A stretch of DNA of 64,000 nucleotides. It comes from an uncultured bacterium. GTDB lineage: Bacteria; Pseudomonadota; Gammaproteobacteria; Burkholderiales; Burkholderiaceae_E. Below are positions 1 through 64,000 of this stretch, in pieces (positions within the stretch are counted from its first letter, which is position 1; each line of letters begins with the position of its first letter). The stretch lies in contig CAIPNM010000291.1 of assembly GCA_903866395.1 (NCBI GenBank), positions 1 to 64,000 of the forward strand, given 5' to 3'. A program made the position numbers and the translations under genes. The notes beneath the pieces were generated by a model. The model was not told where the DNA came from, did not search any database, and saw only the letters and a list, made by a program, of their open reading frames with translations.

Positions 1-795
1 GCCACTGACGCACCGGTCAAGGGCGAAGACCTCGACCGCGACGGCATGGTTCAGTTCCCGGCAATCATTGGCGGTACCGTTCCGGTGTTTAACATTGAAG
101 GAATCGCGAGCGGCGACTTCCGCATCACCGGGCCCCTGCTTGCCGAAATCTTCATGGGCACCATCTCCAAGTGGAACGACCCCAAGCTCGTGGCACTGAA
201 CAGCGGGCTGAAGCTTCCCGACATGGCAATCACCGTGGTGCATCGCGCCGACGGTTCGGGCACGACGTTCAATTTCACCGACTACCTGAACGAAGTAAGC
301 CCCGATTGGGCCTCGAAGGTTGGCAAGGGTGCGGCGGTCAAGTGGCCGGCCGCCTCCTCGGTCGGTGGCAAAGGTAACGAGGGGGTTGCGGCAAACGTTC
401 GGCGCGTCAAGGGCGGCATCGGTTACGTTGAATATGCTTACGCGAAAAAGAACAACATGCCGGTGATGGCCATGCAGAACCGCAGCGGGCAGTACGTGAA
501 GGCCGATGACCTCACTTTCGCGGCGGCCGCTGCAGGTGCCGATTGGTTCTCGGTGCCGGGCATGGGCGTGTCGATCGTCAACCAGCCCGGCACGACCGCC
601 TGGCCGATCGCGACCGCCTCGTTCATCCTGATGTACAAGGCGCCCGCCGACAAGAAGGCCTCTGCCGAAGTTCTCAAGTTCTTTGACTGGTCCTTCAAGA
701 ACGGCAAGCAAATGGCAGCCGATCTGGATTACGTGCCCTTGCCCGATTCTCTGGTCGATCAGATCCGTGCCCGGGTGTGGTCGCAGATCAATTAA
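1..795 (+). CDS. pstS: Phosphate ABC transporter substrate-binding protein PstS (5' end missing)
   Basis: Periplasmic phosphate-binding protein that delivers phosphate to PstCAB. The frame is open from base 1, so the gene continues off the left edge. The visible part has the family's IGGTVPVFNI, ISKWNDP and RADGSGTTFNFTDYL stretches; the Ser/Gly/Thr-rich RADGSGTT loop is part of the phosphate site. A GIGYVEYAYA segment and a C-terminal FFDWSF/VWSQI end also fit PstS. Compared with full-length relatives of about 340 residues, roughly the first 75, including the signal peptide, are missing. Any Pho box would lie outside the window. It is followed 63 bp later by pstC. Confidence 0.96.
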   Translation, partial: ATDAPVKGEDLDRDGMVQFPAIIGGTVPVFNIEGIASGDFRITGPLLAEIFMGTISKWNDPKLVALNSGLKLPDMAITVVHRADGSGTTFNFTDYLNEVSPDWASKVGKGAAVKWPAASSVGGKGNEGVAANVRRVKGGIGYVEYAYAKKNNMPVMAMQNRSGQYVKADDLTFAAAAAGADWFSVPGMGVSIVNQPGTTAWPIATASFILMYKAPADKKASAEVLKFFDWSFKNGKQMAADLDYVPLPDSLVDQIRARVWSQIN

Positions 796-858
796 AGCTC
801 AATCGGGGGATGGTCGGGTATCTTCCGCGCCGTTCCCCCACCCTAACCGGACCTTATC

Positions 859-1836
859 GTGGCCTCCGTAGCCCCAGCAGGTGTTGCCCAGGATCGGCTC
901 CATGCCATTGCCCGCCGGCAGCGTCTTGAAGACTTTGTTTTTCATAAGCTCACGCTGATCTTCGCGCTGGCCGTGCTCGCTGCGCTGGTCGGGATCATTG
1001 CAGCGCTCGCCTGGAGCGCGGCGCCGACATTCAAGAAATTTGGCCTTGAATTCATCTGGCGGGTCGAATGGGACATCATCAACGAAGAGTTTGGTGCCGC
1101 CATTGCGATCGTCGGGACGCTGCTGAGCGCCGGGATCGCGCTACTGATCGCGGTACCACTTGCCTTCGGTATTGCACTCTTTCTGACCGAGACCTGTCCG
1201 GTTGGGCTTCGCCGGCCGCTGGGCACAGCAGTTGAGCTGCTTGCCGCAGTGCCTTCGATCATTTACGGCATGTTCGGGCTGTTTATTTTCGCGCCGCTCT
1301 TTGCCGAATACGGTCAGCCGGCACTACAGTCCACCATTGGTCAGATGCCGCTGATCGGGCCGTTTTTTGGCGGCGCAATGAACGGAATTGGCATCTTGGC
1401 CGCCGGCGTCATTCTGTCATTCATGATTTTGCCGTTCATCGCCGCGGTGATGCGCGACGTGTTCGAAATCGTGCCCCCGATCCTGCGGGAGTCCGCCTAT
1501 GGGCTGGGCTGCACGACCTGGGAAGTCGTTCGCCGAATCGTGCTGCCCTACACCCAGAAGGGGGTGGTGGGAGGCGTCATGCTCGGACTGGGGCGAGCGC
1601 TAGGCGAAACCATGGCTGTTACCTTTGTGATCGGCAACTCGAACCGGCTCGCCGCATCGCTGTTTGCGCCGGGAACATCAATCGCCTCGACGCTGGCGAA
1701 TGAGTTTGGCGAGGCCGATGACTTCCATATCTCGGCGCTGTTTGCACTGGGTTTGCTGCTGTTCCTCATCACCTTCGTCGTGCTGACTCTGGCAAAGATT
1801 CTGATCACCCGATCGGAACGCGCCAAGGGCATCTGA
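859..1836 (+). CDS. pstC: Phosphate ABC transporter permease PstC
   Basis: Inner-membrane permease of the high-affinity phosphate importer, partner of PstA. The 325-residue product starts at GTG; an N-terminal cytoplasmic segment of about 30 residues precedes the first membrane helix (about residues 31-52). Further hydrophobic helices and the binding-protein-dependent permease region follow, with the EAA-type loop [20 protein letters not shown] that docks the ATPase. Length is normal. It lies between pstS and pstA (28 bp gap), in the usual pstSCAB-phoU order. The GTG start fits the frame, and no better ATG lies near the N-terminus. Confidence 0.96.
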
Positions 1837-1864
1837 CTGTCTCTGGCTCTCATCACCGCACCTT

Positions 1865-2713
1865 ATGGATCCCGCCCTTTACCGCCGTCGCAAGCTCATT
1901 AACCAGATTGGCATCGGCGCCTCAATGCTGGCGATGGCGCTTGGGCTGGTCGCGCTCCTCTGGATTCTCGCCGTGCTGTTCGGCAAGGGAATCGGCGGGC
2001 TCGACCTCAATGTCTTCACCCAGTCCACACCCGCACCCGGCTCCGAGGGCGGCGGACTCGCGAATGCCATCGTCGGCAGCCTGATGATGATTGTGTTCAC
2101 GACGCTGGTAGCCACGCCGCTCGGGATCCTTGCCGGCGTCTATCTCGCCGAATACGGACAGTCTGGCTGGTTTGGCGAAACCACCCGCTTCGTGACCGAT
2201 GTGATGCTGTCAGCGCCTTCTATCGTGATCGGCCTCTTCGTGTATGCCATCGCGGTCGACACCGTAGATCACTTTTCAGGCTGGGCGGGATCGCTCGCCC
2301 TGTCGCTGATCGCAGTGCCGGTGATTCTGCGCACCACCGAAAACATGTTGCGGCTGGTGCCAGGGAGCCTGCGCGAAGCGGCGTTCGCGCTCGGTGCGCC
2401 GCGTTGGCGGGTCGCCACCATGGTGACATTGCGCGCCGCCCGCTCGGGCGTGGTCACCGGGGTTCTGCTGGCGCTGGCCCGCATCAGCGGCGAGACTGCG
2501 CCGCTTCTCTTTACCGCGCTCAACAACCAGTTCTTCTCCACTGACATGTCCAAGCCCATGGCGAACCTGCCGGTGGTGATCTTTCAGTTCGCAATGAGCC
2601 CCTACGATAATTGGATCCGCCTGGCCTGGACCGGTGCGCTGCTGATCACCGTAGCGGTTCTGGTGCTCAATATCGTGGCCCGGGTCTTCTTCAGAGACAA
2701 GGTGCAGTCGTGA
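1865..2713 (+). CDS. pstA: Phosphate ABC transporter permease PstA
   Basis: Second permease subunit of the phosphate importer, 282 residues, ATG start. It has about six hydrophobic segments; the first is near residues 17-40. Family marks include [12 protein letters not shown], the ATPase-docking loop [18 protein letters not shown] and the [11 protein letters not shown] stretch that is very typical of PstA. The stop overlaps the pstB GTG start in a GTGA tetranucleotide, so the two are almost certainly translationally coupled. Confidence 0.96.
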
Positions 2714-3513
2714 CGACATCTCTTTCTCAGCCGGCCACCGAGCAGTCGCAAGCCGGTGTGGTCAACGCCATCGAAACCCGCAGCCTCAATTTTTTCTACG
2801 GAAAATTTCAGGGGCTTCGCAATATCAACCTCGATGTCGTCGAGCATAAGGTGACAGCGTTCATCGGTCCCTCGGGGTGCGGTAAGTCGACGCTGCTGCG
2901 CACCCTGAACCGGATGTATAGCCTCTACCCGGGTCAGCGAGCCGAAGGCTCGATCATGTTCGAGGGGCGGAACATTCTCGACCCGGGCCAGGATCTGAAC
3001 CTGCTGCGCGCCCGGATCGGCATGGTGTTTCAGAAGCCCACGCCCTTCCCCATGTCGATCTACGACAACATCGCATTCGGCGTAAATTTGTACGAGCGGC
3101 TCAATCGTGCCGAAATGGACGCGCGCGTGGAATGGGCACTGAGCAAGGCTGCGCTCTGGGGCGAGGTCAAAGACAAGCTTCGCCAAAGCGGGCTGTCACT
3201 CTCCGGCGGCCAGCAGCAGAGACTCTGTATCGCGCGAAGCGTGGCGGTCAAGCCCTCCGTCATCCTGCTGGACGAACCCACCTCGGCGCTCGATCCGATC
3301 TCAACCGCCAAGGTTGAACAACTGGTACACGAACTGAAGTCCGAGTACACGGTTGCCATCGTCACGCACAACATGCAGCAGGCGGCGCGGGTATCTGATT
3401 TCACGGTCTACATGTATTTGGGCGAAATGATCGAGTACGGTCGCACCGACGAGATCTTTTTGAAGCCCAAGAGCAAGCAGACCGAGGACTACATCACCGG
3501 CCGCTTCGGCTGA
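2710..3513 (+). CDS. pstB: Phosphate ABC transporter ATPase PstB
   Basis: Cytoplasmic ATPase that powers phosphate import. I chose the GTG at 2710 (267 residues), which overlaps the pstA stop as GTGA; the open frame runs further upstream but only inside pstA. Walker A is GPSGCGKS at about residues 53-60, the signature LSGGQQ at about 164-169, and Walker B LLDEP at about 186-190. The [10 protein letters not shown] segment is characteristic of PstB. phoU follows after 30 bp, completing the operon. Confidence 0.97.
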
Positions 3514-3543
3514 TACCTCTTTATTGCAATCGGGCAGCACACG

Positions 3544-4224
3544 ATGGCTCCAGCACACACTGACCGGCACTTCGACGAACAGCTCGAGCGGCTGACCTCC
3601 AGCATCGGCGCGATGGGCGACTTTGCCATCGCCCAGTTCAGCGATGCCGTCCGCGCACTGATGGACCGCGACGCAGAGCTCGCCTCGCGGGTGGTCGATC
3701 AGGACCGGATGATCGATGCGCTTCGCCGGGATCTGTCGGCCTCGGCGGCGCTGGTCATTGTCAAGCGGCAACCGCTCGCAAGCGACCTCGACGAAGTGCT
3801 CGCCGACCTGCGAATCGTTGAAGACCTGGAACGGGTCGGTGATCTGTCGAAAAACATTGCTCGCCGCGCGCGTTCGCTGTCGGCGGGCTCTTTCCCGCAA
3901 GATGTCCTCACAGGCTTTGACGGAATGTCTCAGCGGTGCGTCGCGCAGGTCCGTAATGCGATCGAAGCGTTCCTTCACCGTAACGCAGGTCAGGCACGAG
4001 ACGTCAAGATGCTCGACGACAGCATCGATAGCGAGCACCACAGTCTGATCGAACAGATCGTGGCGTTGATGGGCGAGTCACGTGGCGATGTCGCTGATTT
4101 TGTGCATCTTCTGTTCTGCGTGAAAAATGCAGAGCGGGTCGCAGACCACGCGGTCAATATCGCTGAGGCGGCGCACCTGAAGACGACGGGCAAGCCGATC
4201 GGCCCAGTCACCGCGCTCAGTTAA
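3544..4224 (+). CDS. phoU: Phosphate signalling regulator PhoU
   Basis: Cytoplasmic helical protein that links Pst transporter activity to the PhoR/PhoB two-component system and damps phosphate starvation signalling. The 226-residue product has the two PhoU helical repeats: an N-terminal FDEQLERLTSSI and IVEDLERVGDLSKNIARRA in the first half, and FCVKNAERVADHAVNIAE in the second. The E-x-x-x-D metal-binding pattern is visible in both repeats. It is the last gene of the pst operon. The 269 bp to the next gene are G+C-rich, and I see no clear intrinsic terminator in them. Confidence 0.96.
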   Translation: MAPAHTDRHFDEQLERLTSSIGAMGDFAIAQFSDAVRALMDRDAELASRVVDQDRMIDALRRDLSASAALVIVKRQPLASDLDEVLADLRIVEDLERVGDLSKNIARRARSLSAGSFPQDVLTGFDGMSQRCVAQVRNAIEAFLHRNAGQARDVKMLDDSIDSEHHSLIEQIVALMGESRGDVADFVHLLFCVKNAERVADHAVNIAEAAHLKTTGKPIGPVTALS

Positions 4225-4493
4225 CCCCTCGCCTCACAGCGGCGCGCGCCGTGTCGGGCCGCGCGGCGCCCCGTCGGGTAAATCGCAACGACGCGTCATT
4301 CGCACGCTCTCCAATTGAGCGCCGCACCGCGCAACGCCTCAGGATGGTTACCCGTAGCCGTCAGGCCCGATCCGCTCCGGTAAGTTAAGATCCCGAGCAC
4401 GCAAGGGTAGCCCCCTTGCACCGCCTGCCCGGCGCCCTCCGACACCTGAGGTGGGGCCGTCCGCCGTCGACTCGAACCGCTCACGCCATCGCC

Positions 4494-5603
4494 ATGACAT
4501 CACTCGACGCAAGATATGCCAGGCCCGCGCCGCCCGTGTCGGCCACGACCGAGCGCCAGCGTTTTCGCGCCCACGAGATCCAGGCCTATGCCAACGCACT
4601 CCTCGAGGCATCTGGGTTGTCCGCGGACATTGCCCGCGAAGTCGCTGAAGTGCTGCTCGAGGGCGATCTGCTCGGCCACGATACGCACGGCCTGCATCTG
4701 CTCGCAGGCTACCTGCGTGAACTCGATTCAGGCACCATGACCCGCAAAGGACCGCAGCGCGTGCTCACCGAGCGGAGCGTCGTGGCCACGTGGGACGGCG
4801 AGCGCATGCCAGGCCCATGGCTGGTCCGTGAGGCGATCAGGTGGGCCACCCCCCGTGCACGCGAACACGGACAGGCGAGCGTCGCGATCCGGCGCAGCCA
4901 CCATATCGCGTGTCTGGCGGCCTATCTCGAGGCACCGGCGCGTGACGGGCTGGTGGTGATGGTCTCCAGTTCCGACCCGGCGGTGGCCAGTGTCGCGCCC
5001 TACGGCGGGACCACGGCAGTATTCACGCCCAACCCAATTGCCGCCGGGTTCCCCACCGAGGGGGATCCGGTGATGATCGACATCTCGGCGTCGATCACCA
5101 CCAACGGAATGAGCGCCCGCATGCGTGACGCGGGTGAACTCGGTCGGCATGACTGGTGGCTCGATGCCGCGGGCCATCCGACGCGCGACCCCGCCGTATT
5201 GTTTGAGAAGCCGCCCGGAACCATCCTTCCGCTTGGCGGACTGGACGCTGGTCACAAAGGCTACGGCCTGGCGCTCCTGATCGAGGCACTCACCGGCGGC
5301 CTGGCGGGTCACGGCCGGGCCGATCCCGCAGAGGGCTGGGGTGCCACGGTTCATGTACAGCTGATCGATCCGTCCGCTTTTTCCGGGCTGGAAGCGTTTC
5401 GCCGACAAACCGAACACGTGGCGCGCGCTTGTCGCGAATCAACGCCGCGCAACGTTGAAGCGCCTGTGCGGCTGCCCGGCGAGCGCGGGCTTGCAAGAAA
5501 GCGCGAGCAGCTCGAGCACGGCGTGGCCCTTCATCCGGCTATCCTGCCCTCGCTGGCCGCACGGGCCGAACGAGCGGGCATCCGGGCGCCCGCCCCCGTC
5601 TGA
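4494..5603 (+). CDS. Ldh family (malate/L-lactate/ureidoglycolate-type) NAD(P)-dependent oxidoreductase
   Basis: Member of the malate/L-lactate dehydrogenase superfamily that is unrelated to classical LDH and acts on 2-hydroxyacids with NAD(P). The 369-residue product has the N-terminal LLGHDTHGLHLL motif with the conserved His (about residue 65), then NPIAAGFP, DISASITTNG, GHKGYGLALLIEALTGG and a C-terminal RLPGER. I chose the ATG at 4494; the frame stays open upstream to about 4416, but those residues do not look conserved. The substrate cannot be read from sequence: malate, sulfolactate, ureidoglycolate and delta-1-piperideine reductases share this fold. It precedes another 2-hydroxyacid dehydrogenase by 57 bp, probably in one transcript. 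Confidence 0.85.
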   Translation: MTSLDARYARPAPPVSATTERQRFRAHEIQAYANALLEASGLSADIAREVAEVLLEGDLLGHDTHGLHLLAGYLRELDSGTMTRKGPQRVLTERSVVATWDGERMPGPWLVREAIRWATPRAREHGQASVAIRRSHHIACLAAYLEAPARDGLVVMVSSSDPAVASVAPYGGTTAVFTPNPIAAGFPTEGDPVMIDISASITTNGMSARMRDAGELGRHDWWLDAAGHPTRDPAVLFEKPPGTILPLGGLDAGHKGYGLALLIEALTGGLAGHGRADPAEGWGATVHVQLIDPSAFSGLEAFRRQTEHVARACRESTPRNVEAPVRLPGERGLARKREQLEHGVALHPAILPSLAARAERAGIRAPAPV

Positions 5604-5660
5604 GAGCCGCCTTCTGGCGCGCTTACCCATCCTTTCATCCAACCCCCTCATCCCACCGCC

Positions 5661-6602
5661 ATGTCCACCAAACCCATGATCGTCCAAGTCGGCCCCCTGC
5701 ACGGGCCAACACAGGACGAACTCGCACGCCGCTACGATGTCCGCCGACTATTTGAGGCCACCGACAAGGCCGCCTTTCTGGCGGCGGTGGCGCCTCAATG
5801 CCAGGTTGCGGTCACCTCGGGCACCCGGGGCATGGAGGCTTCGCTGATGCAGGCGCTCCCTCAACTCAAGCTCGTCGCCTGCTTTGGGGTAGGGGTTGAT
5901 GCGATCGATGTTGCGCACGCGCATGCAAACGGAATCGCCGTCAGCAACACCCCGGACGTGCTCACTGAAGACGTGGCCGATCTGGCCCTCGCTCTGCTTC
6001 TGGGTGCCATCCGGCGCATTCCCCAGGGTGATCGATTTGTCCGCGAGGGATCCTGGCTCAAGGGCGGGATGGCGCTCACGGCCAGCATGCAGCAGCGCAA
6101 GGTGGGTATCGTCGGGTTGGGACGAATTGGCGTGGCCATCGCGAAGCGTTGCGCAGCCTTCAATACCGAGCTCGCCTACTTTGGCCCGCGCGAGAAGCCA
6201 GCGAGCGGTCTGCGGTATTTTGCCGACCTGGTTGCCATGGCCCGCTGGTCCGATGTGCTGATCGCCGCCTGTCCGGGCGGCGAAGGCACGCGCGGCCTGG
6301 TCTCGCGCAGCGTCCTCGAGGCACTCGGCCCGGCAGGCGTGTTCGTCAACATCGCCCGCGGCTCGGTCGTCGACGAGGCAGCGCTCACCGAGCTCCTCAC
6401 AAGTGGCGCGCTTGGATCGGCCGGACTGGATGTGTTCGAGCGCGAGCCGCAGGTGCCGGCCGGCCTGATTGCCCTGGATCACGTGGTACTGCATCCCCAC
6501 CAGGGTAGCGCCACGCATGACACCCGCGCGGCCATGGGGCGCAAGGTGCTTGAAAACGTAGAAGCCTGGTTCGCGGGCCGCCCGCTCATCGACCCGGTCT
6601 GA
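5661..6602 (+). CDS. D-isomer 2-hydroxyacid dehydrogenase (hydroxypyruvate/glyoxylate reductase-like)
   Basis: NAD(P)-dependent D-2-hydroxyacid dehydrogenase of 313 residues. The Rossmann motif is VGLGRIG at about residues 151-157. Catalytic residues are visible as Arg near 233 (NIARGSVVDE), Glu near 262 (DVFEREP) and His near 280 (HPHQGSAT). The ACFGVGVDAIDV segment is typical of glyoxylate/hydroxypyruvate reductases. It follows the Ldh-type gene on the same strand, and the two may interconvert a 2-oxoacid and its hydroxyacid stereoisomers; that is inference from adjacency. Exact substrate unknown. Confidence 0.87.
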   Translation: MSTKPMIVQVGPLHGPTQDELARRYDVRRLFEATDKAAFLAAVAPQCQVAVTSGTRGMEASLMQALPQLKLVACFGVGVDAIDVAHAHANGIAVSNTPDVLTEDVADLALALLLGAIRRIPQGDRFVREGSWLKGGMALTASMQQRKVGIVGLGRIGVAIAKRCAAFNTELAYFGPREKPASGLRYFADLVAMARWSDVLIAACPGGEGTRGLVSRSVLEALGPAGVFVNIARGSVVDEAALTELLTSGALGSAGLDVFEREPQVPAGLIALDHVVLHPHQGSATHDTRAAMGRKVLENVEAWFAGRPLIDPV

Positions 6603-6649
6603 CGCAGTCACGTAAGGCTTTGCCGACAGCCCGCGGCTGCGGGCAGCCT

Positions 6650-7237
6650 TCAACCGCGCAGGACATCCTCATCGGATGTCGTGCCGGGTTCCGATACCGA
6701 CACGCGACCTGCCAGGACGGCCGCTGCGATGCCCTCAGGTGTGGCCAGCTCAGCCGGGCCCGGCAGCCCGTCGAGAAACCGCGACAACTCCTCGAGCGCA
6801 AGCCGGTACACCTCGCGCTTGAATTCAATGACGGATTCGAGCGGAATCCAGTAGGGGTTCCAACGCCAGGCGTCAAACTCAGGCTGACCCGAAGCCCGCA
6901 GGTCAACGTCGGTGTCGCGGCCCAGCATCCTGATCAGGAACCAGATCTGTTTCTGGCCGCGATAGTGACTGCGCATTTCCCGGCGCACCCAGTGGGTGGG
7001 CACGTCATAGCGCAACCAGTCGCGCGTGCGACCGATCACCCGGACGTGATCGGGCATGAGCCCGGTCTCCTCCCGCAGCTCGCGAAACATCGCCTGCTGC
7101 GGTGATTCCCCGCGTTTGATCCCGCCCTGAGGAAACTGCCAGGCGTGTTCGCGGATCCGCTTGCCCCAGAAGACTTCGTTCCGGCCGTTGACCAGGATGA
7201 TGCCGACGTTGGGGCGGTAGCCTTCACGATCGAGCAT
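6650..7237 (-). CDS. rppH: RNA 5'-pyrophosphohydrolase RppH
   Basis: Nudix hydrolase that removes pyrophosphate from mRNA 5' ends and so starts 5'-end-dependent decay. I set the start at 7237, giving 195 residues beginning [15 protein letters not shown], the usual RppH N-terminus; the open frame upstream has no conserved content. The Nudix box runs from about residue 38 (GGIKRGE) to 60 (REETGL). The PTHWVRRE segment and C-terminal [16 protein letters not shown] also fit. It is divergent from proS with an 80 bp gap holding a shared promoter region. Confidence 0.93.
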
Positions 7238-7248
7238 GGCCGCACCCG

Positions 7249-7277
7249 TTGATCTCTTACAATGCGTTCGATTATAT
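7249..7277. promoter_or_regulatory. Divergent rppH/proS promoter region
   Basis: On the plus strand TTGATC (7249-7254), 17 bp, then TTATAT (7272-7277) is a good sigma70 candidate for proS, with a leader of about 35 nt. The same A+T-rich block read on the minus strand is a perfect TATAAT (plus positions 7276-7271), well placed for rppH with a leader of about 27 nt, though I see no good -35 for it. The two -10 elements therefore overlap on opposite strands. Confidence 0.55.
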
Positions 7278-7317
7278 CGGGCGCTTGCGCGCACCCGCAC
7301 TCCTGAAACGGACTCCC

Positions 7318-9090
7318 ATGAAAGCCTCAAGTTTCCACATCGCCACGCTCAAGGAGGCGCCCTCCGACGCCGAGATCGTGAGCCACCGACTCATGACCCG
7401 TGCTGGCATGATCCGCCGACTCGCAGGGGGCATCTACAACTACATGCCCATGGGGCTTCGCACCATCCGTAAGATCGAGGCCATCATCCGCGAAGAAATG
7501 GACGCGGCAGGCGCGATCGAACTGCTGATGCCCGTGATCCAGCCAGCCGAGCTCTGGATGGAGTCGGGCCGCTGGGAGCGCTACGGTCCGGAACTTCTGC
7601 GAATCAAGGATAGACATGGCCGCGACTTCATCGTGCAGCCCACCTCCGAGGAGGTGATCACCGATATCGCCCGCCAGGAAATTCGCAGCTACCGGCAGAT
7701 GCCGAAAAATTTCTATCACATCCAGACCAAGTTCCGCGATGAGCGGCGCCCCCGCTTCGGACTGATGCGTGGTCGCGAATTCACCATGAAGGATGCGTAT
7801 TCGTTTGATCGAAGCAAAGAGGCGGCGCTCGCCTCGTACCAGGCCATGTTCGAGGCCTACACCCGGATTTTCAGCCGGATGGGACTCGCCTTTCGCGCAG
7901 TCGCCGCCGATACCGGAGCCATCGGAGGCTCCGCGAGCCATGAATTCCAGGTGATCGCCGATACCGGCGAGGACGCGATCGCCTACTGCCCCACGAGCGA
8001 GTTCGCAGCCAACATCGAGCTCGCCGAAGCCCTGCCGCTTCTCGAGGCACGCGCGCCAGCGGCAGCCCCGCTCGCCAAGACGCCCACCCCGGGCCGTAGC
8101 ACCTGCGCCGACGTCGCCGAATTTCTCGGCCTCGCGCTCTCGCGCACGGTGAAATCGCTTGTGCTCGCGGTTGACGAACGCGAGACGCCCAAGGATGGCG
8201 CGGACGATCCCGATTTTCGCGGCCGGATCGTGGCTACCCGCCTCTTCCTGCTGCTGGTGAGAGGCGATCACGACCTGAACGAAGTCAAGGCTGGCAAAGT
8301 GCCCGGGCTGGAAGGCTTTCGCTTCGCGACCGAGGCCGAAATCATCGAGCACTTCGGCACGCCCCCTGGCTATCTCGGCCCGATCGGCATGGTGAAGCCG
8401 GTGACCGTGGTGGCCGATCGAACCGTCGCCCGAATGAGTGATTTCGTCTGCGGCGCAAACGACTCCGGGTTTCACTACACCGGGGTCAACTGGGGGCGAG
8501 ACCTTCCCGAGCCGCTGGTAGCCGATATCCGCAATGTTCGGGCCGGCGACCCCTCGCCCGACGGCCGCGGCAGCCTCGCCATCCAGCGCGGGATTGAAGT
8601 GGGACATGTGTTCTATCTCGGCACCAAATACTCCGAGGCGATGCGGGCGGTGTTCGTCGATGAAGACGGCGCAAGCAAACCGATTGAAATGGGCTGCTAT
8701 GGCATTGGCGTCACCCGACTGCTGGGCGCAGCGATCGAGCAGAATCACGACGCGCGCGGCATTATCTGGCCAGCAGCCATCGCCCCGTTTGAGGTCGTGA
8801 TCTGCCCGGTCGGCCTCGATCGCTCGGAAGCCGTTCGCAGCGCTTCGCTCGCGCTCTATGCCGAACTGCGCGAGGCGGGTATCGATGTGATTCTCGATGA
8901 TCGCGGCGAACGTCCCGGCGCCATGTTCGCCGACTGGGAACTGATCGGTGTGCCGCTGCGGATCACGGTGGGCGAGCGCGGGCTCAAGGAAGGTCGGGTG
9001 GAACTGCAGGGCCGGCGCGACACCGAACCCCGCCTGCTCGCACCCGCCGAGGTTCGCGCTGCGCTGGCAGGGCTGCTCGACGGGGCTTGA
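7318..9090 (+). CDS. proS: Proline--tRNA ligase
   Basis: Class II aminoacyl-tRNA synthetase that charges tRNA-Pro, cytoplasmic. The bacterial-type protein starts [15 protein letters not shown] at 7318 (590 residues); a frame-open extension to 7249 would run through the promoter, so I rejected it. Motif 2 is visible as [17 protein letters not shown] at about residues 139-155. An editing (INS) domain of about 170 residues follows, starting near residue 230 and containing the YbaK-like [16 protein letters not shown]. Motif 3 is in [13 protein letters not shown], and an anticodon-binding domain ends the protein. Length is normal, with no frameshift. Confidence 0.97.
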
Positions 9091-9121
9091 AGGTCTTTGC
9101 GCCTGCGCCGGCTGGCCCCGC

Positions 9122-10549
9122 TCAGGCGGCCGGCGCCAGCACCTTGCCCGGGTTCATGATGCCAAGCGGATCAAGTGCTTCTTTGATTGCACGCATCAGA
9201 CCCATTTCAACCGCTGACTTGTAGCGCGCGGCTTCATCGCGCCGTAATTGCCCGAGACCGTGCTCGGCCGAGATCGAACCGCGGCGGGCCGCGACCGCGT
9301 CATGCGTGATCAGGTTGATGGCGGGCTGGAGTGCAAGAAACGCCGCCTCATCCACGGCACCGTCGGGCGGCGACACGTTGTAGTGCAGGTTGCCATCGCC
9401 CAGATGACCGAACACCACCATGCGTACCCCTGGAAAGCGGGTGGTGAGATCAGCGTTGGTGTGCTCGACAAACTCAGCGATGGCGGAAATGGGAACCGAC
9501 ACATCATGTTTGATGTTCTTGCCCTCGGCGGCCTGTGCTTCGGAGATGTTTTCGCGCAGCGCCCACATGGCGCGGCTCTGTGCAATGGAGCTCGCCACCG
9601 CGGCATCCGAGATCAGACCCGCCTCGAGCGCATCGGCAAGGAGTTCGGTGAGCGCCGCCTGCGCATGCGCCTCACTCTGCGCATCGGAACATTCGAGCAG
9701 CACGTAATAGGGGCTGCGTACGCCCGCAAGCGGCAATCGGCAATCGGGGAAATGGCGCAGCACCAGTTCGATACAAAACGACGACATGAGTTCGAACCCG
9801 GTGAGCGCAGCCCCCATTCGCCGTTGCGCCCGATCGAGGAGCGCCACCGCAGCGACTGGATCGGCGAGCGCAACGAACGCGGTAAGTTGTGCCGCCGGCA
9901 TCGGATGGAGCTTGAGCGTGGCCGCGGTGATGACACCCAGCGTGCCCTCGGCGCCGATGAACAGATCGCGCAGATCGTAACCGGTGTTGTCTTTGCGTAG
10001 GCCCCGCAGGCCATCCCAGAGCTCGCCCGCAGCCGTGACCACCTCGAGGCCCAGGCAGAGTTCGCGCGCGTTGCCAAAGCGCAGCACCTGCACCCCGCCG
10101 GCGTTGGTGGAGAGGTTGCCGCCAATGGTGCAGGAGCCCTCGGCTGCGAGGCTGAGCGGGAAGAGTCGCCCCGCCTCGGCCGCCTGTCGCTGAATTTCCG
10201 CGAGCACGCAACCCGCTTCAACCGTGATGGAATTATTGGCTGTGTCGATCGCGCGCACCCGGTTGAGCCGAGCAAGCGACAGCACCAGCGCACGGCCGGA
10301 GTCATCGGGCGTAGCCCCACCCGACAGCCCGGTGTTGCCGCCCTGCGGCACCACCGGCACGCGCCGGGCAGCGCACCAGCGCACGACCGCAGCGACATCG
10401 GCCGCGGTATCGGGCTGCACGACAGCGAGCGCCCGACCCATGTAGCGTTTACGCCAGTCGGTGAGAAAAGGCGCCATGTCGGCAGCAGCGTCGAGCAGCC
10501 GTCCGGAAAAGGCGCCGCGGAGTTCGGTGAGAAGCGTTTGCTGATCCAT
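9122..10549 (-). CDS. FAD-linked 2-hydroxyacid dehydrogenase (GlcD / D-2-hydroxyglutarate dehydrogenase type)
   Basis: Flavoprotein of the FAD_binding_4 plus FAD-oxidase_C family, 475 residues. The FAD site includes PQGGNTGLSGG at about residues 68-78 and GSCTIGGNLSTNAGG; the C-terminal domain carries FGHLGDGNLHYN and SAEHGLGQLRRDE, which hold the metal/substrate histidines. Relatives oxidise D-lactate, glycolate or D-2-hydroxyglutarate and pass electrons to a carrier. The single-subunit layout without adjacent glcE/glcF points away from classical glycolate oxidase. It starts 11 bp after the ffh stop, so it is probably cotranscribed with ffh. Confidence 0.86.
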   Translation of the reverse strand: MDQQTLLTELRGAFSGRLLDAAADMAPFLTDWRKRYMGRALAVVQPDTAADVAAVVRWCAARRVPVVPQGGNTGLSGGATPDDSGRALVLSLARLNRVRAIDTANNSITVEAGCVLAEIQRQAAEAGRLFPLSLAAEGSCTIGGNLSTNAGGVQVLRFGNARELCLGLEVVTAAGELWDGLRGLRKDNTGYDLRDLFIGAEGTLGVITAATLKLHPMPAAQLTAFVALADPVAAVALLDRAQRRMGAALTGFELMSSFCIELVLRHFPDCRLPLAGVRSPYYVLLECSDAQSEAHAQAALTELLADALEAGLISDAAVASSIAQSRAMWALRENISEAQAAEGKNIKHDVSVPISAIAEFVEHTNADLTTRFPGVRMVVFGHLGDGNLHYNVSPPDGAVDEAAFLALQPAINLITHDAVAARRGSISAEHGLGQLRRDEAARYKSAVEMGLMRAIKEALDPLGIMNPGKVLAPAA

Positions 10550-10560
10550 GGCGGGCGAAC

Positions 10561-11913
10561 TCAGCGCATGCCGGGAAAGGCGCCCTTGAGGCTTCGCATC
10601 ATCTTGGCCATCCCGCCTTTCTGCATGCGCTTCATCATGGTCTGCATTTGCTCGAACTGGTTCAGGAGCCGGTTCACTTCCTGCACCTGCACGCCCGCGC
10701 CGGTTGCGATCCGGCGCTTGCGCGAGGCCTTGATCAGTTCGGGGCGGCTGCGCTCGGCTGGCGTCATGGAATGGACGATGCCCTGCATGCGGCGCATCTG
10801 GCGCTCGGCCTGCGCCATGTCGGCGCCGGCTGCAGCCTGCTGCATCTGCGCGGGCAGCTTGTCCATGAGCGAACCCAGCCCACCCATGCGATTCATCTGC
10901 CCGATCTGAGCCGCAAAGTCATTCAGGTCGAACCGGTCGCCCGATTTGAGTTTGGCAGCAAGCTTCTGGGCCGCCTGCTGATCGACCACCCGGCCCGCCT
11001 CCTCCACCAGGGAGACGATGTCGCCCATGCCGAGGATGCGGCCGGCCATGCGCTCGGGATGAAAAGCCTCCAGGCCATCGATTTTTTCACCAATGCCAGC
11101 GAACTTGATGGGCGCGCCCGTGACTGCCTTGACCGATAACGCCGCACCGCCACGCGAGTCACCGTCCAACTTGGTGAGCACCACTCCGGTGAGGGTCACG
11201 GTCTGGCCGAAGGCGCGCGCGGTGTTCACCGCATCCTGCCCCTGCATCGCATCAACCACCAGGAGCGTTTCCACCGGCTTTGCGGTGGCAGCGAGCGCGG
11301 CGATCTCGCGCATCATCGCCTCATCGATCGCCAGCCGGCCCGCGGTATCGATGAGGAGCACATCATGGTAGTGCGTGCGGGCCCACTGCAGCGCAGCCTC
11401 AGCGATAGCCTGCGGGACTTGATCAGCAGAGGACGGGAAGAAATCGGCCCCCGCCTGTTCGGTCACGACACGCAGCTGCTCGATGGCAGCGGGCCGGTAG
11501 ACGTCACAGGAGACAGTGAGCACCTTCTTCTTCTGCCCGCGCAGCCACAGCGCAAGTTTTCCCACCGTGGTGGTTTTCCCTGCGCCCTGCAGGCCCGCCA
11601 TCAGGATCACCGCCGGCGGCTGCACTGCGAGGTTCAGGCCTGCGCCCTGGCCCCCCATTAGGTCGGTGAGCTCGCGATGCACCACCCCGACCAGCGCCTG
11701 CCCCGGCGTGAGGCTTCCCACCACCTCCTGGCCAAGCGCCTTCTCGCGAATCTTGGCGATGAAGTCGCGCACCACCGGTAGCGCCACGTCGGCTTCGAGC
11801 AGCGCAATGCGGATCTCGCGCAGCATGTCCTGCGTGTTGGCTTCGGTGAGCCGCGCCTGGCCGCGGATCGTCTTGACGACCCGTGACAATCGTTGTGAGA
11901 GGGTATCGAGCAT
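10561..11913 (-). CDS. ffh: Signal recognition particle protein Ffh (SRP54)
   Basis: GTPase subunit of the signal recognition particle; binds 4.5S RNA and nascent membrane-protein signal sequences. The 450-residue product has the N domain, the GTPase P-loop GLQGAGKTT at about residues 107-115, DTAGR, TKLDGDSRGG, and a Met-rich M domain ending MMKRMQKGGMAKMMRSLKGAFPGMR-like. The start at 11913 (MLDTLSQRLS) is the normal Ffh N-terminus. It is divergent from the CcsA-like gene with only 18 bp between start codons. 4.5S RNA is not visible in this window. Confidence 0.97.
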   Translation of the reverse strand: MLDTLSQRLSRVVKTIRGQARLTEANTQDMLREIRIALLEADVALPVVRDFIAKIREKALGQEVVGSLTPGQALVGVVHRELTDLMGGQGAGLNLAVQPPAVILMAGLQGAGKTTTVGKLALWLRGQKKKVLTVSCDVYRPAAIEQLRVVTEQAGADFFPSSADQVPQAIAEAALQWARTHYHDVLLIDTAGRLAIDEAMMREIAALAATAKPVETLLVVDAMQGQDAVNTARAFGQTVTLTGVVLTKLDGDSRGGAALSVKAVTGAPIKFAGIGEKIDGLEAFHPERMAGRILGMGDIVSLVEEAGRVVDQQAAQKLAAKLKSGDRFDLNDFAAQIGQMNRMGGLGSLMDKLPAQMQQAAAGADMAQAERQMRRMQGIVHSMTPAERSRPELIKASRKRRIATGAGVQVQEVNRLLNQFEQMQTMMKRMQKGGMAKMMRSLKGAFPGMR

Positions 11914-11931
11914 GGGCTGAGTTAAACTGGA

Positions 11932-12735
11932 TTGGTGAAGATTCTACTGGTTCTGGTTTTCATTGCGCCGGCCCTGCTCTACCTCGCCGCGTGGCGCGTG
12001 CCGGGGCGGTTTGCTACGCCCTTGCTGATCGCTGCCCTGGCGCTGCACGCCGGGTCCCTGTTCATCGCTACCCGCTCGCCTGAGGGCTGGCGGTTCGGCT
12101 TTGCCAGCATTCTGTCGGCAACTGTCTGGGTGGGCATGGCGGTCGTCTGGCTTGAAGCGCTCAGCGCCGGTCTAAAGGCCCTTCGCGGGGTCCTATTACC
12201 GATTGCAGCCCTCGCCGTGATGCTGCCGCTTGCCTTTCCCGGGGCCGAACTCGGCGAACGCGCGGTGCGTCCACTCTTTGTCCCCCATCTGCTCGCCGGC
12301 ACGCTTGCCTACGGCGTACTCGCGCTGGCCGCACTCCATGCGGTACTGATGGCAGTGGCCGAGCGGGCGCTACACGCGGGATCGGGGGCTCCGCAGGGGT
12401 GGACCGCGCGCATCCTCGAAGATCTTCCGCCACTCCTTGCGCTCGAGCGAATTCTGTTTCGGCTGATCGCAGCTGGATTCACCTTTCTGACGCTCACCGC
12501 TGCCACCGGAGTCTTTTTCTCCGAGCAGGTGTTCGGCAAGCCCCTCACGCTCGATCACAAAACCGTGTTCACGCTGATCTCCTGGGGCGTGTTTGGCGTC
12601 CTGCTCCTGGGCCGCCGCCTGCGCGGCTGGCGGGGCAAAACCGCGTTACGCCTCACACTGGGCGGATTCGGGCTGCTGCTCCTTGCCTATGTGGGCAGCC
12701 GCTTCGTGCTCGAGGTGGTCCTGCGGCGGGGATGA
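11932..12735 (+). CDS. CcsA/CcmC-like cytochrome c assembly family membrane protein
   Basis: Polytopic inner-membrane protein of 267 residues with about eight hydrophobic helices, resembling the CcsA/ResC/CcmC haem-handling family often annotated YpjD next to ffh in proteobacteria. The conserved histidines include HLLAGTLAYG and LTLDHKTVF. It lacks the full WGxFWxWD haem signature of true CcmC, so a role in haem export is only suggested. Translation starts at TTG 11932 or, as plausibly, GTG 11935. It overlaps the next gene as ATGA, forming an operon with the PP0621-like protein and ampD. Confidence 0.75.
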   Translation: MVKILLVLVFIAPALLYLAAWRVPGRFATPLLIAALALHAGSLFIATRSPEGWRFGFASILSATVWVGMAVVWLEALSAGLKALRGVLLPIAALAVMLPLAFPGAELGERAVRPLFVPHLLAGTLAYGVLALAALHAVLMAVAERALHAGSGAPQGWTARILEDLPPLLALERILFRLIAAGFTFLTLTAATGVFFSEQVFGKPLTLDHKTVFTLISWGVFGVLLLGRRLRGWRGKTALRLTLGGFGLLLLAYVGSRFVLEVVLRRG

Positions 12736-13052
12736 TGGGAAAGTTCACTGTATGGATCGTACTCGCCGGGGTGGCCTGGCTTGGGTGGACGCTCTGGCGT
12801 ATCGGCCGTCGCCGTGCGGAGTCTGCCGCGTCGCCACCACCAGCCGAATCCGATTCGGCGCGCCCGCAAGCGCAGGGCACCGACGCGGCCGCGGGTGAGT
12901 CGCCGCCCGAACCGATACTGAGCTGTGCGCATTGCGGGCTCTATCTGCCAGCGCGCGATGCGGTAGCCGGCGCGCGCGGCGCAAGTTATTGCAGCACCGC
13001 GCATCGCGACCTCACCGAGCAAGCGCCCCGCGGTCCTTCCTCATCACGATGA
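12732..13052 (+). CDS. PP0621-family small membrane-anchored zinc-ribbon-like protein
   Basis: 106-residue protein: one N-terminal membrane helix (about residues 4-17), a basic stop-transfer RRRR-like patch, a low-complexity Ala/Pro/Glu linker, and a C-terminal metal-binding module CAHCGLYLPARDAV...YCSTAHR with three Cys and one or two His able to bind zinc. Conserved small proteins of this form lie beside ffh/ccsA or ampD in betaproteobacteria and pseudomonads; I know of no demonstrated function. The ATG at 12732 overlaps the upstream stop (a second ATG follows at 12735). The 3' end overlaps ampD as ATGA. Confidence 0.75.
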   Translation: MMGKFTVWIVLAGVAWLGWTLWRIGRRRAESAASPPPAESDSARPQAQGTDAAAGESPPEPILSCAHCGLYLPARDAVAGARGASYCSTAHRDLTEQAPRGPSSSR

Positions 13053-13639
13053 CCGCACGCCGCGTCGGGTCTATCCAATGGTCGGATGCGCCCGGCGGTT
13101 GGCTAAACGGGGTGAAGCAGCTCGAATCGCCCAACTTCAATGCCCGTCCACCGGGGATGGCCATCGACACGCTGGTGATGCACTTCATCAGCCTGCCGCC
13201 CGGCGTGTTCTCGGGTAACGCCATCGAGCGCCTGTTTCTCAACCAGTTGACCACCAGCGACGACCCCAGGCTTGCCTGTCTCGCCGAGCTGCAGGTATCG
13301 GCCCACCTATTGATCCGGCGCCGCGGCGAGGTGGTGCAGTTCGTCGGCACCGATCAGCGCGCCTGGCACGCTGGCCCCTCCCGCATGCTCGACCGGGAAC
13401 GCTGCAACGATTTTTCAATCGGCATCGAACTCGAGGGTGACGGGGCGCACCGATTTACGCATGCACAATATCGGCGCCTCGCGCAAGTCATTTCACTGTT
13501 GCGCGCGCGCCACCCGTTGCGATGGGTGGCAGGCCACGAAGATGTGGCCCCTGGCCGCAAGCAAGACCCCGGGCCCTTCTTCGATTGGGCACGTGTACTG
13601 TCGAGCCCTGAAGCGACGGGGCTTATCAGGCCGTTTTGA
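13049..13639 (+). CDS. ampD: 1,6-anhydro-N-acetylmuramyl-L-alanine amidase AmpD
   Basis: Cytoplasmic zinc amidase of peptidoglycan recycling: it cleaves the peptide from anhydro-muropeptides, and its loss typically derepresses AmpC beta-lactamases. The 196-residue product has candidate zinc ligands His45 (LVMHFISLP), His163 (AGHEDVAPG) and Asp173, with Glu127 (IGIELEG) and Lys171 as likely catalytic residues, matching the AmpD pattern. The start at 13049 overlaps the previous stop (ATGA); an open upstream extension lies inside that gene. It is last in its operon. Confidence 0.95.
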   Translation: MTARRVGSIQWSDAPGGWLNGVKQLESPNFNARPPGMAIDTLVMHFISLPPGVFSGNAIERLFLNQLTTSDDPRLACLAELQVSAHLLIRRRGEVVQFVGTDQRAWHAGPSRMLDRERCNDFSIGIELEGDGAHRFTHAQYRRLAQVISLLRARHPLRWVAGHEDVAPGRKQDPGPFFDWARVLSSPEATGLIRPF

Positions 13640-13813
13640 CCGGAAAACCGCGCCAGATCGTGCATTGAATTTCACGAAGCAAATTTTCCAGTCTTTACGG
13701 GCCCATCATGGCCTGAAAACAATGACAGACCGTGGTTGGAAAAGTCAGTTGTCGAATCGATGCGATTCTTGATCAGGCTCCGACTCCGGCATTGATCGAA
13801 TCGGTTGCAAGAC

Positions 13814-13842
13814 TTGATCGGGTGGGTCCCGACCACTAGAAT
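13814..13842 (+). promoter_or_regulatory. Candidate nrdA promoter
   Basis: TTGATC at 13814-13819, a spacer of exactly 17 bp, and TAGAAT at 13837-13842. Each hexamer differs from consensus at one or two positions. The -10 lies inside the first NrdR-like box. Confidence 0.6.
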
Positions 13843-13848
13843 TAGGCC
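13833..13848 (+). promoter_or_regulatory. NrdR box 1 (candidate)
   Basis: CCACTAGAATTAGGCC resembles the NrdR operator ACACWATATATWGTGT, keeping the CACTA left half and the TAG core of the right half. It covers the -10 hexamer, where a bound repressor would block RNA polymerase. Confidence 0.6.
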
Positions 13849-13863
13849 CAACGATCGGCAGAC

Positions 13864-13879
13864 CCCCCACATCTAGTGC
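13864..13879 (+). promoter_or_regulatory. NrdR box 2 (candidate)
   Basis: CCCCCACATCTAGTGC matches about 10 of 16 operator positions, with a perfect TAGTG right half. Its start is 31 bp after that of box 1, three helical turns, which is the usual spacing of paired NrdR boxes. Confidence 0.6.
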
Positions 13880-13890
13880 TTCCCGCGTCA

Positions 13891-13917
13891 ACACGGACAG
13901 TCAGTCTGTCCGCGTGT
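13891..13917 (+). other. Imperfect hairpin in nrdA leader
   Basis: ACAC-GGACAG, loop TCAGT, CTGTCC-GC-GTGT: a 6 bp perfect stem extended by 4 bp beyond a 2-nt bulge. It lies in the predicted 5' leader. No T run follows, so it is not an intrinsic terminator; its role is unknown. Confidence 0.4.
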
Positions 13918-14046
13918 CAGATGCGCATGGAGCTTTGCGAGGCGTAATGCAGCGGTCGTCCGGAATGGGTCCGGACAGCAAAGAACAGGTCAGGCTGGCG
14001 TGACGCGCAATCAGGCGCTCATCGCCATCACAACAAGGAGAATCGT

Positions 14047-16986
14047 ATGCAGAGAGTTGCTGAGCGCACCAGGCAGGAGTCGTTGATGCCCCAGGGGGCC
14101 GCGGCCACCGTCGAAACCGCACCGGGCGCTCAGTCGACCGCTTTCCTCGCCGACTTCAAGGTCATCCGCCGCAATGGTTCGGTGGTGGCGTTTGAGCCCG
14201 GCAAGATCTCGGTTGCCATGACCAAAGCATTCCTCGCCGTGCATGGCGGGCAGAGCGCGGCGTCGGCCCGGGTTCGCGAACTGGTTGAGCGCCTGACCGG
14301 GGCGGTGGTCTCGGCGCTCGCGCGCGGCAAGCAGGGCGGCGGCACTTTCCATATCGAAGACATTCAGGACCACGTCGAACTCGCGCTCATGCGCTTCGGC
14401 GAACACGAGGTGGCGCGCGCCTATGTGCTCTACCGTGAGCGCCGTACGCAGGAGCGCGCTGCCGCGCGCCAGGAGCGCGACAGCGCCAACCAGACGGCCC
14501 TGCATGTTGTCGAGGGCGGCCAGCGCCGCCCACTCGATATTTCTGCGCTGCATTCGCTGATCGCCTCGGCCTGTGTGGGGCTGGGCGAATTCGTGAGCGC
14601 GGACACCGTCCTTTCGGAAACCGTGCGCAACCTCTATGACGGCGTCCCGCTCGAAGAGGTCTACAAATCAGCGATCCTGTCCGCTCGCGCACTGATCGAA
14701 AAGGACCCGGCCTACAGCCAGGTGACCGCCCGGCTGCTGCTGCACACTATGCGTCGAGAGGCGCTCGGCGAAGAAGTAGACCATTCCGCAATGACCACGC
14801 GCTACGCCGACTATTTCCCGGGCTTCATGCGCCGCGGTGTCGAGGCGGGGCTCATCGACGAAAAGCTTCTGCAGTTTGATCTGCGCCGGCTCGGCGCAGC
14901 GCTCCACGCTGACCGCGACCTGCAGTTCACTTACCTTGGACTGCAGACCCTTTACGACCGCTACTTCCTCCATATCGACGAACAGCGCATCGAGCTGCCG
15001 CAGGCATTTTTCATGCGCGTCGCCATGGGTTTGTCGCTAAACGAAGTCAACCGCGAAGAGCGAGCTATCGAGTTCTACGAACTCCTCTCCACGTTCGATT
15101 TCATGAGCTCCACGCCCACACTGTTCAACTCGGGCACCCAGCGCTCACAGCTTTCCTCGTGCTATCTCACCACCGTGTCCGACGATCTTGACGGCATCTA
15201 TGAGGCCATCAAGGAAAACGCGCTGCTTGCCAAGTACGCAGGCGGTCTCGGTAACGACTGGACACCGGTTCGCGCGCTCGGCAGCCATATTCGTGGCACC
15301 AATGGCAAGAGCCAGGGTGTCGTGCCCTTCCTCAAGGTGGTCAATGACACCGCAGTGGCGGTCAATCAGGGTGGCAAGCGCAAGGGCGCGGTCTGCGCCT
15401 ACCTCGAAACCTGGCACCTGGACATCGAGGAGTTTCTCGAGCTGCGTAAGAACACTGGCGATGATCGTCGCCGCACGCACGACATGAACACGGCCAACTG
15501 GATCCCTGACCTGTTCATGAAGCGGGTCATGGAAAACGCCGAATGGACACTGTTCTCACCCGCTGACTGCCGCGACCTCCACGATAAGGTCGGCCGCGAA
15601 TTCGAACAGGCTTACCTGCGGCACGAGGCGCGCGCCGCCAATGGTGAACTCAAGCTGTTCCGCAAGGTTCCGGCGATTCAGCTCTGGCGCAAGATGCTGT
15701 CGATGCTGTTTGAAACCGGCCATCCCTGGATCACCTTCAAGGATCCCTGCAATCTGCGCAGTCCCCAGCAACACGTCGGTGTCGTACACAGCTCCAACCT
15801 GTGCACCGAGATCACGCTCAACACCAGCGACAGCGAAATCGCGGTGTGCAACCTGGGGTCGGTCAATCTGGTGGCCCATATGCGCGAACGCGACGGCCGC
15901 TGGGAACTCGATCTGGACAAGCTCAAGGCGACGATTCACACCGCCATGCGCATGCTCGATAACGTGATCGACATCAACTACTACGCGGTCGGCAAGGCGA
16001 GAAATGCCAACCTGCGCCACCGCCCGGTCGGTCTGGGCATCATGGGCTTCCAGGACTGTCTGCACCTGCTGCGCGTGCCCTATGCGAGCGAACAGGCAAT
16101 TGAATTTGCCGATACCTCCATGGAAGCGGTTTGCTACTTCGCATACTGGGCGTCCACCGAACTGGCCGAGGAGCGCGGGCGATACTCGAGCTTCAAGGGT
16201 TCGTTGTGGGATCGCGGCATTCTGCCGCAGGACACGATCCGGTTGCTGCGCGACGAGCGCGGCGGTCATGTTGAGGTCGATGAAACCGAGCACCTCGATT
16301 GGACGAGTCTGCGCGCCCGCATCCGCGAGCACGGCATGCGCAACTCCAATTGCGTCGCAATCGCCCCCACCGCCACGATCTCGAACATCATCGGTGTGTC
16401 GGCCTGCATCGAGCCCACCTTCCAGAACCTCTACGTGAAATCGAACCTGTCGGGCGAATTCACCGTCGTCAACGACTACCTGGTTCGCGACCTGAAGCGG
16501 CTCGGACTGTGGGACGAAGTGATGGTGGCCGATCTCAAGTTCTTCGACGGCTCGCTCGCTCGAATCGACCGGATCCCCACCGAGCTTCGCGAAGTCTACG
16601 CCACCGCATTCGAGGTGGAGCCCAGCTGGCTGGTGGAGTGCGCAGCGCGGCGCCAGAAGTGGATCGATCAGGCGCAATCGCTCAACATCTACATGGCCGG
16701 TGCATCGGGCAAGCGCCTGCACGACACCTACACGCTGGCCTGGCTCCGTGGCCTCAAAACCACTTACTACCTGCGCACGCTCGGTGCTACGCACGCAGAG
16801 AAGTCGACCACCGACAAGATCGGGCAGCTGAACTCGGTGTCGGCCGACGGCGCGGGCTCAGCGGGCTTCAACTATGCGGGAGCCGGTGGTGTGGCTGCGG
16901 GTGCTGCAGGGGTCGCTGCCAGCAGCGAGCCCATTGCACCGAAGTTCTGCGCGATCGATGATCCGGAGTGCGAAGCCTGTCAGTGA
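14047..16986 (+). CDS. nrdA: Ribonucleoside-diphosphate reductase class Ia, alpha subunit
   Basis: Large catalytic subunit that reduces ribonucleotides to deoxyribonucleotides together with NrdB. The 979-residue product has an N-terminal ATP-cone (about residues 40-130) for dATP feedback and a second, weaker cone-like stretch (about 150-240). Active-site cysteines are visible by motif: Cys372 (SSCYLTT), Cys586 in NLCTE with Glu588, and Cys601 (VCNLGSVN). The radical-transfer tyrosines lie in KTTYYLRTLGA. The C-terminus has a long Gly/Ala/Ser linker then FCAIDDPECEACQ, whose CxxC pair re-reduces the active site. Strong AAGGAG site 7 nt before the ATG. nrdB follows after 118 bp. Confidence 0.97.
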   Translation: MQRVAERTRQESLMPQGAAATVETAPGAQSTAFLADFKVIRRNGSVVAFEPGKISVAMTKAFLAVHGGQSAASARVRELVERLTGAVVSALARGKQGGGTFHIEDIQDHVELALMRFGEHEVARAYVLYRERRTQERAAARQERDSANQTALHVVEGGQRRPLDISALHSLIASACVGLGEFVSADTVLSETVRNLYDGVPLEEVYKSAILSARALIEKDPAYSQVTARLLLHTMRREALGEEVDHSAMTTRYADYFPGFMRRGVEAGLIDEKLLQFDLRRLGAALHADRDLQFTYLGLQTLYDRYFLHIDEQRIELPQAFFMRVAMGLSLNEVNREERAIEFYELLSTFDFMSSTPTLFNSGTQRSQLSSCYLTTVSDDLDGIYEAIKENALLAKYAGGLGNDWTPVRALGSHIRGTNGKSQGVVPFLKVVNDTAVAVNQGGKRKGAVCAYLETWHLDIEEFLELRKNTGDDRRRTHDMNTANWIPDLFMKRVMENAEWTLFSPADCRDLHDKVGREFEQAYLRHEARAANGELKLFRKVPAIQLWRKMLSMLFETGHPWITFKDPCNLRSPQQHVGVVHSSNLCTEITLNTSDSEIAVCNLGSVNLVAHMRERDGRWELDLDKLKATIHTAMRMLDNVIDINYYAVGKARNANLRHRPVGLGIMGFQDCLHLLRVPYASEQAIEFADTSMEAVCYFAYWASTELAEERGRYSSFKGSLWDRGILPQDTIRLLRDERGGHVEVDETEHLDWTSLRARIREHGMRNSNCVAIAPTATISNIIGVSACIEPTFQNLYVKSNLSGEFTVVNDYLVRDLKRLGLWDEVMVADLKFFDGSLARIDRIPTELREVYATAFEVEPSWLVECAARRQKWIDQAQSLNIYMAGASGKRLHDTYTLAWLRGLKTTYYLRTLGATHAEKSTTDKIGQLNSVSADGAGSAGFNYAGAGGVAAGAAGVAASSEPIAPKFCAIDDPECEACQ

Positions 16987-17008
16987 TCATGCAATGCTTG
17001 TCCTGACG

Positions 17009-17037
17009 TTGCAAGGCTATTCATTGCACCGTAAGAT
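17009..17037 (+). promoter_or_regulatory. Candidate internal promoter for nrdB
   Basis: TTGCAA at 17009-17014, exactly 17 bp, then TAAGAT at 17032-17037 in the nrdA-nrdB gap. Predicted start near 17044, giving a leader of about 60 nt. This would allow NrdB to be made separately from NrdA. Confidence 0.5.
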
Positions 17038-17046
17038 TCAGGGCGT

Positions 17047-17058
17047 GAAGAATTCTTC
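17047..17058. promoter_or_regulatory. 12-bp perfect palindrome at the nrdB transcription start
   Basis: GAAGAATTCTTC is fully self-complementary and begins about 3 bp after the predicted start of the nrdB transcript, a common operator position. It does not look like an NrdR box. Chance occurrence is possible, but it stands out in such G+C-rich DNA. Confidence 0.35.
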
Positions 17059-17104
17059 TCGCTCCCTCAGTTTGTTATCAAAGAAAGTTAAAGCGAGATC
17101 TTAA

Positions 17105-18298
17105 ATGCTGTCCTGGGATGACGCGCCCGCAGTGGCAACACCAACACGCCGGGCACCGCCTGCACCGCCGATCAATCTGGAGCTGGGTTCAGCGCCTGCA
17201 TCCATGCCGATCGCGGGTGCGGCTGCGGCCCCCGCCATCAATCTGCCCAAGCCAACCTCAACGGCAATGGGTTCAAGTTCGCGCCGCGTGCGCGTTGAAG
17301 ACAAGCGCATCATCAACGGCAGCGCTGACGTCAACCAGCTGGTGCCGTTCAAGTACAAGTGGGCCTGGGAAAAATATCTCGCCACCTGCGCTAATCATTG
17401 GATGCCGCAAGAGATCAACATGAGCCGTGATATCGCGCTCTGGAAATCTCCTGATGGCCTCACCGAAGACGAGCGCAGGCTCGTCAAGCGTAACCTCGGC
17501 TTCTTTGTCACCGCTGATTCGCTGGCCGCCAACAACATTGTGCTGGGCACGTATCGGCATATCAGCGCTCCGGAGTGCCGTCAGTTTTTGCTGCGTCAGG
17601 CGTTTGAAGAGGCTATCCATACCCACGCCTATCAGTACATCGTCGAGTCGCTCGGTCTAGACGAAGGCGAAATTTTCAACGCCTATCACGAGGTCAAGTC
17701 GATTCGCGACAAGGACGAGTTCCTGATCCCGTTCATCGATACCCTCACCAATCCCGATTTCGTCACCGGTACACCCGACGCCGACCAGAAGCTGCTGCGT
17801 TCGCTCATCGTGTTCGCCTGCCTGATGGAAGGGTTGTTCTTCTACGTCGGCTTTGTGCAGATTCTCGCGCTCGGTCGGCAGAACAAGATGACAGGCGCAG
17901 CCGAGCAGTATCAGTACATCCTTCGCGATGAATCGATGCACTGCAACTTCGGCATCGACCTCATCAACCAGATCAAGCTTGAGAACCCGCATCTCTGGAC
18001 AACCGAGTTCCGCGAGGAAATTCGCGGGCTGTTCCGCCAGGCGGTTGAACTCGAATACGCGTATGCCGAAGACACCATGCCGCGCGGTGTCCTTGGGCTC
18101 AACGCCCAGCAGTTCAAGGGCTACCTGCGCTTTATCGCCAATCGACGGGCCCAGCAGATCGGCATCGAAACGCTGTTCCCGACAGAGGAAAACCCCTTCC
18201 CCTGGATGAGCGAAATGATCGATCTCAAGAAGGAACGTAACTTCTTCGAGACGCGGGTCATCGAATACCAGACCGGGGGCGCGCTCAGTTGGGATTGA
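17105..18298 (+). CDS. nrdB: Ribonucleoside-diphosphate reductase class Ia, beta subunit
   Basis: Small subunit holding the diiron-tyrosyl radical. Aligning by motif to E. coli NrdB, the metal ligands are Asp138 (VTADSL), Glu169 and His172 (EEAIHTHAY), Glu242 (LMEGLFF), Glu276 and His279 (RDESMH); the radical tyrosine is Tyr176. The 397-residue protein has an extra N-terminal tail of about 60 residues rich in Ala and Pro. It starts LSWDD after Met and ends ALSWD, so the same tetrapeptide caps both ends; the C-terminal tail of this family docks on NrdA. No good ribosome site precedes the ATG. A strong terminator follows at 18373. Confidence 0.97.
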
Positions 18299-18372
18299 GA
18301 CCCTCTCGCCTCTCGCGCATCAGGGCGGCGGCCCGCAAGGCCGCCTCGCCCTCGCTCCCCCTCCCACTTTTG

Positions 18373-18403
18373 AAAACGCCGTGCCCAACCAGCCGGCGTT
18401 TTT
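18373..18403 (+). terminator. Intrinsic terminator after nrdB
   Basis: AAAACGCCG, 12-nt loop, CGGCGTTTT followed by a further T: a 9 bp stem with an A tract before and T tract after. It lies 75 bp downstream of the nrdB stop and could also work on the minus strand. The surrounding 18299-18567 gap otherwise holds only the upstream region of the H1-like gene; I could not pick a convincing promoter there. Confidence 0.75.
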
Positions 18404-18567
18404 CATTTCAGCGCGCCATCGCGCTGACTCCCGAATTCATTAGCGTACGCGTAGCCCTCCCCGCGGGAGTTATCGCTTGCGCCGATGAATGGCCCGCCCG
18501 CCGCACTGCGTTACCGCTTGCCGGCGCGGGTCTCCACCAGCGTAACTTCAACTGAAGGAGTTTCACC

Positions 18568-19008
18568 ATGGCAACAGCCAAGAAAGCGGCGGCGAAGAAG
18601 CCCGCAGCGAAGAAGCCGGCGGCGAAGAAGCCCGCGGCCAAGAAAGCAGCGGCGAAGAAGCCTGCAGCCAAGAAAGCGGCAGCAAAGAAGCCCGTAGCCA
18701 AGAAAGCGGCAGCGAAGAAGCCCGTAGCCAAGAAAGCGGCAGCGAAGAAGCCTGCGGCCAAGAAAGCGGCGGCGAAGAAGCCTGCGGCCAAGAAAGCCGC
18801 TGCGAAAAAGCCAGCAGCCAAAAAAGCCGTTGCGAAAAAGCCAGCTAAAAAAGCCGCTGCGAAAAAGCCAGCTAAAAAAGCCGCTGCGAAAAAAGCCGCT
18901 AAAAAGCCTGCGAAAAAAGCCGCCGCTGCCCCCGCTGCGGCTGCCCCTGCTGCGCAGCCGCTGAATCCCGCGGCCGCCTGGCCGTTCCCGACTGGGAACC
19001 GTCCGTAA
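18568..19008 (+). CDS. Histone H1-like lysine/alanine-rich DNA-binding protein
   Basis: 146-residue, extremely basic protein made almost entirely of AAKKP-type pentapeptides from about residue 5 to 120, followed by an Ala/Pro tail ending [11 protein letters not shown]. Such eukaryotic H1-like proteins (AlgP, BpH1, Hc2-like) bind DNA non-specifically and condense or bend it. Strong AAGGAG site at 18555-18560, 7 nt before ATG. Codon use shifts inside the gene: the 5' two-thirds use mostly AAG and GCG/GCC, while after about 18800 lysines become AAA and alanines often GCT. Repeat number is likely to vary between strains. Confidence 0.9.
18580..18925 (+). repeat. 15/30-nt coding repeats (AAKKP)
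   Basis: Tandem, slightly diverged 15-nt units arranged as alternating 30-nt pairs (GCC AAG AAA GCG GCA / GCG AAG AAG CCC GTA style). The array encodes the lysine-alanine tail of the H1-like protein. It is regular enough to resemble a direct-repeat array but is fully coding. Confidence 0.85.
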
Positions 19009-19041
19009 GCTTGCGCCCGGAGTCATCCGGGCAGAGGCTTT

Positions 19042-19075
19042 AACGGGGCAACGCGCAAGCGTTGCCCCGTTTTTA
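19042..19075 (+). terminator. Strong intrinsic terminator after the H1-like gene
   Basis: Perfect stem AACGGGGCAACGC / GCGTTGCCCCGTT closed by a GCAA tetraloop (13 bp counting the loop-closing pair), followed by TTTTT. It ends just before the stop codon of the convergent MFS gene at 19077. A smaller GCCCGG...CCGGGC hairpin lies upstream at 19014-19031. Confidence 0.9.
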
Positions 19076-19076
19076 C

Positions 19077-20270
19077 TCAGGGCGTCCGAGACCCTGTCAG
19101 CGCAATCCGCCGTGCCAGCCAGGCTCCAGCCAGATTGCCCGCTGCAGCAACCATCACCGCGGCACGATAGCTCTCCGTCAGATCAAACAACCAGCCGGCA
19201 AGCACCGGCAGGCACACCGCGGCCAGACACCAGGCGACATAAAGCCGCGCCGCAATGGCAGCAAACAGGTCGCGCGGCCAGAGTCGGGGAATGTACCCAG
19301 CGCTTGCCCCGGACATGAGGCCGTAACCCGCACCGAGCAGTGACAACGCGAAGAGGGCAGACAGCGGTACCGGCCACAGTGTGATCAGCACAGCACCCGC
19401 AAAGGCGCAGAGATTGGCTCCAACCGCTACGCTTCGCATCTGCCAGTGATCAACCAGCCAACCGCCTGCCAGTCGTGAGGCAGCCAGCACGGCTGTAATC
19501 ACCGTGGTGGCGGCAGCAGCCATGCCCGCCCCCGCACCGTAGGCATGCAGCATCGCGGCCGCCTGCCCCAGCACCATGAGCCCCGCTGACGCGGCAAGAA
19601 AAAACACCGCGAACAGCCGCGTGAACACCGGGTCTGAAAGCGACACCGGCTGCGGGGGCGACTGCGCCGCTGCAGCTGAGAGGAGCGTGAGCCCCGCTCG
19701 CCGAAACAGCCACCCTCCCAGCACACCGGCGCCACCCAACACGCCTGCGAGCAGCCAAAGCGTGGGGCCAATGCCCCAGAGGTGAAGCGTGGCGCTGAAC
19801 ACGGGCGCACCGATCATCGCCCCGATCGGGTAGGTGCTCACCACATAGCCGTTGGCAAGGCCGCTGGGCCGCACAGTCGCCTGATTCACGCACTGCTGGA
19901 CCGCGGTAAACGAGAGTCCGCCTCCCAGGCCGAACAACACGCCATAGCCAATGAACAACATCCAGAAGCCTTGCGCCTGCGTGACGATCACGATTCCCAA
20001 CGCGCCGATCAGCCCGGCGATTGGAATGAGCGCGACCCCGCTCATGCGCCGTGCAAGTAGCGGCAACAGGTTCATACCCAGCGCAAGCGCAACGGTGGCA
20101 CTCGCGAACACAACGCTCATTTCGGTCCGCGACACACCGAGCTGCTGCTCCATCGGCCGCAAAAACACGCTGAACGCGTAGATCGTGCCAAACGGGATGT
20201 TCAGCGCGCTTGCCACCAGCAGCGCGCTCATCACTCGCCACCGCTCCGCACGGGGGTCGATGTCAGTCAA
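19077..20270 (-). CDS. MFS transporter, oxalate:formate antiporter-like
   Basis: Inner-membrane major facilitator with about 12 hydrophobic helices in 397 residues. The N-terminus NIPFGTIYAFSVFLRPMEQQLGVSRTEM is split here by eye; its FGTIYAFSVF and LGVSRTEMS stretches resemble the OxlT/monocarboxylate-type branch (for example OFA family). The substrate is probably a small carboxylate, but no diagnostic residue proves it. It stands alone, convergent with the H1-like gene and divergent from yggT (86 bp gap). Confidence 0.8.
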   Translation of the reverse strand: MTDIDPRAERWRVMSALLVASALNIPFGTIYAFSVFLRPMEQQLGVSRTEMSVVFASATVALALGMNLLPLLARRMSGVALIPIAGLIGALGIVIVTQAQGFWMLFIGYGVLFGLGGGLSFTAVQQCVNQATVRPSGLANGYVVSTYPIGAMIGAPVFSATLHLWGIGPTLWLLAGVLGGAGVLGGWLFRRAGLTLLSAAAAQSPPQPVSLSDPVFTRLFAVFFLAASAGLMVLGQAAAMLHAYGAGAGMAAAATTVITAVLAASRLAGGWLVDHWQMRSVAVGANLCAFAGAVLITLWPVPLSALFALSLLGAGYGLMSGASAGYIPRLWPRDLFAAIAARLYVAWCLAAVCLPVLAGWLFDLTESYRAAVMVAAAGNLAGAWLARRIALTGSRTP

Positions 20271-20356
20271 AATAACGGCCTTGAAAGGGTCAGTAAACGC
20301 CCGGCACTCTGTTGGGTTACGATCGGCGCGTCAAGCAAGGGGGCTAGGAGAAAGGG

Positions 20357-20899
20357 ATGCGAGAGGTGCTGTGGCTCGTCGTGGACACAATCGGCAGTCT
20401 GCTAGCGGCCGCCTGTGTGCTGCGATTGTGGATGATTTGGCTCGGCATGGCGCTGCGCGATCCGGTGGGCCATTTCGTGTTCACCTTCACCGAGTGGCTG
20501 GTGCGGCCGCTGCGTTCGATCCTGCCGCGGAAGGGGCACTTCGATGGCTCCTGTCTGCTGGCGGCCATGCTGCTCGCACTCGCGCTGGCGGTGGTGTTTG
20601 TTCTGCTCTACGCGTCGCGCACCCCTTCATTCGGTTCGGTCGCATTGCTCGCCGTGGTCTGGTTGGTTCGCTGGGTGCTGTGGCTGTTGATTGGTTCGCT
20701 GCTTCTTCAGGTGATTCTGTCCTGGGTCAATCCTCATGCCCCCATCGCCCCCATGCTGCACCTGCTCACCGAACCGATCCTGTCGCCCATCCAACGGCGG
20801 CTGCCGCGCCTGGGCGGCGTTGACCTGTCCCCGCTCATCGTGATGCTGCTCGCGCAAGTCGGGCTGTCGGTGGCGCGAGCCATCTCGCCCGCCATCTAA
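20357..20899 (+). CDS. YggT family inner-membrane protein
   Basis: 180-residue polytopic protein with two YGGT repeats: the first contains WLVRPLRSILPR, the second SWVNPHAPIAPMLHLLTEPILSPIQRRLP, a signature of the family (quoted in part: LTEPILSPIQRR). About four membrane helices. YggT proteins are linked to osmotic shock tolerance, cell division or photosystem assembly in different bacteria; function is not settled. A GGAGAAAGG ribosome site sits just before the ATG. It is often beside proC or yggS, neither of which is here. Confidence 0.88.
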   Translation: MREVLWLVVDTIGSLLAAACVLRLWMIWLGMALRDPVGHFVFTFTEWLVRPLRSILPRKGHFDGSCLLAAMLLALALAVVFVLLYASRTPSFGSVALLAVVWLVRWVLWLLIGSLLLQVILSWVNPHAPIAPMLHLLTEPILSPIQRRLPRLGGVDLSPLIVMLLAQVGLSVARAISPAI

Positions 20900-20950
20900 G
20901 CCTTCGCCACTCGCGGGACAGGCCCGCTACCCGGCTGCACTCGCAATCCG

Positions 20951-21895
20951 TTACCAGGGCGTACGGCCATACGCAGCCGCAAAGCGCGCGCTCAATTCAG
21001 CCCGATCGACCGGATGGTTCTGCGCGCCTGCGTGCTCGATCTTGGCCGCGCCCAGGACACTGCCGAGCCGGGCCGAATCAAGCCAGCTCCAGCCCTGGGA
21101 GAGTCCGTAGAGCAGGCCAGAACGATAGGCGTCCCCGCAGCCCGTGGGGTCCACAGCTCGGCTGATCGATGCTGCCGTGATCATCTGGCGCGAGCCGCCT
21201 TCATAGAGCGTGGAACCTTCCGCACCCCGCGTGATGACGAGTGCCTGCAGCTTGGCGGCAATGTCCTCCTCGGACCAGCCCGTGCGATCGCTCAGAAGCT
21301 TCGCTTCATAGTCGTTGACGGTTAACGCGGTGGCCATGCCGATCAGACCGCGCAACTCCTCTCCGTCAAACATGGGCAGACCCTGACCGGGATCGAAAAT
21401 GAACGGAATGTCCTGCGCTGCAAACTCGCGCGCGTGCCGCATCATGGCCGCTTTGCCGTTCGGCGCCACGATCCCCCAGGCGATGCGCTCGCCCTCGGAC
21501 TGTGCGCTCACCTGATCAGCACTCGCCATGGCGCCTGGATGAAACGCGGTGATCTGGTTATCGGACAGATCGGTGGTGATGAAGGCCTGCGCCGTGTACT
21601 GATCGTCGAAGGCGCGTACCCGCGCGGTATCGATGCCGAGCGCGCGCAGGCGCTGGAGATAATCCGAACCATCGCGCCCGACGGCAGCGAGCACCAGAGG
21701 ATCACCGCCCAACTGCTTCAGACTGTAAGCGATATTGGCGGCGCAGCCACCGAATTCGCGCTTGAGCCGCGGCGTCAGAAACGACACATTGAGCATGTGA
21801 ACCTGATTGGCCAGGATGTGGTCTTTGAAGTGACCATCGAACACCATGATGGTGTCGTAGGCCACCGAACCGCTGATCATTACCCGTCCCGTCAT
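20951..21895 (-). CDS. PfkB family carbohydrate (adenosine/ribokinase-type) kinase
   Basis: Sugar or nucleoside kinase of 314 residues. PfkB signature 1 is FGGCAANIAYSLKQLGGDPL-like near residues 48-67, and signature 2 is DPTGCGDAYRSG at about 249-260, with Asp255 as catalytic base. The N-terminus ISGSVAYDTIMVFDG resembles bacterial adenosine-kinase-like members common next to prmA/accC in Burkholderiales. The substrate is not determinable. A GGAG site 6 nt before the ATG and a 27 bp gap to prmA suggest it is the last gene of the tlpA-accBC-prmA operon. Confidence 0.87.
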   Translation of the reverse strand: MTGRVMISGSVAYDTIMVFDGHFKDHILANQVHMLNVSFLTPRLKREFGGCAANIAYSLKQLGGDPLVLAAVGRDGSDYLQRLRALGIDTARVRAFDDQYTAQAFITTDLSDNQITAFHPGAMASADQVSAQSEGERIAWGIVAPNGKAAMMRHAREFAAQDIPFIFDPGQGLPMFDGEELRGLIGMATALTVNDYEAKLLSDRTGWSEEDIAAKLQALVITRGAEGSTLYEGGSRQMITAASISRAVDPTGCGDAYRSGLLYGLSQGWSWLDSARLGSVLGAAKIEHAGAQNHPVDRAELSARFAAAYGRTPW

Positions 21896-21922
21896 GTTTT
21901 TCTCCGTTTGGAAATTGTGCGC

Positions 21923-22819
21923 TCAGCGCCGTACGCCGGCGAGGCAGGCCCAGCCCTCGCGACGCGCATACACCTCGAGCGCGATCTCTGGATAGAGCGC
22001 ACGCAATTCATCGGCCTGCCGCTCAAGCAAGCCCGCCAGCACCAGCGATCCGCCGGGCTGCACCAGCGAGCTGAGGAGCGGCGCGAGAAGCCTTAGCGGA
22101 TTGGCGAGGATATTGGCGACCACCACCGCCGCGGGGTCGGGTCGCGCGGACTCTGCGGCCATGATCTGCAGCGTCACGCCGTTGGCAAGCGCGTTATCGC
22201 GCGTGCTCACCAACGCTTGCGGATCGATATCGATGGCACTGACCGGTTGCGCGCCAAGCCTTGCCGCGGCAATTGCCAGAATGCCCGACCCGCAGCCGTA
22301 ATCAATCATCGACTGCCCTGCTTCAAGATGGGTATCGAGCCACTCCAGACACATCCGCGTGGTCGGATGGCTTCCGGTGCCAAACGCAAGTCCGGGGTCT
22401 AGCATGATCAGCTGCGCGCCCTCGGCCCTGGGCCGCGCCGCTTCGAGATGCCAGCTCGGCGCAATCATGAGGCGTGGACCGACTGGAATGGGTTCGAACT
22501 GGGCTTGGGTGAGCCGCACCCAATCCTGGTCGGCGATCGGCTGCAGCGTAAAGGACGGACTCGGCAGGCTGCAGTGCTCTGCCGCAAGCGCCAGCACGGC
22601 GGCCGCATCGTCGCCCGCATCGAGGAGCGCACGCAGACGGGTTCTCGCCCAGGCTGCTACCGGCACGGGTTCGCCGGGCTCACCAAAAATCGCCTGCTCG
22701 TCGGGGGAGTCTGCGTCGGCGTCCTCGGCTTCGACCGACAGCGCACCCGCCTCGAGCAGGGCGTCGGACCAGCGTTCAACCTCTTCACCGGCCACGGTGA
22801 ACACGAGCTCGGTGAACAT
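21923..22819 (-). CDS. prmA: Ribosomal protein L11 methyltransferase PrmA
   Basis: S-adenosylmethionine-dependent methyltransferase that trimethylates ribosomal protein L11. The 298-residue product has the PrmA N-terminal domain, LAFGTGSHPTT (about residues 144-154), the SAM motif DYGCGSGILAIAA starting near residue 173, and the VANILANPL substrate/catalytic loop. It starts 3 bp after the accC stop. The DUF3426 zinc-ribbon gene that I recall as common downstream in Burkholderiales is absent; the kinase follows directly. Confidence 0.95.
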   Translation of the reverse strand: MFTELVFTVAGEEVERWSDALLEAGALSVEAEDADADSPDEQAIFGEPGEPVPVAAWARTRLRALLDAGDDAAAVLALAAEHCSLPSPSFTLQPIADQDWVRLTQAQFEPIPVGPRLMIAPSWHLEAARPRAEGAQLIMLDPGLAFGTGSHPTTRMCLEWLDTHLEAGQSMIDYGCGSGILAIAAARLGAQPVSAIDIDPQALVSTRDNALANGVTLQIMAAESARPDPAAVVVANILANPLRLLAPLLSSLVQPGGSLVLAGLLERQADELRALYPEIALEVYARREGWACLAGVRR

Positions 22820-22822
22820 GCG

Positions 22823-24178
22823 TCAGCCAGCGGTCCTGCGTTGCGCGAGCTTGTTCTCGAGATAGTGAATGGACGTACCCCCTGCCACAAAGCGCGCGTC
22901 GGCGAGCAGTTCGCGATGAAGCGGAAGGTTGGTGAGGATGCCCTCAACCGCCATTTCCGATAGCGCGATCCGCATCCGGCGAAGCGCCTGTTCGCGCGTG
23001 TCACCGTAGGCGAGCACCTTGCCGATCATGGAGTCGTAGTGAGGCGGCACCACATAGCCCGTATAGGCGTGCGAATCCACGCGGATGCCGGGCCCACCTG
23101 GCGGATGCCAGGCAGTGATTCGCCCCGGTGATGGCGTGAACCGGTAGGGATCTTCGGCATTGATCCGGCATTCGATCGCGTGACCGCGAACCGTGACGTC
23201 GCGCTGTTTGATCCGCAGCGGCTCGCCGGCCGCGATCCGGATCTGCTCCTGCACGATATCAATGCCGGTGATGAGTTCGGTGACCGGATGCTCAACCTGT
23301 ACCCGGGTATTCATTTCAATGAAGTAAAACTCATCATCTTCAAACAGGAACTCGAACGTGCCCGCGCCGCGATAGCCCATCTTGCGGCACGCGTCGGCAC
23401 AACGTGCCCCCATGCGATCGAGGAGACGCCGCGAGATACCTGGCGCAGGACCCTCTTCGATGATTTTCTGATGCCGACGCTGCATGGAGCAGTCGCGCTC
23501 GCCGAGATAGATGGCGTTACGCCCGCCATCGGCCAGCACCTGGATTTCGATGTGCCGCGGGTTCTCAAGAAACTTTTCCAGATACACCGACGGGTTACCG
23601 AACGCCGACTGCGCCTCCGAGCGCGTCATGGTGACGGCGTTGGTGAGCGCGGCTTCGGTATGCACGATCCGCATGCCGCGGCCGCCACCACCGCCAGCCG
23701 CCTTGATGATGACGGGGTAGCCCACTGCGCGTGCGATCCGCAACACCTCTTTCGGGTCATCGGGTAGCGCGCCCTCCGACCCGGGCACAACCGGCACCCC
23801 GGCCTTCTTCATGGCGTCTTTGGCCGAGACCTTGTCGCCCATCAGGCGGATGGACTCAGGGCGCGGTCCGATGAAAACGAAGCCGCTTTTTTCCACCCGC
23901 TCGGCGAAATCAGCGTTCTCAGACAGAAAACCATAGCCGGGATGGATCGCCTCGGCATCAGTGACTTCGGCCGCGCTGATGATTGCAGGGATATTGAGAT
24001 AACTCTCGCGCGAAGGCGGCGGCCCGATGCACACCGATTCATCGGCGAGCTTCACATATTTCGCCTCAGTATCGGCCTGCGAATGCACGACGACCGTCTT
24101 GATGCCCAGTTCGCGGCAGGCGCGCTGCACCCGAAGCGCGATCTCGCCGCGATTAGCGATCAGGATCTTCTCGAACAT
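22823..24178 (-). CDS. accC: Acetyl-CoA carboxylase, biotin carboxylase subunit
   Basis: ATP-grasp enzyme that carboxylates biotin on AccB using bicarbonate in the first step of fatty acid synthesis. The start at 24178 gives the standard [17 protein letters not shown] and 451 residues; the frame is open for 26 more codons, but they overlap the accB end and look unconserved. The Gly-rich ATP loop is [11 protein letters not shown], and catalytic motifs [14 protein letters not shown] and [10 protein letters not shown] are present. accB lies 22 bp upstream. Confidence 0.97.
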
Positions 24179-24200
24179 TCGAGGCTCCGGCCGGCCGGCT

Positions 24201-24683
24201 TCAGGGTTCGATAACGAAAAGCGGCTGGCCGAACTCGACCGGCGAGCCGTTTTCAACCAGTACCGCCTTCACGGTGCCGTCGCAGTCGGCTTCGATCTCG
24301 TTCATGAGCTTCATCGCCTCGATGATGCAGAGCGTGTCGCCCTGGCGGACCTTGCTGCCCACCGACACAAACGCCTCGGAGCCAGGCTGTGCGGAGCGGT
24401 AAAACGTGCCCACCATCGGCGACTTGACCACGTGACCTGTGGGCGCCTTGGCGGGTTCCTCGGCCGAGGCCGGGGAGGACATGGCGGCTGACGCTGCGGA
24501 ACCATCGGCTGCCATAGCAGGTGCAACCGCAATCGGCGCCGACATCATGGTTGGAATCGGGATGGCCTGTGGTGCGGCCGCCTTGACGATTCGCACCCTC
24601 CCTTCGCCCTCGGTAATCTCAAGTTCGGAAATGCCAGACTCGGACACCAGGTCGATCAGCGTTTTAAGTTTTCTGAGATCCAT
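24201..24683 (-). CDS. accB: Acetyl-CoA carboxylase, biotin carboxyl carrier protein
   Basis: Carrier of the carboxybiotin group, 160 residues. N-terminal [23 protein letters not shown] is split typical AccB sequence ([12 protein letters not shown]), then an Ala/Pro-rich linker (about 35-85), then the biotinyl domain. The biotinylated lysine is Lys125 in [12 protein letters not shown]; the usual EAMKM is EAMKL here, a tolerated variant. The thumb region [10 protein letters not shown] is present. aroQ, which I recall as common just upstream in relatives, is not present: a 194 bp non-coding gap separates accB from tlpA. Confidence 0.96.
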
Positions 24684-24877
24684 GCTCGTACCTCTGGCGG
24701 ACCGCCCTCAGACCGCGCCCTGCTCCTGCGAAGGACGCGGACCCCCTGCTACCCGCACCGACTCCCCGTGTGGACGCTACACCGATGCAGCGCTGAACGA
24801 TGTCGGATGCAGGAAAGATCGCGAATCTTAGCCCAACTTGAAGCAGGAACCTAGCAAAAAGCGCAACGCACCGACAC
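24684..24877 (-). promoter_or_regulatory. accB leader/promoter region (194 bp)
   Basis: Non-coding gap between tlpA and accB on the minus strand. A TAAGAT -10 candidate (plus positions 24830-24825) would give a leader of about 135 nt; no clear -35 at 17 bp. A small GCG-TTG-CGC hairpin followed by five T residues at the tlpA-proximal end could be a weak tlpA terminator. I see no aroQ remnant by eye. Confidence 0.35.
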
Positions 24878-25423
24878 TCACCCGGCTGCTGACAGGGCTG
24901 CGTTTCGGAGGCTTTCCAGCTTGAAGCGCCCAAGAATGCGCTCCCGGATGCGACCATCACGCCCAATCACAACGGTGTAGGGCAGGGCCGCGGAGGCGTT
25001 CCCGAACGCACGGGTGAGCTCCGCACCGCCCGCACCAGCCGGCAGAAGCGGATAAGAAAAGCCAGATTTTTGAGCGAATTGTTGAATTTTAGCCGCAGAA
25101 TCGATACCGATACCGATCACCTGAACACCCTTGGGCGCCAGTTCACGGCTGAGCGCGTCGAGTTCGGGCATTTCCTCCACGCAGGGCGGGCACCAGGTCG
25201 CCCAGAAATTGAGCACCAGGGGTCGGCCACGGAGCGCAGCGCTATCAAATGGCCGCCCGTCAGCATCGGTCCAGCTCGCGCCCAGAAAAGTCTCGAGCGC
25301 CGCTTCGCCAGGCCCAGCAGCCTGGTCGCCGCGCCAGGCAAACCATGCCCCACCCGCGAGGCAGGCGATTCCTAGCGCCGCCAGCATCGGACGACGAGAG
25401 GGCGGACTGTCTTTGAGCTTCAT
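24878..25423 (-). CDS. tlpA: TlpA/ResA-type thioredoxin-like protein (membrane-anchored, periplasmic)
   Basis: Periplasmic thiol-disulfide reductant of 181 residues. An N-terminal hydrophobic anchor (about residues 12-30) follows a positively charged start. The thioredoxin-fold active site is NFWATWCPPCVEEMP with Cys78 and Cys81; the cis-proline region is SAALPYTVVIGRDG. The family reduces apocytochrome c or copper-site assembly factors, but the specific partner is unknown here. Its start overlaps the upstream hypothetical gene's stop (ATGA), implying coupled translation. Confidence 0.9.
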   Translation of the reverse strand: MKLKDSPPSRRPMLAALGIACLAGGAWFAWRGDQAAGPGEAALETFLGASWTDADGRPFDSAALRGRPLVLNFWATWCPPCVEEMPELDALSRELAPKGVQVIGIGIDSAAKIQQFAQKSGFSYPLLPAGAGGAELTRAFGNASAALPYTVVIGRDGRIRERILGRFKLESLRNAALSAAG

Positions 25424-26016
25424 GAGGAAGCACCCGTGAGATGGCGCAGCGCTGCCAGATCACCCCGCTCCGCGAGCCCGGATGCCCCACGCCGCAGCGC
25501 GCCGCGAACATCATCGCTGTCATAGAGCGACAGCAACACGGGTTCACGCCGCCACTCGAACGCCAAGGCCTCGACCGACTCGCGAGGGTCGCGAAAATGC
25601 GGCAGCGTCAGCACATCGAAACGCAGGCGCTCATCGAGCAGGCGCATCTCCACCTCCTTCGCGTTGTCGTAGAACAGTTGCAGGTGGATCGGTGCATGAT
25701 CGGCGCAGATGCCCTTCCAGACAGCCCCGGTGAGATAGGGTTGAAACTCAGCGAGCCGCCCCATCAGTTCGGCTGCCACCTCACGACGGCGGGCCACCCG
25801 CGCGGCATGGTCGGGGTCGAACAGCTCGAGATGCTCGCGCAGCGCCGCATCGATCTCCTCGCCGTCGGGTAACGCGCCGCGTGGCGGGGCCGCGCCCCCC
25901 AACAGCTGGCGGACCGCTTTCAACTTGGCCGCGCCATAGTCGAGACCCGAGTCGGCAATCAGGCGGGCCGCGGTGGCGGCAATCTCAAGTCGAACAGAAT
26001 CGGGGTGGTCATTCAT
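25420..26016 (-). CDS. Conserved hypothetical protein upstream of tlpA
   Basis: 198-residue soluble, mostly helical protein starting MNDHPDSVRLEIAATAARLIADSG at 26016 (ARLIADSGLDYGAAKLKAVRQL is a recognisable conserved helical segment). Homologues sit between tlpA and mpl in Burkholderiales, and I recall some being misnamed as UDP-N-acetylmuramate-alanine ligase because of the neighbour; there is no ligase motif here. The C-terminal half (HLQLFYDNAKEVEMRLLDERL) resembles a nucleotidyltransferase-like fold only vaguely. Function unknown. It is divergent from mpl across 37 bp and overlaps tlpA by 4 bp. Confidence 0.75.
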   Translation of the reverse strand: MNDHPDSVRLEIAATAARLIADSGLDYGAAKLKAVRQLLGGAAPPRGALPDGEEIDAALREHLELFDPDHAARVARRREVAAELMGRLAEFQPYLTGAVWKGICADHAPIHLQLFYDNAKEVEMRLLDERLRFDVLTLPHFRDPRESVEALAFEWRREPVLLSLYDSDDVRGALRRGASGLAERGDLAALRHLTGASS

Positions 26017-26053
26017 GGCAGTAGAATCGCGGCTCTCTGCCATTATCGCTCCG
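26017..26053. promoter_or_regulatory. Divergent promoter spacer for mpl and the hypothetical gene
   Basis: The 37 bp gap holds TAGAAT on the plus strand (26022-26027, for mpl) and GATAAT on the minus strand (plus 26047-26042, for the hypothetical gene). Both are good -10 hexamers at sensible distances; neither has an obvious -35 at 17 bp. Confidence 0.4.
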
Positions 26054-27421
26054 ATGCATATCCATATCCTCGGTATCTGCGGGACCTTCATGGGCGGCAT
26101 CGCCGCGATCGCCCGTGAAGCAGGCCATCGGGTGACCGGCTGCGATGCCGGCGTTTATCCACCGATGAGCGACCAGCTGCGAGCGCTCGGTATCGATCTG
26201 ATCGAAGGCTATGGCGCCGACCAGCTGAGCATCGGCCCCGACCTCTGGGTCATTGGTAACGCCATCAGCCGAGGCAACCCGCTCCTTGAAGCCATCCTCG
26301 ATTCAGGCGACCGCTATCAGTCTGGGCCGCAGTGGCTCGCCGAACAGGTGCTCTCAGGCAGACATGTTCTCGCCGTCGCCGGCACCCACGGCAAGACCAC
26401 CACCACCGCCATGCTCGCATGGATTCTGGAGTGCGCAGGCGGCGCCCCGGGGTTTCTGATCGGCGGCGCACCGCTCGATTTCGAACGCTCGGCGCGGCTG
26501 GGGACAGGCCGGGCGTTCGTAATCGAAGCCGATGAATACGACACCGCCTTTTTCGACAAGCGCTCCAAGTTCATTCACTACCGCCCCAGGACCCTGGTCC
26601 TGAATAACCTCGAGTTCGATCACGCAGACATCTTTGCCGATCTTGCTGCGATCGAAACCCAATTTCATCATCTTGTTCGCACCGTACCCCGCTCGGGTCA
26701 ACTGATCGTGAATGGCCAAGCGCCGGCGCTCGCCCGGGTACTCGAACGCGGTTGCTGGAGTGAAGTACAGTCTTTTTTATCCGATCAAGACTGGAACGTC
26801 GGCGAACTCACCGAGCGCGGCGCGTCCTCGAAGGCGGGTTTCGCGGTGGTTCGACACGGCGAGCCGCTGGCTCTCTGCGCATTGCCCCAACCCGGTGCGC
26901 ACAACCGGGCTAATGCGCTCGCGGCGATCGCAGCCGCGTGCGCATCGGGCGTGTCTGCGCGCGAGGCAATCGAGGCGCTGTCGCGCTTCGGAGGCGTCAG
27001 GCGCCGGCTTGAGCTTCGTGGCGAGGTGCGCGGCGTTGCGGTGATCGACGATTTTGCACACCATCCCACGGCCATTTCCGAGACGATCGCAGCACTTCGC
27101 GAACATACGCGAGCCGGCGAACGAATTCTCGCGGTATTTGAGCCGCGCTCGAACACGATGAAGCTGGGCACCATGCGCGCGCAGCTGGCTGGCAGCCTTG
27201 CGCAGGCCGACCGGGTTTACTGCTATGCAGGCGCCCTGTCGTGGAACCCCACCGACGATCTGGCGGCCCTCGGCACGCGCGCCAGCGTCGAAACCGACAT
27301 TGACCGGCTGGTTGCGCAGATCGTTGCCGAGGCCCGGGCAGGCGACCGGATCCTGGTGATGAGTAACGGCGGGTTCGGCGGCATCCACACCCGCCTCCTC
27401 GCCGCGCTGGATGCGCCCTGA
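26054..27421 (+). CDS. mpl: UDP-N-acetylmuramate:L-alanyl-gamma-D-glutamyl-meso-diaminopimelate ligase
   Basis: Mur-ligase family enzyme of peptidoglycan recycling that joins recovered tripeptide to UDP-MurNAc. The 455-residue protein starts MHIHILGICGTFMGG, diagnostic of Mpl; a longer open frame begins inside the divergent gene. The ATP loop is AGTHGKTTTT near residues 109-118, with EADEYDTAFFDKRSKF (metal/substrate region) and DDFAHHPTA further on. It complements AmpD in the same recycling route, though ampD lies about 13 kb away. It overlaps the next gene by 1 bp (TGATG). Confidence 0.96.
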   Translation: MHIHILGICGTFMGGIAAIAREAGHRVTGCDAGVYPPMSDQLRALGIDLIEGYGADQLSIGPDLWVIGNAISRGNPLLEAILDSGDRYQSGPQWLAEQVLSGRHVLAVAGTHGKTTTTAMLAWILECAGGAPGFLIGGAPLDFERSARLGTGRAFVIEADEYDTAFFDKRSKFIHYRPRTLVLNNLEFDHADIFADLAAIETQFHHLVRTVPRSGQLIVNGQAPALARVLERGCWSEVQSFLSDQDWNVGELTERGASSKAGFAVVRHGEPLALCALPQPGAHNRANALAAIAAACASGVSAREAIEALSRFGGVRRRLELRGEVRGVAVIDDFAHHPTAISETIAALREHTRAGERILAVFEPRSNTMKLGTMRAQLAGSLAQADRVYCYAGALSWNPTDDLAALGTRASVETDIDRLVAQIVAEARAGDRILVMSNGGFGGIHTRLLAALDAP

Positions 27422-28038
27422 TGGCCGTCTCAGGCGTCGGCCTCGACGGCGATTCGTGCGAGCGGCTCATCTACCTTCACGGGTTCCGGTCCTCGCCGCA
27501 ATCCTTCAAGGCGCAGCTGCTCGGCCGGGCCATGGCGCAGGCGGGGCGCGCCAATGATTTTGTCTGTCCGTCGCTACCGGCCTCGCCCGCCGCGGCCATC
27601 GCGCTCATCGTCGAACGCATTGCCCCAAGCGAGCGCGATGTGGTGGTGGGCAGTTCGCTGGGCGGCTTCTATGCGCGCCATCTCGCCGAATCGTGCGGCG
27701 CCCGCACTGTGCTGCTGAACCCGTCGATACGGCCGGCGGAGTCGCTCGCCCGCCACCTGGGCCGGGGCACGCTGTTTCACAGCGATGAGCCCTTCGAGTT
27801 TATCGCCGAGCATCTTGCGGAGCTGCGCCACTTCGAAGTGCCAAGGGTCAGTCGGCCCGAGCGCTCTCTTCTGATCGCCGCAACAGGCGACGAACTGCTC
27901 GACTGGCGCGAGATGGTGGCCGCCTGGGCGGGCGCGCAGACCCTGGTGATTGAGGGCAGCGACCACGCGCTATCGGACTTCGAGCAGCACCTCGGCCGGG
28001 TGCTGGCCTTTGCCGGCATCAGGCTCCCGGCACAATGA
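27421..28038 (+). CDS. YqiA/YcfP-type alpha/beta-hydrolase (esterase)
   Basis: Small esterase-like hydrolase of 205 residues. Motifs: [14 protein letters not shown] near the N-terminus (oxyanion loop), nucleophile Ser79 in [10 protein letters not shown], and a C-terminal GSDHALSDF carrying the catalytic His, with the acidic residue in ATGDELLDW. YqiA in E. coli hydrolyses short acyl esters and palmitoyl-CoA; the natural substrate is unclear. Its ATG overlaps the mpl stop, a pairing seen in many Burkholderiales. Confidence 0.88.
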
Positions 28039-28073
28039 CGAGCCGATCACGAACTGACCGGAGAACCCCGCTT

Positions 28074-28814
28074 ATGAAACTCAGAAACAAGGTGGCCATC
28101 ATCACAGGCGCCGCCAGTGGCATCGGACTGGCCACCGCACATGTCTTTGCCGCCGAGGGCGCGCGCGTGGTGCTTGCCGACATCGATGCGAGCCGCACCG
28201 AGACAGCCAGCGCCGCGGTTGCGCAGGCTGGCGGCGAGACGCTCGCTGTCCGGGTGGATGTGACCGACCGCGAAAGCGTCGACGCCATGGTTGCCGCCAC
28301 GCTCAAGCGCTTCGGGCGCATCGATTGCCTGGTCAACAACGCTGGCATCACCAAGGATTCACGGCTCGTCAAGATGACCGAGCAGCAATTCGACAGCGTG
28401 ATGTCGGTCAATCTGAAGGGTGTCTTTCACTGCACACAGGCCGTCGTGCCCACCATGCTCGAGCAGGAAAGCGGGGTGATCCTGATCGCCTCCTCGGTGG
28501 TTGGCCTCTACGGCAACTTCGGCCAGACCAACTATGCAGCCACCAAGGCCGGGGTGATCGGATTTGCAAAAACCTGGGGCCGCGAACTGGGTCCTAAAGG
28601 TATCCGGACCGTGGCTGTGTGCCCAGGGTTTGTCGCCACCCCCATTCTGGAGACCATACCGCCTGCGGTGATGCAGAAAATGGTCGACAAGGTGCCCATG
28701 GGAAGGCTGGGTCGGCCCGAGGAAATAGCGCGCGTCTACGCGTTTCTCGCTTCTGACGATGCAAGCTACATCAACGGCACCACAATCGAGGTCTCTGGCG
28801 GCATCATGATGTAA
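28074..28814 (+). CDS. Short-chain dehydrogenase/reductase, FabG-like
   Basis: Classical SDR of 246 residues: cofactor motif TGAASGIG (residues 11-18), NNAG at 88-91, catalytic Ser near 140-141, Tyr154 and Lys158 (YAATKAG). Asp at the end of beta-2 (LADID) favours NAD. It resembles 3-oxoacyl-ACP reductase or a beta-hydroxyacyl dehydrogenase; no fab genes are adjacent, so I do not assign fabG. I chose the ATG at 28074 since the SDR motif starts directly after it; an open upstream frame overlaps the esterase gene. Confidence 0.88.
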
Positions 28815-28896
28815 CCGATTGCCGCTGGCGCAGGACCGCTTGGTCCGCGCGCTGTTCCTCACCACAGACCGAAGATCCATACGGGAGACGCTGCCG

Positions 28897-30876
28897 TTGG
28901 CTGCGATACAGGTTTTATTTGAAGAGGCGGGCGACTTCAAGGCAGCCACCGTGCTGAGCGAAGCCGGCGCGAGCCTGCAGGTGGAGCTCGCGAGCGGTCG
29001 TCGCGTCAAGATCAAGTCGGCGCATGTGATGCTGCGCTTTGACCGACCTTCGGTCGAGGCGCTGCTGCCCGCCGCCACGAAACTCGCCGAGGAGCTCGAC
29101 ATCGAGTTTCTCTGGCAATGCGCTCCTCAGGAAGAGTTTGGCTACGAGACGCTCGCGACCGAGTATTTCGGCGCCGCGCCCGACGCGATTCAGTCCACTG
29201 CACTCCTTCTGCGTCTGCATGGTTCGCCCATCCATTTTCAGCGCAAAGGCCGTGGGCAGTATCGCGCGGCGCCTGAGGAAACCGTACGCACTGCGCTCGC
29301 CTCGCTCGCGCGCCGGCGGGAGATCGAGGCCCGGATCGAGGCAATGGCTGAACGACTTCGGACGGGTGAATTGCCGGCAGAGCTCGCAGCTCGGCCAGCC
29401 AGCCTGCTGGTGCGCCCCGACAAGCAGAGCATTGAGTGGCGGGCTTTCGATGCGGCGCTGCGCACGAGCCACCTCACCCCCGAGCGGCTGCTGCTACAGG
29501 TGGGCGCGTTCGATTCAGCGCACGCGCTCCACTTCGGCTGCTTTGCGGCTGAACATTTTCCCGCCGGATTGCGGTTCGAGGGGCGCGCGGAAGCCGCAGG
29601 GCTTGCCGCCGACCCGCACGCCGAGCTCGAACGAGCCGACGTCCAGGCTTTTTCGATCGACGATGAGACCACCACCGAGATCGATGATGCGCTCTCGGTG
29701 ACACCGCTAGAGGGCGGTCGCTGGCGAATCGGCATCCACATCGCAGCGCCTGCGCTCGCCCTGGCGCACGACTCACCGCTCGATCTGCTCGCGCGCGAGC
29801 GCATGTCTTCGGTGTACATGCCGGGCGACAAGATCACCATGCTCCCCGATCCGGTGGTTGCGCGCTATTCGCTCGATGCGGGGCGTGAAGTGGCTGCGCT
29901 CTCGCTCTACCTCGACGTGAGCGCTGATGGCAGCGACATCGAAGCCTCGCACTCGCGGATCGAGCGGGTTCCGATTGCAGCCAATCTGCGACACGAGCAG
30001 GTGTCGGCACAGGTCACCGAAGCCGCACTCGCAAGCGACGACACCGCCCGAGACTTGCACTTCGGTCCGGCGCTGAGGGTCCTTTGGCGCGTGACGCTCG
30101 CCTCGGTGGCACGCCGCGAGCGCATGCGCGGCAAACCCGAGCCGCGCTTTCGCGCCGATTTCAGTTTCCGGATCGACCGGGGCCCCGATGGCGAGCGCGT
30201 GCGGATCGAGCAACGGCTGCGCGATGCGCCACTCGACCGGATCGTCGCCGAAATGATGATTCTTGCGAATAGCCAATGGGGGGGGCTGCTCGCCGAGCAC
30301 GCGGTGCCGGGCATTTACCGCTCGCAGCAGGCGGGACGGGTACGCATGAGCACCCAGGCGCTGCCCCACGACGGGCTGGGAGTGAGCCAGTACATCTGGG
30401 CCACGTCGCCGCTCAGGCGGTATGTTGATCTGATCAACCAGCGACAACTGCTTGCGCTCCTGCGTGATCAGCCACCACCGCTTGGTGCGAAAGACGCAGC
30501 CCTCTTTTCGATCATCTCGGCGTTTGATGCACGGCATACCGCTTATCAGGATTTTCAGCAGCGGATGGAACGGCTCTGGTGCCTGCGCTGGATCGCGCAG
30601 GAGCAGCTTGATCGCACCGACGCGGTGGTGGTGCGCGAAGACGTCGTGCGGCTCGCGCGCGCGCCCTTCTATTTTCGCCTGCCCGGCCTGCCCACTGTGG
30701 CGCCGGGGCGACGGATTGTGGTCGATCTGAGCGACCCCGATGAGGTGGATCTTTCGGTCCAGGCGCGTTTTGTTGCGCTGTCCTCCGAGACTGATACAGA
30801 CGACATTCAGGGCGAGGAAGCCCCTGTCGAGGAGACCCCGAGCCCCGCTCAGCCGGGCCCGGCTGCAGCGGGCTGA
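28897..30876 (+). CDS. RNB-domain exoribonuclease (RNase II family)
   Basis: 3'-5' exoribonuclease-like protein. I chose a TTG start at 28897 (659 residues) because GGGAG lies about 10 nt upstream and the following VLFEEAGDFKAATVL matches the usual N-terminus; the frame is open from 28819. The RNB core begins near residue 255. Compared with E. coli RNase II, where four aspartates bind the catalytic metals, the motif here is DDETTTEIDDAL: Asp255, Glu261 (replacing Asp), Asp263, Asp264. YIWATSPLRRYVDLINQRQL is the other hallmark (SPLRRYVDL). The shortened C-terminus may lack a full S1 domain. Confidence 0.87.
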   Translation: MAAIQVLFEEAGDFKAATVLSEAGASLQVELASGRRVKIKSAHVMLRFDRPSVEALLPAATKLAEELDIEFLWQCAPQEEFGYETLATEYFGAAPDAIQSTALLLRLHGSPIHFQRKGRGQYRAAPEETVRTALASLARRREIEARIEAMAERLRTGELPAELAARPASLLVRPDKQSIEWRAFDAALRTSHLTPERLLLQVGAFDSAHALHFGCFAAEHFPAGLRFEGRAEAAGLAADPHAELERADVQAFSIDDETTTEIDDALSVTPLEGGRWRIGIHIAAPALALAHDSPLDLLARERMSSVYMPGDKITMLPDPVVARYSLDAGREVAALSLYLDVSADGSDIEASHSRIERVPIAANLRHEQVSAQVTEAALASDDTARDLHFGPALRVLWRVTLASVARRERMRGKPEPRFRADFSFRIDRGPDGERVRIEQRLRDAPLDRIVAEMMILANSQWGGLLAEHAVPGIYRSQQAGRVRMSTQALPHDGLGVSQYIWATSPLRRYVDLINQRQLLALLRDQPPPLGAKDAALFSIISAFDARHTAYQDFQQRMERLWCLRWIAQEQLDRTDAVVVREDVVRLARAPFYFRLPGLPTVAPGRRIVVDLSDPDEVDLSVQARFVALSSETDTDDIQGEEAPVEETPSPAQPGPAAAG

Positions 30877-30947
30877 CAGCCGTTTTTCCGCGCATGCCGC
30901 CTGCGCGGCACGCGCGCTCTGTGAGACGATTCGGGCTCACCTCCCCG

Positions 30948-32612
30948 ATGCCTGCGCAGACGCCGATGAACCCGAGCACCGACCCCCGCCGCGAGGGCCA
31001 GGAACCCGCCGCGCCGGCCGCCCCCGCGGACCGGCAGGCGTCGCTCGAGCTCGAGCCGGCGCGCCCGACCAAAACCCAAGCGCAAGCCCGCGAAAGACCC
31101 GCTCGTAACGAACCGACAGAGACACCCGCCGCTACCGCTGAACCGGAATCCGGCGACGATCAGCAGCGCGATCCCGAGGAAGCCTCACGCGCGCTAAACG
31201 AGGTGCAGGAACTCCTCCGACGTCACCGGGTAGTGCTCGACCTCGCCCATCGCCAACAACACGGTGAAGACGCTGAACGCCACTCTCTGGTGGAACAGCT
31301 CGTCGAGCGGCAGCATCTGAACGAACTGCGGCTGCGGTTGGAGCGCTTGCACCCAGCCGATGTGGCCTACATCCTCGAGGCGCTCCCGCAAACCGACCGG
31401 ATCACCGTCTGGGATCTGGTGAAGGCCGAGCGCGACGGCGAGATCTTGCTGGAGGTCTCCGAGTCGGTTCGCGAGTCCCTGATCCGCTCGATGGATACCG
31501 AGGAGCTGGTCGAAGCGGTCGAGACACTCGATACCGACGAAATCGCCGAACTCGCGCCCGACCTGCCCTCCGACGTGGTGGAGGCGGTCCGGCAGGGTTT
31601 GAATCAGGAAGAGCGCGAGCAGCTGCGTGCGTCCATGTCCTATCCGGAAGGGTCAGTGGGCGCACTGATGGACTTCGAAACCATTTCGGTGCGCGCTGAT
31701 TTTTCGCTCGAGGCGGTGCTGCGTTATCTGCGCACCCTCGATGAACTCCCCGATCACACCGACCAGATCTTCGTGGTCGACGAGCACGATCAGCTTGAGG
31801 GAAGCCTTCCGCTTGACCGGGTGCTCATCAACCAACCTGAGGTCCTGGTGGCAGACGTGATGCGCAGAGATGTGCTTGCGCTTGCACCCTACGACAACGC
31901 GAGCGAAGCGGCGCTCGCATTCGAACGCTATGACCTGGTCTCGGCGCCGGTGGTCGATCCCCACAACCGACTGGTAGGCCGCGTGACGGTGGCCGAGGCA
32001 GTCGACGTGATCCGCGAAGAGGGCGAGTCGGTCGCGCTCGCCCAAGCGGGTCTGCGTGAAGAAGAGGATCTGTTTTCAAGCGTCTGGCAGTCGGCGCGTA
32101 ACCGCTGGCTCTGGCTCGCGGTCAACCTCTGCACCGCGTTCTTCGCCTCGCGCGTGATCGGCGCGTTTGAAGGCACCATTGAACGCGTGGTGGCGCTCGC
32201 CGCGCTCATGCCAATCGTGGCAGGAATTGCCGGCAATTCGGGCAATCAGACGATGACGCTGATCATCCGTTCGCTGGCGCTAGGCCAGCTCACCCGCTCA
32301 AACGCCCGTCAACTGCTCACCAAGGAGATCGCCATCGCCGGGCTGAACGGCGTGGTCTGGGGTAGCGTGGCCGGGCTCTTTGCGTGGTGGCTCTATTCGG
32401 ACACGCATCAGGGGGCATTACTGGGTGCGCTGATGCTGCTTGCGATGACCCTCAACCTGGTGGTGGGTGCGCTGATCGCCATGGCGGTGCCGCTCGCGCT
32501 CGAGCGCAGCGGCCGCGACCCAGCCATCGGGTCGTCGGTGCTACTCACGTTCAGCACCGACAGCATGGGGTTCCTCATTTTCCTGGGGCTTGCGACCCTG
32601 CTTTTCCGCTAA
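30948..32612 (+). CDS. mgtE: Magnesium transporter MgtE
   Basis: Dimeric Mg2+ channel. The 554-residue protein has an unusually long, disordered N-terminus (about 75 residues rich in Ala, Pro, Glu), then the MgtE N domain (HPADVAYILEALP), two CBS domains (about 210-330), the plug helix and a five-helix membrane domain with NSGNQTMTLIIRSLALGQ, which lines the pore. Start at 30948 or 30966 is uncertain; neither has a good ribosome site. No M-box riboswitch fits in the 71 bp gap upstream. Confidence 0.93.
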   Translation: MPAQTPMNPSTDPRREGQEPAAPAAPADRQASLELEPARPTKTQAQARERPARNEPTETPAATAEPESGDDQQRDPEEASRALNEVQELLRRHRVVLDLAHRQQHGEDAERHSLVEQLVERQHLNELRLRLERLHPADVAYILEALPQTDRITVWDLVKAERDGEILLEVSESVRESLIRSMDTEELVEAVETLDTDEIAELAPDLPSDVVEAVRQGLNQEEREQLRASMSYPEGSVGALMDFETISVRADFSLEAVLRYLRTLDELPDHTDQIFVVDEHDQLEGSLPLDRVLINQPEVLVADVMRRDVLALAPYDNASEAALAFERYDLVSAPVVDPHNRLVGRVTVAEAVDVIREEGESVALAQAGLREEEDLFSSVWQSARNRWLWLAVNLCTAFFASRVIGAFEGTIERVVALAALMPIVAGIAGNSGNQTMTLIIRSLALGQLTRSNARQLLTKEIAIAGLNGVVWGSVAGLFAWWLYSDTHQGALLGALMLLAMTLNLVVGALIAMAVPLALERSGRDPAIGSSVLLTFSTDSMGFLIFLGLATLLFR

Positions 32613-32643
32613 GGCGGGGCTGGCCTGGGCGCGGCAAGCGTAT

Positions 32644-33168
32644 TCAGCTGCGCGGCACCGGTGTCCCAATGACATGGCCCACCTGCCATGGCCGCGGCAG
32701 CGCGGCGTGGGCGTCCATCACCGCTTCGAGCCGTGCGAGCAGTTCAGGCCCCATGGGTGCGGTACGCCTTGTGCGCAGGTCCACATGCATCGAGAGCGAT
32801 TCATAGGTGGCCGCGAGAAAGCCTTCCCCGGCATGGAACATTTCCATCAGGAAATGGATGCGCTTTGCGTCATAGGACAGAAGCCGTGCGGCAAAGCGAA
32901 GCGCCTCGCCGAGTTTTACCTCACGCAGAAAATTCAGATGGGTCTCGAGCGCAAAGGTAGTCACCTGATGATGCGACCGATACTCGGGCGAGAGGCCCAG
33001 CCAGTGAAAAAACGGCGTTGACGCATCATCAAAGGCGACATGGTAGTAGCCCACATTCATGTGGCCGTTGTAGTCGATCCACTCGGGCTTGACGAAGACA
33101 CCCGGCGGCTCGAAAGGCGTTTCAGGCGCCGCCCGTCGCGCGGGCGGTTGCTTGTCAGATGAACCCAT
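32644..33168 (-). CDS. Hotdog-fold acyl-CoA thioesterase family protein
   Basis: 174-residue 4HBT-type thioesterase. The catalytic segment is IDYNGHMNVGYYHVAFDDAS, in which Asp/Asn near DYNGHMN would activate water. It resembles thioesterases linked to carnitine or betainyl-CoA metabolism, but there is no carnitine gene nearby. It follows the Rieske gene by 14 bp on the same strand and is convergent with mgtE (31 bp gap). Substrate unknown. Confidence 0.82.
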   Translation of the reverse strand: MGSSDKQPPARRAAPETPFEPPGVFVKPEWIDYNGHMNVGYYHVAFDDASTPFFHWLGLSPEYRSHHQVTTFALETHLNFLREVKLGEALRFAARLLSYDAKRIHFLMEMFHAGEGFLAATYESLSMHVDLRTRRTAPMGPELLARLEAVMDAHAALPRPWQVGHVIGTPVPRS

Positions 33169-33182
33169 GGCCGCCCCGTGCT

Positions 33183-33491
33183 TCAGGTTTCAACATACCA
33201 GCGCCCGTCCCGCTCAACGAGCGGGAAGGTGCGTAGCGCCGGGCACTCGGGCCCTTCCACCAGTTCACCGGTATCGAGCCGGTACTGCGCCTGATGAAGC
33301 GGACACTCGATCAGGTCGCCGAGTACAAACCCATCAGTGAGACGCGCATGGGCATGGGTGCACAGATCGGCCACTGCAAACACGCCGCTATCGCCGCGGC
33401 AAAGCGCGATTTCCTCGCCTCCCGCCTCGAGCGCGCGCGACTCCCCTGCTCCCAGCGATTGCACTGCCTCGGTGACGTCGATCGTTGCCAT
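33183..33491 (-). CDS. Rieske [2Fe-2S] ferredoxin-like protein
   Basis: 102-residue soluble Rieske protein with the cluster ligands Cys44-x-His46 (CTHAHARL) and Cys63-x-x-His66 (CPLHQAQY). The pattern fits ferredoxin components of non-haem aromatic oxygenases or the NirD-like subunit family. No oxygenase alpha subunit or reductase is encoded in the window, so its partner must be elsewhere. It sits between a protease and a thioesterase with short gaps, probably one transcript. Confidence 0.87.
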   Translation of the reverse strand: MATIDVTEAVQSLGAGESRALEAGGEEIALCRGDSGVFAVADLCTHAHARLTDGFVLGDLIECPLHQAQYRLDTGELVEGPECPALRTFPLVERDGRWYVET

Positions 33492-33521
33492 GGCCCACTT
33501 CCCTTTTGTTCAAACGACGAA

Positions 33522-35030
33522 TTATCGCGCACAGAGCACGGCCGTCGTGTAACGGCGTGCCGCTTCCGCGATCAACTCGCGCGCGAGCGGTGCCGACGGG
33601 CGCAGCGCGGCGGCGAGCGGCACGGCATGGGCTGCAATCAGCGACTTGAGCGGCGCGGCCGCCACCGCAAAATTGACGTTCTGCGGAATGTCGCCGGTCA
33701 CCTGCGCCACCCTGAGCGCATTGAGCTTGGAAACCACCACACCAATCACCTCGCCGTGGGCATCAATCAGGGGGCCGCCGCTGTTGCCAGATTGCACCGG
33801 CACGTCGATCTGCATCTGTAGCGGGTTGTCGCGCAGGCCTGATAGTGCGGTCACCATCCCGGCCCCGAGCTGCCCCGACGAAGAAAGCACCCCACGAAGC
33901 GGAAAGCCGTAGATCAGCACCTCTTCGCCCTGGCGTGGCCGGGCATCGGCCCTGAGCACCGCCGCATGCTCAACCGGCCCAGCCTTGAGGAGCGCGAGGT
34001 CGGCGCGCCGGTCGATGGCAATCAGCTCGGCAACCTGGCCGTCGCCCAGCTTAATATCGCGGCAATCGCGAACGACATGTTCGTTGGTGATCAGGTGGCC
34101 CGCACGGCTCACGAAAAAACCTGAACCGGTGGTTGAACGCGGGCGCGGCGCAGCTGGCTGCGCGGGCGCCGCGCCGCTGTCGGTTGCCACGGGCGCAGGC
34201 GGCGCGGGCAGCGCGCCAGGCGAGGCACTACGCGCTGACGCGACCGGCGGCTCGACCCCGGGCGGCAGTTGTAGCGCAAGCGACTGCGGCCGCCACTCGC
34301 GACTCATCCTCTGCCCGTCGATCAGCTGGTCGCCGGTGAGTTGCCCGGCCGCCTGGCGGCGTACCGCGGCCGCGCGCTGGGACAGCGCATCGGCGAGCGC
34401 CGCATCCCCCACCCGGAGCGCCGACTCGGCCGCAACCTGCGCCCAGGCATACGCGTAGAGCGGCGAGCGTTCGACCATCTGTCCGGTCAGATACCACTGG
34501 GCAAGCCCAAGCTGCGCAGCCGGGTTTCGCCGATCGGCCGCATGCTGCATCCACTGCGCGGCCCGCACCGTATCGCGCTCAACGCCCGAGCCGGCCTCGT
34601 AGGCGCGAGCGAGCGCGAGCGCTGCATTCGAGTCGCCTGCGAGCGCCGCCCGACCGAACCAGCCAGCTGCCGTCACCGGATCGCGATCAACACCGTCACC
34701 GCGCTGCAGAGCAAGACCATAGGCGGTCTGGGCGTACGCGAAGCCCGCCTCGGCCGCGCGCCGATACCAGTCTGCCGCCTGTCGCTTGTCGGCTGGCCGT
34801 CCCCAGCCGCGTTCATGACATTGCGCCAGACGCCACCAGGCACGTGGCAGCCGTTCGCGCGAGGCCTGTTCGAACAACTCACACGCCGCGCCTGGGTCGC
34901 GGCTGTCGGCAGGCACCCGAAGCATGCGCTCACCCTCGCGCAAAGCCGCGTCGGCGGCACTGGGATCGGCGAATGCTTGACCGGAAAGTAGCGTCATCAA
35001 CAGCACAAGCAAGGGGGCGAGCGAGCGCAT
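33522..35030 (-). CDS. Sel1-repeat / trypsin-like serine protease fusion (secreted)
   Basis: 502-residue two-domain protein. A signal peptide (MRSLAPLLVLLMTLLSGQAFA) begins at 35030; an upstream open extension lacks it. About residues 45-215 are Sel1-like (TPR-related) repeats, for example DKRQAADWYRRAAEAGFAYA. A Pro/Ala linker (about 255-300) leads to an S1C-type protease with catalytic His318 (TNEHVVRDC), Asp344 (RRADLALLK) and Ser417 (SGNSGGPL). No PDZ domain is seen, unlike DegP. Downstream of the bepA-like gene by 34 bp, so a shared periplasmic quality-control role is plausible but inferred. Confidence 0.85.
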   Translation of the reverse strand: MRSLAPLLVLLMTLLSGQAFADPSAADAALREGERMLRVPADSRDPGAACELFEQASRERLPRAWWRLAQCHERGWGRPADKRQAADWYRRAAEAGFAYAQTAYGLALQRGDGVDRDPVTAAGWFGRAALAGDSNAALALARAYEAGSGVERDTVRAAQWMQHAADRRNPAAQLGLAQWYLTGQMVERSPLYAYAWAQVAAESALRVGDAALADALSQRAAAVRRQAAGQLTGDQLIDGQRMSREWRPQSLALQLPPGVEPPVASARSASPGALPAPPAPVATDSGAAPAQPAAPRPRSTTGSGFFVSRAGHLITNEHVVRDCRDIKLGDGQVAELIAIDRRADLALLKAGPVEHAAVLRADARPRQGEEVLIYGFPLRGVLSSSGQLGAGMVTALSGLRDNPLQMQIDVPVQSGNSGGPLIDAHGEVIGVVVSKLNALRVAQVTGDIPQNVNFAVAAAPLKSLIAAHAVPLAAALRPSAPLARELIAEAARRYTTAVLCAR

Positions 35031-35064
35031 GACGGGCGGATGGGGCGAGGTACGGTCGCGTGAA

Positions 35065-36561
35065 TCAGCGCCCCGCACGACGGTCCTCCCGCTCTTCAAA
35101 AAACCGCGCGCGCAGTTGGCGCAGTCTCACATCGACCTGAGAGCTCGCGTAAAAATCGAGTTGCCGGGTGCGCTGTGCCGCCTGCAGTTGCTCGATCGCG
35201 GCGACCCACACACCGTTGATCGCGTGCATCTCGGCCATCGCAAGGTGGGCCTGCGCGTCGCGACCCAGCGCAGACTGCGCACGCGCAAAAAGCTCCCAGA
35301 GTTCGGTGTCAGTACGCGTGGACTCAAGCGCCTGCCCCCCCGCCGCCACCGCCTCGGTCCACCGACCGAGGGCCGACAGGGCACGAATTCGGAGGCGGAC
35401 GAGTGCGCGGGTGGTCCCGAGCGCTGCGATGGCGCGCTCGGCGGTGGCAAGCGCCTCCTCGGGCTGGCCGGCGTCGAGCTCGGTCTGCGCGGCCAAACTT
35501 TCGATGAACGCGTACGGTCGGGCCGCGGCGCCTCGTGCGGCGGCGATCGAACGTCTGGCGCCTTGCGTGTCGGCGGCCGCGAGCGCGCCGGCTGCGATCG
35601 CGTAGTGCCCCGCGATGGGCGCGACCGCACCATCCTCCACCTGTCGTGCAATCAGCTGGCGCGCACGGTTAAGCCCGTCAATGCTTCGATCAGCCAGCGC
35701 CCGGAAACGAGCCCGCAGCATGGTGAATTCAAGGCTGTCGGGATGCTGGCGGTAGCGCAGCGCCATCACCCGGTTTTGAATGTCGCTCATACGATCGCCG
35801 GTGAGCGGGTGGGTGCGCAGATAGGCAGGGAGGGCGGTCTCAGACAACCGCGACGCTGTCTGCAGCCGCCCAAAAAACTCGACCATGCCCTGGGGATCAA
35901 ATCCCGCCTGCTGAAGCATCTCCAGGCCCACCCGGTCGGCTTCCCGCTCGGCGTCGCGCGAGTACCCCAGGATCTGCTGCATCTGTACGGTGCTGCCCAG
36001 GGAGGCGATACCCACCGCAGCCTGCGGGTTGGCGCGTGCCGCGAGTAGCGCCGCCGCCATGGCGGCCATGAGCACGGTGGAGCTCTGATTTTGCGTGGCG
36101 AGCATGCGCGCGATATGCCGCTGCGTGACATGGCCGAGCTCGTGCGCAAGCACCGAGGCGAGTTCGGACTCGGCCTGCGACGAAGCGACCAGCCCGGTGT
36201 GCACACCGATAAAGCCGCCAGGGAGCGCGAATGCGTTGATGCTGCGATCCTCAACCGCAAAAAGCTCAAAACTGAAACCCGTCGCCGCGGGCTGCGCCGC
36301 AAGACGTGCCGCCAGCCGGTTCAGATAATCGGTGAGCTCAGGGTCATCGAGCAGGGCCCGGGCGCGTCGAATCTCGCGCATGATCGATTCGCCCAAGCGC
36401 CGCTCGGCAAGCGGCGACAACTGGTCGCCGGCGGCATCGCCCAGCCTGGGGAGTTCGGCCGGCTGGGCCCAGGCCAAACCCATTGGCGAAACCGCCAACA
36501 ACAGGCTGATCACCCCCGAAAGCGCCCGGGTCAGAAGCGGCCGACGTGCATGCAGGCTCAT
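35065..36561 (-). CDS. bepA: M48 family periplasmic metalloprotease with TPR domain (BepA/YfgC-like)
   Basis: Outer-membrane protein quality-control protease and chaperone. The 498-residue protein has a signal peptide (about residues 1-32), zinc motif HELGH at 140-144 (LAHELGHVTQRH), further zinc ligand region READRVGLEML, and a C-terminal TPR half (about 300-498) that binds substrate. I set the start at 36561, where the signal peptide begins; there is no ribosome site before it, and a TATGAT hexamer lies immediately upstream (see promoter entry). It heads a minus-strand run with the Sel1-protease. Confidence 0.9.
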   Translation of the reverse strand: MSLHARRPLLTRALSGVISLLLAVSPMGLAWAQPAELPRLGDAAGDQLSPLAERRLGESIMREIRRARALLDDPELTDYLNRLAARLAAQPAATGFSFELFAVEDRSINAFALPGGFIGVHTGLVASSQAESELASVLAHELGHVTQRHIARMLATQNQSSTVLMAAMAAALLAARANPQAAVGIASLGSTVQMQQILGYSRDAEREADRVGLEMLQQAGFDPQGMVEFFGRLQTASRLSETALPAYLRTHPLTGDRMSDIQNRVMALRYRQHPDSLEFTMLRARFRALADRSIDGLNRARQLIARQVEDGAVAPIAGHYAIAAGALAAADTQGARRSIAAARGAAARPYAFIESLAAQTELDAGQPEEALATAERAIAALGTTRALVRLRIRALSALGRWTEAVAAGGQALESTRTDTELWELFARAQSALGRDAQAHLAMAEMHAINGVWVAAIEQLQAAQRTRQLDFYASSQVDVRLRQLRARFFEEREDRRAGR

Positions 36562-36563
36562 CC

Positions 36564-36594
36564 GGCTATCATAGCCGCAGTCCCCCTCCTGCAA
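36564..36594. promoter_or_regulatory. Palindromic -10 region between bepA and moaC
   Basis: GGCTAT-C-ATAGCC (36564-36576) is a perfect 6 bp inverted repeat. On the minus strand it contains TATGAT (plus 36573-36568); TTGCAG 15 bp further upstream (plus 36594-36589) is a possible -35. The implied start is at or next to the A of the bepA ATG, so that mRNA may be leaderless. On the plus strand it offers TATCAT for moaC, with no clear -35. Confidence 0.4.
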
Positions 36595-36601
36595 GTTCCC
36601 C

Positions 36602-37075
36602 ATGCTCACGCACTTTGACGCCGCCGGCCAGGCGCATATGGTCGACATCGCCGACAAGGGCATCACCCGCCGGATTGCGATCGCCGGCGGCTCGATCCGG
36701 ATGCTGCCTGCAACGCTTGCCAAGATCCGCGAAGGATCGGCCGCCAAGGGGGATGTGCTGGGCATCGCCCGCATTGCGGCCATTCAGGGCGCCAAGCGCA
36801 CCGCCGACCTCATCCCGCTCTGTCACCCAATCGCGCTCACGCGCGTGACGGTCGACTTCACAGTCGACGAGGCCGGCGCCACGGTGCACTGTCGGGCGCA
36901 GGCCGAGTGTGATGGCCGGACCGGCGTGGAAATGGAAGCGCTCACCGCCGTGCAGGTGGGGTTACTCACCATTTACGACATGGTGAAGGCCATTGATCGG
37001 GGCATGGTGATCACCGACGTTCGCCTGCTAGAAAAGCACGGCGGGAAAAGCGGCAGCTTCGTAGCAGGGCAGTGA
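36602..37075 (+). CDS. moaC: Cyclic pyranopterin monophosphate synthase MoaC
   Basis: Molybdenum cofactor synthesis enzyme acting after MoaA to make cyclic pyranopterin monophosphate. The 157-residue protein contains the [12 protein letters not shown] and [20 protein letters not shown] hallmarks ([14 protein letters not shown]) and ends LEKHGGKSG, all diagnostic. No moaA, moaD or moaE gene is in the window. It is divergent from bepA across 40 bp and overlaps a possible GTG start of the next gene. Confidence 0.96.
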
Positions 37076-37137
37076 CGGATGTCATCCGATCGCGCGCCCC
37101 CAGGAGCGCGACCGTCCGGGGCCGCGGCCGCGCGACG

Positions 37138-38154
37138 ATGACCGCCTGCCTCATCACCGGCGCAGGCGGCTTCGTGGGCGGCGCGCTCGCGCGCACGCTG
37201 ATCGAAAAGAGACCCGCCCGCCCGAACTTACCCGACAGGCCAATGGCCGGGCGCCTCATCCTCTCCGACCGGATACCGCGCCCCGACTGGTGTCCGGCCG
37301 ATCGCGCTGACATCGTCTGGATGCAGGGCGACATTGCATCGGCCGACCTCCTCGAACAGCTGTTTTCCGAGCCGGTGACTGCGGTTGCGCATCTGGCAGG
37401 CGTCGTCAGTGGGGCCGCCGAGGCCGACTTCGATCTCGGTATGCGGGTCAATCTCGATGCCACCCGCGCGCTGCTTGAACGCTGCATGGCCCAGGGCCAC
37501 GCGGGCCGCCCGCCGCGGGTGGTCTACGCCAGTTCGATTGCCGTCCACGGGGTGCCGCTCCCTACGGCGATTCACGACCCTACACCCGCCTCGCCCAGCC
37601 TCTCCTACGGCGTGCAGAAACTGATCAACGAAATCCTGATTACCGAAGGATCGCGGCGCGGCTGGATCGATGGCATCAGCCTGCGACTGGCCGGCGTCGT
37701 GGTACGCCCCGCGCTACCGAACGGCGCGCTATCGGGCTTTAACAGTGACCTGATCCGCGAGACGCTGGCCGGCCGCAGGGTGGTCTCGCCGGTTTCGCCC
37801 GAGGCGGTGATCTGGCTGCAGTCACTGTCGTCAGCGCGCGATGCGTTCGCCATTGCGTTAGCGGGCTCGGGCGGCGCGCCCGATGGCGCCCGCGTCGTTC
37901 AATGTCCTGCGATCGCAGCGAGCATCAACGAGATCTTGTGTGCAGTGAGTGCAGCGAGCGGCCATGACGCGCATGCACTGGTCGACTTCCGTCCCAACCC
38001 GGCGATCGAGCCCATGTTCGGCCGCTGGCCTCGCCATATTTCCTTCGACCGGGCACGGCGTTTGGGCCTGCCGGAAGACCGCGATCTCACCGAACTGATT
38101 GCCACTGCACACGCCGCGCGCAAAAGCTCAGGCGAGCCCAGCGCCGCTACTTGA
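37138..38154 (+). CDS. NAD-dependent epimerase/dehydratase-family dehydrogenase (D-erythronate dehydrogenase-like)
   Basis: Extended SDR of 338 residues. Rossmann motif ITGAGGFVG near residues 6-14; catalytic Ser132/Ser133 (YASSIAVHG), Tyr157 and Lys161 (SYGVQKLINE). The overall pattern resembles DenD, which oxidises D-erythronate at C2 in a catabolic route for four-carbon sugar acids. I chose ATG 37138, directly before the Rossmann strand; a GTG at 37072 overlapping the moaC stop is the alternative. Its 3' end overlaps the convergent TRAP gene by 8 bp. Substrate assignment is inferred. Confidence 0.75.
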   Translation: MTACLITGAGGFVGGALARTLIEKRPARPNLPDRPMAGRLILSDRIPRPDWCPADRADIVWMQGDIASADLLEQLFSEPVTAVAHLAGVVSGAAEADFDLGMRVNLDATRALLERCMAQGHAGRPPRVVYASSIAVHGVPLPTAIHDPTPASPSLSYGVQKLINEILITEGSRRGWIDGISLRLAGVVVRPALPNGALSGFNSDLIRETLAGRRVVSPVSPEAVIWLQSLSSARDAFAIALAGSGGAPDGARVVQCPAIAASINEILCAVSAASGHDAHALVDFRPNPAIEPMFGRWPRHISFDRARRLGLPEDRDLTELIATAHAARKSSGEPSAAT

Positions 38155-39442
38155 AGAGGACGCCGGGCAGCCACGTCGAGATCACCGGGAAGGCGATCAG
38201 GATCGCCAGCCGAATGACGTCGGCCACGACGAAGGGTGCTACGCCACGATAAAGCGTCATGGTGGAGACATGCGGGAGCAGCGTTCTGAGCACAAAGAGA
38301 TTCATGCCGACGGGCGGGCTGATAAGACCGATCTCGACCACGACCACCACCAGAATGCCAAACCAGATCGGGTCAAAGCCCAGATGCACCACGAGCGGAA
38401 ACAGCACGGGCACGGTGAGCAGGATCATTGACAGCTCTTCCATGGCGGTTCCGAGTAGCACATAGATTGCGCAGATCGCCACGATGACCGCCATCGGATG
38501 CACTTGGAACTGCGAGACGAAATTCTTGAGGTCGTCGGGCATCGAGGTGAAATTCACGAAGTTCGCAAAAATCAGCGCGCCGATCAGGATGCCAAACAGC
38601 ATCGCGGTGGTGCGTGAGCTTTCTACCAACACCTCCACGAGTGTTCGCCAGGTGAGCGCGCGGCGCGCGAGCGCAAACACAAACGCGCCGAATGCGCCGA
38701 TCGAAGCGCCTTCGGTGGCAGTGAATACCCCGCCATAGATGCCCCCCATCACCACCACGAACAGTACGATCACGCCCCACACGCCCTGCAGCGCGCGCAG
38801 CCGTTCAGGCCAGGGTGTACGTTCACCGCGCGGCCCGCTCTTCGGATCACGCCAGGTCTGCCAGGCGACTGCCGCCATGAGGAGCAGCGTGGCGAGCACG
38901 CCCGGAATCAGACCAGCCGCAAACATGGCGCCAATGTTGACCTCGGTCATGAGGGCATAGATGACCATGATCACCGAGGGCGGAATCAGAATGCCCAGCG
39001 TGCCGCCCGAGGCGATCGCGCCGCAGGCGAGCGCATCGCTGTAGCCGAACTGCCGCATGGAGGGATAAGCCACCCGAGCCATGGTGGCGGCGGTGGCAAT
39101 CGAGGAACCGCAAATCGAACCGAACCCCGCGCAGGCGACGATCGTGGACATGGCGAGCCCGCCTCGCCAATGGCCGATGAACGCATACGCCGCCCGAAAA
39201 AGTTCCTGCGACAACCCCGCCCGACTCACGAAATTACCCATGAGGATGAAGAGCGGCACCACCGACAACGTATAGGAAAACCCGGTCTCGTACATGAGCG
39301 TTCCCGCCGAGGCGAGCGCGGGGTTCCAGCCACGAACGATCGCAAGGCCAAAGAACCCGACCAAGCCCATGGCGAACGCGATCGGTAGCCCCGCGAGCGC
39401 GAGCAGCATCATCGCCGCCAGCCCCAGGAGCGCCTCCGTCAC
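38147..39442 (-). CDS. dctM: TRAP transporter large permease subunit (DctM type)
   Basis: Large membrane subunit of a tripartite ATP-independent periplasmic transporter: 431 residues, about 12 helices. Family motifs seen include AGFGSICGSSIATAATMARVAYP (partly quoted as GSSIATAATMA), ASGGTLGILIPPS and LGTAMEELSMILLTVPV. Uptake is driven by Na+ or H+ and the solute is usually an organic acid. It overlaps the DctQ gene by 4 bp (ATGA). The binding protein gene lies separately at 42754-43779. Confidence 0.94.
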   Translation of the reverse strand: MTEALLGLAAMMLLALAGLPIAFAMGLVGFFGLAIVRGWNPALASAGTLMYETGFSYTLSVVPLFILMGNFVSRAGLSQELFRAAYAFIGHWRGGLAMSTIVACAGFGSICGSSIATAATMARVAYPSMRQFGYSDALACGAIASGGTLGILIPPSVIMVIYALMTEVNIGAMFAAGLIPGVLATLLLMAAVAWQTWRDPKSGPRGERTPWPERLRALQGVWGVIVLFVVVMGGIYGGVFTATEGASIGAFGAFVFALARRALTWRTLVEVLVESSRTTAMLFGILIGALIFANFVNFTSMPDDLKNFVSQFQVHPMAVIVAICAIYVLLGTAMEELSMILLTVPVLFPLVVHLGFDPIWFGILVVVVVEIGLISPPVGMNLFVLRTLLPHVSTMTLYRGVAPFVVADVIRLAILIAFPVISTWLPGVLFK

Positions 39443-40026
39443 AGCACGCCTCCACCGTCTTCATTGGCGGCCTGCGGGCCGGGCTCTGGCGACCGAAGCG
39501 CCTGCCACGCGAGCACCACGTGGATGAGGGCGGTAAAGAGCGTGAGCAACGCCATCAGTTGTACGACCGGGGCAATTGGAAGCTTGAGCGTCTGGGTGAC
39601 GTCGCCGGCTGCAGCGAAGCGCGAGCCCTTGAGCCATAGCAGCCAGGCCATGCCGACCAGTGCGGCGGCGCAGCCCATCTGCACCGCCAGTGAACTCACG
39701 CGACGAAAAAACGGCGGCGCAAGCCTCACCACGGTATCGATCGCGATGTGTTCACCTTTCCGAGAGACCATCGGCAGCCCGGCGAAGATCAGCACCGCCA
39801 TCATGGTTTCGCTCACCTCAAAACTGCCGCGGATCGGCGCATTGAAAACATAGCGCAGCACCACATCAACAAAGGTGAGCACCATCATCGAAAACAGCAG
39901 GGCTGCGGCGAGCATCTCGAGCGCCCGCTCGGGTCGCAGGCGATCCGCCCAACCCTCGTTGCGCGCCGGAAACTCCGGTGGGGTCTGCAGATTCGAGCCG
40001 CCGCTGGTTGCTTGCGGTTGAGTCAC
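39439..40026 (-). CDS. dctQ: TRAP transporter small permease subunit (DctQ type)
   Basis: Small membrane subunit, four helices, 195 residues from a GTG at 40026. I prefer this start because GGGAG lies 8 nt upstream; the open frame runs 15 codons further. Typical DctQ features: VLRYVFNAPIRGSFEVSE near the second helix and KGEHIAIDTV. The N-terminal 40 residues are polar and extra. It is divergent from the IlvD-type gene with about 120 bp between starts. Confidence 0.88.
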   Translation of the reverse strand: MTQPQATSGGSNLQTPPEFPARNEGWADRLRPERALEMLAAALLFSMMVLTFVDVVLRYVFNAPIRGSFEVSETMMAVLIFAGLPMVSRKGEHIAIDTVVRLAPPFFRRVSSLAVQMGCAAALVGMAWLLWLKGSRFAAAGDVTQTLKLPIAPVVQLMALLTLFTALIHVVLAWQALRSPEPGPQAANEDGGGVL

Positions 40027-40148
40027 GCACGAGTCTCCCAAAGTTCGTGTCGGGGATGAAGCCGCGCGCACCGTAGCGCGACTGCGCCTCGCGCGCGATC
40101 GGCTACTCTATCAAGCTTTCGACCTAGATCATTTTCCCGGAGTCCAGC

Positions 40149-41858
40149 ATGTCCGACGCTGCACCCGAGCGACGCCTGCGCTCGCGCACCACCGTTGAAG
40201 GGCCCGATCGGGTCGCCCATCGTACTTTCCTGCGCGCCATGGGCCTGGATGACGAGGCCATCGCCAAGCCCTTCGTGGGCGTGATGAGCACCCACGGCGA
40301 GAACACCCCCTGTTCGCTGTCGCTTCGCCCACAGGCCGAAGCCGCGAAGACCGGTGTCGCAATCGCCGGTGGCACGCCGTTTGAGTTCACCTCGATTTCG
40401 GTCTCGGATGGCATCTCCATGGCGCATCAGGGCATGCGGATGAGCCTCGCCTCCCGAGAGCTGATCGCCGACTCGATCGAGCTCGTGGTGCGCGGTCACG
40501 CTTATGACGCGCTGGTGGGCTTTGCCGGCTGCGACAAGACCCTGCCCGCCATCATGATGGCCATGGTGCGGCTCAACGTGCCCTCAGTCTTTGTGTATGG
40601 CGGGGCCATGCTGCCGGGCCGGCACCAGGGGAAAACCGTGAGCACGGTGGATGCTTACGAGCGCGTGGGCGCACTGCACGCCGGCACGGTGTCGCTCTCG
40701 GAACTCGATGCACTGGAGCGCGACTGCTCGCCCACCTTGGGCTCGTGCCCGGGCCAGTTCACCGCCAACACCATGGCCATGGTCTCAGAGGTGCTCGGTC
40801 TCGCCCCGCTCGGGTCGGCGATGTTGCCCGCGGTGTATTCCGAACGTATTGCGCTCGCCCGGCGTGCCGGCCAGATGGTGATGCGCCTGCTGAAAAATAA
40901 CGGGCCGCTGCCGCGCGAGCTGGTCACGCGAAAAAGTCTGGAGAACGCGGCCGCAGCGGTAGCCGCCACGGGCGGGTCCACCAATGCAGGACTGCACTTG
41001 CCGGCGATCGCGCACGAGGCAGGCATCCGCTTCACGCTTGATGACGTGGCCGACGTGTTTCAACGCACCCCGCTGATCGCCGATATGCAGCCCGGCGGCC
41101 GATTCCTCGCCCGCGATCTACACGAGGTGGGGGGCGTGCGAGTGGTGCTGCGTGAACTGCTTCGCGGCGGCTGGCTGCACGGCGACTGCCCCACGATCGA
41201 GGGCCGGACGCTCGCCGAACTCTGCGAAGAAGCGCCTGAGGCCGACGGCAGCGTGGTCCGCCCGGCGAGCGCGCCTCTCCATCCCACTGGCGGCGTCGTG
41301 GTGCTCAAGGGCAACCTCTGCCCCGACGGCGCGCTCATCAAGATCGCTGGATTGAAGCGGCTCAGGTTCGAAGGCCGGGCCCGGGTCTTTGAGAACGAGG
41401 AAGCCTGTACAGCAGCAGTACGCGAACGTCGCTACCAGGCGGGCGATGTACTCGTGATTCGAAACGAGGGCCCGCGCGGCGGCCCCGGCATGCGCGAAAT
41501 GCTGGGCACGACTGCGTTGATCTACGGTCAGGGCATGGGCGAGGCCGTGGCGCTTCTCACCGACGGCCGCTTCTCGGGCGCAACACGAGGGCTATGCATT
41601 GGCTACGCCAGTCCTGAGGCCGCGCGTGGGGGTCCGATTGCGCTACTTGTCGATGGCGATCCGATCCTGATCGACTGCGAGGCACGGCGCATTGACGCGC
41701 TGATAAGCGAGGAGGAACTCGCCCGCCGGCGTGCGGCCTGGACACCAGCGCGCCCGGTCCGGCTGGCGGGCGCGCTCGAAAAATATGCGGCCCTCGTGGG
41801 CCCCGCCCATCTCGGCGCTGTCACGCACAGCGGCAATCTGGAATGGCCGCTCGAATGA
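40149..41858 (+). CDS. Dihydroxy-acid dehydratase family (IlvD/Edd) protein
   Basis: Fe-S dehydratase of 569 residues, close in length and sequence to branched-chain dihydroxy-acid dehydratase. Cluster cysteines: Cys55 (NTPCS), Cys128 (GCDKT) and Cys200 (GSCPGQFTANTMA). ATGGSTNAGLHLPAIAHEAG and DGRFSGATRG are conserved. The usual GACGGMYTANTM is GSCPGQFTANTM here. The setting among TRAP, DenD-like and hydroxyacid dehydrogenase genes suggests a catabolic paralogue acting on a sugar acid rather than the housekeeping ilvD, but isoleucine/valine synthesis cannot be excluded. It overlaps the next gene by ATGA. Confidence 0.85.
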   Translation: MSDAAPERRLRSRTTVEGPDRVAHRTFLRAMGLDDEAIAKPFVGVMSTHGENTPCSLSLRPQAEAAKTGVAIAGGTPFEFTSISVSDGISMAHQGMRMSLASRELIADSIELVVRGHAYDALVGFAGCDKTLPAIMMAMVRLNVPSVFVYGGAMLPGRHQGKTVSTVDAYERVGALHAGTVSLSELDALERDCSPTLGSCPGQFTANTMAMVSEVLGLAPLGSAMLPAVYSERIALARRAGQMVMRLLKNNGPLPRELVTRKSLENAAAAVAATGGSTNAGLHLPAIAHEAGIRFTLDDVADVFQRTPLIADMQPGGRFLARDLHEVGGVRVVLRELLRGGWLHGDCPTIEGRTLAELCEEAPEADGSVVRPASAPLHPTGGVVVLKGNLCPDGALIKIAGLKRLRFEGRARVFENEEACTAAVRERRYQAGDVLVIRNEGPRGGPGMREMLGTTALIYGQGMGEAVALLTDGRFSGATRGLCIGYASPEAARGGPIALLVDGDPILIDCEARRIDALISEEELARRRAAWTPARPVRLAGALEKYAALVGPAHLGAVTHSGNLEWPLE

Positions 41859-42724
41859 CTGCGCTCGCCTTTCTCGGCACTGGCCTGATCGCCACGCCCA
41901 TGATCCGTCGCCTGCTCGCGGCGGGGCACACGGTCCGAGTGTGGAACCGCACCCGCAGTCGTGCCTTGCCACTCCTTGCCGAGGGCGCGCTGTGGGCCGA
42001 ACATCCGGCAGAGGCGGTCGAAGGCACGTCCGCCGTGATCCTCTGCCTCACCGATACGCGGGCGGTTGAGACCGTGGTGTACGGGCCAAACGGGGTTACC
42101 CAGGCAAGCTCACCGCCCCCCATTCTGGTCGATCACAGCAGCATCGACCCACAGGCCACCCAGGCGTTCGCTTCCCGCTTAAAGGATGCGACCGGCGGCC
42201 TCTGGATCGATGCCCCGGTGTCAGGCGGTGTCGCGGGTGCCGCTCGCGGCGAGCTCGCGGTCATGTGCGGCGGCGCCGTTGATGCAATCGAACAGATCCG
42301 ACCCGTGCTGGCCGCGTATTCGGCGCAGGTCACTCGAATGGGCGACAGCGGAGCGGGTCAAGCCACCAAGCTCTGCAATCAGGTGATTGTTGCGGCGAGC
42401 ATTGTGGCCGTCAACGAAGCCGTGCGGCTCGCACGGGCCAGCGGGGTTGACGCAGCGCGACTTCCCGAGGCGCTTGCCGGCGGCTGGGCGGATTCGAAAC
42501 CCCTGCAGGTGTTTGCGCCGCGAATGCTCACCGATGAAGTTGAGCCCATCGGCGCCTCCGACACCATGCTGAAAGATCTGGATACGGCGCTTGCCGCCGC
42601 CCGTTCGGCAGGCGTTCCAATGCCAGTCGCTGGCGCAGTGACTGAGCTGTTCCGGCAACTGCAGGCCTGCGGGCTGGGCGCGGCCGACCCCTCCAGGATC
42701 GTGACGCTCTACGAGCGTCGTTGA
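41855..42724 (+). CDS. NAD(P)-dependent beta-hydroxyacid dehydrogenase (3-hydroxyisobutyrate/tartronate semialdehyde type)
   Basis: 289-residue enzyme of the 6-phosphogluconate dehydrogenase-like beta-hydroxyacid family. Rossmann motif FLGTGLIATPM near residues 6-16; NRTRS at 31-35 suggests NADP. Substrate motif APVSGGVAGA near 120-129 and catalytic Lys172 (GQATKLCNQVIVA) are present. The ATG at 41855 overlaps the dehydratase stop, so the two are coupled and probably act in one pathway. Substrate unknown. Confidence 0.88.
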   Translation: MTALAFLGTGLIATPMIRRLLAAGHTVRVWNRTRSRALPLLAEGALWAEHPAEAVEGTSAVILCLTDTRAVETVVYGPNGVTQASSPPPILVDHSSIDPQATQAFASRLKDATGGLWIDAPVSGGVAGAARGELAVMCGGAVDAIEQIRPVLAAYSAQVTRMGDSGAGQATKLCNQVIVAASIVAVNEAVRLARASGVDAARLPEALAGGWADSKPLQVFAPRMLTDEVEPIGASDTMLKDLDTALAAARSAGVPMPVAGAVTELFRQLQACGLGAADPSRIVTLYERR

Positions 42725-42753
42725 ACCGCGCCCGGTAGACCGCTCGTGGCAGA

Positions 42754-43779
42754 TTACTGCCCGGCGGCTACCTTCTTCAGTTCGGCGCGGTATTCGGTAA
42801 CGATCGCAGCGCCATTCATGCCTTTCTCGTTGACCGCCTTGACCCACTCCTGCTCGAAGCGGGCCGTGCGGTCGGCCACCGCCTTCACCAGCGCGGCATC
42901 GGCCGCGATGATCTGGCCACCCGCCGCCTTGAAGGCATCAAAGCCCGCGCCAGCATTCTTGTCCCAGGCCTTGCCAACCGCCCGTGCCATGGCTTCGCCC
43001 GAAATGCGGTTGATCGCATCCTGATCGGCTTTGGAGATTTTTTTCCAGGCCGCTTCATTCATGATGACCGCGTGGCTGTCGGAGTAAAGACCGCCAGGAA
43101 AAGCGGTTGCGAATTTCACGATCTTGTCGAGCTTGAAGGACACGATGCTCTCGCCGGGGAACATCACGCCATCGACCACGCCGGTCGAGAGCAGCTCATA
43201 GGACTCGGGGGCGGGCTTGGACACCGCGATGGCACCCAGCGCGTTGGCCACGTCAGCGGCGATTCCACCGCCCACCCGGATTTTCAGGCCGGCGAAATCT
43301 TCCACGGTGCGAATCGGTCGCTTGGCGTTCCAGAACACCCCCGCGCCGTGCGTGTAGATGGTGACCAGCTTCACGCCCTTGTGCTCATTCAACTTGGCGA
43401 AGTGCTTGTCGTAGATGCGCCAGAGCGCCACCGACGCCACCTCGGCGCTATCGCCCGCGAACGGCAGCACGCCGATCCGCGTCATGGGAAACCGCGCCGG
43501 CGTGTAGCTGTGTGAAATGAAGGCCACGTCGGCAAGGCCCTCCGCCACCGCATCGAGGTGGTTGACGGCATTCGCCGCGGCCTTCGGCAGCAGGCGCATC
43601 TTCACCCGGCCTTCGGTCACTTTTTCGACTTCCTGCATCCAGGGCATCATGCCGTCGCGAACCAGCATGTGCGAGGGCGGCACCCAGGCGGAAAAACTGA
43701 GCGTGACCGACTGGGCCGACGCGGTGGTGTGGATGCCGGCGGCCGCCAGCAGGGCGATGCAAAGTGCGCGGAATTTCAC
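42754..43779 (-). CDS. dctP: TRAP transporter substrate-binding protein (DctP type)
   Basis: Periplasmic solute receptor, 341 residues, GTG start with GGAGGGG just upstream. Signal peptide MKFRALCIALLAAAGIHTTASA. Family features: the conserved Arg region LKIRVGGG and the helix-hinge MFPGESIVSFKLDKIVKF, as in DctP7-like carboxylate receptors. It is convergent with the beta-hydroxyacid dehydrogenase (29 bp gap) and 2.7 kb from dctQM, with the dehydratase pair lying between on the opposite strand. Confidence 0.93.
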   Translation of the reverse strand: MKFRALCIALLAAAGIHTTASAQSVTLSFSAWVPPSHMLVRDGMMPWMQEVEKVTEGRVKMRLLPKAAANAVNHLDAVAEGLADVAFISHSYTPARFPMTRIGVLPFAGDSAEVASVALWRIYDKHFAKLNEHKGVKLVTIYTHGAGVFWNAKRPIRTVEDFAGLKIRVGGGIAADVANALGAIAVSKPAPESYELLSTGVVDGVMFPGESIVSFKLDKIVKFATAFPGGLYSDSHAVIMNEAAWKKISKADQDAINRISGEAMARAVGKAWDKNAGAGFDAFKAAGGQIIAADAALVKAVADRTARFEQEWVKAVNEKGMNGAAIVTEYRAELKKVAAGQ

Positions 43780-44090
43780 AGGACCCCTCCGTTGTTCGTA
43801 TCAGAAATGCGGTGACGGCAGCCCGACGACGATGTGCAACCAGACTGCCCGATGAACGCGCGGTCGCGGCAGGCACGACCGTGAATCCGAGCGTAGCACG
43901 CGTGCCGCCAGGCTGCACCGCCCGGGTTGGTGTCAACCGTTGGCCGCACCGGTATCGCGTGCTGCTACCGGCCCTCGCCGCGGTCGCGCCGCGCACCCGC
44001 GCCGGTTAATCATTCGGCGCTCGAGCCGGAGCGCCTGTCCAAAGCGCCTCCGGTAGCCATCGCCCATTCCCGCCGTCCCCAGGAGGTTCT
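43780..44090. other. Divergent intergenic region (311 bp)
   Basis: Lies between dctP (minus) and the small membrane protein gene (plus). It carries the dctP ribosome site GGAGGGG at its left edge and AGGAGGT at 44081-44087 at its right edge. I see no convincing sigma70 pair, terminator or operator, and no conserved short gene. Confidence 0.5.
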
Positions 44091-44480
44091 ATGCCAAGAG
44101 AGATGCCTTTCAGTCGCCTGCTTCCCCTTGCCCTCGCACTCGCGTTGATCGGGCTGACCGCACTCTGGGGTGGATGGCTTGCGGCGGGTTCGGGTAGCGA
44201 CGGTCACTGGCCGTTTGCACTCAGCGCAGCGCTCTGGCCGGTGCTCGCATGGGCAGGATGCCGCAGCCGCCGGCGCGCAGCGTACGCAGGGCGCATACAG
44301 CCAAGGGCGCGCACCGGGCACACACCGCAGGCGCAGTCCGCGCAATCAGCACCGCCCCCCGTGCAAGCCCGCAACAGCGCAACACCGACCTCGGCTTCGG
44401 CAATCGCCGCCTCACCAGAGGCCGAGCGCGAGCCCACCGGCGAGCGTGGCGCCGAGTTCGCGGGCGCCTTCAAGCGCTGA
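44091..44480 (+). CDS. Hypothetical small membrane protein
   Basis: 129-residue ORF preceded by a near-perfect AGGAGGT ribosome site 4 nt before ATG, the main reason to accept it. Two hydrophobic segments (about residues 9-31 and 40-54) are followed by an Arg-rich patch and a disordered Ala/Pro/Gln/Ser tail of about 65 residues. The last 69 bp overlap the 3' end of the convergent flavodoxin-like gene, so the tail may be an open-frame artefact of high G+C. Not recognised; the position next to a flavoprotein recalls DUF2069 genes next to wrbA, but the sequence does not settle it. Confidence 0.45.
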   Translation: MPREMPFSRLLPLALALALIGLTALWGGWLAAGSGSDGHWPFALSAALWPVLAWAGCRSRRRAAYAGRIQPRARTGHTPQAQSAQSAPPPVQARNSATPTSASAIAASPEAEREPTGERGAEFAGAFKR

Positions 44481-44906
44481 CTCGGGGAGGCGCTTGTCGG
44501 CGAGTATTGCCTCGGGTGTCTGTGCGTGCGTGCAGACAATACGGGCGGGCGCCACCGCTCGCAGCCGCCAGCCGCTCGCGATCCGCTCAATCTGACGAAC
44601 CGCACCCTCGCCGTCTGACCCCGCACTCACGATGAGCGCATAAGGTTGCCCCGACAGGCGACCGAGCGCCGGATAGTAGGCGCGATCGAAGAAGTCCTTC
44701 ATCATGCCTGCGGCGCTGCCCAGCATCTCCGGACAGACGATGAGCATCGCATCAGCTCCGCACAGGTCATCGGCATTCGCCTCATCACAGCGAATCATGC
44801 GCACGTTGATTCCCGGTTCGGCGGCAGCCGCGGCGGCTGCCGCCGCTTGCGCAAGCGCACGCGCCGCGCCGGTCATCGACCACCAGACAATCAGAAGCGT
44901 TCGCAC
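44412..44906 (-). CDS. Flavodoxin-like NAD(P)H-dependent FMN reductase family protein
   Basis: 164-residue flavodoxin-fold protein. The phosphate-binding loop is WSMTGAARALA near the N-terminus, and CPEMLGSAAGMMKDFFDRAYYP is the flavin-facing loop (partly: GMMKDFFDRAYY). A run of nine alanines follows helix 1. I prefer the GTG at 44906 (VRTLLIVWWSMTG) over TTG 44930, since relatives start immediately before that strand. Redox partner unknown. It lies 47 bp downstream of the GltB-like gene on the same strand. Confidence 0.75.
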   Translation of the reverse strand: MRTLLIVWWSMTGAARALAQAAAAAAAAAEPGINVRMIRCDEANADDLCGADAMLIVCPEMLGSAAGMMKDFFDRAYYPALGRLSGQPYALIVSAGSDGEGAVRQIERIASGWRLRAVAPARIVCTHAQTPEAILADKRLPESALEGARELGATLAGGLALGLW

Positions 44907-44953
44907 AAGGTCAGGTCTGCTACCCGTCAACTAAGCCGCGCCGCGCGCACCGC

Positions 44954-46579
44954 TCAGGCGGCGAGCCTCGAGGCAGGCAGGGGATGGAAGCTGTCGGGGC
45001 GGGCACGGTCCCACCAGGCCCGGTAAACCGGACCACAGTCGGCAGCACCACCCGGCACCAGTAGCGCGCCTTCCGGGAGGAAGGGATGCACCTCCGACAA
45101 GGGCCGACTGTCGTCCTGACCGATTCGCCGCATGATGTGATGCGGGCGAAGCTGAGACGGGTGCACCAGCCCCGCCGACTGGAGCAGTTCGCGAAGCGCT
45201 TCCAACGTGTGGTGATGAAACTGGAACACCCTCTGAGCCTTGTCTGGCACCACCAGCGCGCGCTGGCGAAGCGGGTCCTGTGTGGCCACGCCGGTGGGGC
45301 AGCGATCGGTATGGCAGCTAAGCGATTGGATGCAGCCGAGCGCAAACATGAAGCCACGCGCGGCATTACACCAGTCGGCCCCAATCGCAAGCGTGCGGGC
45401 AATATCGAACGCTGTGATGATTTGGCCCGCCGCGCCCAGGCGGATCTGCGAGCGCAGGCCACACGCCACCAAGGTGTTGTGAACCAGAAGAAGCCCATCA
45501 TGCATCGGCATGCCGGCACGATCCATGAACTCGGCCGGCGCAGCGCCGGTGCCGCCCTCCTTGCCATCGACCACGATGAAATCGGGTGTGATGCCGGTCT
45601 CGAGCATTGCCTTCACGATGGCAAAGAGCTCCCAGGGATGGCCGACCGCGAGCTTGAATCCAGTGGGCTTACCACGCGAGAGCCTGCGCATTCGTTCAAT
45701 GAAAGCGAGCATCTCGATCGGAGTTGAAAACACCGAGTGGCGCGCAGGCGACTCCACCGTCACCCACGGCTCCACTCCGCGCGCCTGAGCAATTTCTGGG
45801 GTGACCTTGGGCGCAGGCAGCACCCCACCGTGGCCGGGCTTGGCGCCCTGCGAGAGCTTGAGTTCGACCATCTTCACCTGTGGCTGACAGGCGTTCTCGG
45901 CAAAGCGCTCGTCACTGAAACCGCCGTCAGGCTTGCGAGCACCGAAATATCCCGAGCCGATCTCCCAGATCAGGTCACCTTCCGCCTCGCGGTGGTAGCG
46001 CGAAATCGAGCCTTCGCCCGTGTCGTGTGCGAAGCCGCCCATCTTCGCGCCCCGGTTGAGCGCGAGAATGGCATTGGCCGACAGCGCGCCGAAGCTCATC
46101 GCCGAGATGTTGAACACCGAGGCGCTGTAGGGCTGCTCGCGCGTGGCGCCAATGGTGACGCGGAAATCCGAGGATTCAATCGTGGAGGGCAGCACCGAAT
46201 GGTGAATCCATTCATATCCGTCACGATACGGGTCGAGCTTGCTACCGAAGGGGCGTTTGTCGAGCACCCCTTTTGCGCGCTGATAGACGATCGCCCGCTG
46301 CTCACGCGAAAATGGAACGCGCTCGGTATCGGACTCGATGAAGTACTGCCTGATCTCGGGCCGTATTTCTTCAAACATGAACCGGAAGTGGCCGATGATC
46401 GGGTAGTTGCGCAGCACCGCATGCCGGGTTTGCAGCAGGTCGTGAATCCCAAGCACCACCAGCATCAGGCAGATGACCGGCACCACGCCGTGCAGCCAGC
46501 CGCCCGCGTAGGCGCCCGCCGAGGCAAATAGAGCCAGTAACGCCACGCCCAACGCCCAGTACCGCTGCAGGTTCGCCAT
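44954..46579 (-). CDS. FMN-binding glutamate synthase family protein
   Basis: 541-residue membrane-anchored enzyme resembling only the synthase/FMN domain of GltB. Two hydrophobic stretches (about residues 8-26 and 30-45) form an anchor. The FMN/TIM-barrel core has FNISAMSFGALSANAI, GKEGGTGAAPAEF and DWCNAARGFMFALGCIQSLSCHTDRCPTGVAT, the last carrying the Fe-S-like cysteines (CIQSLSCHTDRCPTGVAT). No glutaminase domain or GltD is present, so it is unlikely to be the main glutamate synthase. Archaeal and proteobacterial stand-alone members have unclear substrates. Confidence 0.87.
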   Translation of the reverse strand: MANLQRYWALGVALLALFASAGAYAGGWLHGVVPVICLMLVVLGIHDLLQTRHAVLRNYPIIGHFRFMFEEIRPEIRQYFIESDTERVPFSREQRAIVYQRAKGVLDKRPFGSKLDPYRDGYEWIHHSVLPSTIESSDFRVTIGATREQPYSASVFNISAMSFGALSANAILALNRGAKMGGFAHDTGEGSISRYHREAEGDLIWEIGSGYFGARKPDGGFSDERFAENACQPQVKMVELKLSQGAKPGHGGVLPAPKVTPEIAQARGVEPWVTVESPARHSVFSTPIEMLAFIERMRRLSRGKPTGFKLAVGHPWELFAIVKAMLETGITPDFIVVDGKEGGTGAAPAEFMDRAGMPMHDGLLLVHNTLVACGLRSQIRLGAAGQIITAFDIARTLAIGADWCNAARGFMFALGCIQSLSCHTDRCPTGVATQDPLRQRALVVPDKAQRVFQFHHHTLEALRELLQSAGLVHPSQLRPHHIMRRIGQDDSRPLSEVHPFLPEGALLVPGGAADCGPVYRAWWDRARPDSFHPLPASRLAA

Positions 46580-46777
46580 GAAAGCTCCTTGCGCTTGAGT
46601 GGCCCAGTCTGCCCGTGGCGAGAGGGGAACTCAAGCCCCCTCGCGCGCACCGGCCGCACCATTGGGGGTTTCATCCCACACACCACGCGAACACGCCGTA
46701 TGATCGGACACATGACACGCTGCCATCCACCAGCCAACAGACCGGATAGAACCTGCCGGGGCGCTGTTGACCTGTGC
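46580..46777. promoter_or_regulatory. Upstream region of the Zrg-like operon
   Basis: Divergent gap of 198 bp. A TATGAT -10 candidate is at 46699-46704, about 75 bp before the chosen start, with no clear -35. A GAGGGG/CCCCTC hairpin spans 46622-46642. I looked for a Zur-type palindrome, as expected for zinc control, and did not see a convincing one by eye. Confidence 0.3.
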
Positions 46778-47335
46778 ATGCAGGCGGCGGCGCGCCTGCG
46801 CCACGGCCTGCTGATCGCATTACTCGCCCTCGCGCCGGCTACGCCGGCATTGAGCGCGCCGGGGGGGCATGGACACGTGCACGGGCAGGCGCGGCTCGAC
46901 CTCACGCTTGAGGGCGCTCGCCTTACCATCGAGGCCGAGCTGCCGATGGAAACCCTCACTGGCTTTGAGCGAGCGCCACGCACCGACGATGAGCGGACTC
47001 GTCTGCAGCGCGCGCTCGATGCGCTCCTCGCAACCGGCGTTTTTCGCCCGACACCCGACGCGGGCTGCAAACCCGCCACGCAGGCGCTTCGCTGGTCGGG
47101 CTCCGCCGAACCGGCCACGGCGACGAGCGGACTCCCAGGCGATGACACGCATCTCGATCTTCTGGTGACACATGCGTTCGACTGCGATCGCCCGGCTCGT
47201 TTGGGCATGCTCGAAATCGGCCTTTTCGATATTCTCAGCCGGCTGCGCCGCATCGAAGCGCGCTTCGCAGGGCCCGGCGGCACCCAGGCGCGTACCTTGC
47301 AGCGCAACCGCAAGGTATTCGAGCTCGCCCGCTGA
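46778..47335 (+). CDS. DUF2796 / ZrgA-like secreted protein
   Basis: 185-residue periplasmic protein with a clear signal peptide (MQAAARLRHGLLIALLALAP, cleaved near ALSA-PGG). Right after it comes a histidine-containing HGHVHGQARLDLTLEG, typical of DUF2796, followed by an anti-parallel-strand-like domain with two pairs of cysteines (Cys near GCKPAT and FDCDRPA). ZrgA of Vibrio cholerae belongs to this family and acts in zinc uptake. I chose 46778 for the signal peptide; ATGs at 46700 and 46712 are possible but would push the signal inside. First gene of a four-gene operon. Confidence 0.8.
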   Translation: MQAAARLRHGLLIALLALAPATPALSAPGGHGHVHGQARLDLTLEGARLTIEAELPMETLTGFERAPRTDDERTRLQRALDALLATGVFRPTPDAGCKPATQALRWSGSAEPATATSGLPGDDTHLDLLVTHAFDCDRPARLGMLEIGLFDILSRLRRIEARFAGPGGTQARTLQRNRKVFELAR

Positions 47336-47378
47336 GTGCGCCGCGCCCAGCCTGCAATCCGCACGCAAAGCGCTCGAT

Positions 47379-48173
47379 ATGTCGACCGACTCCGATCACC
47401 CGTCAGCTCAATCCGCTGAGCATGCGGTCGTCGAAGTAAACGATCTCGTCTTCCGGTACCGGCGACAGACCCGCGCGGCGCTGGCAGTGAACCATCTGAG
47501 GGTGGGCGCAGGCGAGCGCCTTTTTGTTTACGGGCCAAGCGGCGGTGGCAAGAGCACGCTCATGTCATTGCTTGCTGGCGTACTGATTGCACAGCAAGGA
47601 ACGGTGCTGCTCCTTGGCACCGACTGGCGCTCGCTCGGCAGCTCAGCGCGTGACCGCCGGCGTGGCGATCATGTCGGCTACCTGTTTCAGCAGTTCAATC
47701 TGCTCAGCTGGCTGCCAGTGCTCGATAACGTGTGCCTGCCCTGCCGATTTTCAGCGCGGCGCGCGGCACGCGCGGCAGCTCGCTCAGGGTCGGTCGAGCG
47801 CGACGCGAGCAGCTGGCTCGCAGCGCTCGATCTCGCCCCGGATCTCTGGCGCCAACCCGCGGGCACGCTGTCGGTGGGCGAACAGCAACGCGTCGCGGCG
47901 GCACGAGCTCTGATCGGTGCGCCCGAGCTCGTGCTCGCCGATGAACCCACCTCGGCACTTGATGCAGACCGGCGAGACGAATTCATGGCACGGCTGCTGG
48001 CGGCCTGCCAGGAAGCAGGCAGCGCCCTGGTATTCGTCAGCCACGACCGCTCGCTCGAGCCGCTTTTCGATCGCAGCCTGGCACTGGGCGCGCGTACCGA
48101 CCCCAATAACATTCGCCCATTGTCTGCGAGCCAATCGGCCGAGGCCCCCTCGCCCGCGGGAACGTCGTCATGA
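47379..48173 (+). CDS. ABC transporter ATP-binding protein (LolD/MacB-like, ZrgB position)
   Basis: 264-residue ATPase: Walker A GPSGGGKST at residues 52-60, Q-loop YLFQQFNLLSWLP, signature LSVGEQQRV, Walker B LVLADEP and H-loop FVSHD. It belongs to the group that works with FtsX-type permeases rather than classical import permeases. The start at 47379 gives MSTDSDH; the open frame upstream overlaps the DUF2796 gene. It overlaps the permease gene by 4 bp (ATGA). Confidence 0.9.
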   Translation: MSTDSDHPSAQSAEHAVVEVNDLVFRYRRQTRAALAVNHLRVGAGERLFVYGPSGGGKSTLMSLLAGVLIAQQGTVLLLGTDWRSLGSSARDRRRGDHVGYLFQQFNLLSWLPVLDNVCLPCRFSARRAARAAARSGSVERDASSWLAALDLAPDLWRQPAGTLSVGEQQRVAAARALIGAPELVLADEPTSALDADRRDEFMARLLAACQEAGSALVFVSHDRSLEPLFDRSLALGARTDPNNIRPLSASQSAEAPSPAGTSS

Positions 48174-49423
48174 AGGCCATGATCGTGCTCGCTGCAAGGA
48201 GCGCCTGGGCCCGTCGCTTCACGCTCGCCCTCACCATCATCGCCGTTTCACTCTCTACGGTGCTGCTCCTTGCCACCGAACGGCTTCGCCACGATATCCG
48301 CAAGAGTTTTTCGCAGGCGCTTTCAGGCACTGACCTGATCGTGGGCGCACGCGGCAGCCCCACTCAGATCCTGCTTCACACCGTGTTTCATCTTGGCCCG
48401 CCCACGCAGGCGGTGACCCTGAAACGAATCGAGGCGATCGGCGAGCTGCCCCAGGTCGCCTGGGTGGTGCCGATTGCGCTCGGCGATACCTTTCGCGGGT
48501 TTCCGGTGATCGCGACCGATGAACGCTTTTTGCGCCATGTACGGGTGGGCGATCGCCAGCCGCTCATGCTGGCACAGGGCCGCGAGCACGGTCGCCACGC
48601 CGAGGCGGTGATTGGCGCGCAGGTCGCCCGGCAACTGGGCCTCGGTGCAGGTGCCCGGATCACACTCAGTCACGGCAGCGGTCCGCTCGCCGAGGGCTCG
48701 CATGACGATCAACCCTTCACCATCACCGGTGTCCTCGCGCCATCGGGCTCGCCAGTCGATCGCGCGGTGCTGATCAGCCTCGAGTCAATGCATGCGCTTC
48801 ACGCGGGGTGGGTGGCCGGCGTTCGACCGGCCCGCGGGTCGCAGCCCTCGACGGACCCGGGTGCGCGCCCGGTCACGGTGTCGGCAGCCCTGGTGGGGCT
48901 GCGCGCGCGAAGCACGGTCTTCTCTGTGCAGCGCCGGCTGCAGGCCGAGCCCGAAGAACCGCTCACCGCAGTATTGCCAGGGGTCACGCTCGACGAGTTG
49001 TGGAAGGCGCTGGGTGTGGGTGAGAACGCGCTTCGCTTAATGGGCGCGCTGGTGGCGCTCGCGAGCCTGGCCGGCCTGGTATCAGTGATTCTGGCCGGCC
49101 TTGATGCCAGGCGGCGCGAACTCGCCATCCTGCGCTCTGTGGGCGCAAGCCCGCGTACGCTCGTCATCCTGCTCATTACCGAAGGCACACTCGCTTGTCT
49201 GAGCGGCATTGCGCTGGGGGTGGCGGCGGGTGCGCTACTCACCCTGTTCGCGGCATCACCGTTACAGGCGCAGTTCGGCATCGCGCTCGGCACGGATTTT
49301 CTGCGTGCTGGCGAGTGGCTGTTGCTTGCAGCGGTGCTCGCCACCGGTATCCTCGCCAGTCTGTTACCCGCTTTGCGCGCGTGGCGGTTGTCGCTTGCCG
49401 ACGGACTGTCCCCGCGATCCTGA
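48170..49423 (+). CDS. FtsX-family ABC transporter permease (ZrgC position)
   Basis: 417-residue permease of the MacB/FtsX type: first helix about residues 16-36, a large periplasmic domain (about 40-280), then three C-terminal helices with RRRELAILRSVGASPRTLVILL, the coupling segment for the ATPase. Members of this family usually move lipoproteins or perform mechanotransmission rather than import ions, so how it would serve metal uptake is unclear. Translationally coupled to the ATPase. Confidence 0.9.
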   Translation: MKAMIVLAARSAWARRFTLALTIIAVSLSTVLLLATERLRHDIRKSFSQALSGTDLIVGARGSPTQILLHTVFHLGPPTQAVTLKRIEAIGELPQVAWVVPIALGDTFRGFPVIATDERFLRHVRVGDRQPLMLAQGREHGRHAEAVIGAQVARQLGLGAGARITLSHGSGPLAEGSHDDQPFTITGVLAPSGSPVDRAVLISLESMHALHAGWVAGVRPARGSQPSTDPGARPVTVSAALVGLRARSTVFSVQRRLQAEPEEPLTAVLPGVTLDELWKALGVGENALRLMGALVALASLAGLVSVILAGLDARRRELAILRSVGASPRTLVILLITEGTLACLSGIALGVAAGALLTLFAASPLQAQFGIALGTDFLRAGEWLLLAAVLATGILASLLPALRAWRLSLADGLSPRS

Positions 49424-49444
49424 TTGTTCAACCTGCGCCCGACC

Positions 49445-50089
49445 ATGACCCTTCACCGACTGCTGCGTGTTTTATGCCTGCTGATGGCGGCCAGCTGCCT
49501 GGTGCTCGCCCCAGACGAGGGCCTCGCACAATCGGGCGGCGCGCCGGCCTCGCAGCCGCCGGCAGCCCGCGGCGGGGCCACCTCCCGGCCCGCTGAGCCG
49601 ATCAAGCTTCCGGGTCGCCTGATCGGGGGGGGCGTACGTGAAATCGGCTGGGACGACCTCATGCCGGAAGATTGGGACCCCCTCAAGCTTCTTGAAGGTC
49701 GGGGGCTTGAAGCCATCAGCGATGGCGATCCGCGTAGCGAGGCACTCATGCGAGAAATCCGCGAGCAATGGGATCAGGCGCCCACGCGCAGCGAGCTCGA
49801 GGGCCTGCGGATCCGGATTCCCGGCTATGTGGTGCCGCTCGACATGCTGGGCGGCGATATTCGAGAGTTTCTGCTGGTGCCCTACATGGGCGCATGCATC
49901 CACACCCCGCCCCCGCCCGCCAATCAGATTATTCAGGTGGTGTCGGCGCGGCGTCAGGCGCTACAGACCATGGACGCGGTATGGGTCGTTGGCACGCTCA
50001 AGGTTGGGCGAAGCGACACCCGCATGGGCGTGAGCGGCTACGTGCTCGATGCCACGCGCATCGAGCCGTATCGCGGCCCATCACGCTAA
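49445..50089 (+). CDS. DUF3299 secreted protein (ZrgD position)
   Basis: 214-residue exported protein: hydrophobic signal segment (about residues 4-25, with AASC that could act as a weak lipobox), disordered linker, then the DUF3299 domain containing IRIPGYVVPLDML and GACIHTPPPPANQ, in which the Cys/His pair is a possible metal site. I prefer ATG 49445 to TTG 49424 for the signal. Last gene of the operon; it ends 19 bp before the convergent dehydratase. Confidence 0.82.
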   Translation: MTLHRLLRVLCLLMAASCLVLAPDEGLAQSGGAPASQPPAARGGATSRPAEPIKLPGRLIGGGVREIGWDDLMPEDWDPLKLLEGRGLEAISDGDPRSEALMREIREQWDQAPTRSELEGLRIRIPGYVVPLDMLGGDIREFLLVPYMGACIHTPPPPANQIIQVVSARRQALQTMDAVWVVGTLKVGRSDTRMGVSGYVLDATRIEPYRGPSR

Positions 50090-50108
50090 CGCCAAAGCGC
50101 GCCTCGGG

Positions 50109-51905
50109 TCAGTGGTTATCACGCGGCAAGCCGCGGGTGACGGCAATCCGCTGATAGCTCACCGCAAAGTCCAGGCAGGCGCCATCAGAGAGCTGCGTGA
50201 CATGGCGACGCTGCAGTTCCTGCCAGGGCGTCTGGCTCGCTGGATAACTGGGTGTCCAGGCAGCCCGGCGGCGCTCATACTCCTCCTCGCTCACCAGAAT
50301 GTCAGCGCGCCGGCGGCCAAGATCGATTCGCACCCGGTCGCCGGTCTGAAGGAGCGCAAGGCCACCCCCCACCGCCGATTCGGGCGACGCATTCAGGATC
50401 GAGGGACTCGCCGACGTACCCGACTGCCTGCCATCGCCCACGCAGGGGAGAAGCGTAATGCCCTGTCGGACCAGTGCATCGGGCGGCAGCATGTTCACCA
50501 CTTCCGCCGCCCCCGGGTATCCGACTGGCCCGGTACCGCGAATGAACAGGATGCAGTCGGCATCGATCGCAAGCAACGGGTCGTTGATGCGCTCGTGGTA
50601 GTCCTCGGGCCCTTCAAAGACGATCGCACGCCCCTCAAAGGCCTCGGGGTCGGCCGGATTCTCGAGATACCGGCTACGGAACTCGGGCGAGATGACCGAG
50701 GTCTTCATGACGGCTGAGTCGAACAGGTTGCCCGACAGCACCGCAAAGCCCGACTGGCCCAGCATGGGTTCCGCATAAGACCGGATCACCCGTCGGTCAC
50801 TCGCCACCGTCTGAGCGTAGACCTCGCCGATCGTGCGCCCCGACACGGTGAGCGCCTCGGCGCGCAGTTTGCCGGCACCCAGAAGCTCGTGCATGACGGC
50901 GGGCACGCCGCCTGCGCGATGAAACTCTTCGCCCAGGTACTCACCCGCTGGCATGCAGTTTACGAGGAGCGGAATGTCATAGCCGATCCGGTCCCAGTCG
51001 GTGATCTCGAGCGGCACCCCCATGTGGCGGGCAATGGCCGTGACATGCGGCGGGCAGTTGGTCGAGGCACCCAGCGCACTCGCTGCAACAATCGCATTGT
51101 CAAACGCAGCGCGCGTCATGATTTTCGACGGCCGCAGGTCTTCGGCCACCATCGCCACGATGCGGCGTCCGGTCTGATAAGCCATCTGCGCGCGTTCGCG
51201 ATACGGCGCGGGGATGGCTGCGCAACCGGGAAGCGACATACCCAGTGCCTCGGCAAGCGAATTCATCGACAGCGCCGTGCCCATGGTGTTGCAGTGGCCC
51301 GCCGACGGCGCGCCCGAGGCCACCATCTCAAGAAATTTGTCGTAGTTGATCCTGCCGGCCGCGAGTTCCTGGCGCGCATACCAGACGATGGTGCCGGAGC
51401 CCGCAAGCCCGCCGCCATAGTAGCCATTGAGCATCGGCCCGCCCGACAGCACGATCGCGGGCAGATCCACGGTGGCCGCGCCCATCAGCATGGCCGGCGT
51501 GGTCTTGTCGCAGCCCGTGGTGAGCACCACACCGTCCATCGGGTAGCCGTATAGCACCTCGACCAGGGTCAGGTAGGCGAGATTGCGATCGAGCGCTGCG
51601 GTGGGGCGCTTGCCGGTTTCCTGGATGGGGTGCACGGGAAACTCGATCGGAATGCCGCCGGCATCGCGGATTCCGTCGCGCACCCGCGAGGCGAGCTCGA
51701 CATGATGGCGGTTGCAGGGCGAGAGGTCACTGCCCGTCTGCGCGATGCCGATGATGGGCTTGCCGCTGGTGCGCAGCTCATCAAGCGTAAGACCGAAATT
51801 CATGTAGCGCTCGAGATAGAGCGCGGTCATGCCCGGGTTATCGGGATTATCGAACCAGGCGCGCGAACGAAGACGGGCTGGGCGGGCAGCATCGCTGGAT
51901 GACAT
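50109..51905 (-). CDS. IlvD/Edd family sugar-acid dehydratase (arabonate/xylonate/galactonate type)
   Basis: 598-residue Fe-S dehydratase. Cluster cysteines: Cys64 (DLSPCNRHH), Cys132 ([12 protein letters not shown]) and Cys205 ([16 protein letters not shown]). The [10 protein letters not shown] and [17 protein letters not shown] segments mark the pentonate/hexonate dehydratase branch rather than ilvD itself. A GGAG site lies 7 nt before the ATG at 51905. It stands alone: no sugar-acid dehydrogenase, aldolase or regulator is adjacent. The precise acid is not determinable. Confidence 0.9.
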
Positions 51906-51981
51906 GAGCGGGCTCCAATGACTTGACGGCCAGCAGTGTATCAACCAGGCATCGCAGGGCTCACGATGCGGCAGGCAGCTG

Positions 51982-52009
51982 TTTACGGTAGGCTAGGCCG
52001 GTTTTAACT
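51982..52009 (+). promoter_or_regulatory. Candidate promoter of the CNNM/CorC gene
   Basis: TTTACG (51982-51987), 16 bp, TTAACT (52004-52009). Directly downstream, AACTCCGC occurs twice (52006-52013 and 52016-52023), running into the TTG start. The predicted leader would be only a few nucleotides. Confidence 0.35.
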
Positions 52010-52023
52010 CCGCATAACTCCGC

Positions 52024-53340
52024 TTGGATGCTATTCCGCTCTGGGTCTCTCTGATCGCGCTCGTCGTGCTGGTGCTGATCTCTGGCTTTTTTTCCATCGC
52101 CGAGACCAGCATGATGGCGTTGAACCGGTTCCGGCTCGGGCATCTGGTGCGACAGGGGCGACGAAGCGCGCGTCTCGCCTCGTCGCTTCTCAGCCAGACC
52201 GACCGTCTGCTCGGCACCATTTTGCTTGGCAACAACCTGGTCAACACCGCGGTCACTGCGATCGTCACGTCGCTCGCCATTCGCGCCTTCGGACACAACG
52301 ATACCGTGCTGCTGTCGGCCACCGCAGTGGTGGCGCTGGTGCTCATCATCTTTGCCGAAATCACCCCGAAGGTGATCGGGGCCACCTGGCCCGAGCGCGT
52401 TGCGCTGCCGGCCGCCTACCCGCTGCGCATACTGATGACCTTGTTTGCGCCCGCAGTCTGGGGGGTAAACCTGATTGTGGGGCGCATGCTCGCCGTCGTG
52501 GGCATTGATCCGCGCGAGCCGCAGCAGACCCGATTGTCGCTAGATGAAATGCGCACCATCGTGCTCGAGTCAGGCCATTTTTTTCCGGCCAAACACCGCT
52601 CGATTCTGCTCAACCTCTTCGACCTCGAGCGCATCATGGTCGATGACGTCATGATTCCGCGCAGCCGCATCGAGGCGCTCGACCTCGCAACCGGCGAGGC
52701 CGGTCTTAGAGAGCAGCTTGCTACCTGCTATCACAACAAGCTTCCAGTGTTCGAGGGCGAGATCAATCGGGTGGTGGGAATGCTCCATGTGCGGCGCGCC
52801 CTCTCCCTCTTGCAGCGCGACAGCTTTGATACCGCCGATCTGCGCGAGTTGCTGATCGAGCCTTACTTCATTCCGAGCGGAACCGCAGTGTTTCCGCAGC
52901 TGCAGTTCTTCCAGGAAAGCCGGCAGCGAGTCGGATTAGTGGTCGACGAATACGGCGAGGTGCTGGGGCTGGTCACCCTGGAAGACATCATCGAGGAAAT
53001 CATTGGCGAATTCACCACCACCACGCCGGGTGGCTCGGACTCCGATCTGCACTGGGACAGCGCTGGCGAGATTGAGGTTGACGGATCGGTGAGCCTGCGT
53101 GAACTGAACCGTCGGCTCGGCACCCGCTTTCCGCTCGACGGTCCACGTACACTCAATGGGCTGATCCTCGAAGCGCTACAAGATCTTCCGGAGTCGAGTG
53201 TTGGGCTTCGCTTCGGTCCCATCGTGGTCGAAATCCAGCACGTCGAAGACCGGATGGTGCGACGCGCGCGGCTCCGACTGATGCCCGCCAACCCATCGTC
53301 TGGGCGCGAGCAGGCCGACGACATCGCGGCGAGCGCCTGA
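52024..53340 (+). CDS. CNNM/CBS-domain transporter-associated protein (HlyC/CorC family)
   Basis: 438-residue membrane protein: CNNM transmembrane domain (helices about residues 4-30, 60-85, 90-125, 130-150), two CBS domains (about 200-325) containing VDDVMIPRSRIEAL and VVDEYGEVLGLVTLEDIIEEIIGE, and a C-terminal CorC_HlyC domain with IEVDGSVSLRELNRRL. Family members are implicated in Mg2+/Co2+ efflux or homeostasis. The start is TTG 52024 (relatives also begin DAIPLW). TGATG overlap couples it to pilD. Confidence 0.85.
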   Translation: MDAIPLWVSLIALVVLVLISGFFSIAETSMMALNRFRLGHLVRQGRRSARLASSLLSQTDRLLGTILLGNNLVNTAVTAIVTSLAIRAFGHNDTVLLSATAVVALVLIIFAEITPKVIGATWPERVALPAAYPLRILMTLFAPAVWGVNLIVGRMLAVVGIDPREPQQTRLSLDEMRTIVLESGHFFPAKHRSILLNLFDLERIMVDDVMIPRSRIEALDLATGEAGLREQLATCYHNKLPVFEGEINRVVGMLHVRRALSLLQRDSFDTADLRELLIEPYFIPSGTAVFPQLQFFQESRQRVGLVVDEYGEVLGLVTLEDIIEEIIGEFTTTTPGGSDSDLHWDSAGEIEVDGSVSLRELNRRLGTRFPLDGPRTLNGLILEALQDLPESSVGLRFGPIVVEIQHVEDRMVRRARLRLMPANPSSGREQADDIAASA

Positions 53341-54182
53341 TGTCGCCCACCGACGCTCAGTGGGCCATGGGGGCGGCCGGTGTGGCGGGCCTGCTGATCG
53401 GCAGTTTCCTTAACGTGGTGATTTATCGCCTGCCAAGAATGCTCGAGCGGCAATGGCAGCAAGACGCGGCCGACCTCCGCGGCGAAGCCATCGCCGCCAC
53501 GGCACGCTTTGACCTGATTCAGCCGCGCTCGCATTGCCCGGCGTGCGCAAAGACCCTGAGGCTTCGCGATCTGATCCCGGTTGCGAGCTGGCTCGCGCTG
53601 CGCGGCCGGTGCGCGGCCTGCAGCGCACCGATCAGCATTCGCTACCCGCTGGTTGAGCTTGTGACGGCTGCGCTCTTCGCGTTCTGCGTGGCCCGGTTCG
53701 GCCCGAGCGCAGCGGCCGCGAGCGCCATGCTGCTTGTCGCCGCGCTGCTCGCTGCAGCACTGATCGATGTTGATACCCAACTGCTGCCCGACGCAATCAC
53801 ACTGCCGCTCGTCTGGGCCGGACTCGCCATCAACCTCACAGGCGTGTGGGTGCCCATCGAGCAGGCGGTGTTGGGCGCCATGGCAGGCTATCTTTGCCTA
53901 TGGTCAATCCACCATGGATTCCGGATGGCTACCGGCCGGGAGGGCATGGGCTATGGCGACTTCAAGCTGCTCGCTGCGATCGGCGCCTGGCTGGGCTGGC
54001 AGCCCCTGCCGGCGGTGCTGCTTCTCGCATGCGCGGCGGGCGCGAGCTTTGCCATCATTGGCGGGCTCACGCGCCTGCGCGAACCCCAGGCCCCGATCGC
54101 CTTCGGGCCATGGCTCGCCGCCGCAGGCCTGATCGCTCTATTTGCCTACCCAGCCCTGACAGACTGGCTGGTCGGCAGCTGA
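53340..54182 (+). CDS. pilD: Prepilin leader peptidase/N-methyltransferase PilD
   Basis: Inner-membrane aspartic peptidase that cleaves and methylates type IV prepilins and type II pseudopilins. The 280-residue protein has the methyltransferase-side cysteines Cys66, Cys69, Cys91 and Cys94 (CPAC, CAAC), and the catalytic aspartates in LIDVDTQLLPDAI (about 143-151) and in EGMGYGDFKLL (Asp207). It is adjacent to the CNNM gene, not to pilB/pilC, so the pilus assembly genes must be elsewhere. coaE follows 27 bp later. Confidence 0.94.
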   Translation: MSPTDAQWAMGAAGVAGLLIGSFLNVVIYRLPRMLERQWQQDAADLRGEAIAATARFDLIQPRSHCPACAKTLRLRDLIPVASWLALRGRCAACSAPISIRYPLVELVTAALFAFCVARFGPSAAAASAMLLVAALLAAALIDVDTQLLPDAITLPLVWAGLAINLTGVWVPIEQAVLGAMAGYLCLWSIHHGFRMATGREGMGYGDFKLLAAIGAWLGWQPLPAVLLLACAAGASFAIIGGLTRLREPQAPIAFGPWLAAAGLIALFAYPALTDWLVGS

Positions 54183-54209
54183 CCCGAACACTCTGCCCTT
54201 CCTGTTCCC

Positions 54210-54851
54210 ATGACCATTCCCCCTTCTCGATTCATCATCGGCCTGACCGGCGGTATCGGTAGCGGCAAGTCCACGGTGGCTGATCGCTTTGCCGCCCTGG
54301 GCGCCACGCTGGTGGACACCGATCTGATCGCACACGCGCTCACTGGGCCGGCCGGCGCGGCCATGCCCGCGATCGGCGCGGCCTTTGGCCCCGAGGTGAT
54401 CGCCGAAGATGGACGACTTGATCGCGCCGCCATGCGCGCACGCGCGTTCTCAGATCCCGAGGCGCGCAAGCGCCTGGAGGCCATTCTTCATCCGATGATC
54501 CGCGAGCAATCACAGCGCGAGATCAAAGCTGCCACCGGCTGCTATGTGATGCTGGTGGTGCCCCTTTTGGTGGAATCAGGCGCCTGGCGCGAGCGGGCGC
54601 ACCGTCTGCTCGTGGTCGACTGCCCGGTCGAGGTTCAAATTGAGCGCGTGATGCGGCGCAGCCACCTGCCACGCGAACAGGTCCTCGCCATTCTTGCCGC
54701 GCAAGCCACCCGCGAAGCGCGGCTCGCCGTCGCCGACGACCGGATCGACAACAGCGGCGACCCAGCAGCCCTCGGGCCACAGGTTGATGCCCTACATGCG
54801 ATCTATCAGGCCCTTGCCTTGCAGGCGGCGGTCACTGCCGTTACACCGTAA
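54210..54851 (+). CDS. coaE: Dephospho-CoA kinase
   Basis: Last enzyme of coenzyme A synthesis: phosphorylates the 3'-hydroxyl of dephospho-CoA. The 213-residue protein has the P-loop [12 protein letters not shown] (residues 11-22), [12 protein letters not shown] (substrate aspartate region), HPMIREQ and DDRIDNSGD. Length and order pilD-coaE-zapD are as in other betaproteobacteria. Start ATG 54210 is the standard N-terminus. Confidence 0.96.
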
Positions 54852-54921
54852 GCGGCCCGCCTGACAGCCTCTACCCCATTTTTCGTTTGAATTCCCAGGG
54901 CCTTTGGGCCAGAATCGGCAG

Positions 54922-55746
54922 ATGAGCGCCCAGGCAGGCATTTCCGTGGTGGCGAGCGGCCGGCAGACGCGCGTGGTTCCGCATCGCCCTCTGCTCCAAT
55001 ACGAGTATCCCCTCAACGAGCGGATACGCGCCTTGTTGCGCCTAGAAGATCTGTTCGAGCGCTTCGAGATTTTTTCGCTGCGCGATGACGCCCATGATCA
55101 CCACGTCGCGCTTCTCACGCTATTCGAAATCCTGGAAGTGACGGCGCGGGGCGATCTGCGCTCAGACCTTCTGCAGGAGTTCGAACGACAGCGCCAGACC
55201 ATCAGCTCCTTCCGCGGCAACCCCTCCGTGTCGGTTGATGCGCTCGAGGCTACGCTCGCACGCATCGAGGACGCGGTGGGCGGGCTCACCCGCCTGAGCG
55301 GGCGCACCGGGCAAAACCTGCGCGATAACGAATGGCTGATGAGCATCCGCAGCCGCACTGGCATTGCGGGTGGCGCCTGCGAGTTTGACCTTCCCTCTTA
55401 CTACGCCTGGCAAAACCGGCCGGCGGAGGCGCGCCGCGAGGACATCATCCGGTGGGCGACGCCGCTTCAGCCGCTTCAGGTGGCGCTCACTGTGGTGCTC
55501 GGCCTCCTTCGGCGTAGCGGCACCTGGGTGCGCGTCTCTTCTCAGCAGGCAAGCTACCAGCAGCCGCTAGGCGGGCGCATTTATCAGATGGTGCAGGTAC
55601 GGCTCGACCCAACCGTGGGCGCCATCCCCGAAATCAGCGCCAACCGCTATCTGCTCTGGATCCGCTTCACCTCGCAAACCGGCGACCAGCGGCCCCGTGC
55701 ATTCGAGGGCGATGTCGATTTCGAGCTGGCGCTCTGCAACCTCTGA
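54922..55746 (+). CDS. zapD: Cell division protein ZapD
   Basis: FtsZ-binding protein that bundles protofilaments in the division ring. The 274-residue product contains the highly conserved [21 protein letters not shown] (in part: [10 protein letters not shown]), a helical middle, and C-terminal [18 protein letters not shown] took ATG 54922 over 54904 because the first few upstream codons look like leader DNA. Next to coaE and yacG as usual. Confidence 0.94.
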
Positions 55747-55752
55747 TCACAG

Positions 55753-55986
55753 ATGGCTGTGGCTGGTTCGTCCCGCACGCTGCTCGTTGACTGCCCGGCC
55801 TGCGCCCGCAAGACCGAGTACAGTCCGACCAACCGTTGGCGTCCGTTCTGCTCTGAGCGCTGTAAGCGGATTGATCTGGGCGCCTGGGCAAGCGAGCAGT
55901 ACCGGATCGCAGGCGCGCCGCTCGACCCCACCGACCCGGCCGAGGCGAGCCCCGAGCCTCACCCCTCGTCAAAGAGCATGCACTAG
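55753..55986 (+). CDS. yacG: DNA gyrase inhibitor YacG (zinc-binding)
   Basis: Small zinc protein that binds GyrB and inhibits gyrase in E. coli. The 77-residue product has four zinc cysteines: Cys14 and Cys17 (CPAC), Cys33 and Cys37 (FCSERC), followed by RIDLGAWASEQYRI. It starts 6 bp after zapD. Its TAG stop shares a CTAG tetranucleotide with the stop of the convergent Nudix gene, so the two genes overlap by 4 bp. Confidence 0.94.
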   Translation: MAVAGSSRTLLVDCPACARKTEYSPTNRWRPFCSERCKRIDLGAWASEQYRIAGAPLDPTDPAEASPEPHPSSKSMH

Positions 55987-56441
55987 GCTGCGCCCGCAGC
56001 GAGCCGTTCGATCACCGGTACCGACGCGGGAAGCAGTGGGCCCACCGCTACCGCAGCCGGCTGCTGCCAGCTAAACGCCTGGCCCTCGCGCGAGCTGGGC
56101 TCGCCACGCCAGCGGCTCACCACCAGGAAATGAAGACGCACCCGGGCGTGCGGATAGGAGAACTCGACCACTTCGAGCGGGTCGCCATCTTCGATCAGGA
56201 TGCCGAGTTCCTCCTGCAGTTCTCGGGCAAGCGCCTCGAACACGCTTTCACCCGCCTCAACCTTACCGCCGGGGAACTCCCACCATCCCGCGTAGGGCTT
56301 GCCTTCGGGGCGTTGGGCAAAGAGGAGCGCACCATCCGCGCGGCGCAGGACGCCTACCGCCACCTCGACCGGGGCGCGTGAGTCGGCCGGCGTGGCCGAC
56401 GCCGCTCCCTCGGCAGCAGCCTGGGTGCGAGCAGTCGACAC
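55983..56441 (-). CDS. Nudix hydrolase, MutT-like (8-oxo-dGTP diphosphatase family)
   Basis: 152-residue Nudix protein with box GGKVEAGESVFEALARELQE followed by ELGI, matching GX5EX7REUXEEXGU. The EFPGGK context is typical of MutT, which removes oxidised guanine nucleotides; a broader nucleotide range is possible. A 25-residue Ala-rich N-terminal tail precedes the domain. GTG start at 56441. It lies 16 bp downstream of the DUF815 gene on the same strand. Confidence 0.88.
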   Translation of the reverse strand: MSTARTQAAAEGAASATPADSRAPVEVAVGVLRRADGALLFAQRPEGKPYAGWWEFPGGKVEAGESVFEALARELQEELGILIEDGDPLEVVEFSYPHARVRLHFLVVSRWRGEPSSREGQAFSWQQPAAVAVGPLLPASVPVIERLAAGAA

Positions 56442-56457
56442 GGTGCGCTGCTCGCGC

Positions 56458-57411
56458 CTAGCGGCGGCGGCCGGCCCGGGCCGGCTTCAGGCGCGCCTGG
56501 CCAGCCCAGTCACGCGCAAACTGCCAGGCTACCCGGCCGGAACGCGATCCACGCTCGAGCGCAAAACGCAGCGCATCGCCGCGAGCGTCTTCGATGTCGG
56601 CTGCTGAGCAGCCGAAGTGAAGAAGCCAGTGCGCGACCACCTCGAGGTATTCCTCCTGCCGGAACGGGTAGAACGACACCCACAGCCCGAAGCGCTCGGA
56701 GAGCGAGATTTTTTCCTCGACCGTTTCACCCGGATGAATTTCGCCGTCTTCCTGGTGTTTCGCCGTGAGGTTCTCGCTCATTTTCTCTGGCATGAGGTGC
56801 CGGCGATTGGAGGTGGCATAGATCAGCACATTGTCTGACTGCGCCGCCACCGATCCGTCCAGCGCCGACTTGAGCGCCTTGTATCCGGCCTCGCCTTCCT
56901 CAAACGACAGGTCATCGCAAAACACAATGAAGCGCTCGGGGCGATCGGCCACCAGTTCAACGATGTCATAGAGGTCAGCCAGATCACTTTTGTCGACCTC
57001 GATCAGCCGCAGGCCCTGCTTGGCATACTGGTTGAGGCAGGCCTTGATGAGCGAGGACTTGCCGGTGCCACGCGAGCCTGTGAGAAGCACGTTGTTGGCG
57101 GGAAGACCGCGCACGAACTGTCGGGTGTTGCGGTCGATCACCGACTTCTGTTCGTCGATGTTGTGCAGATCGGCCAGACGAATCGATGAGGTCGTGCGGA
57201 CCGGCTGGAGCTCGCCGCGCGAGCCAAACGCCGAGACCCGCCGCCGCCAGCGGAATGCGGCGGCTGCCGACCAGTTGGGCGCCACCGCACCCGGCATCAG
57301 TGCGGCGAGCTGGGACAGTAGCGGCGCCGCCCGCGCCAGCAGTTCGGCAGCCGGGTCAACGGTGCCAGCAGGTTCGGCCAGCAGGACGGATTTACGAGCG
57401 GTAGTCGGCAT
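56458..57411 (-). CDS. DUF815 family AAA-type ATP-binding protein
   Basis: P-loop ATPase of 317 residues from ATG 57411 (ATGs at 57423 and 57429 are equally possible; each overlaps the argJ end). Walker [13 protein letters not shown] is near residue 111, with [11 protein letters not shown] as Walker [13 protein letters not shown] as sensor-like and [14 protein letters not shown] near the C-terminal lid. These are marks of the DUF815 group always seen between argJ and mutT in many betaproteobacteria. Its function is unknown. Confidence 0.87.
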
Positions 57412-58621
57412 TGATGGAGACATAGTCATGGGAAAGATCGCAGGTCCAGACGGTGGTGGCGGCCGCGCCGCGGCCCAGCACCACGCGTACCGTGATTTCG
57501 GTGTTCTTCATCACCCGCTGCCCTGCCTCCTCAAGGTAGGCCGGATGCCGGCCGCCACGCGTAGCCACGTGAACATCATCGAGAAAGAGATCAACTGCGT
57601 TGACATCGAGATCGGTCACGCCCGCGTAGCCCACCGCCGCGAGAATGCGGCCCAGGTTGGGGTCGGAGGCAAAGAACGCGGTCTTCACGAGCGGAGAGTG
57701 GGCAATGGCATAGGCCACCGCGGCCGCCTCGGCCTCGCTTCGGGCCGCTTCCACCCGGATGGTGATGAATTTGGTGGCCCCTTCACCATCGCGCACGATC
57801 GCCTGGGCGAGTTGCTGGGCGGTGGCGGTGAGCGCAGCCAGCAGTTCGGCCGCGCCAGGATCGGTTGCGTGCTCGATGCTTACGCCCGATGCGCCGGTGG
57901 CGATCAGGATGAATGAGTCATTGGTGGAGGTGTCGCCATCGACCGTCACCCGATTAAAGCTCTGATCAGCGATCTCGCGCACCCAGCGCTCGAGCAGCGG
58001 CTGCGACACAGCCGCATCGGTGGCGAGAAAACCGAGCATGGTCGCCATGTTCGGGCGGATCATGCCCGCACCCTTGGAGATGCCCGAGATGGCGACCGGG
58101 CGACCGCCGATCGACAAACGGCGCGAGGCGGCCTTGGGCAGCGTATCGGTGGTCATGATCGCTTGCGCAGCATCGAGCCAATCAGCCTGGCCCAGCGCGC
58201 CAGTGGCCAGCCCGATCCCTGCATCCAGCCGATCCATGGGGAGATGCTCCAGGATCACGCCGGTGGAAAAGGGCAGCACCTGGTTGGCCTCGCAGCCGAG
58301 CGCTTTCGCCACGCTTTCACAGCTTGCTCGGGCGTTATCCAGACCCAATTCACCGGTGCCGGCATTGGCGCAGCCCGTGTTCACCAGCAGCGCCCGAATG
58401 GCGCCCGCGCTCGCCTGCAAATGGTCGCGGCACACTTGCACCGGCGCGGCGCAAAAACGGTTCTGTGTGAACACACCCGCCGCACGCGCGCCCGCCGCGA
58501 GCTTGAGAATCAGCACGTCGCGGCGGTTGGCCTTGCGAATGCCCGCCATGGCGGTACCAATCGACAGGCCCGCCACCGGGGAGAGCGCCGAGCGTTCGGG
58601 AATCGTGAGATTGACTGGCAT
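57392..58621 (-). CDS. argJ: Bifunctional glutamate N-acetyltransferase / N-acetylglutamate synthase ArgJ
   Basis: Arginine synthesis enzyme that moves the acetyl group from N-acetylornithine to glutamate. The 409-residue precursor self-cleaves between Ala193 and Thr194 in [12 protein letters not shown], and Thr194 becomes the nucleophile. NTGCANAGTG and the C-terminal [13 protein letters not shown] are conserved. A GGAGG site precedes the ATG. Between secA and the DUF815 gene, as expected. Confidence 0.96.
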
Positions 58622-58665
58622 CGCGCCCTCCGAGGCCGGGAGACAGTAAAAGAAGCAACCGCCCC

Positions 58666-61458
<2,793 letters not shown>

Positions 61459-61764
61459 CGTCGTGGTGCGCTCTGGTCGCCTGGCCGTGTGGCTCAGTCG
61501 GTGTTGTTCCGTCAGTGCCGTCCGATCAGGCCCGGCGCATGTGAAGCCTAGCCTGGGAGCCCTGCCTGGGGGCTGGCGGGTCCGCGCGGGCGACCGACGA
61601 GGGTGAAACCGCGGGAGTCTAGCACGCGCAACTGCGCCGCTCGTGCTAGCCTCCAACGGGCGAGCACCGCTCATCCACGAGCACCGCCCCGCCATGAACC
61701 AACGGTTCAAGGACACCTTAGAACGGCCGCCCGACCACAGGCCACCCTGCCATCAGGAGATCCG
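61459..61764. promoter_or_regulatory. secA/dciA divergent region
   Basis: About 300 bp with no conserved gene. It must hold the secA promoter (no clear -10/-35 pair by eye) and an inverted repeat at 61619-61649. A hypothetical leader ORF for dciA begins at 61765. Confidence 0.45.
61619..61649. promoter_or_regulatory. Nested inverted repeat in the secA/dciA spacer
   Basis: CTAGCACG (61619-61626) and CGTGCTAG (61642-61649) are perfect 8 bp arms; inside is a second small repeat GCGC-AACT-GCGC (61626-61637). It contains CTAG twice, an otherwise rare tetranucleotide. Possible operator or RNA hairpin for the divergent genes; function unknown. Confidence 0.4.
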
Positions 61765-61878
61765 ATGCTCCGTTCGTCGCCGCACCTGCGGCTCATCCTC
61801 AAAGGGTCGTGCGGACTCGCGCGCGCGCAAGCTTTCAAGCCTGGGCGGCTCGCGCGCGGCCGTGTCGAGATCGGCTGA
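61765..61878 (+). CDS. Possible 37-residue leader peptide upstream of dciA
   Basis: Short ORF with a good AGGAG site (61755-61759) 5 nt before ATG. It encodes a basic peptide (MLRSSPHLRLILKGSCGLAR at its start), and its TGA overlaps the dciA ATG as TGATG. dciA itself has only a weak ribosome site, so reading of this ORF could deliver ribosomes to dciA. It may equally be chance in G+C-rich DNA. Confidence 0.35.
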   Translation: MLRSSPHLRLILKGSCGLARAQAFKPGRLARGRVEIG

Positions 61879-62333
61879 TGAGCACTGAACACAAGCGGGC
61901 AAGCGCTATCGACTGGCTGAAGGTCGAGCCCGCTTTCCGCGAGGTGGCCAGCCGGCTCGCGAGCATGGTCGAACTGCAGGCGATGGTGTCGGCGAGCTAC
62001 TCCCAGTCGCCGCTCACCGTGCTCAGCCTGTCCGAAGATGGCACGCTCGCGATCGCCGCACGCAACGCCGCCGAAGCCGCCCGCCTGCGCCAGCTTGAAC
62101 CCACCCTGGTCGACAACCTTAGGCGGCGGGGCGCAGCGGTCGCCCGCCTTCGGATCCGCACTCGTCGCAACACGGCTGATGCGGTTCGGCCGCCCCCGGG
62201 GCCGCCACGCACCCCGATCCCGGAGAGCGCGCTATCAGGATTCGAAGCGATTGAGGCGAGTGCACAGTCAGAGGGGCTGCGACGGGCCCTCGCCGCGCTG
62301 ATTCGTCGCCAGCGGGCGGAACACGACCGCTAG
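61878..62333 (+). CDS. dciA: DciA-like (DUF721) replicative helicase operator
   Basis: 151-residue protein of the DUF721/DciA family. DciA loads or assists the DnaB helicase at initiation in bacteria lacking DnaC/DnaI. The KH-like core is seen in LTVLSLSEDGTLAIAARNAAEAARLRQLEPTLVDNLR (in part: LAIAARNAAEAARLRQLEP). The C-terminal third is disordered and Pro/Arg-rich. ATG 61878 was chosen because the conserved region starts right after; an open frame begins at 61809. Convergent with lpxC, 10 bp apart. Confidence 0.8.
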   Translation: MSTEHKRASAIDWLKVEPAFREVASRLASMVELQAMVSASYSQSPLTVLSLSEDGTLAIAARNAAEAARLRQLEPTLVDNLRRRGAAVARLRIRTRRNTADAVRPPPGPPRTPIPESALSGFEAIEASAQSEGLRRALAALIRRQRAEHDR

Positions 62334-62343
62334 CCTGGCAGCC

Positions 62344-63270
62344 TCAGGCGGTTCGCCAGTCAAGTTCAAAGAGCCGGGGCGCCTCGCGCGAGCCGCTGAA
62401 GGTGGCCCACTGCCAGCAATCGGTCCGCGCAAGCAACTCGCGAAGCAACAGATTGTTCAGGGCGTGGCCGGATTTGTGCGCCACATAGCCCGCAAGCAGT
62501 GGATGCCCGACCAGGTATAGATCGCCGATGGCATCCAGCACTTTGTGCATGGCGAATTCATCGTCGATTCGAAGGCCTTCATCGTTCAGGACCCGGTATT
62601 CATCCATCACGATGGCGTTACCGAGGTTGCCGCCCTTGGCGAGCCCGTTGGAGCGGAGCGCCTCGACATCGCGCATGAAACCGAAAGTGCGGGCTCGCGC
62701 CACCTCACGGGTGTACGAGCGCTCGGCGAAATCGACCACGATGCGCTGGCCGGTGGCGTCAATGGCGGGGTGGCCGAAGCTGATGGAGAAATCGAGCCGA
62801 AAACCGAAGTGCGGCTCAAGACGCGCAAATTTGTCGCCCTCGCGAACCTCAATGGGTGCGATCACCCGAATGAATCGCTTGGGCGCGGACTGCTCGAGGA
62901 TGCCGGCCGAACGCAGCAGATACACGAACGACGCCGACGAACCGTCGAGAATCGGGATTTCGGCTGCATCAACATCGACGTGAAGGTTGTCGATGCCCAG
63001 GCCAGCGAGCGCCGACATGAGATGCTCAACCGTGGCCACCCGAACGGTCTCTGCTCCCGGCGCCTGCGCCGACAGCGTAGACGCCATGCGCGTGTCGTTG
63101 ACCGACTCGGCGCGGGCAACCAGAGAAACCGGCGGCTCCAGATCGACCCGGTGAAAAACAATTCCGGTGTCGGGCAGAGCGGGCCTGAGCGTGAGCTCAA
63201 CCCGCTCACCGGAGTGAAGGCCGACACCGACGGTGCGGACTCGCTCGCGAATCGTACGCTGCCGCATCAT
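62344..63270 (-). CDS. lpxC: UDP-3-O-acyl-N-acetylglucosamine deacetylase LpxC
   Basis: Zinc enzyme for the committed step of lipid A synthesis. 308 residues; zinc ligands His83 (TVEHLMSAL), His242 and Asp246 ([10 protein letters not shown]); catalytic His269 in AHKSGHALN. The N-terminus [22 protein letters not shown] is in the usual form (VGVGLHSGE). A peroxiredoxin gene lies between it and ftsZ rather than ftsZ being immediately upstream. Confidence 0.97.
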
Positions 63271-63294
63271 CGGATCGCCGGCCTCAGACCTGCC

Positions 63295-63798
63295 TCAAAG
63301 CTTGGCGAGCATCGCCTCGGCGCTCGAGGCTTCGTACTTGCCCGGGGCTTCGATATTGAGTTGGCTCACGACGCCGTTGTCGATCACCATCGAGAAGCGC
63401 TGCATGCGAACGCCCATTCCCCGACCGGTCAGATCGAGCTCCAGGCCCAGCTTCTTGGTGAACTCGGCGCTGCCGTCGGCCATCATGCGCACCTTGCCGC
63501 CCGCCTTCTGATCACGCGCCCAGGCGCCCATCACAAAGGCGTCGTTAACCGACACACACCAGACCTCGGAGATGCCCTTAGCTTTCAGCGCATCAAAGTG
63601 CTTGACGTAGCTCGGAACATGCTGCGCCGAGCAGGTGGGGGTGAAGGCACCAGGCAAACCGAACACGGCGATTTTCTTACCACTGGCGATATCGGCAACC
63701 TTGAAGGCGTTGGGGCCGATCGAGCAGCCATTGCCCTCGACCTCGATGAATTCAAACAGCGTGGCATCCGGCACGCGATCGCCAACCTTGATCGTCAT
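63295..63798 (-). CDS. Peroxiredoxin (Prx5 / AhpE-like redoxin)
   Basis: 167-residue thiol peroxidase that reduces hydrogen peroxide and organic peroxides. The peroxidatic Cys56 is in PGAFTPTCSAQHVPSY, with conserved Thr and the Arg of MGVRMQRFSMVIDNG. A second cysteine in VWCVSVND could resolve it. CAGGAG lies 8 nt before ATG 63798; the open frame upstream is not conserved. It sits 24 bp upstream of lpxC on the same strand. Confidence 0.93.
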   Translation of the reverse strand: MTIKVGDRVPDATLFEFIEVEGNGCSIGPNAFKVADIASGKKIAVFGLPGAFTPTCSAQHVPSYVKHFDALKAKGISEVWCVSVNDAFVMGAWARDQKAGGKVRMMADGSAEFTKKLGLELDLTGRGMGVRMQRFSMVIDNGVVSQLNIEAPGKYEASSAEAMLAKL

Positions 63799-63912
63799 GG
63801 TGAGGGCTCCTGAAGAAAATTGAAGGGGAATATGGAGTTTAACCGGTCGTCTGGCGCCGCCGGTCAATGGCCATGCGCGGGTCAGGCCCGCGCAAACCGC
63901 GCAAGCGGCTAT

Positions 63913-63942
63913 CCGGGTGGCGGGGAGACGTCCGCCACCCGG
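63913..63942. other. Perfect hairpin between ftsZ and the peroxiredoxin gene
   Basis: CCGGGTGGCGG, 8-nt loop, CCGCCACCCGG: an 11 bp perfect inverted repeat located 31 bp after the ftsZ stop on the minus strand. No T run follows on either strand, so it is at most a Rho-assisted or processing stem; it may separate ftsZ from peroxiredoxin transcription. Confidence 0.5.
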
Positions 63943-63972
63943 AAGCTGCCTTACGCAGCAGGCAGGCCTGCC

Positions 63973-64000
63973 TCAGTCGGCTTGCTTGCGCAGAAACGCC
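63973..64000 (-). CDS. ftsZ: Cell division protein FtsZ, C-terminal end only
   Basis: On the minus strand the last 28 bases read AFLRKQAD then TGA, which is the C-terminal peptide of betaproteobacterial FtsZ that binds FtsA and ZipA. The position upstream of lpxC is exactly where ftsZ belongs. The rest of the gene lies beyond the right edge. Confidence 0.85.

Follow-up and report, generated by a model that had tools for sequence, protein, structure and literature searches.

The operon type represented by PA4063-PA4066 of Pseudomonas aeruginosa and by zrgABCDE of Vibrio cholerae and Vibrio parahaemolyticus has been read in opposite directions by two groups. It is described as a zinc importer in Vibrio, where zrgA was reported to be required for growth at low zinc (PMC9820375, PMC9817125). 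Work on P. aeruginosa (PMC11481552) instead describes a MacB-type exporter for pyochelin-cobalt; it reports that the loss of PA4065 increases zinc demand and that, in a PA4065 mutant background, cobalt accumulates with no relevant difference in zinc. The systems LolCDE, MacB, FtsEX and YbbAP (type VII ABC) share with this operon type the ATPase family, the FtsX and MacB domains and fold matches, and MacB is described as not carrying its substrate across the inner membrane (PMC5985334).

A Zrg-type operon in an uncultured Burkholderiales bacterium

We analyzed a stretch of 64,000 nucleotides (hereafter the window) of contig CAIPNM010000291.1 (C291) from the assembly GCA_903866395.1 of an uncultured bacterium (Burkholderiales; Burkholderiaceae_E), which we compared to 200 genomes of the order (genomes and loci are labeled G and L, respectively). 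Positions 46778-50089 of the forward strand are filled by four open reading frames of the same strand:

46580..46777, no strand: divergent intergenic region without a Zur-type operator detectable by 19-mer motif scan or pattern scans
46778..47335, forward strand: zrgA, secreted protein of the ZrgA family, zinc-binding by family (PF10986, 109.7 bits, gathering cut-off 27.4)
47379..48173, forward strand: zrgC, FtsE/LolD-type ABC ATPase (PF00005, 95 bits)
48170..49423, forward strand: zrgB, FtsX/MacB-type permease (PF02687, 51.4 bits; PF12704, 50.9 bits)
49445..50089, forward strand (alternative start TTG 49424): zrgE, secreted DUF3299 OB-fold protein (PF11736, 139.7 bits)

All of these Pfam matches are above cut-off and, together with the reading frames, they agree with a preliminary description of the locus as an operon of DUF2796, ABC ATPase, FtsX-type permease and DUF3299 genes with LolD/FtsX-type rather than importer-type ABC parts. 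The name DUF2796 is outdated, since Pfam now calls this family ZrgA. The proposed match to a zrgABCD operon holds for family membership and fails for gene order, which is zrgA-zrgC-zrgB-zrgE (zrgACBE) without zrgD. The zrgB frame overlaps that of zrgC by 4 bases. The same four-gene cluster was found in the close relatives L031, L032 and L033 (permease identity of 79-95%) and the majority of zrg loci, in the order and in the phylum alike, also hold the four genes together, which indicates that this grouping is not due to chance. With zrgA, the ATPase, the FtsX-type permease and the DUF3299 gene all present, the locus is a further member of the already known Zrg/PA4063-66 operon type. PA4063-PA4066 consists of these four families in an identical order, and the window ZrgA is related to the P. 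aeruginosa structure 7ahw (3e-10). Relative to the Vibrio operons, zrgA, zrgC, zrgB and zrgE are common to both and the site-1 ligands are kept, whereas zrgD, the His-rich loop and the Zur box are absent from the window. The gene zrgD has also been reported missing from V. fischeri and P. profundum (PMC9817125).

The motifs of the ATPase, as read from the sequence, are intact (Walker A GPSGGGKST, signature LSVGEQQ, Walker B LVLADEP); its best NCBIfam models are FtsE, LolD and DevA, all scoring under cut-off. For zrgE, the ATG at 49445 is a likelier start than the TTG at 49424. Its membership in DUF3299 is indicated by the profile match and by a PA4066-like fold: the predicted model matched the PA4066 structure 4hsp with Z 17.2 over 139 residues, and the sequence matched it at 1e-25. 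The fold search pointed to an OB fold and to no function; apart from 4hsp, matches scoring below Z 8.3 were of the common OB kind. CcmE is likewise an OB-fold periplasmic protein beside an ABC transporter; a chain of CcmABCDE was one of many OB folds matched by the zrgE model (E 9.6e-4), and we regard this as an analogy only, with no sequence relation seen. DUF3299 proteins are constant partners of the ABC system, as judged from co-conservation, and present a putative ligand pair whose form depends on the branch: Cys-x-His in one, Cys-x-x-Cys (Cys-x-x-His in two cases) in the second. In the window, this pair lies in the motif GACIHxPPPPxNQ.

The zinc site of ZrgA and the region upstream of the operon

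The ligands of crystallographic site 1, the only zinc site that is conserved, were defined as His, His, Glu and His in section 2.3 of PMC9820375. All are kept in the window ZrgA (H33, H35, E64 and H125), based on its alignment to 7ahw and 8ezw and on an alignment of 37 rows (L011, translated in a wrong frame, was not counted). The cysteines C97 and C136 are also retained. The two motifs proposed earlier as possible zinc sites, HGHVHG in ZrgA and CIH in the DUF3299 protein, are present, and their HxH and CxH residues are likely metal ligands; the HxH pair constitutes half of site 1. PA4063 possesses two His-rich stretches, whereas the window ZrgA has none beyond HGHVHG: its central loop of 27 residues contains 0 His in the 37-row alignment. 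Most ABC-linked ZrgA proteins of the order also lack this His-rich loop, which was reported to be dispensable in V. cholerae (PMC9820375), and therefore we did not count it as defining ZrgA. The protein scored 51.9 bits against the NCBIfam equivalog ZrgA_Zn_trans (NF047873), below its cut-off of 185, which makes it a member of the ZrgA family and not an equivalog by that model.

Differences to L031 across the three codon positions (6, 4 and 20) indicate coding constraint from 46778, the candidate zrgA start, as opposed to positions 46712-46777 (6, 8 and 7), where there is none. L031 and L032 have no ATG at the position matching 46778. A leaderless start at 46712 was considered and dropped, because no coding signal precedes 46778. 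The sequence TATGAT sits 7 bases 5' of 46712, a spacing conserved in L031-L033.

We then searched for Zur operators. The promoter of PA4063 is bound by Zur (PMC8531726), in contrast to the window operon, which was found to be without a box, as the preliminary description had noted. Its best 19-mer score was 10.5 (p = 0.75 relative to shuffles), its 11 matches out of 22 to the E. coli Zur consensus were no better than those of shuffles of other loci, and whole-genome Zur pattern scans yielded zero sites on C291. The same 19-mer detected a clear Zur operator at the znuA-znuB-zur operon of this genome. No Zur-type box was found with it in the close relatives either (p = 0.50 for L031, 0.10 for L032 and 0.65 for L033). 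Besides the window, 13 of 25 zrg loci presented a box at p <= 0.0075 (13/22 when leaving aside L031-L033), with p-values that are uncorrected, gene starts that are approximate and a motif of the order type derived in part from these very loci; four of the 13 matches lie more than 200 bases from the assumed start. Taken from sequence, the zrg operon of this lineage seems to be outside the control of the Zur operator that governs znuA-znuB-zur. Zur control has also been reported missing in some groups of Pseudomonas (PMC10393844).

Invariant histidines of the permease

Three histidine codons of zrgB are unchanged across all the complete permeases that we compared:

48671..48673, forward strand: codon of H168, first invariant permease histidine (100/100)
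48701..48703, forward strand: codon of H178, second invariant permease histidine (100/100)
48800..48802, forward strand: codon of H211, third invariant permease histidine (100/100)

These periplasmic residues, together with D106 and D197, are invariant in 60 permeases of the zrg set (including the window, its close relatives and L034-L036) and in 40 from loci without ZrgA. The zrg set extends to L126, whose ZrgA is closest to PA4063 (3e-59), and to L160, whose ZrgA is closest to that of V. cholerae (1e-36). The truncated permeases L140, L147 and L151 were left out, L132, L141 and L143 yielded no permease, and matches in G131 and G104 (partial) were not included. Counting truncated sequences, the motif HG-H-H was found in 100/103 permeases, the three misses being truncations at contig edges or by the sequence stretch taken. 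None of the four other PF12704 (MacB-domain) proteins of this genome has it. By this triad, missing from those four proteins, and by its constant DUF3299 partner, the window system differs from LolCDE, MacB, FtsEX and YbbAP. The preliminary description overlooked the triad, the most informative feature of the locus. We found no statement on permease histidines in the literature searched on ZrgB, PA4063/PA4065, type VII ABC zinc uptake, DUF3299 or DUF2796, and the word "histidine" is absent from PMC11481552 and PMC13083405.

The loop beside H211 is His-rich in 15 of the 40 permeases without ZrgA versus 0 of the 60 zrg-set ones (p = 1.6e-7, a value that overstates independence since related sequences were compared). 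This pattern, a conserved triad and a His-rich loop, together with the zinc-related neighbours of the ZrgA-less branch described below, favours a permease that would handle metal itself, and we infer that H168, H178 and H211 may bind it. Alternatively, the histidines might be structural or form a regulatory metal switch in a permease that transports something else. G105, G137, G149 and R314 are indeed equally invariant with no obvious metal role, and the spacing of the triad is not readable from the weak predicted model (pLDDT of 63.7, below 50 for residues 167-179 and 211-232). We consider this very improbable, as an invariant triad together with the exchange of ZrgA for a His-rich loop is hard to explain without metal.

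As in type VII ABC systems, the permease combines a C-terminal FtsX domain with a periplasmic domain resembling that of MacB; its low-confidence model matches LolC, LolE and MacB folds, and profile alignments to the PDB span mainly the C-terminal domain. This fold, along with the effects on pyochelin and cobalt reported for the PA4065 mutant (PMC11481552), is compatible with a MacB-type exporter of a metallophore-metal complex, as for pyochelin-cobalt in P. aeruginosa. In MacAB-TolC, however, the adaptor MacA goes with MacB, and none of the four genes of the window operon is MacA-like. The thiazolinyl reductase TIGR01761, which we take to be a marker for pyochelin-type synthesis, has no match in this genome (a single marker) and is over cut-off in only 2/200 genomes of the order, one of which (G178) is among the 31 zrg genomes. 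Finally, a metal ion would account for invariant histidines and His-rich loops more readily than an organic ligand. At the level of sequence, these observations argue against a general role of the system in pyochelin export, and we regard metallophore export as improbable.

Zinc-related neighbours and a possible mechanism

In one branch of loci without ZrgA, genes related to zinc (CobW, ZIP, ZnuA, ZnuB or Zur) adjoin the system in 17/18 cases versus 0/20 control windows of the order (p = 6e-10, again overstating independence). Such genes are adjacent to 13/19 zrg loci of the order (omitting L056, which has zrgA and no zrg permease) and are scarce elsewhere (1/14 class-1b loci, 0/7 distant loci and 5/40 zrg loci of the phylum). 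In the literature searched, we found no study of this ZrgA-less branch beside CobW, ZIP and ZnuA genes; it constitutes a set of candidate zinc systems. The Zur operon of C. metallidurans was rejected as a named class-2 example, no ABC genes being named in the text consulted on it. We also rejected the zrg ATPase as a general partner of ATPase-less ZnuA-ZnuB operons, because many genomes with such operons (G088, G043, G048 and G182 among them) have no match to a zrg-type permease at E <= 1e-20.

These data also bear on a periplasmic relay, in which the ion would never cross the inner membrane via the permease and ATP-driven motion would free zinc from ZrgA and the permease to a further periplasmic carrier, for instance ZnuA of ZnuA-ZnuB, or to the DUF3299 protein. 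This would fit the mechanotransmission mode described for the superfamily (PMC5985334, PMC12646458). The present genome encodes ZnuA and ZnuB, a ZnuA gene adjoins the system in 7/18 loci of the ZrgA-less branch, and ZnuA lies within approximately 3.5 kb of zrgA in 6/17 genomes holding both (counted by hand from coordinates). However, zrg is as frequent without ZnuA (present in 17/31 zrg genomes and 102/169 others, p = 0.56), a lack of association that also led us to discard mutual exclusion of the two. Moreover, the effect of zrgA in V. cholerae was reported to be visible in a znuA deletion (PMC9820375), and ZnuA therefore cannot be the sole acceptor. Overall, a relay appears unlikely.

We give an even chance to the reading in which zrgACBE serves zinc supply through transfer of the ion by the permease. 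ZrgA would collect periplasmic Zn(II) at its His-His-Glu-His site, whose ligands were assigned by alignment to solved structures, and would pass it to a putative periplasmic site of the permease formed by H168, H178 and H211, to which D106 and/or D197 probably contribute. By analogy to other type VII ABC systems, ATP binding and hydrolysis by the ATPase would alter the conformation of the permease dimer on its periplasmic side and move the ion on, either through the permease into the cytoplasm or to another carrier. The OB-fold protein of the DUF3299 family, which bears the Cys-x-His pair, may act as an acceptor or a gate along this path. The core would consist of the ATPase, the permease and the DUF3299 protein, with ZrgA as an accessory that one large branch dispenses with. 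At just short of even chances, Zrg would be one branch of a larger type VII ABC family that binds and moves zinc by the permease itself. The MacB-like domain would hold a site of three histidines (plus Asp), a DUF3299 OB-fold protein would be the constant partner, and ZrgA or a His-rich loop of the permease would serve as interchangeable metal collectors.

To our knowledge, no type VII ABC system transports its substrate through the inner membrane, and we know of no importing MacB-type ABC. The triad H168/H178/H211, kept in the absence of ZrgA, and the exchange for a His-rich loop provide a shortlist of residues with which to test metal handling by the permease. If the reading as a larger zinc-moving family is true, Zrg would become the first system of type VII ABC shown to deliver a metal ion, and it would do so by mechanotransmission rather than with an importer fold.

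The zrg operon and its known family

The four-gene Zrg-like operon proposed in the preliminary description was borne out: its genes share one strand and their products match, all above the cut-off, the Pfam families ZrgA, ABC_tran, FtsX with MacB_PCD, and DUF3299.

46778-50089, all genes on one strand: zrgA, zrgC (ABC ATPase), zrgB (FtsX/MacB-type permease), zrgE (DUF3299 protein)
46699-46714: TATGAT, 7 bases, then ATG; looks like a promoter, with the same spacing in the closely related locus L031

A coding start at the ATG of 46699-46714 was ruled out, coding signal being absent from there. The flanking genes encode an FMN-binding glutamate-synthase-like protein upstream and a dihydroxy-acid dehydratase-like protein downstream (both named from the sequence by eye); they are retained in the close relatives L031 and L033 and are uninformative on zinc.

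The genome carries a single PF10986 gene; across the order Burkholderiales, 31 of 200 genomes had a match to this family above the cut-off, and across the phylum Pseudomonadota 66 of 398. The operon belongs to an already known Zrg kind, with zrgABCDE of Vibrio cholerae and PA4063-PA4066 of Pseudomonas aeruginosa as characterised relatives. The literature drawn on comprises PMC9820375, PMC9817125, PMC11481552, PMC8531726, PMC10393844, PMC6103462, PMC8561739, PMC13083405, PMC5985334, PMC12646458, PMC10882993 and PMC6381278. PMC9817125 lists the V. parahaemolyticus genes as zrgD-A-C-B-E and reports zrgD missing from two Vibrionaceae; the four-gene operon A-C-B-E is therefore not new.

Conserved zinc ligands of ZrgA and invariant histidines of the permease

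When ZrgA is aligned with 7ahw (PA4063) and 8ezw (ZrgA of V. cholerae), and in a 37-row alignment, its H33, H35, E64 and H125 fall on the ligands of crystallographic zinc site 1 and C97 and C136 correspond to the disulphide cysteines; nothing matching sites 2 and 3 was seen. Within the 37 rows, the 27-residue loop of this ZrgA contains no histidine, five other rows have at least three, and the fourth histidine of one protein (L036) is shifted. Four PF10986 proteins (L027-L030) lack all site-1 ligands, and no zrg neighbours were seen in their short loci.

Periplasmic histidines are invariant in the permease alignment A2. Among 63 zrg permeases from order and phylum, the triad H168, H178 and H211 was retained in all 60 that span these columns. 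Searched against 200 genomes of the order, the A2 profile (E <= 1e-20) matched 66, and the scores show a gap from about 410 to 362 bits. After 38 further loci, L074 and L037 were joined to the set, the triad, D106 and D197 were kept in 100 of 100 complete permeases, whose selection by profile similarity biases the set toward shared residues. Other columns, D180 for example, vary across permeases; the three histidines never do. None of the four other PF12704 proteins of the genome has the triad motif.

The predicted permease structure is of low quality, with a mean pLDDT of 63.7; its fold matches LolC, LolE, MacB, YtrF and the heme exporter HrtB. A rival reading, a zinc relay in which the ion would not cross the inner membrane, is the best fit to the type VII ABC (MacB) superfamily; it may hold, though we consider it less likely than the main reading. 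The DUF3299 model (76.2) is an OB fold with PA4066 (4hsp) as top match (Z 17.2, rmsd 2.9, 139 residues).

Zinc context of zrg loci

The preliminary description had seen no convincing Zur box, and a Zur motif scan agrees: the Zur-type 19-mer scored at shuffle level upstream of zrg, likewise in the closest relatives L031, L032 and L033, and the order-type 19-mer found no site on the operon's contig. An inverted repeat, TGTTACATTATC-N12-GATAATGTAACG, precedes the operon that joins ZnuA, an ABC-3 permease and a 403-aa protein to a Zur-like gene, and is unique in a genome pattern scan. The genome-wide 19-mer scan also recovers this repeat; that scan was weak, as it gave two sites against three in the control. 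The genome has two FUR-family genes; the one in this operon has the Zur model as its best match, at 116.6 bits (cut-off 167).

The 403-aa protein (L068:5975-7186) is conserved alongside ZnuA across the order and matched no Pfam or NCBIfam model. ZnuA operons headed by such a protein of about 400 aa occur at L068:3678-7186, on contig C54 of this genome, and at 18 loci among L069-L087. Within the fetched stretches, 17 of these 19 had no ABC ATPase match; in the exceptions, L072 and L074, the ATPase is of type VII. Their ZnuC may be encoded at another place in the genome. ZnuA (PF01297) was found in 119 of 200 genomes of the order (17/31 with zrg versus 102/169 without).

The zinc link of zrg is plain in relatives. 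In L044, two Zur-like boxes are followed by a COG0523/CobW gene and zrgA; in L038, L042, L048 and L050, palindromes such as AATGCAACAGTGTTGCATT precede a ZIP gene and zrgA; and in L043 and L047 zrg adjoins ZnuA, ABC-3 permease, MerC and cation efflux genes. Two tandem DUF3299 matches lie downstream of the zrg permease at L050:5669-6742, L153:6883-7855, L154:1227-2064 and L159:1009-1928.

Systems without ZrgA and the exchange of a histidine-rich loop

Permease loci with no ZrgA found within the locus (genome G061 carries one elsewhere) comprise class 1b (14 loci with high permease score), class 2 (L181-L197, chosen by permease score, plus L074, first fetched for ZnuA), distant loci and a Bacteroidota locus. 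In the tree, a split with support 0.997 divides the permeases of class 2, the distant loci and Bacteroidota, 26 in all, from those of zrg and class 1b. Every one of the 18 class-2 loci has a gene of the DUF3299 type. A zinc-starvation gene lies in 17 of the 18 fetched stretches (CobW 14, ZnuA 7, ZIP 2, Zur 2, ZnuB 1) and in none of 20 control windows taken from the same order, of which 17 came from class-2 genomes. Zinc neighbours occur at 13 of 19 zrg loci of the order, 1 of 14 class 1b loci, 0 of 7 distant loci and 5 of 40 zrg loci of the phylum. As evidence, the zinc context is therefore strong for the class-2 loci and the zrg loci of the order, and weak or silent in the other sets.

The ATPase, triad permease and DUF3299-type genes directly adjoin a ZnuA operon at L185:4198-6796 and L074:6039-11254; in L074 a His-rich small secreted protein lies between them. 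At L037:5941-7937 (Sphingobacterium), where ZrgA was not found, H211 of the triad permease is followed by a stretch of 11 His, and a DUF3299-like gene lies downstream of the permease gene.

The DUF3299 motif is Cys-x-His in zrg and class 1b, and Cys-x-x-Cys in the class-2, distant and Bacteroidota proteins (Cys-x-x-His in L187 and L189). All four class-2 or distant proteins tested (L074, L182, L190, L199) scored above the Pfam cut-off, and the protein of the Bacteroidota locus L037 scored below it.

A His-rich permease loop (at least three histidines from H211 to A239) was found in 0 of 60 zrg permeases and in 15 of the 40 whose loci have no ZrgA (class 1b 3/14, class 2 8/18, distant 3/7, Bacteroidota 1/1; p 1.6e-7, ignoring kinship of the sequences). 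On the simplest reading, the permease receives metal from a collector that is either ZrgA or its own loop. The triad would bind zinc handed over by ZrgA, ATP would drive its onward passing, and the Cys-x-His pair of the DUF3299 protein may have a part in the path. Pyochelin export may hold in P. aeruginosa, but as a general function of the operon it is improbable: the one pyochelin marker searched, TIGR01761, has no match in this genome and exceeds the cut-off in 2 of 200 genomes, of which 1 is among the 31 with zrg. Two points deserve further attention, the triad across the whole family and the branch without ZrgA.
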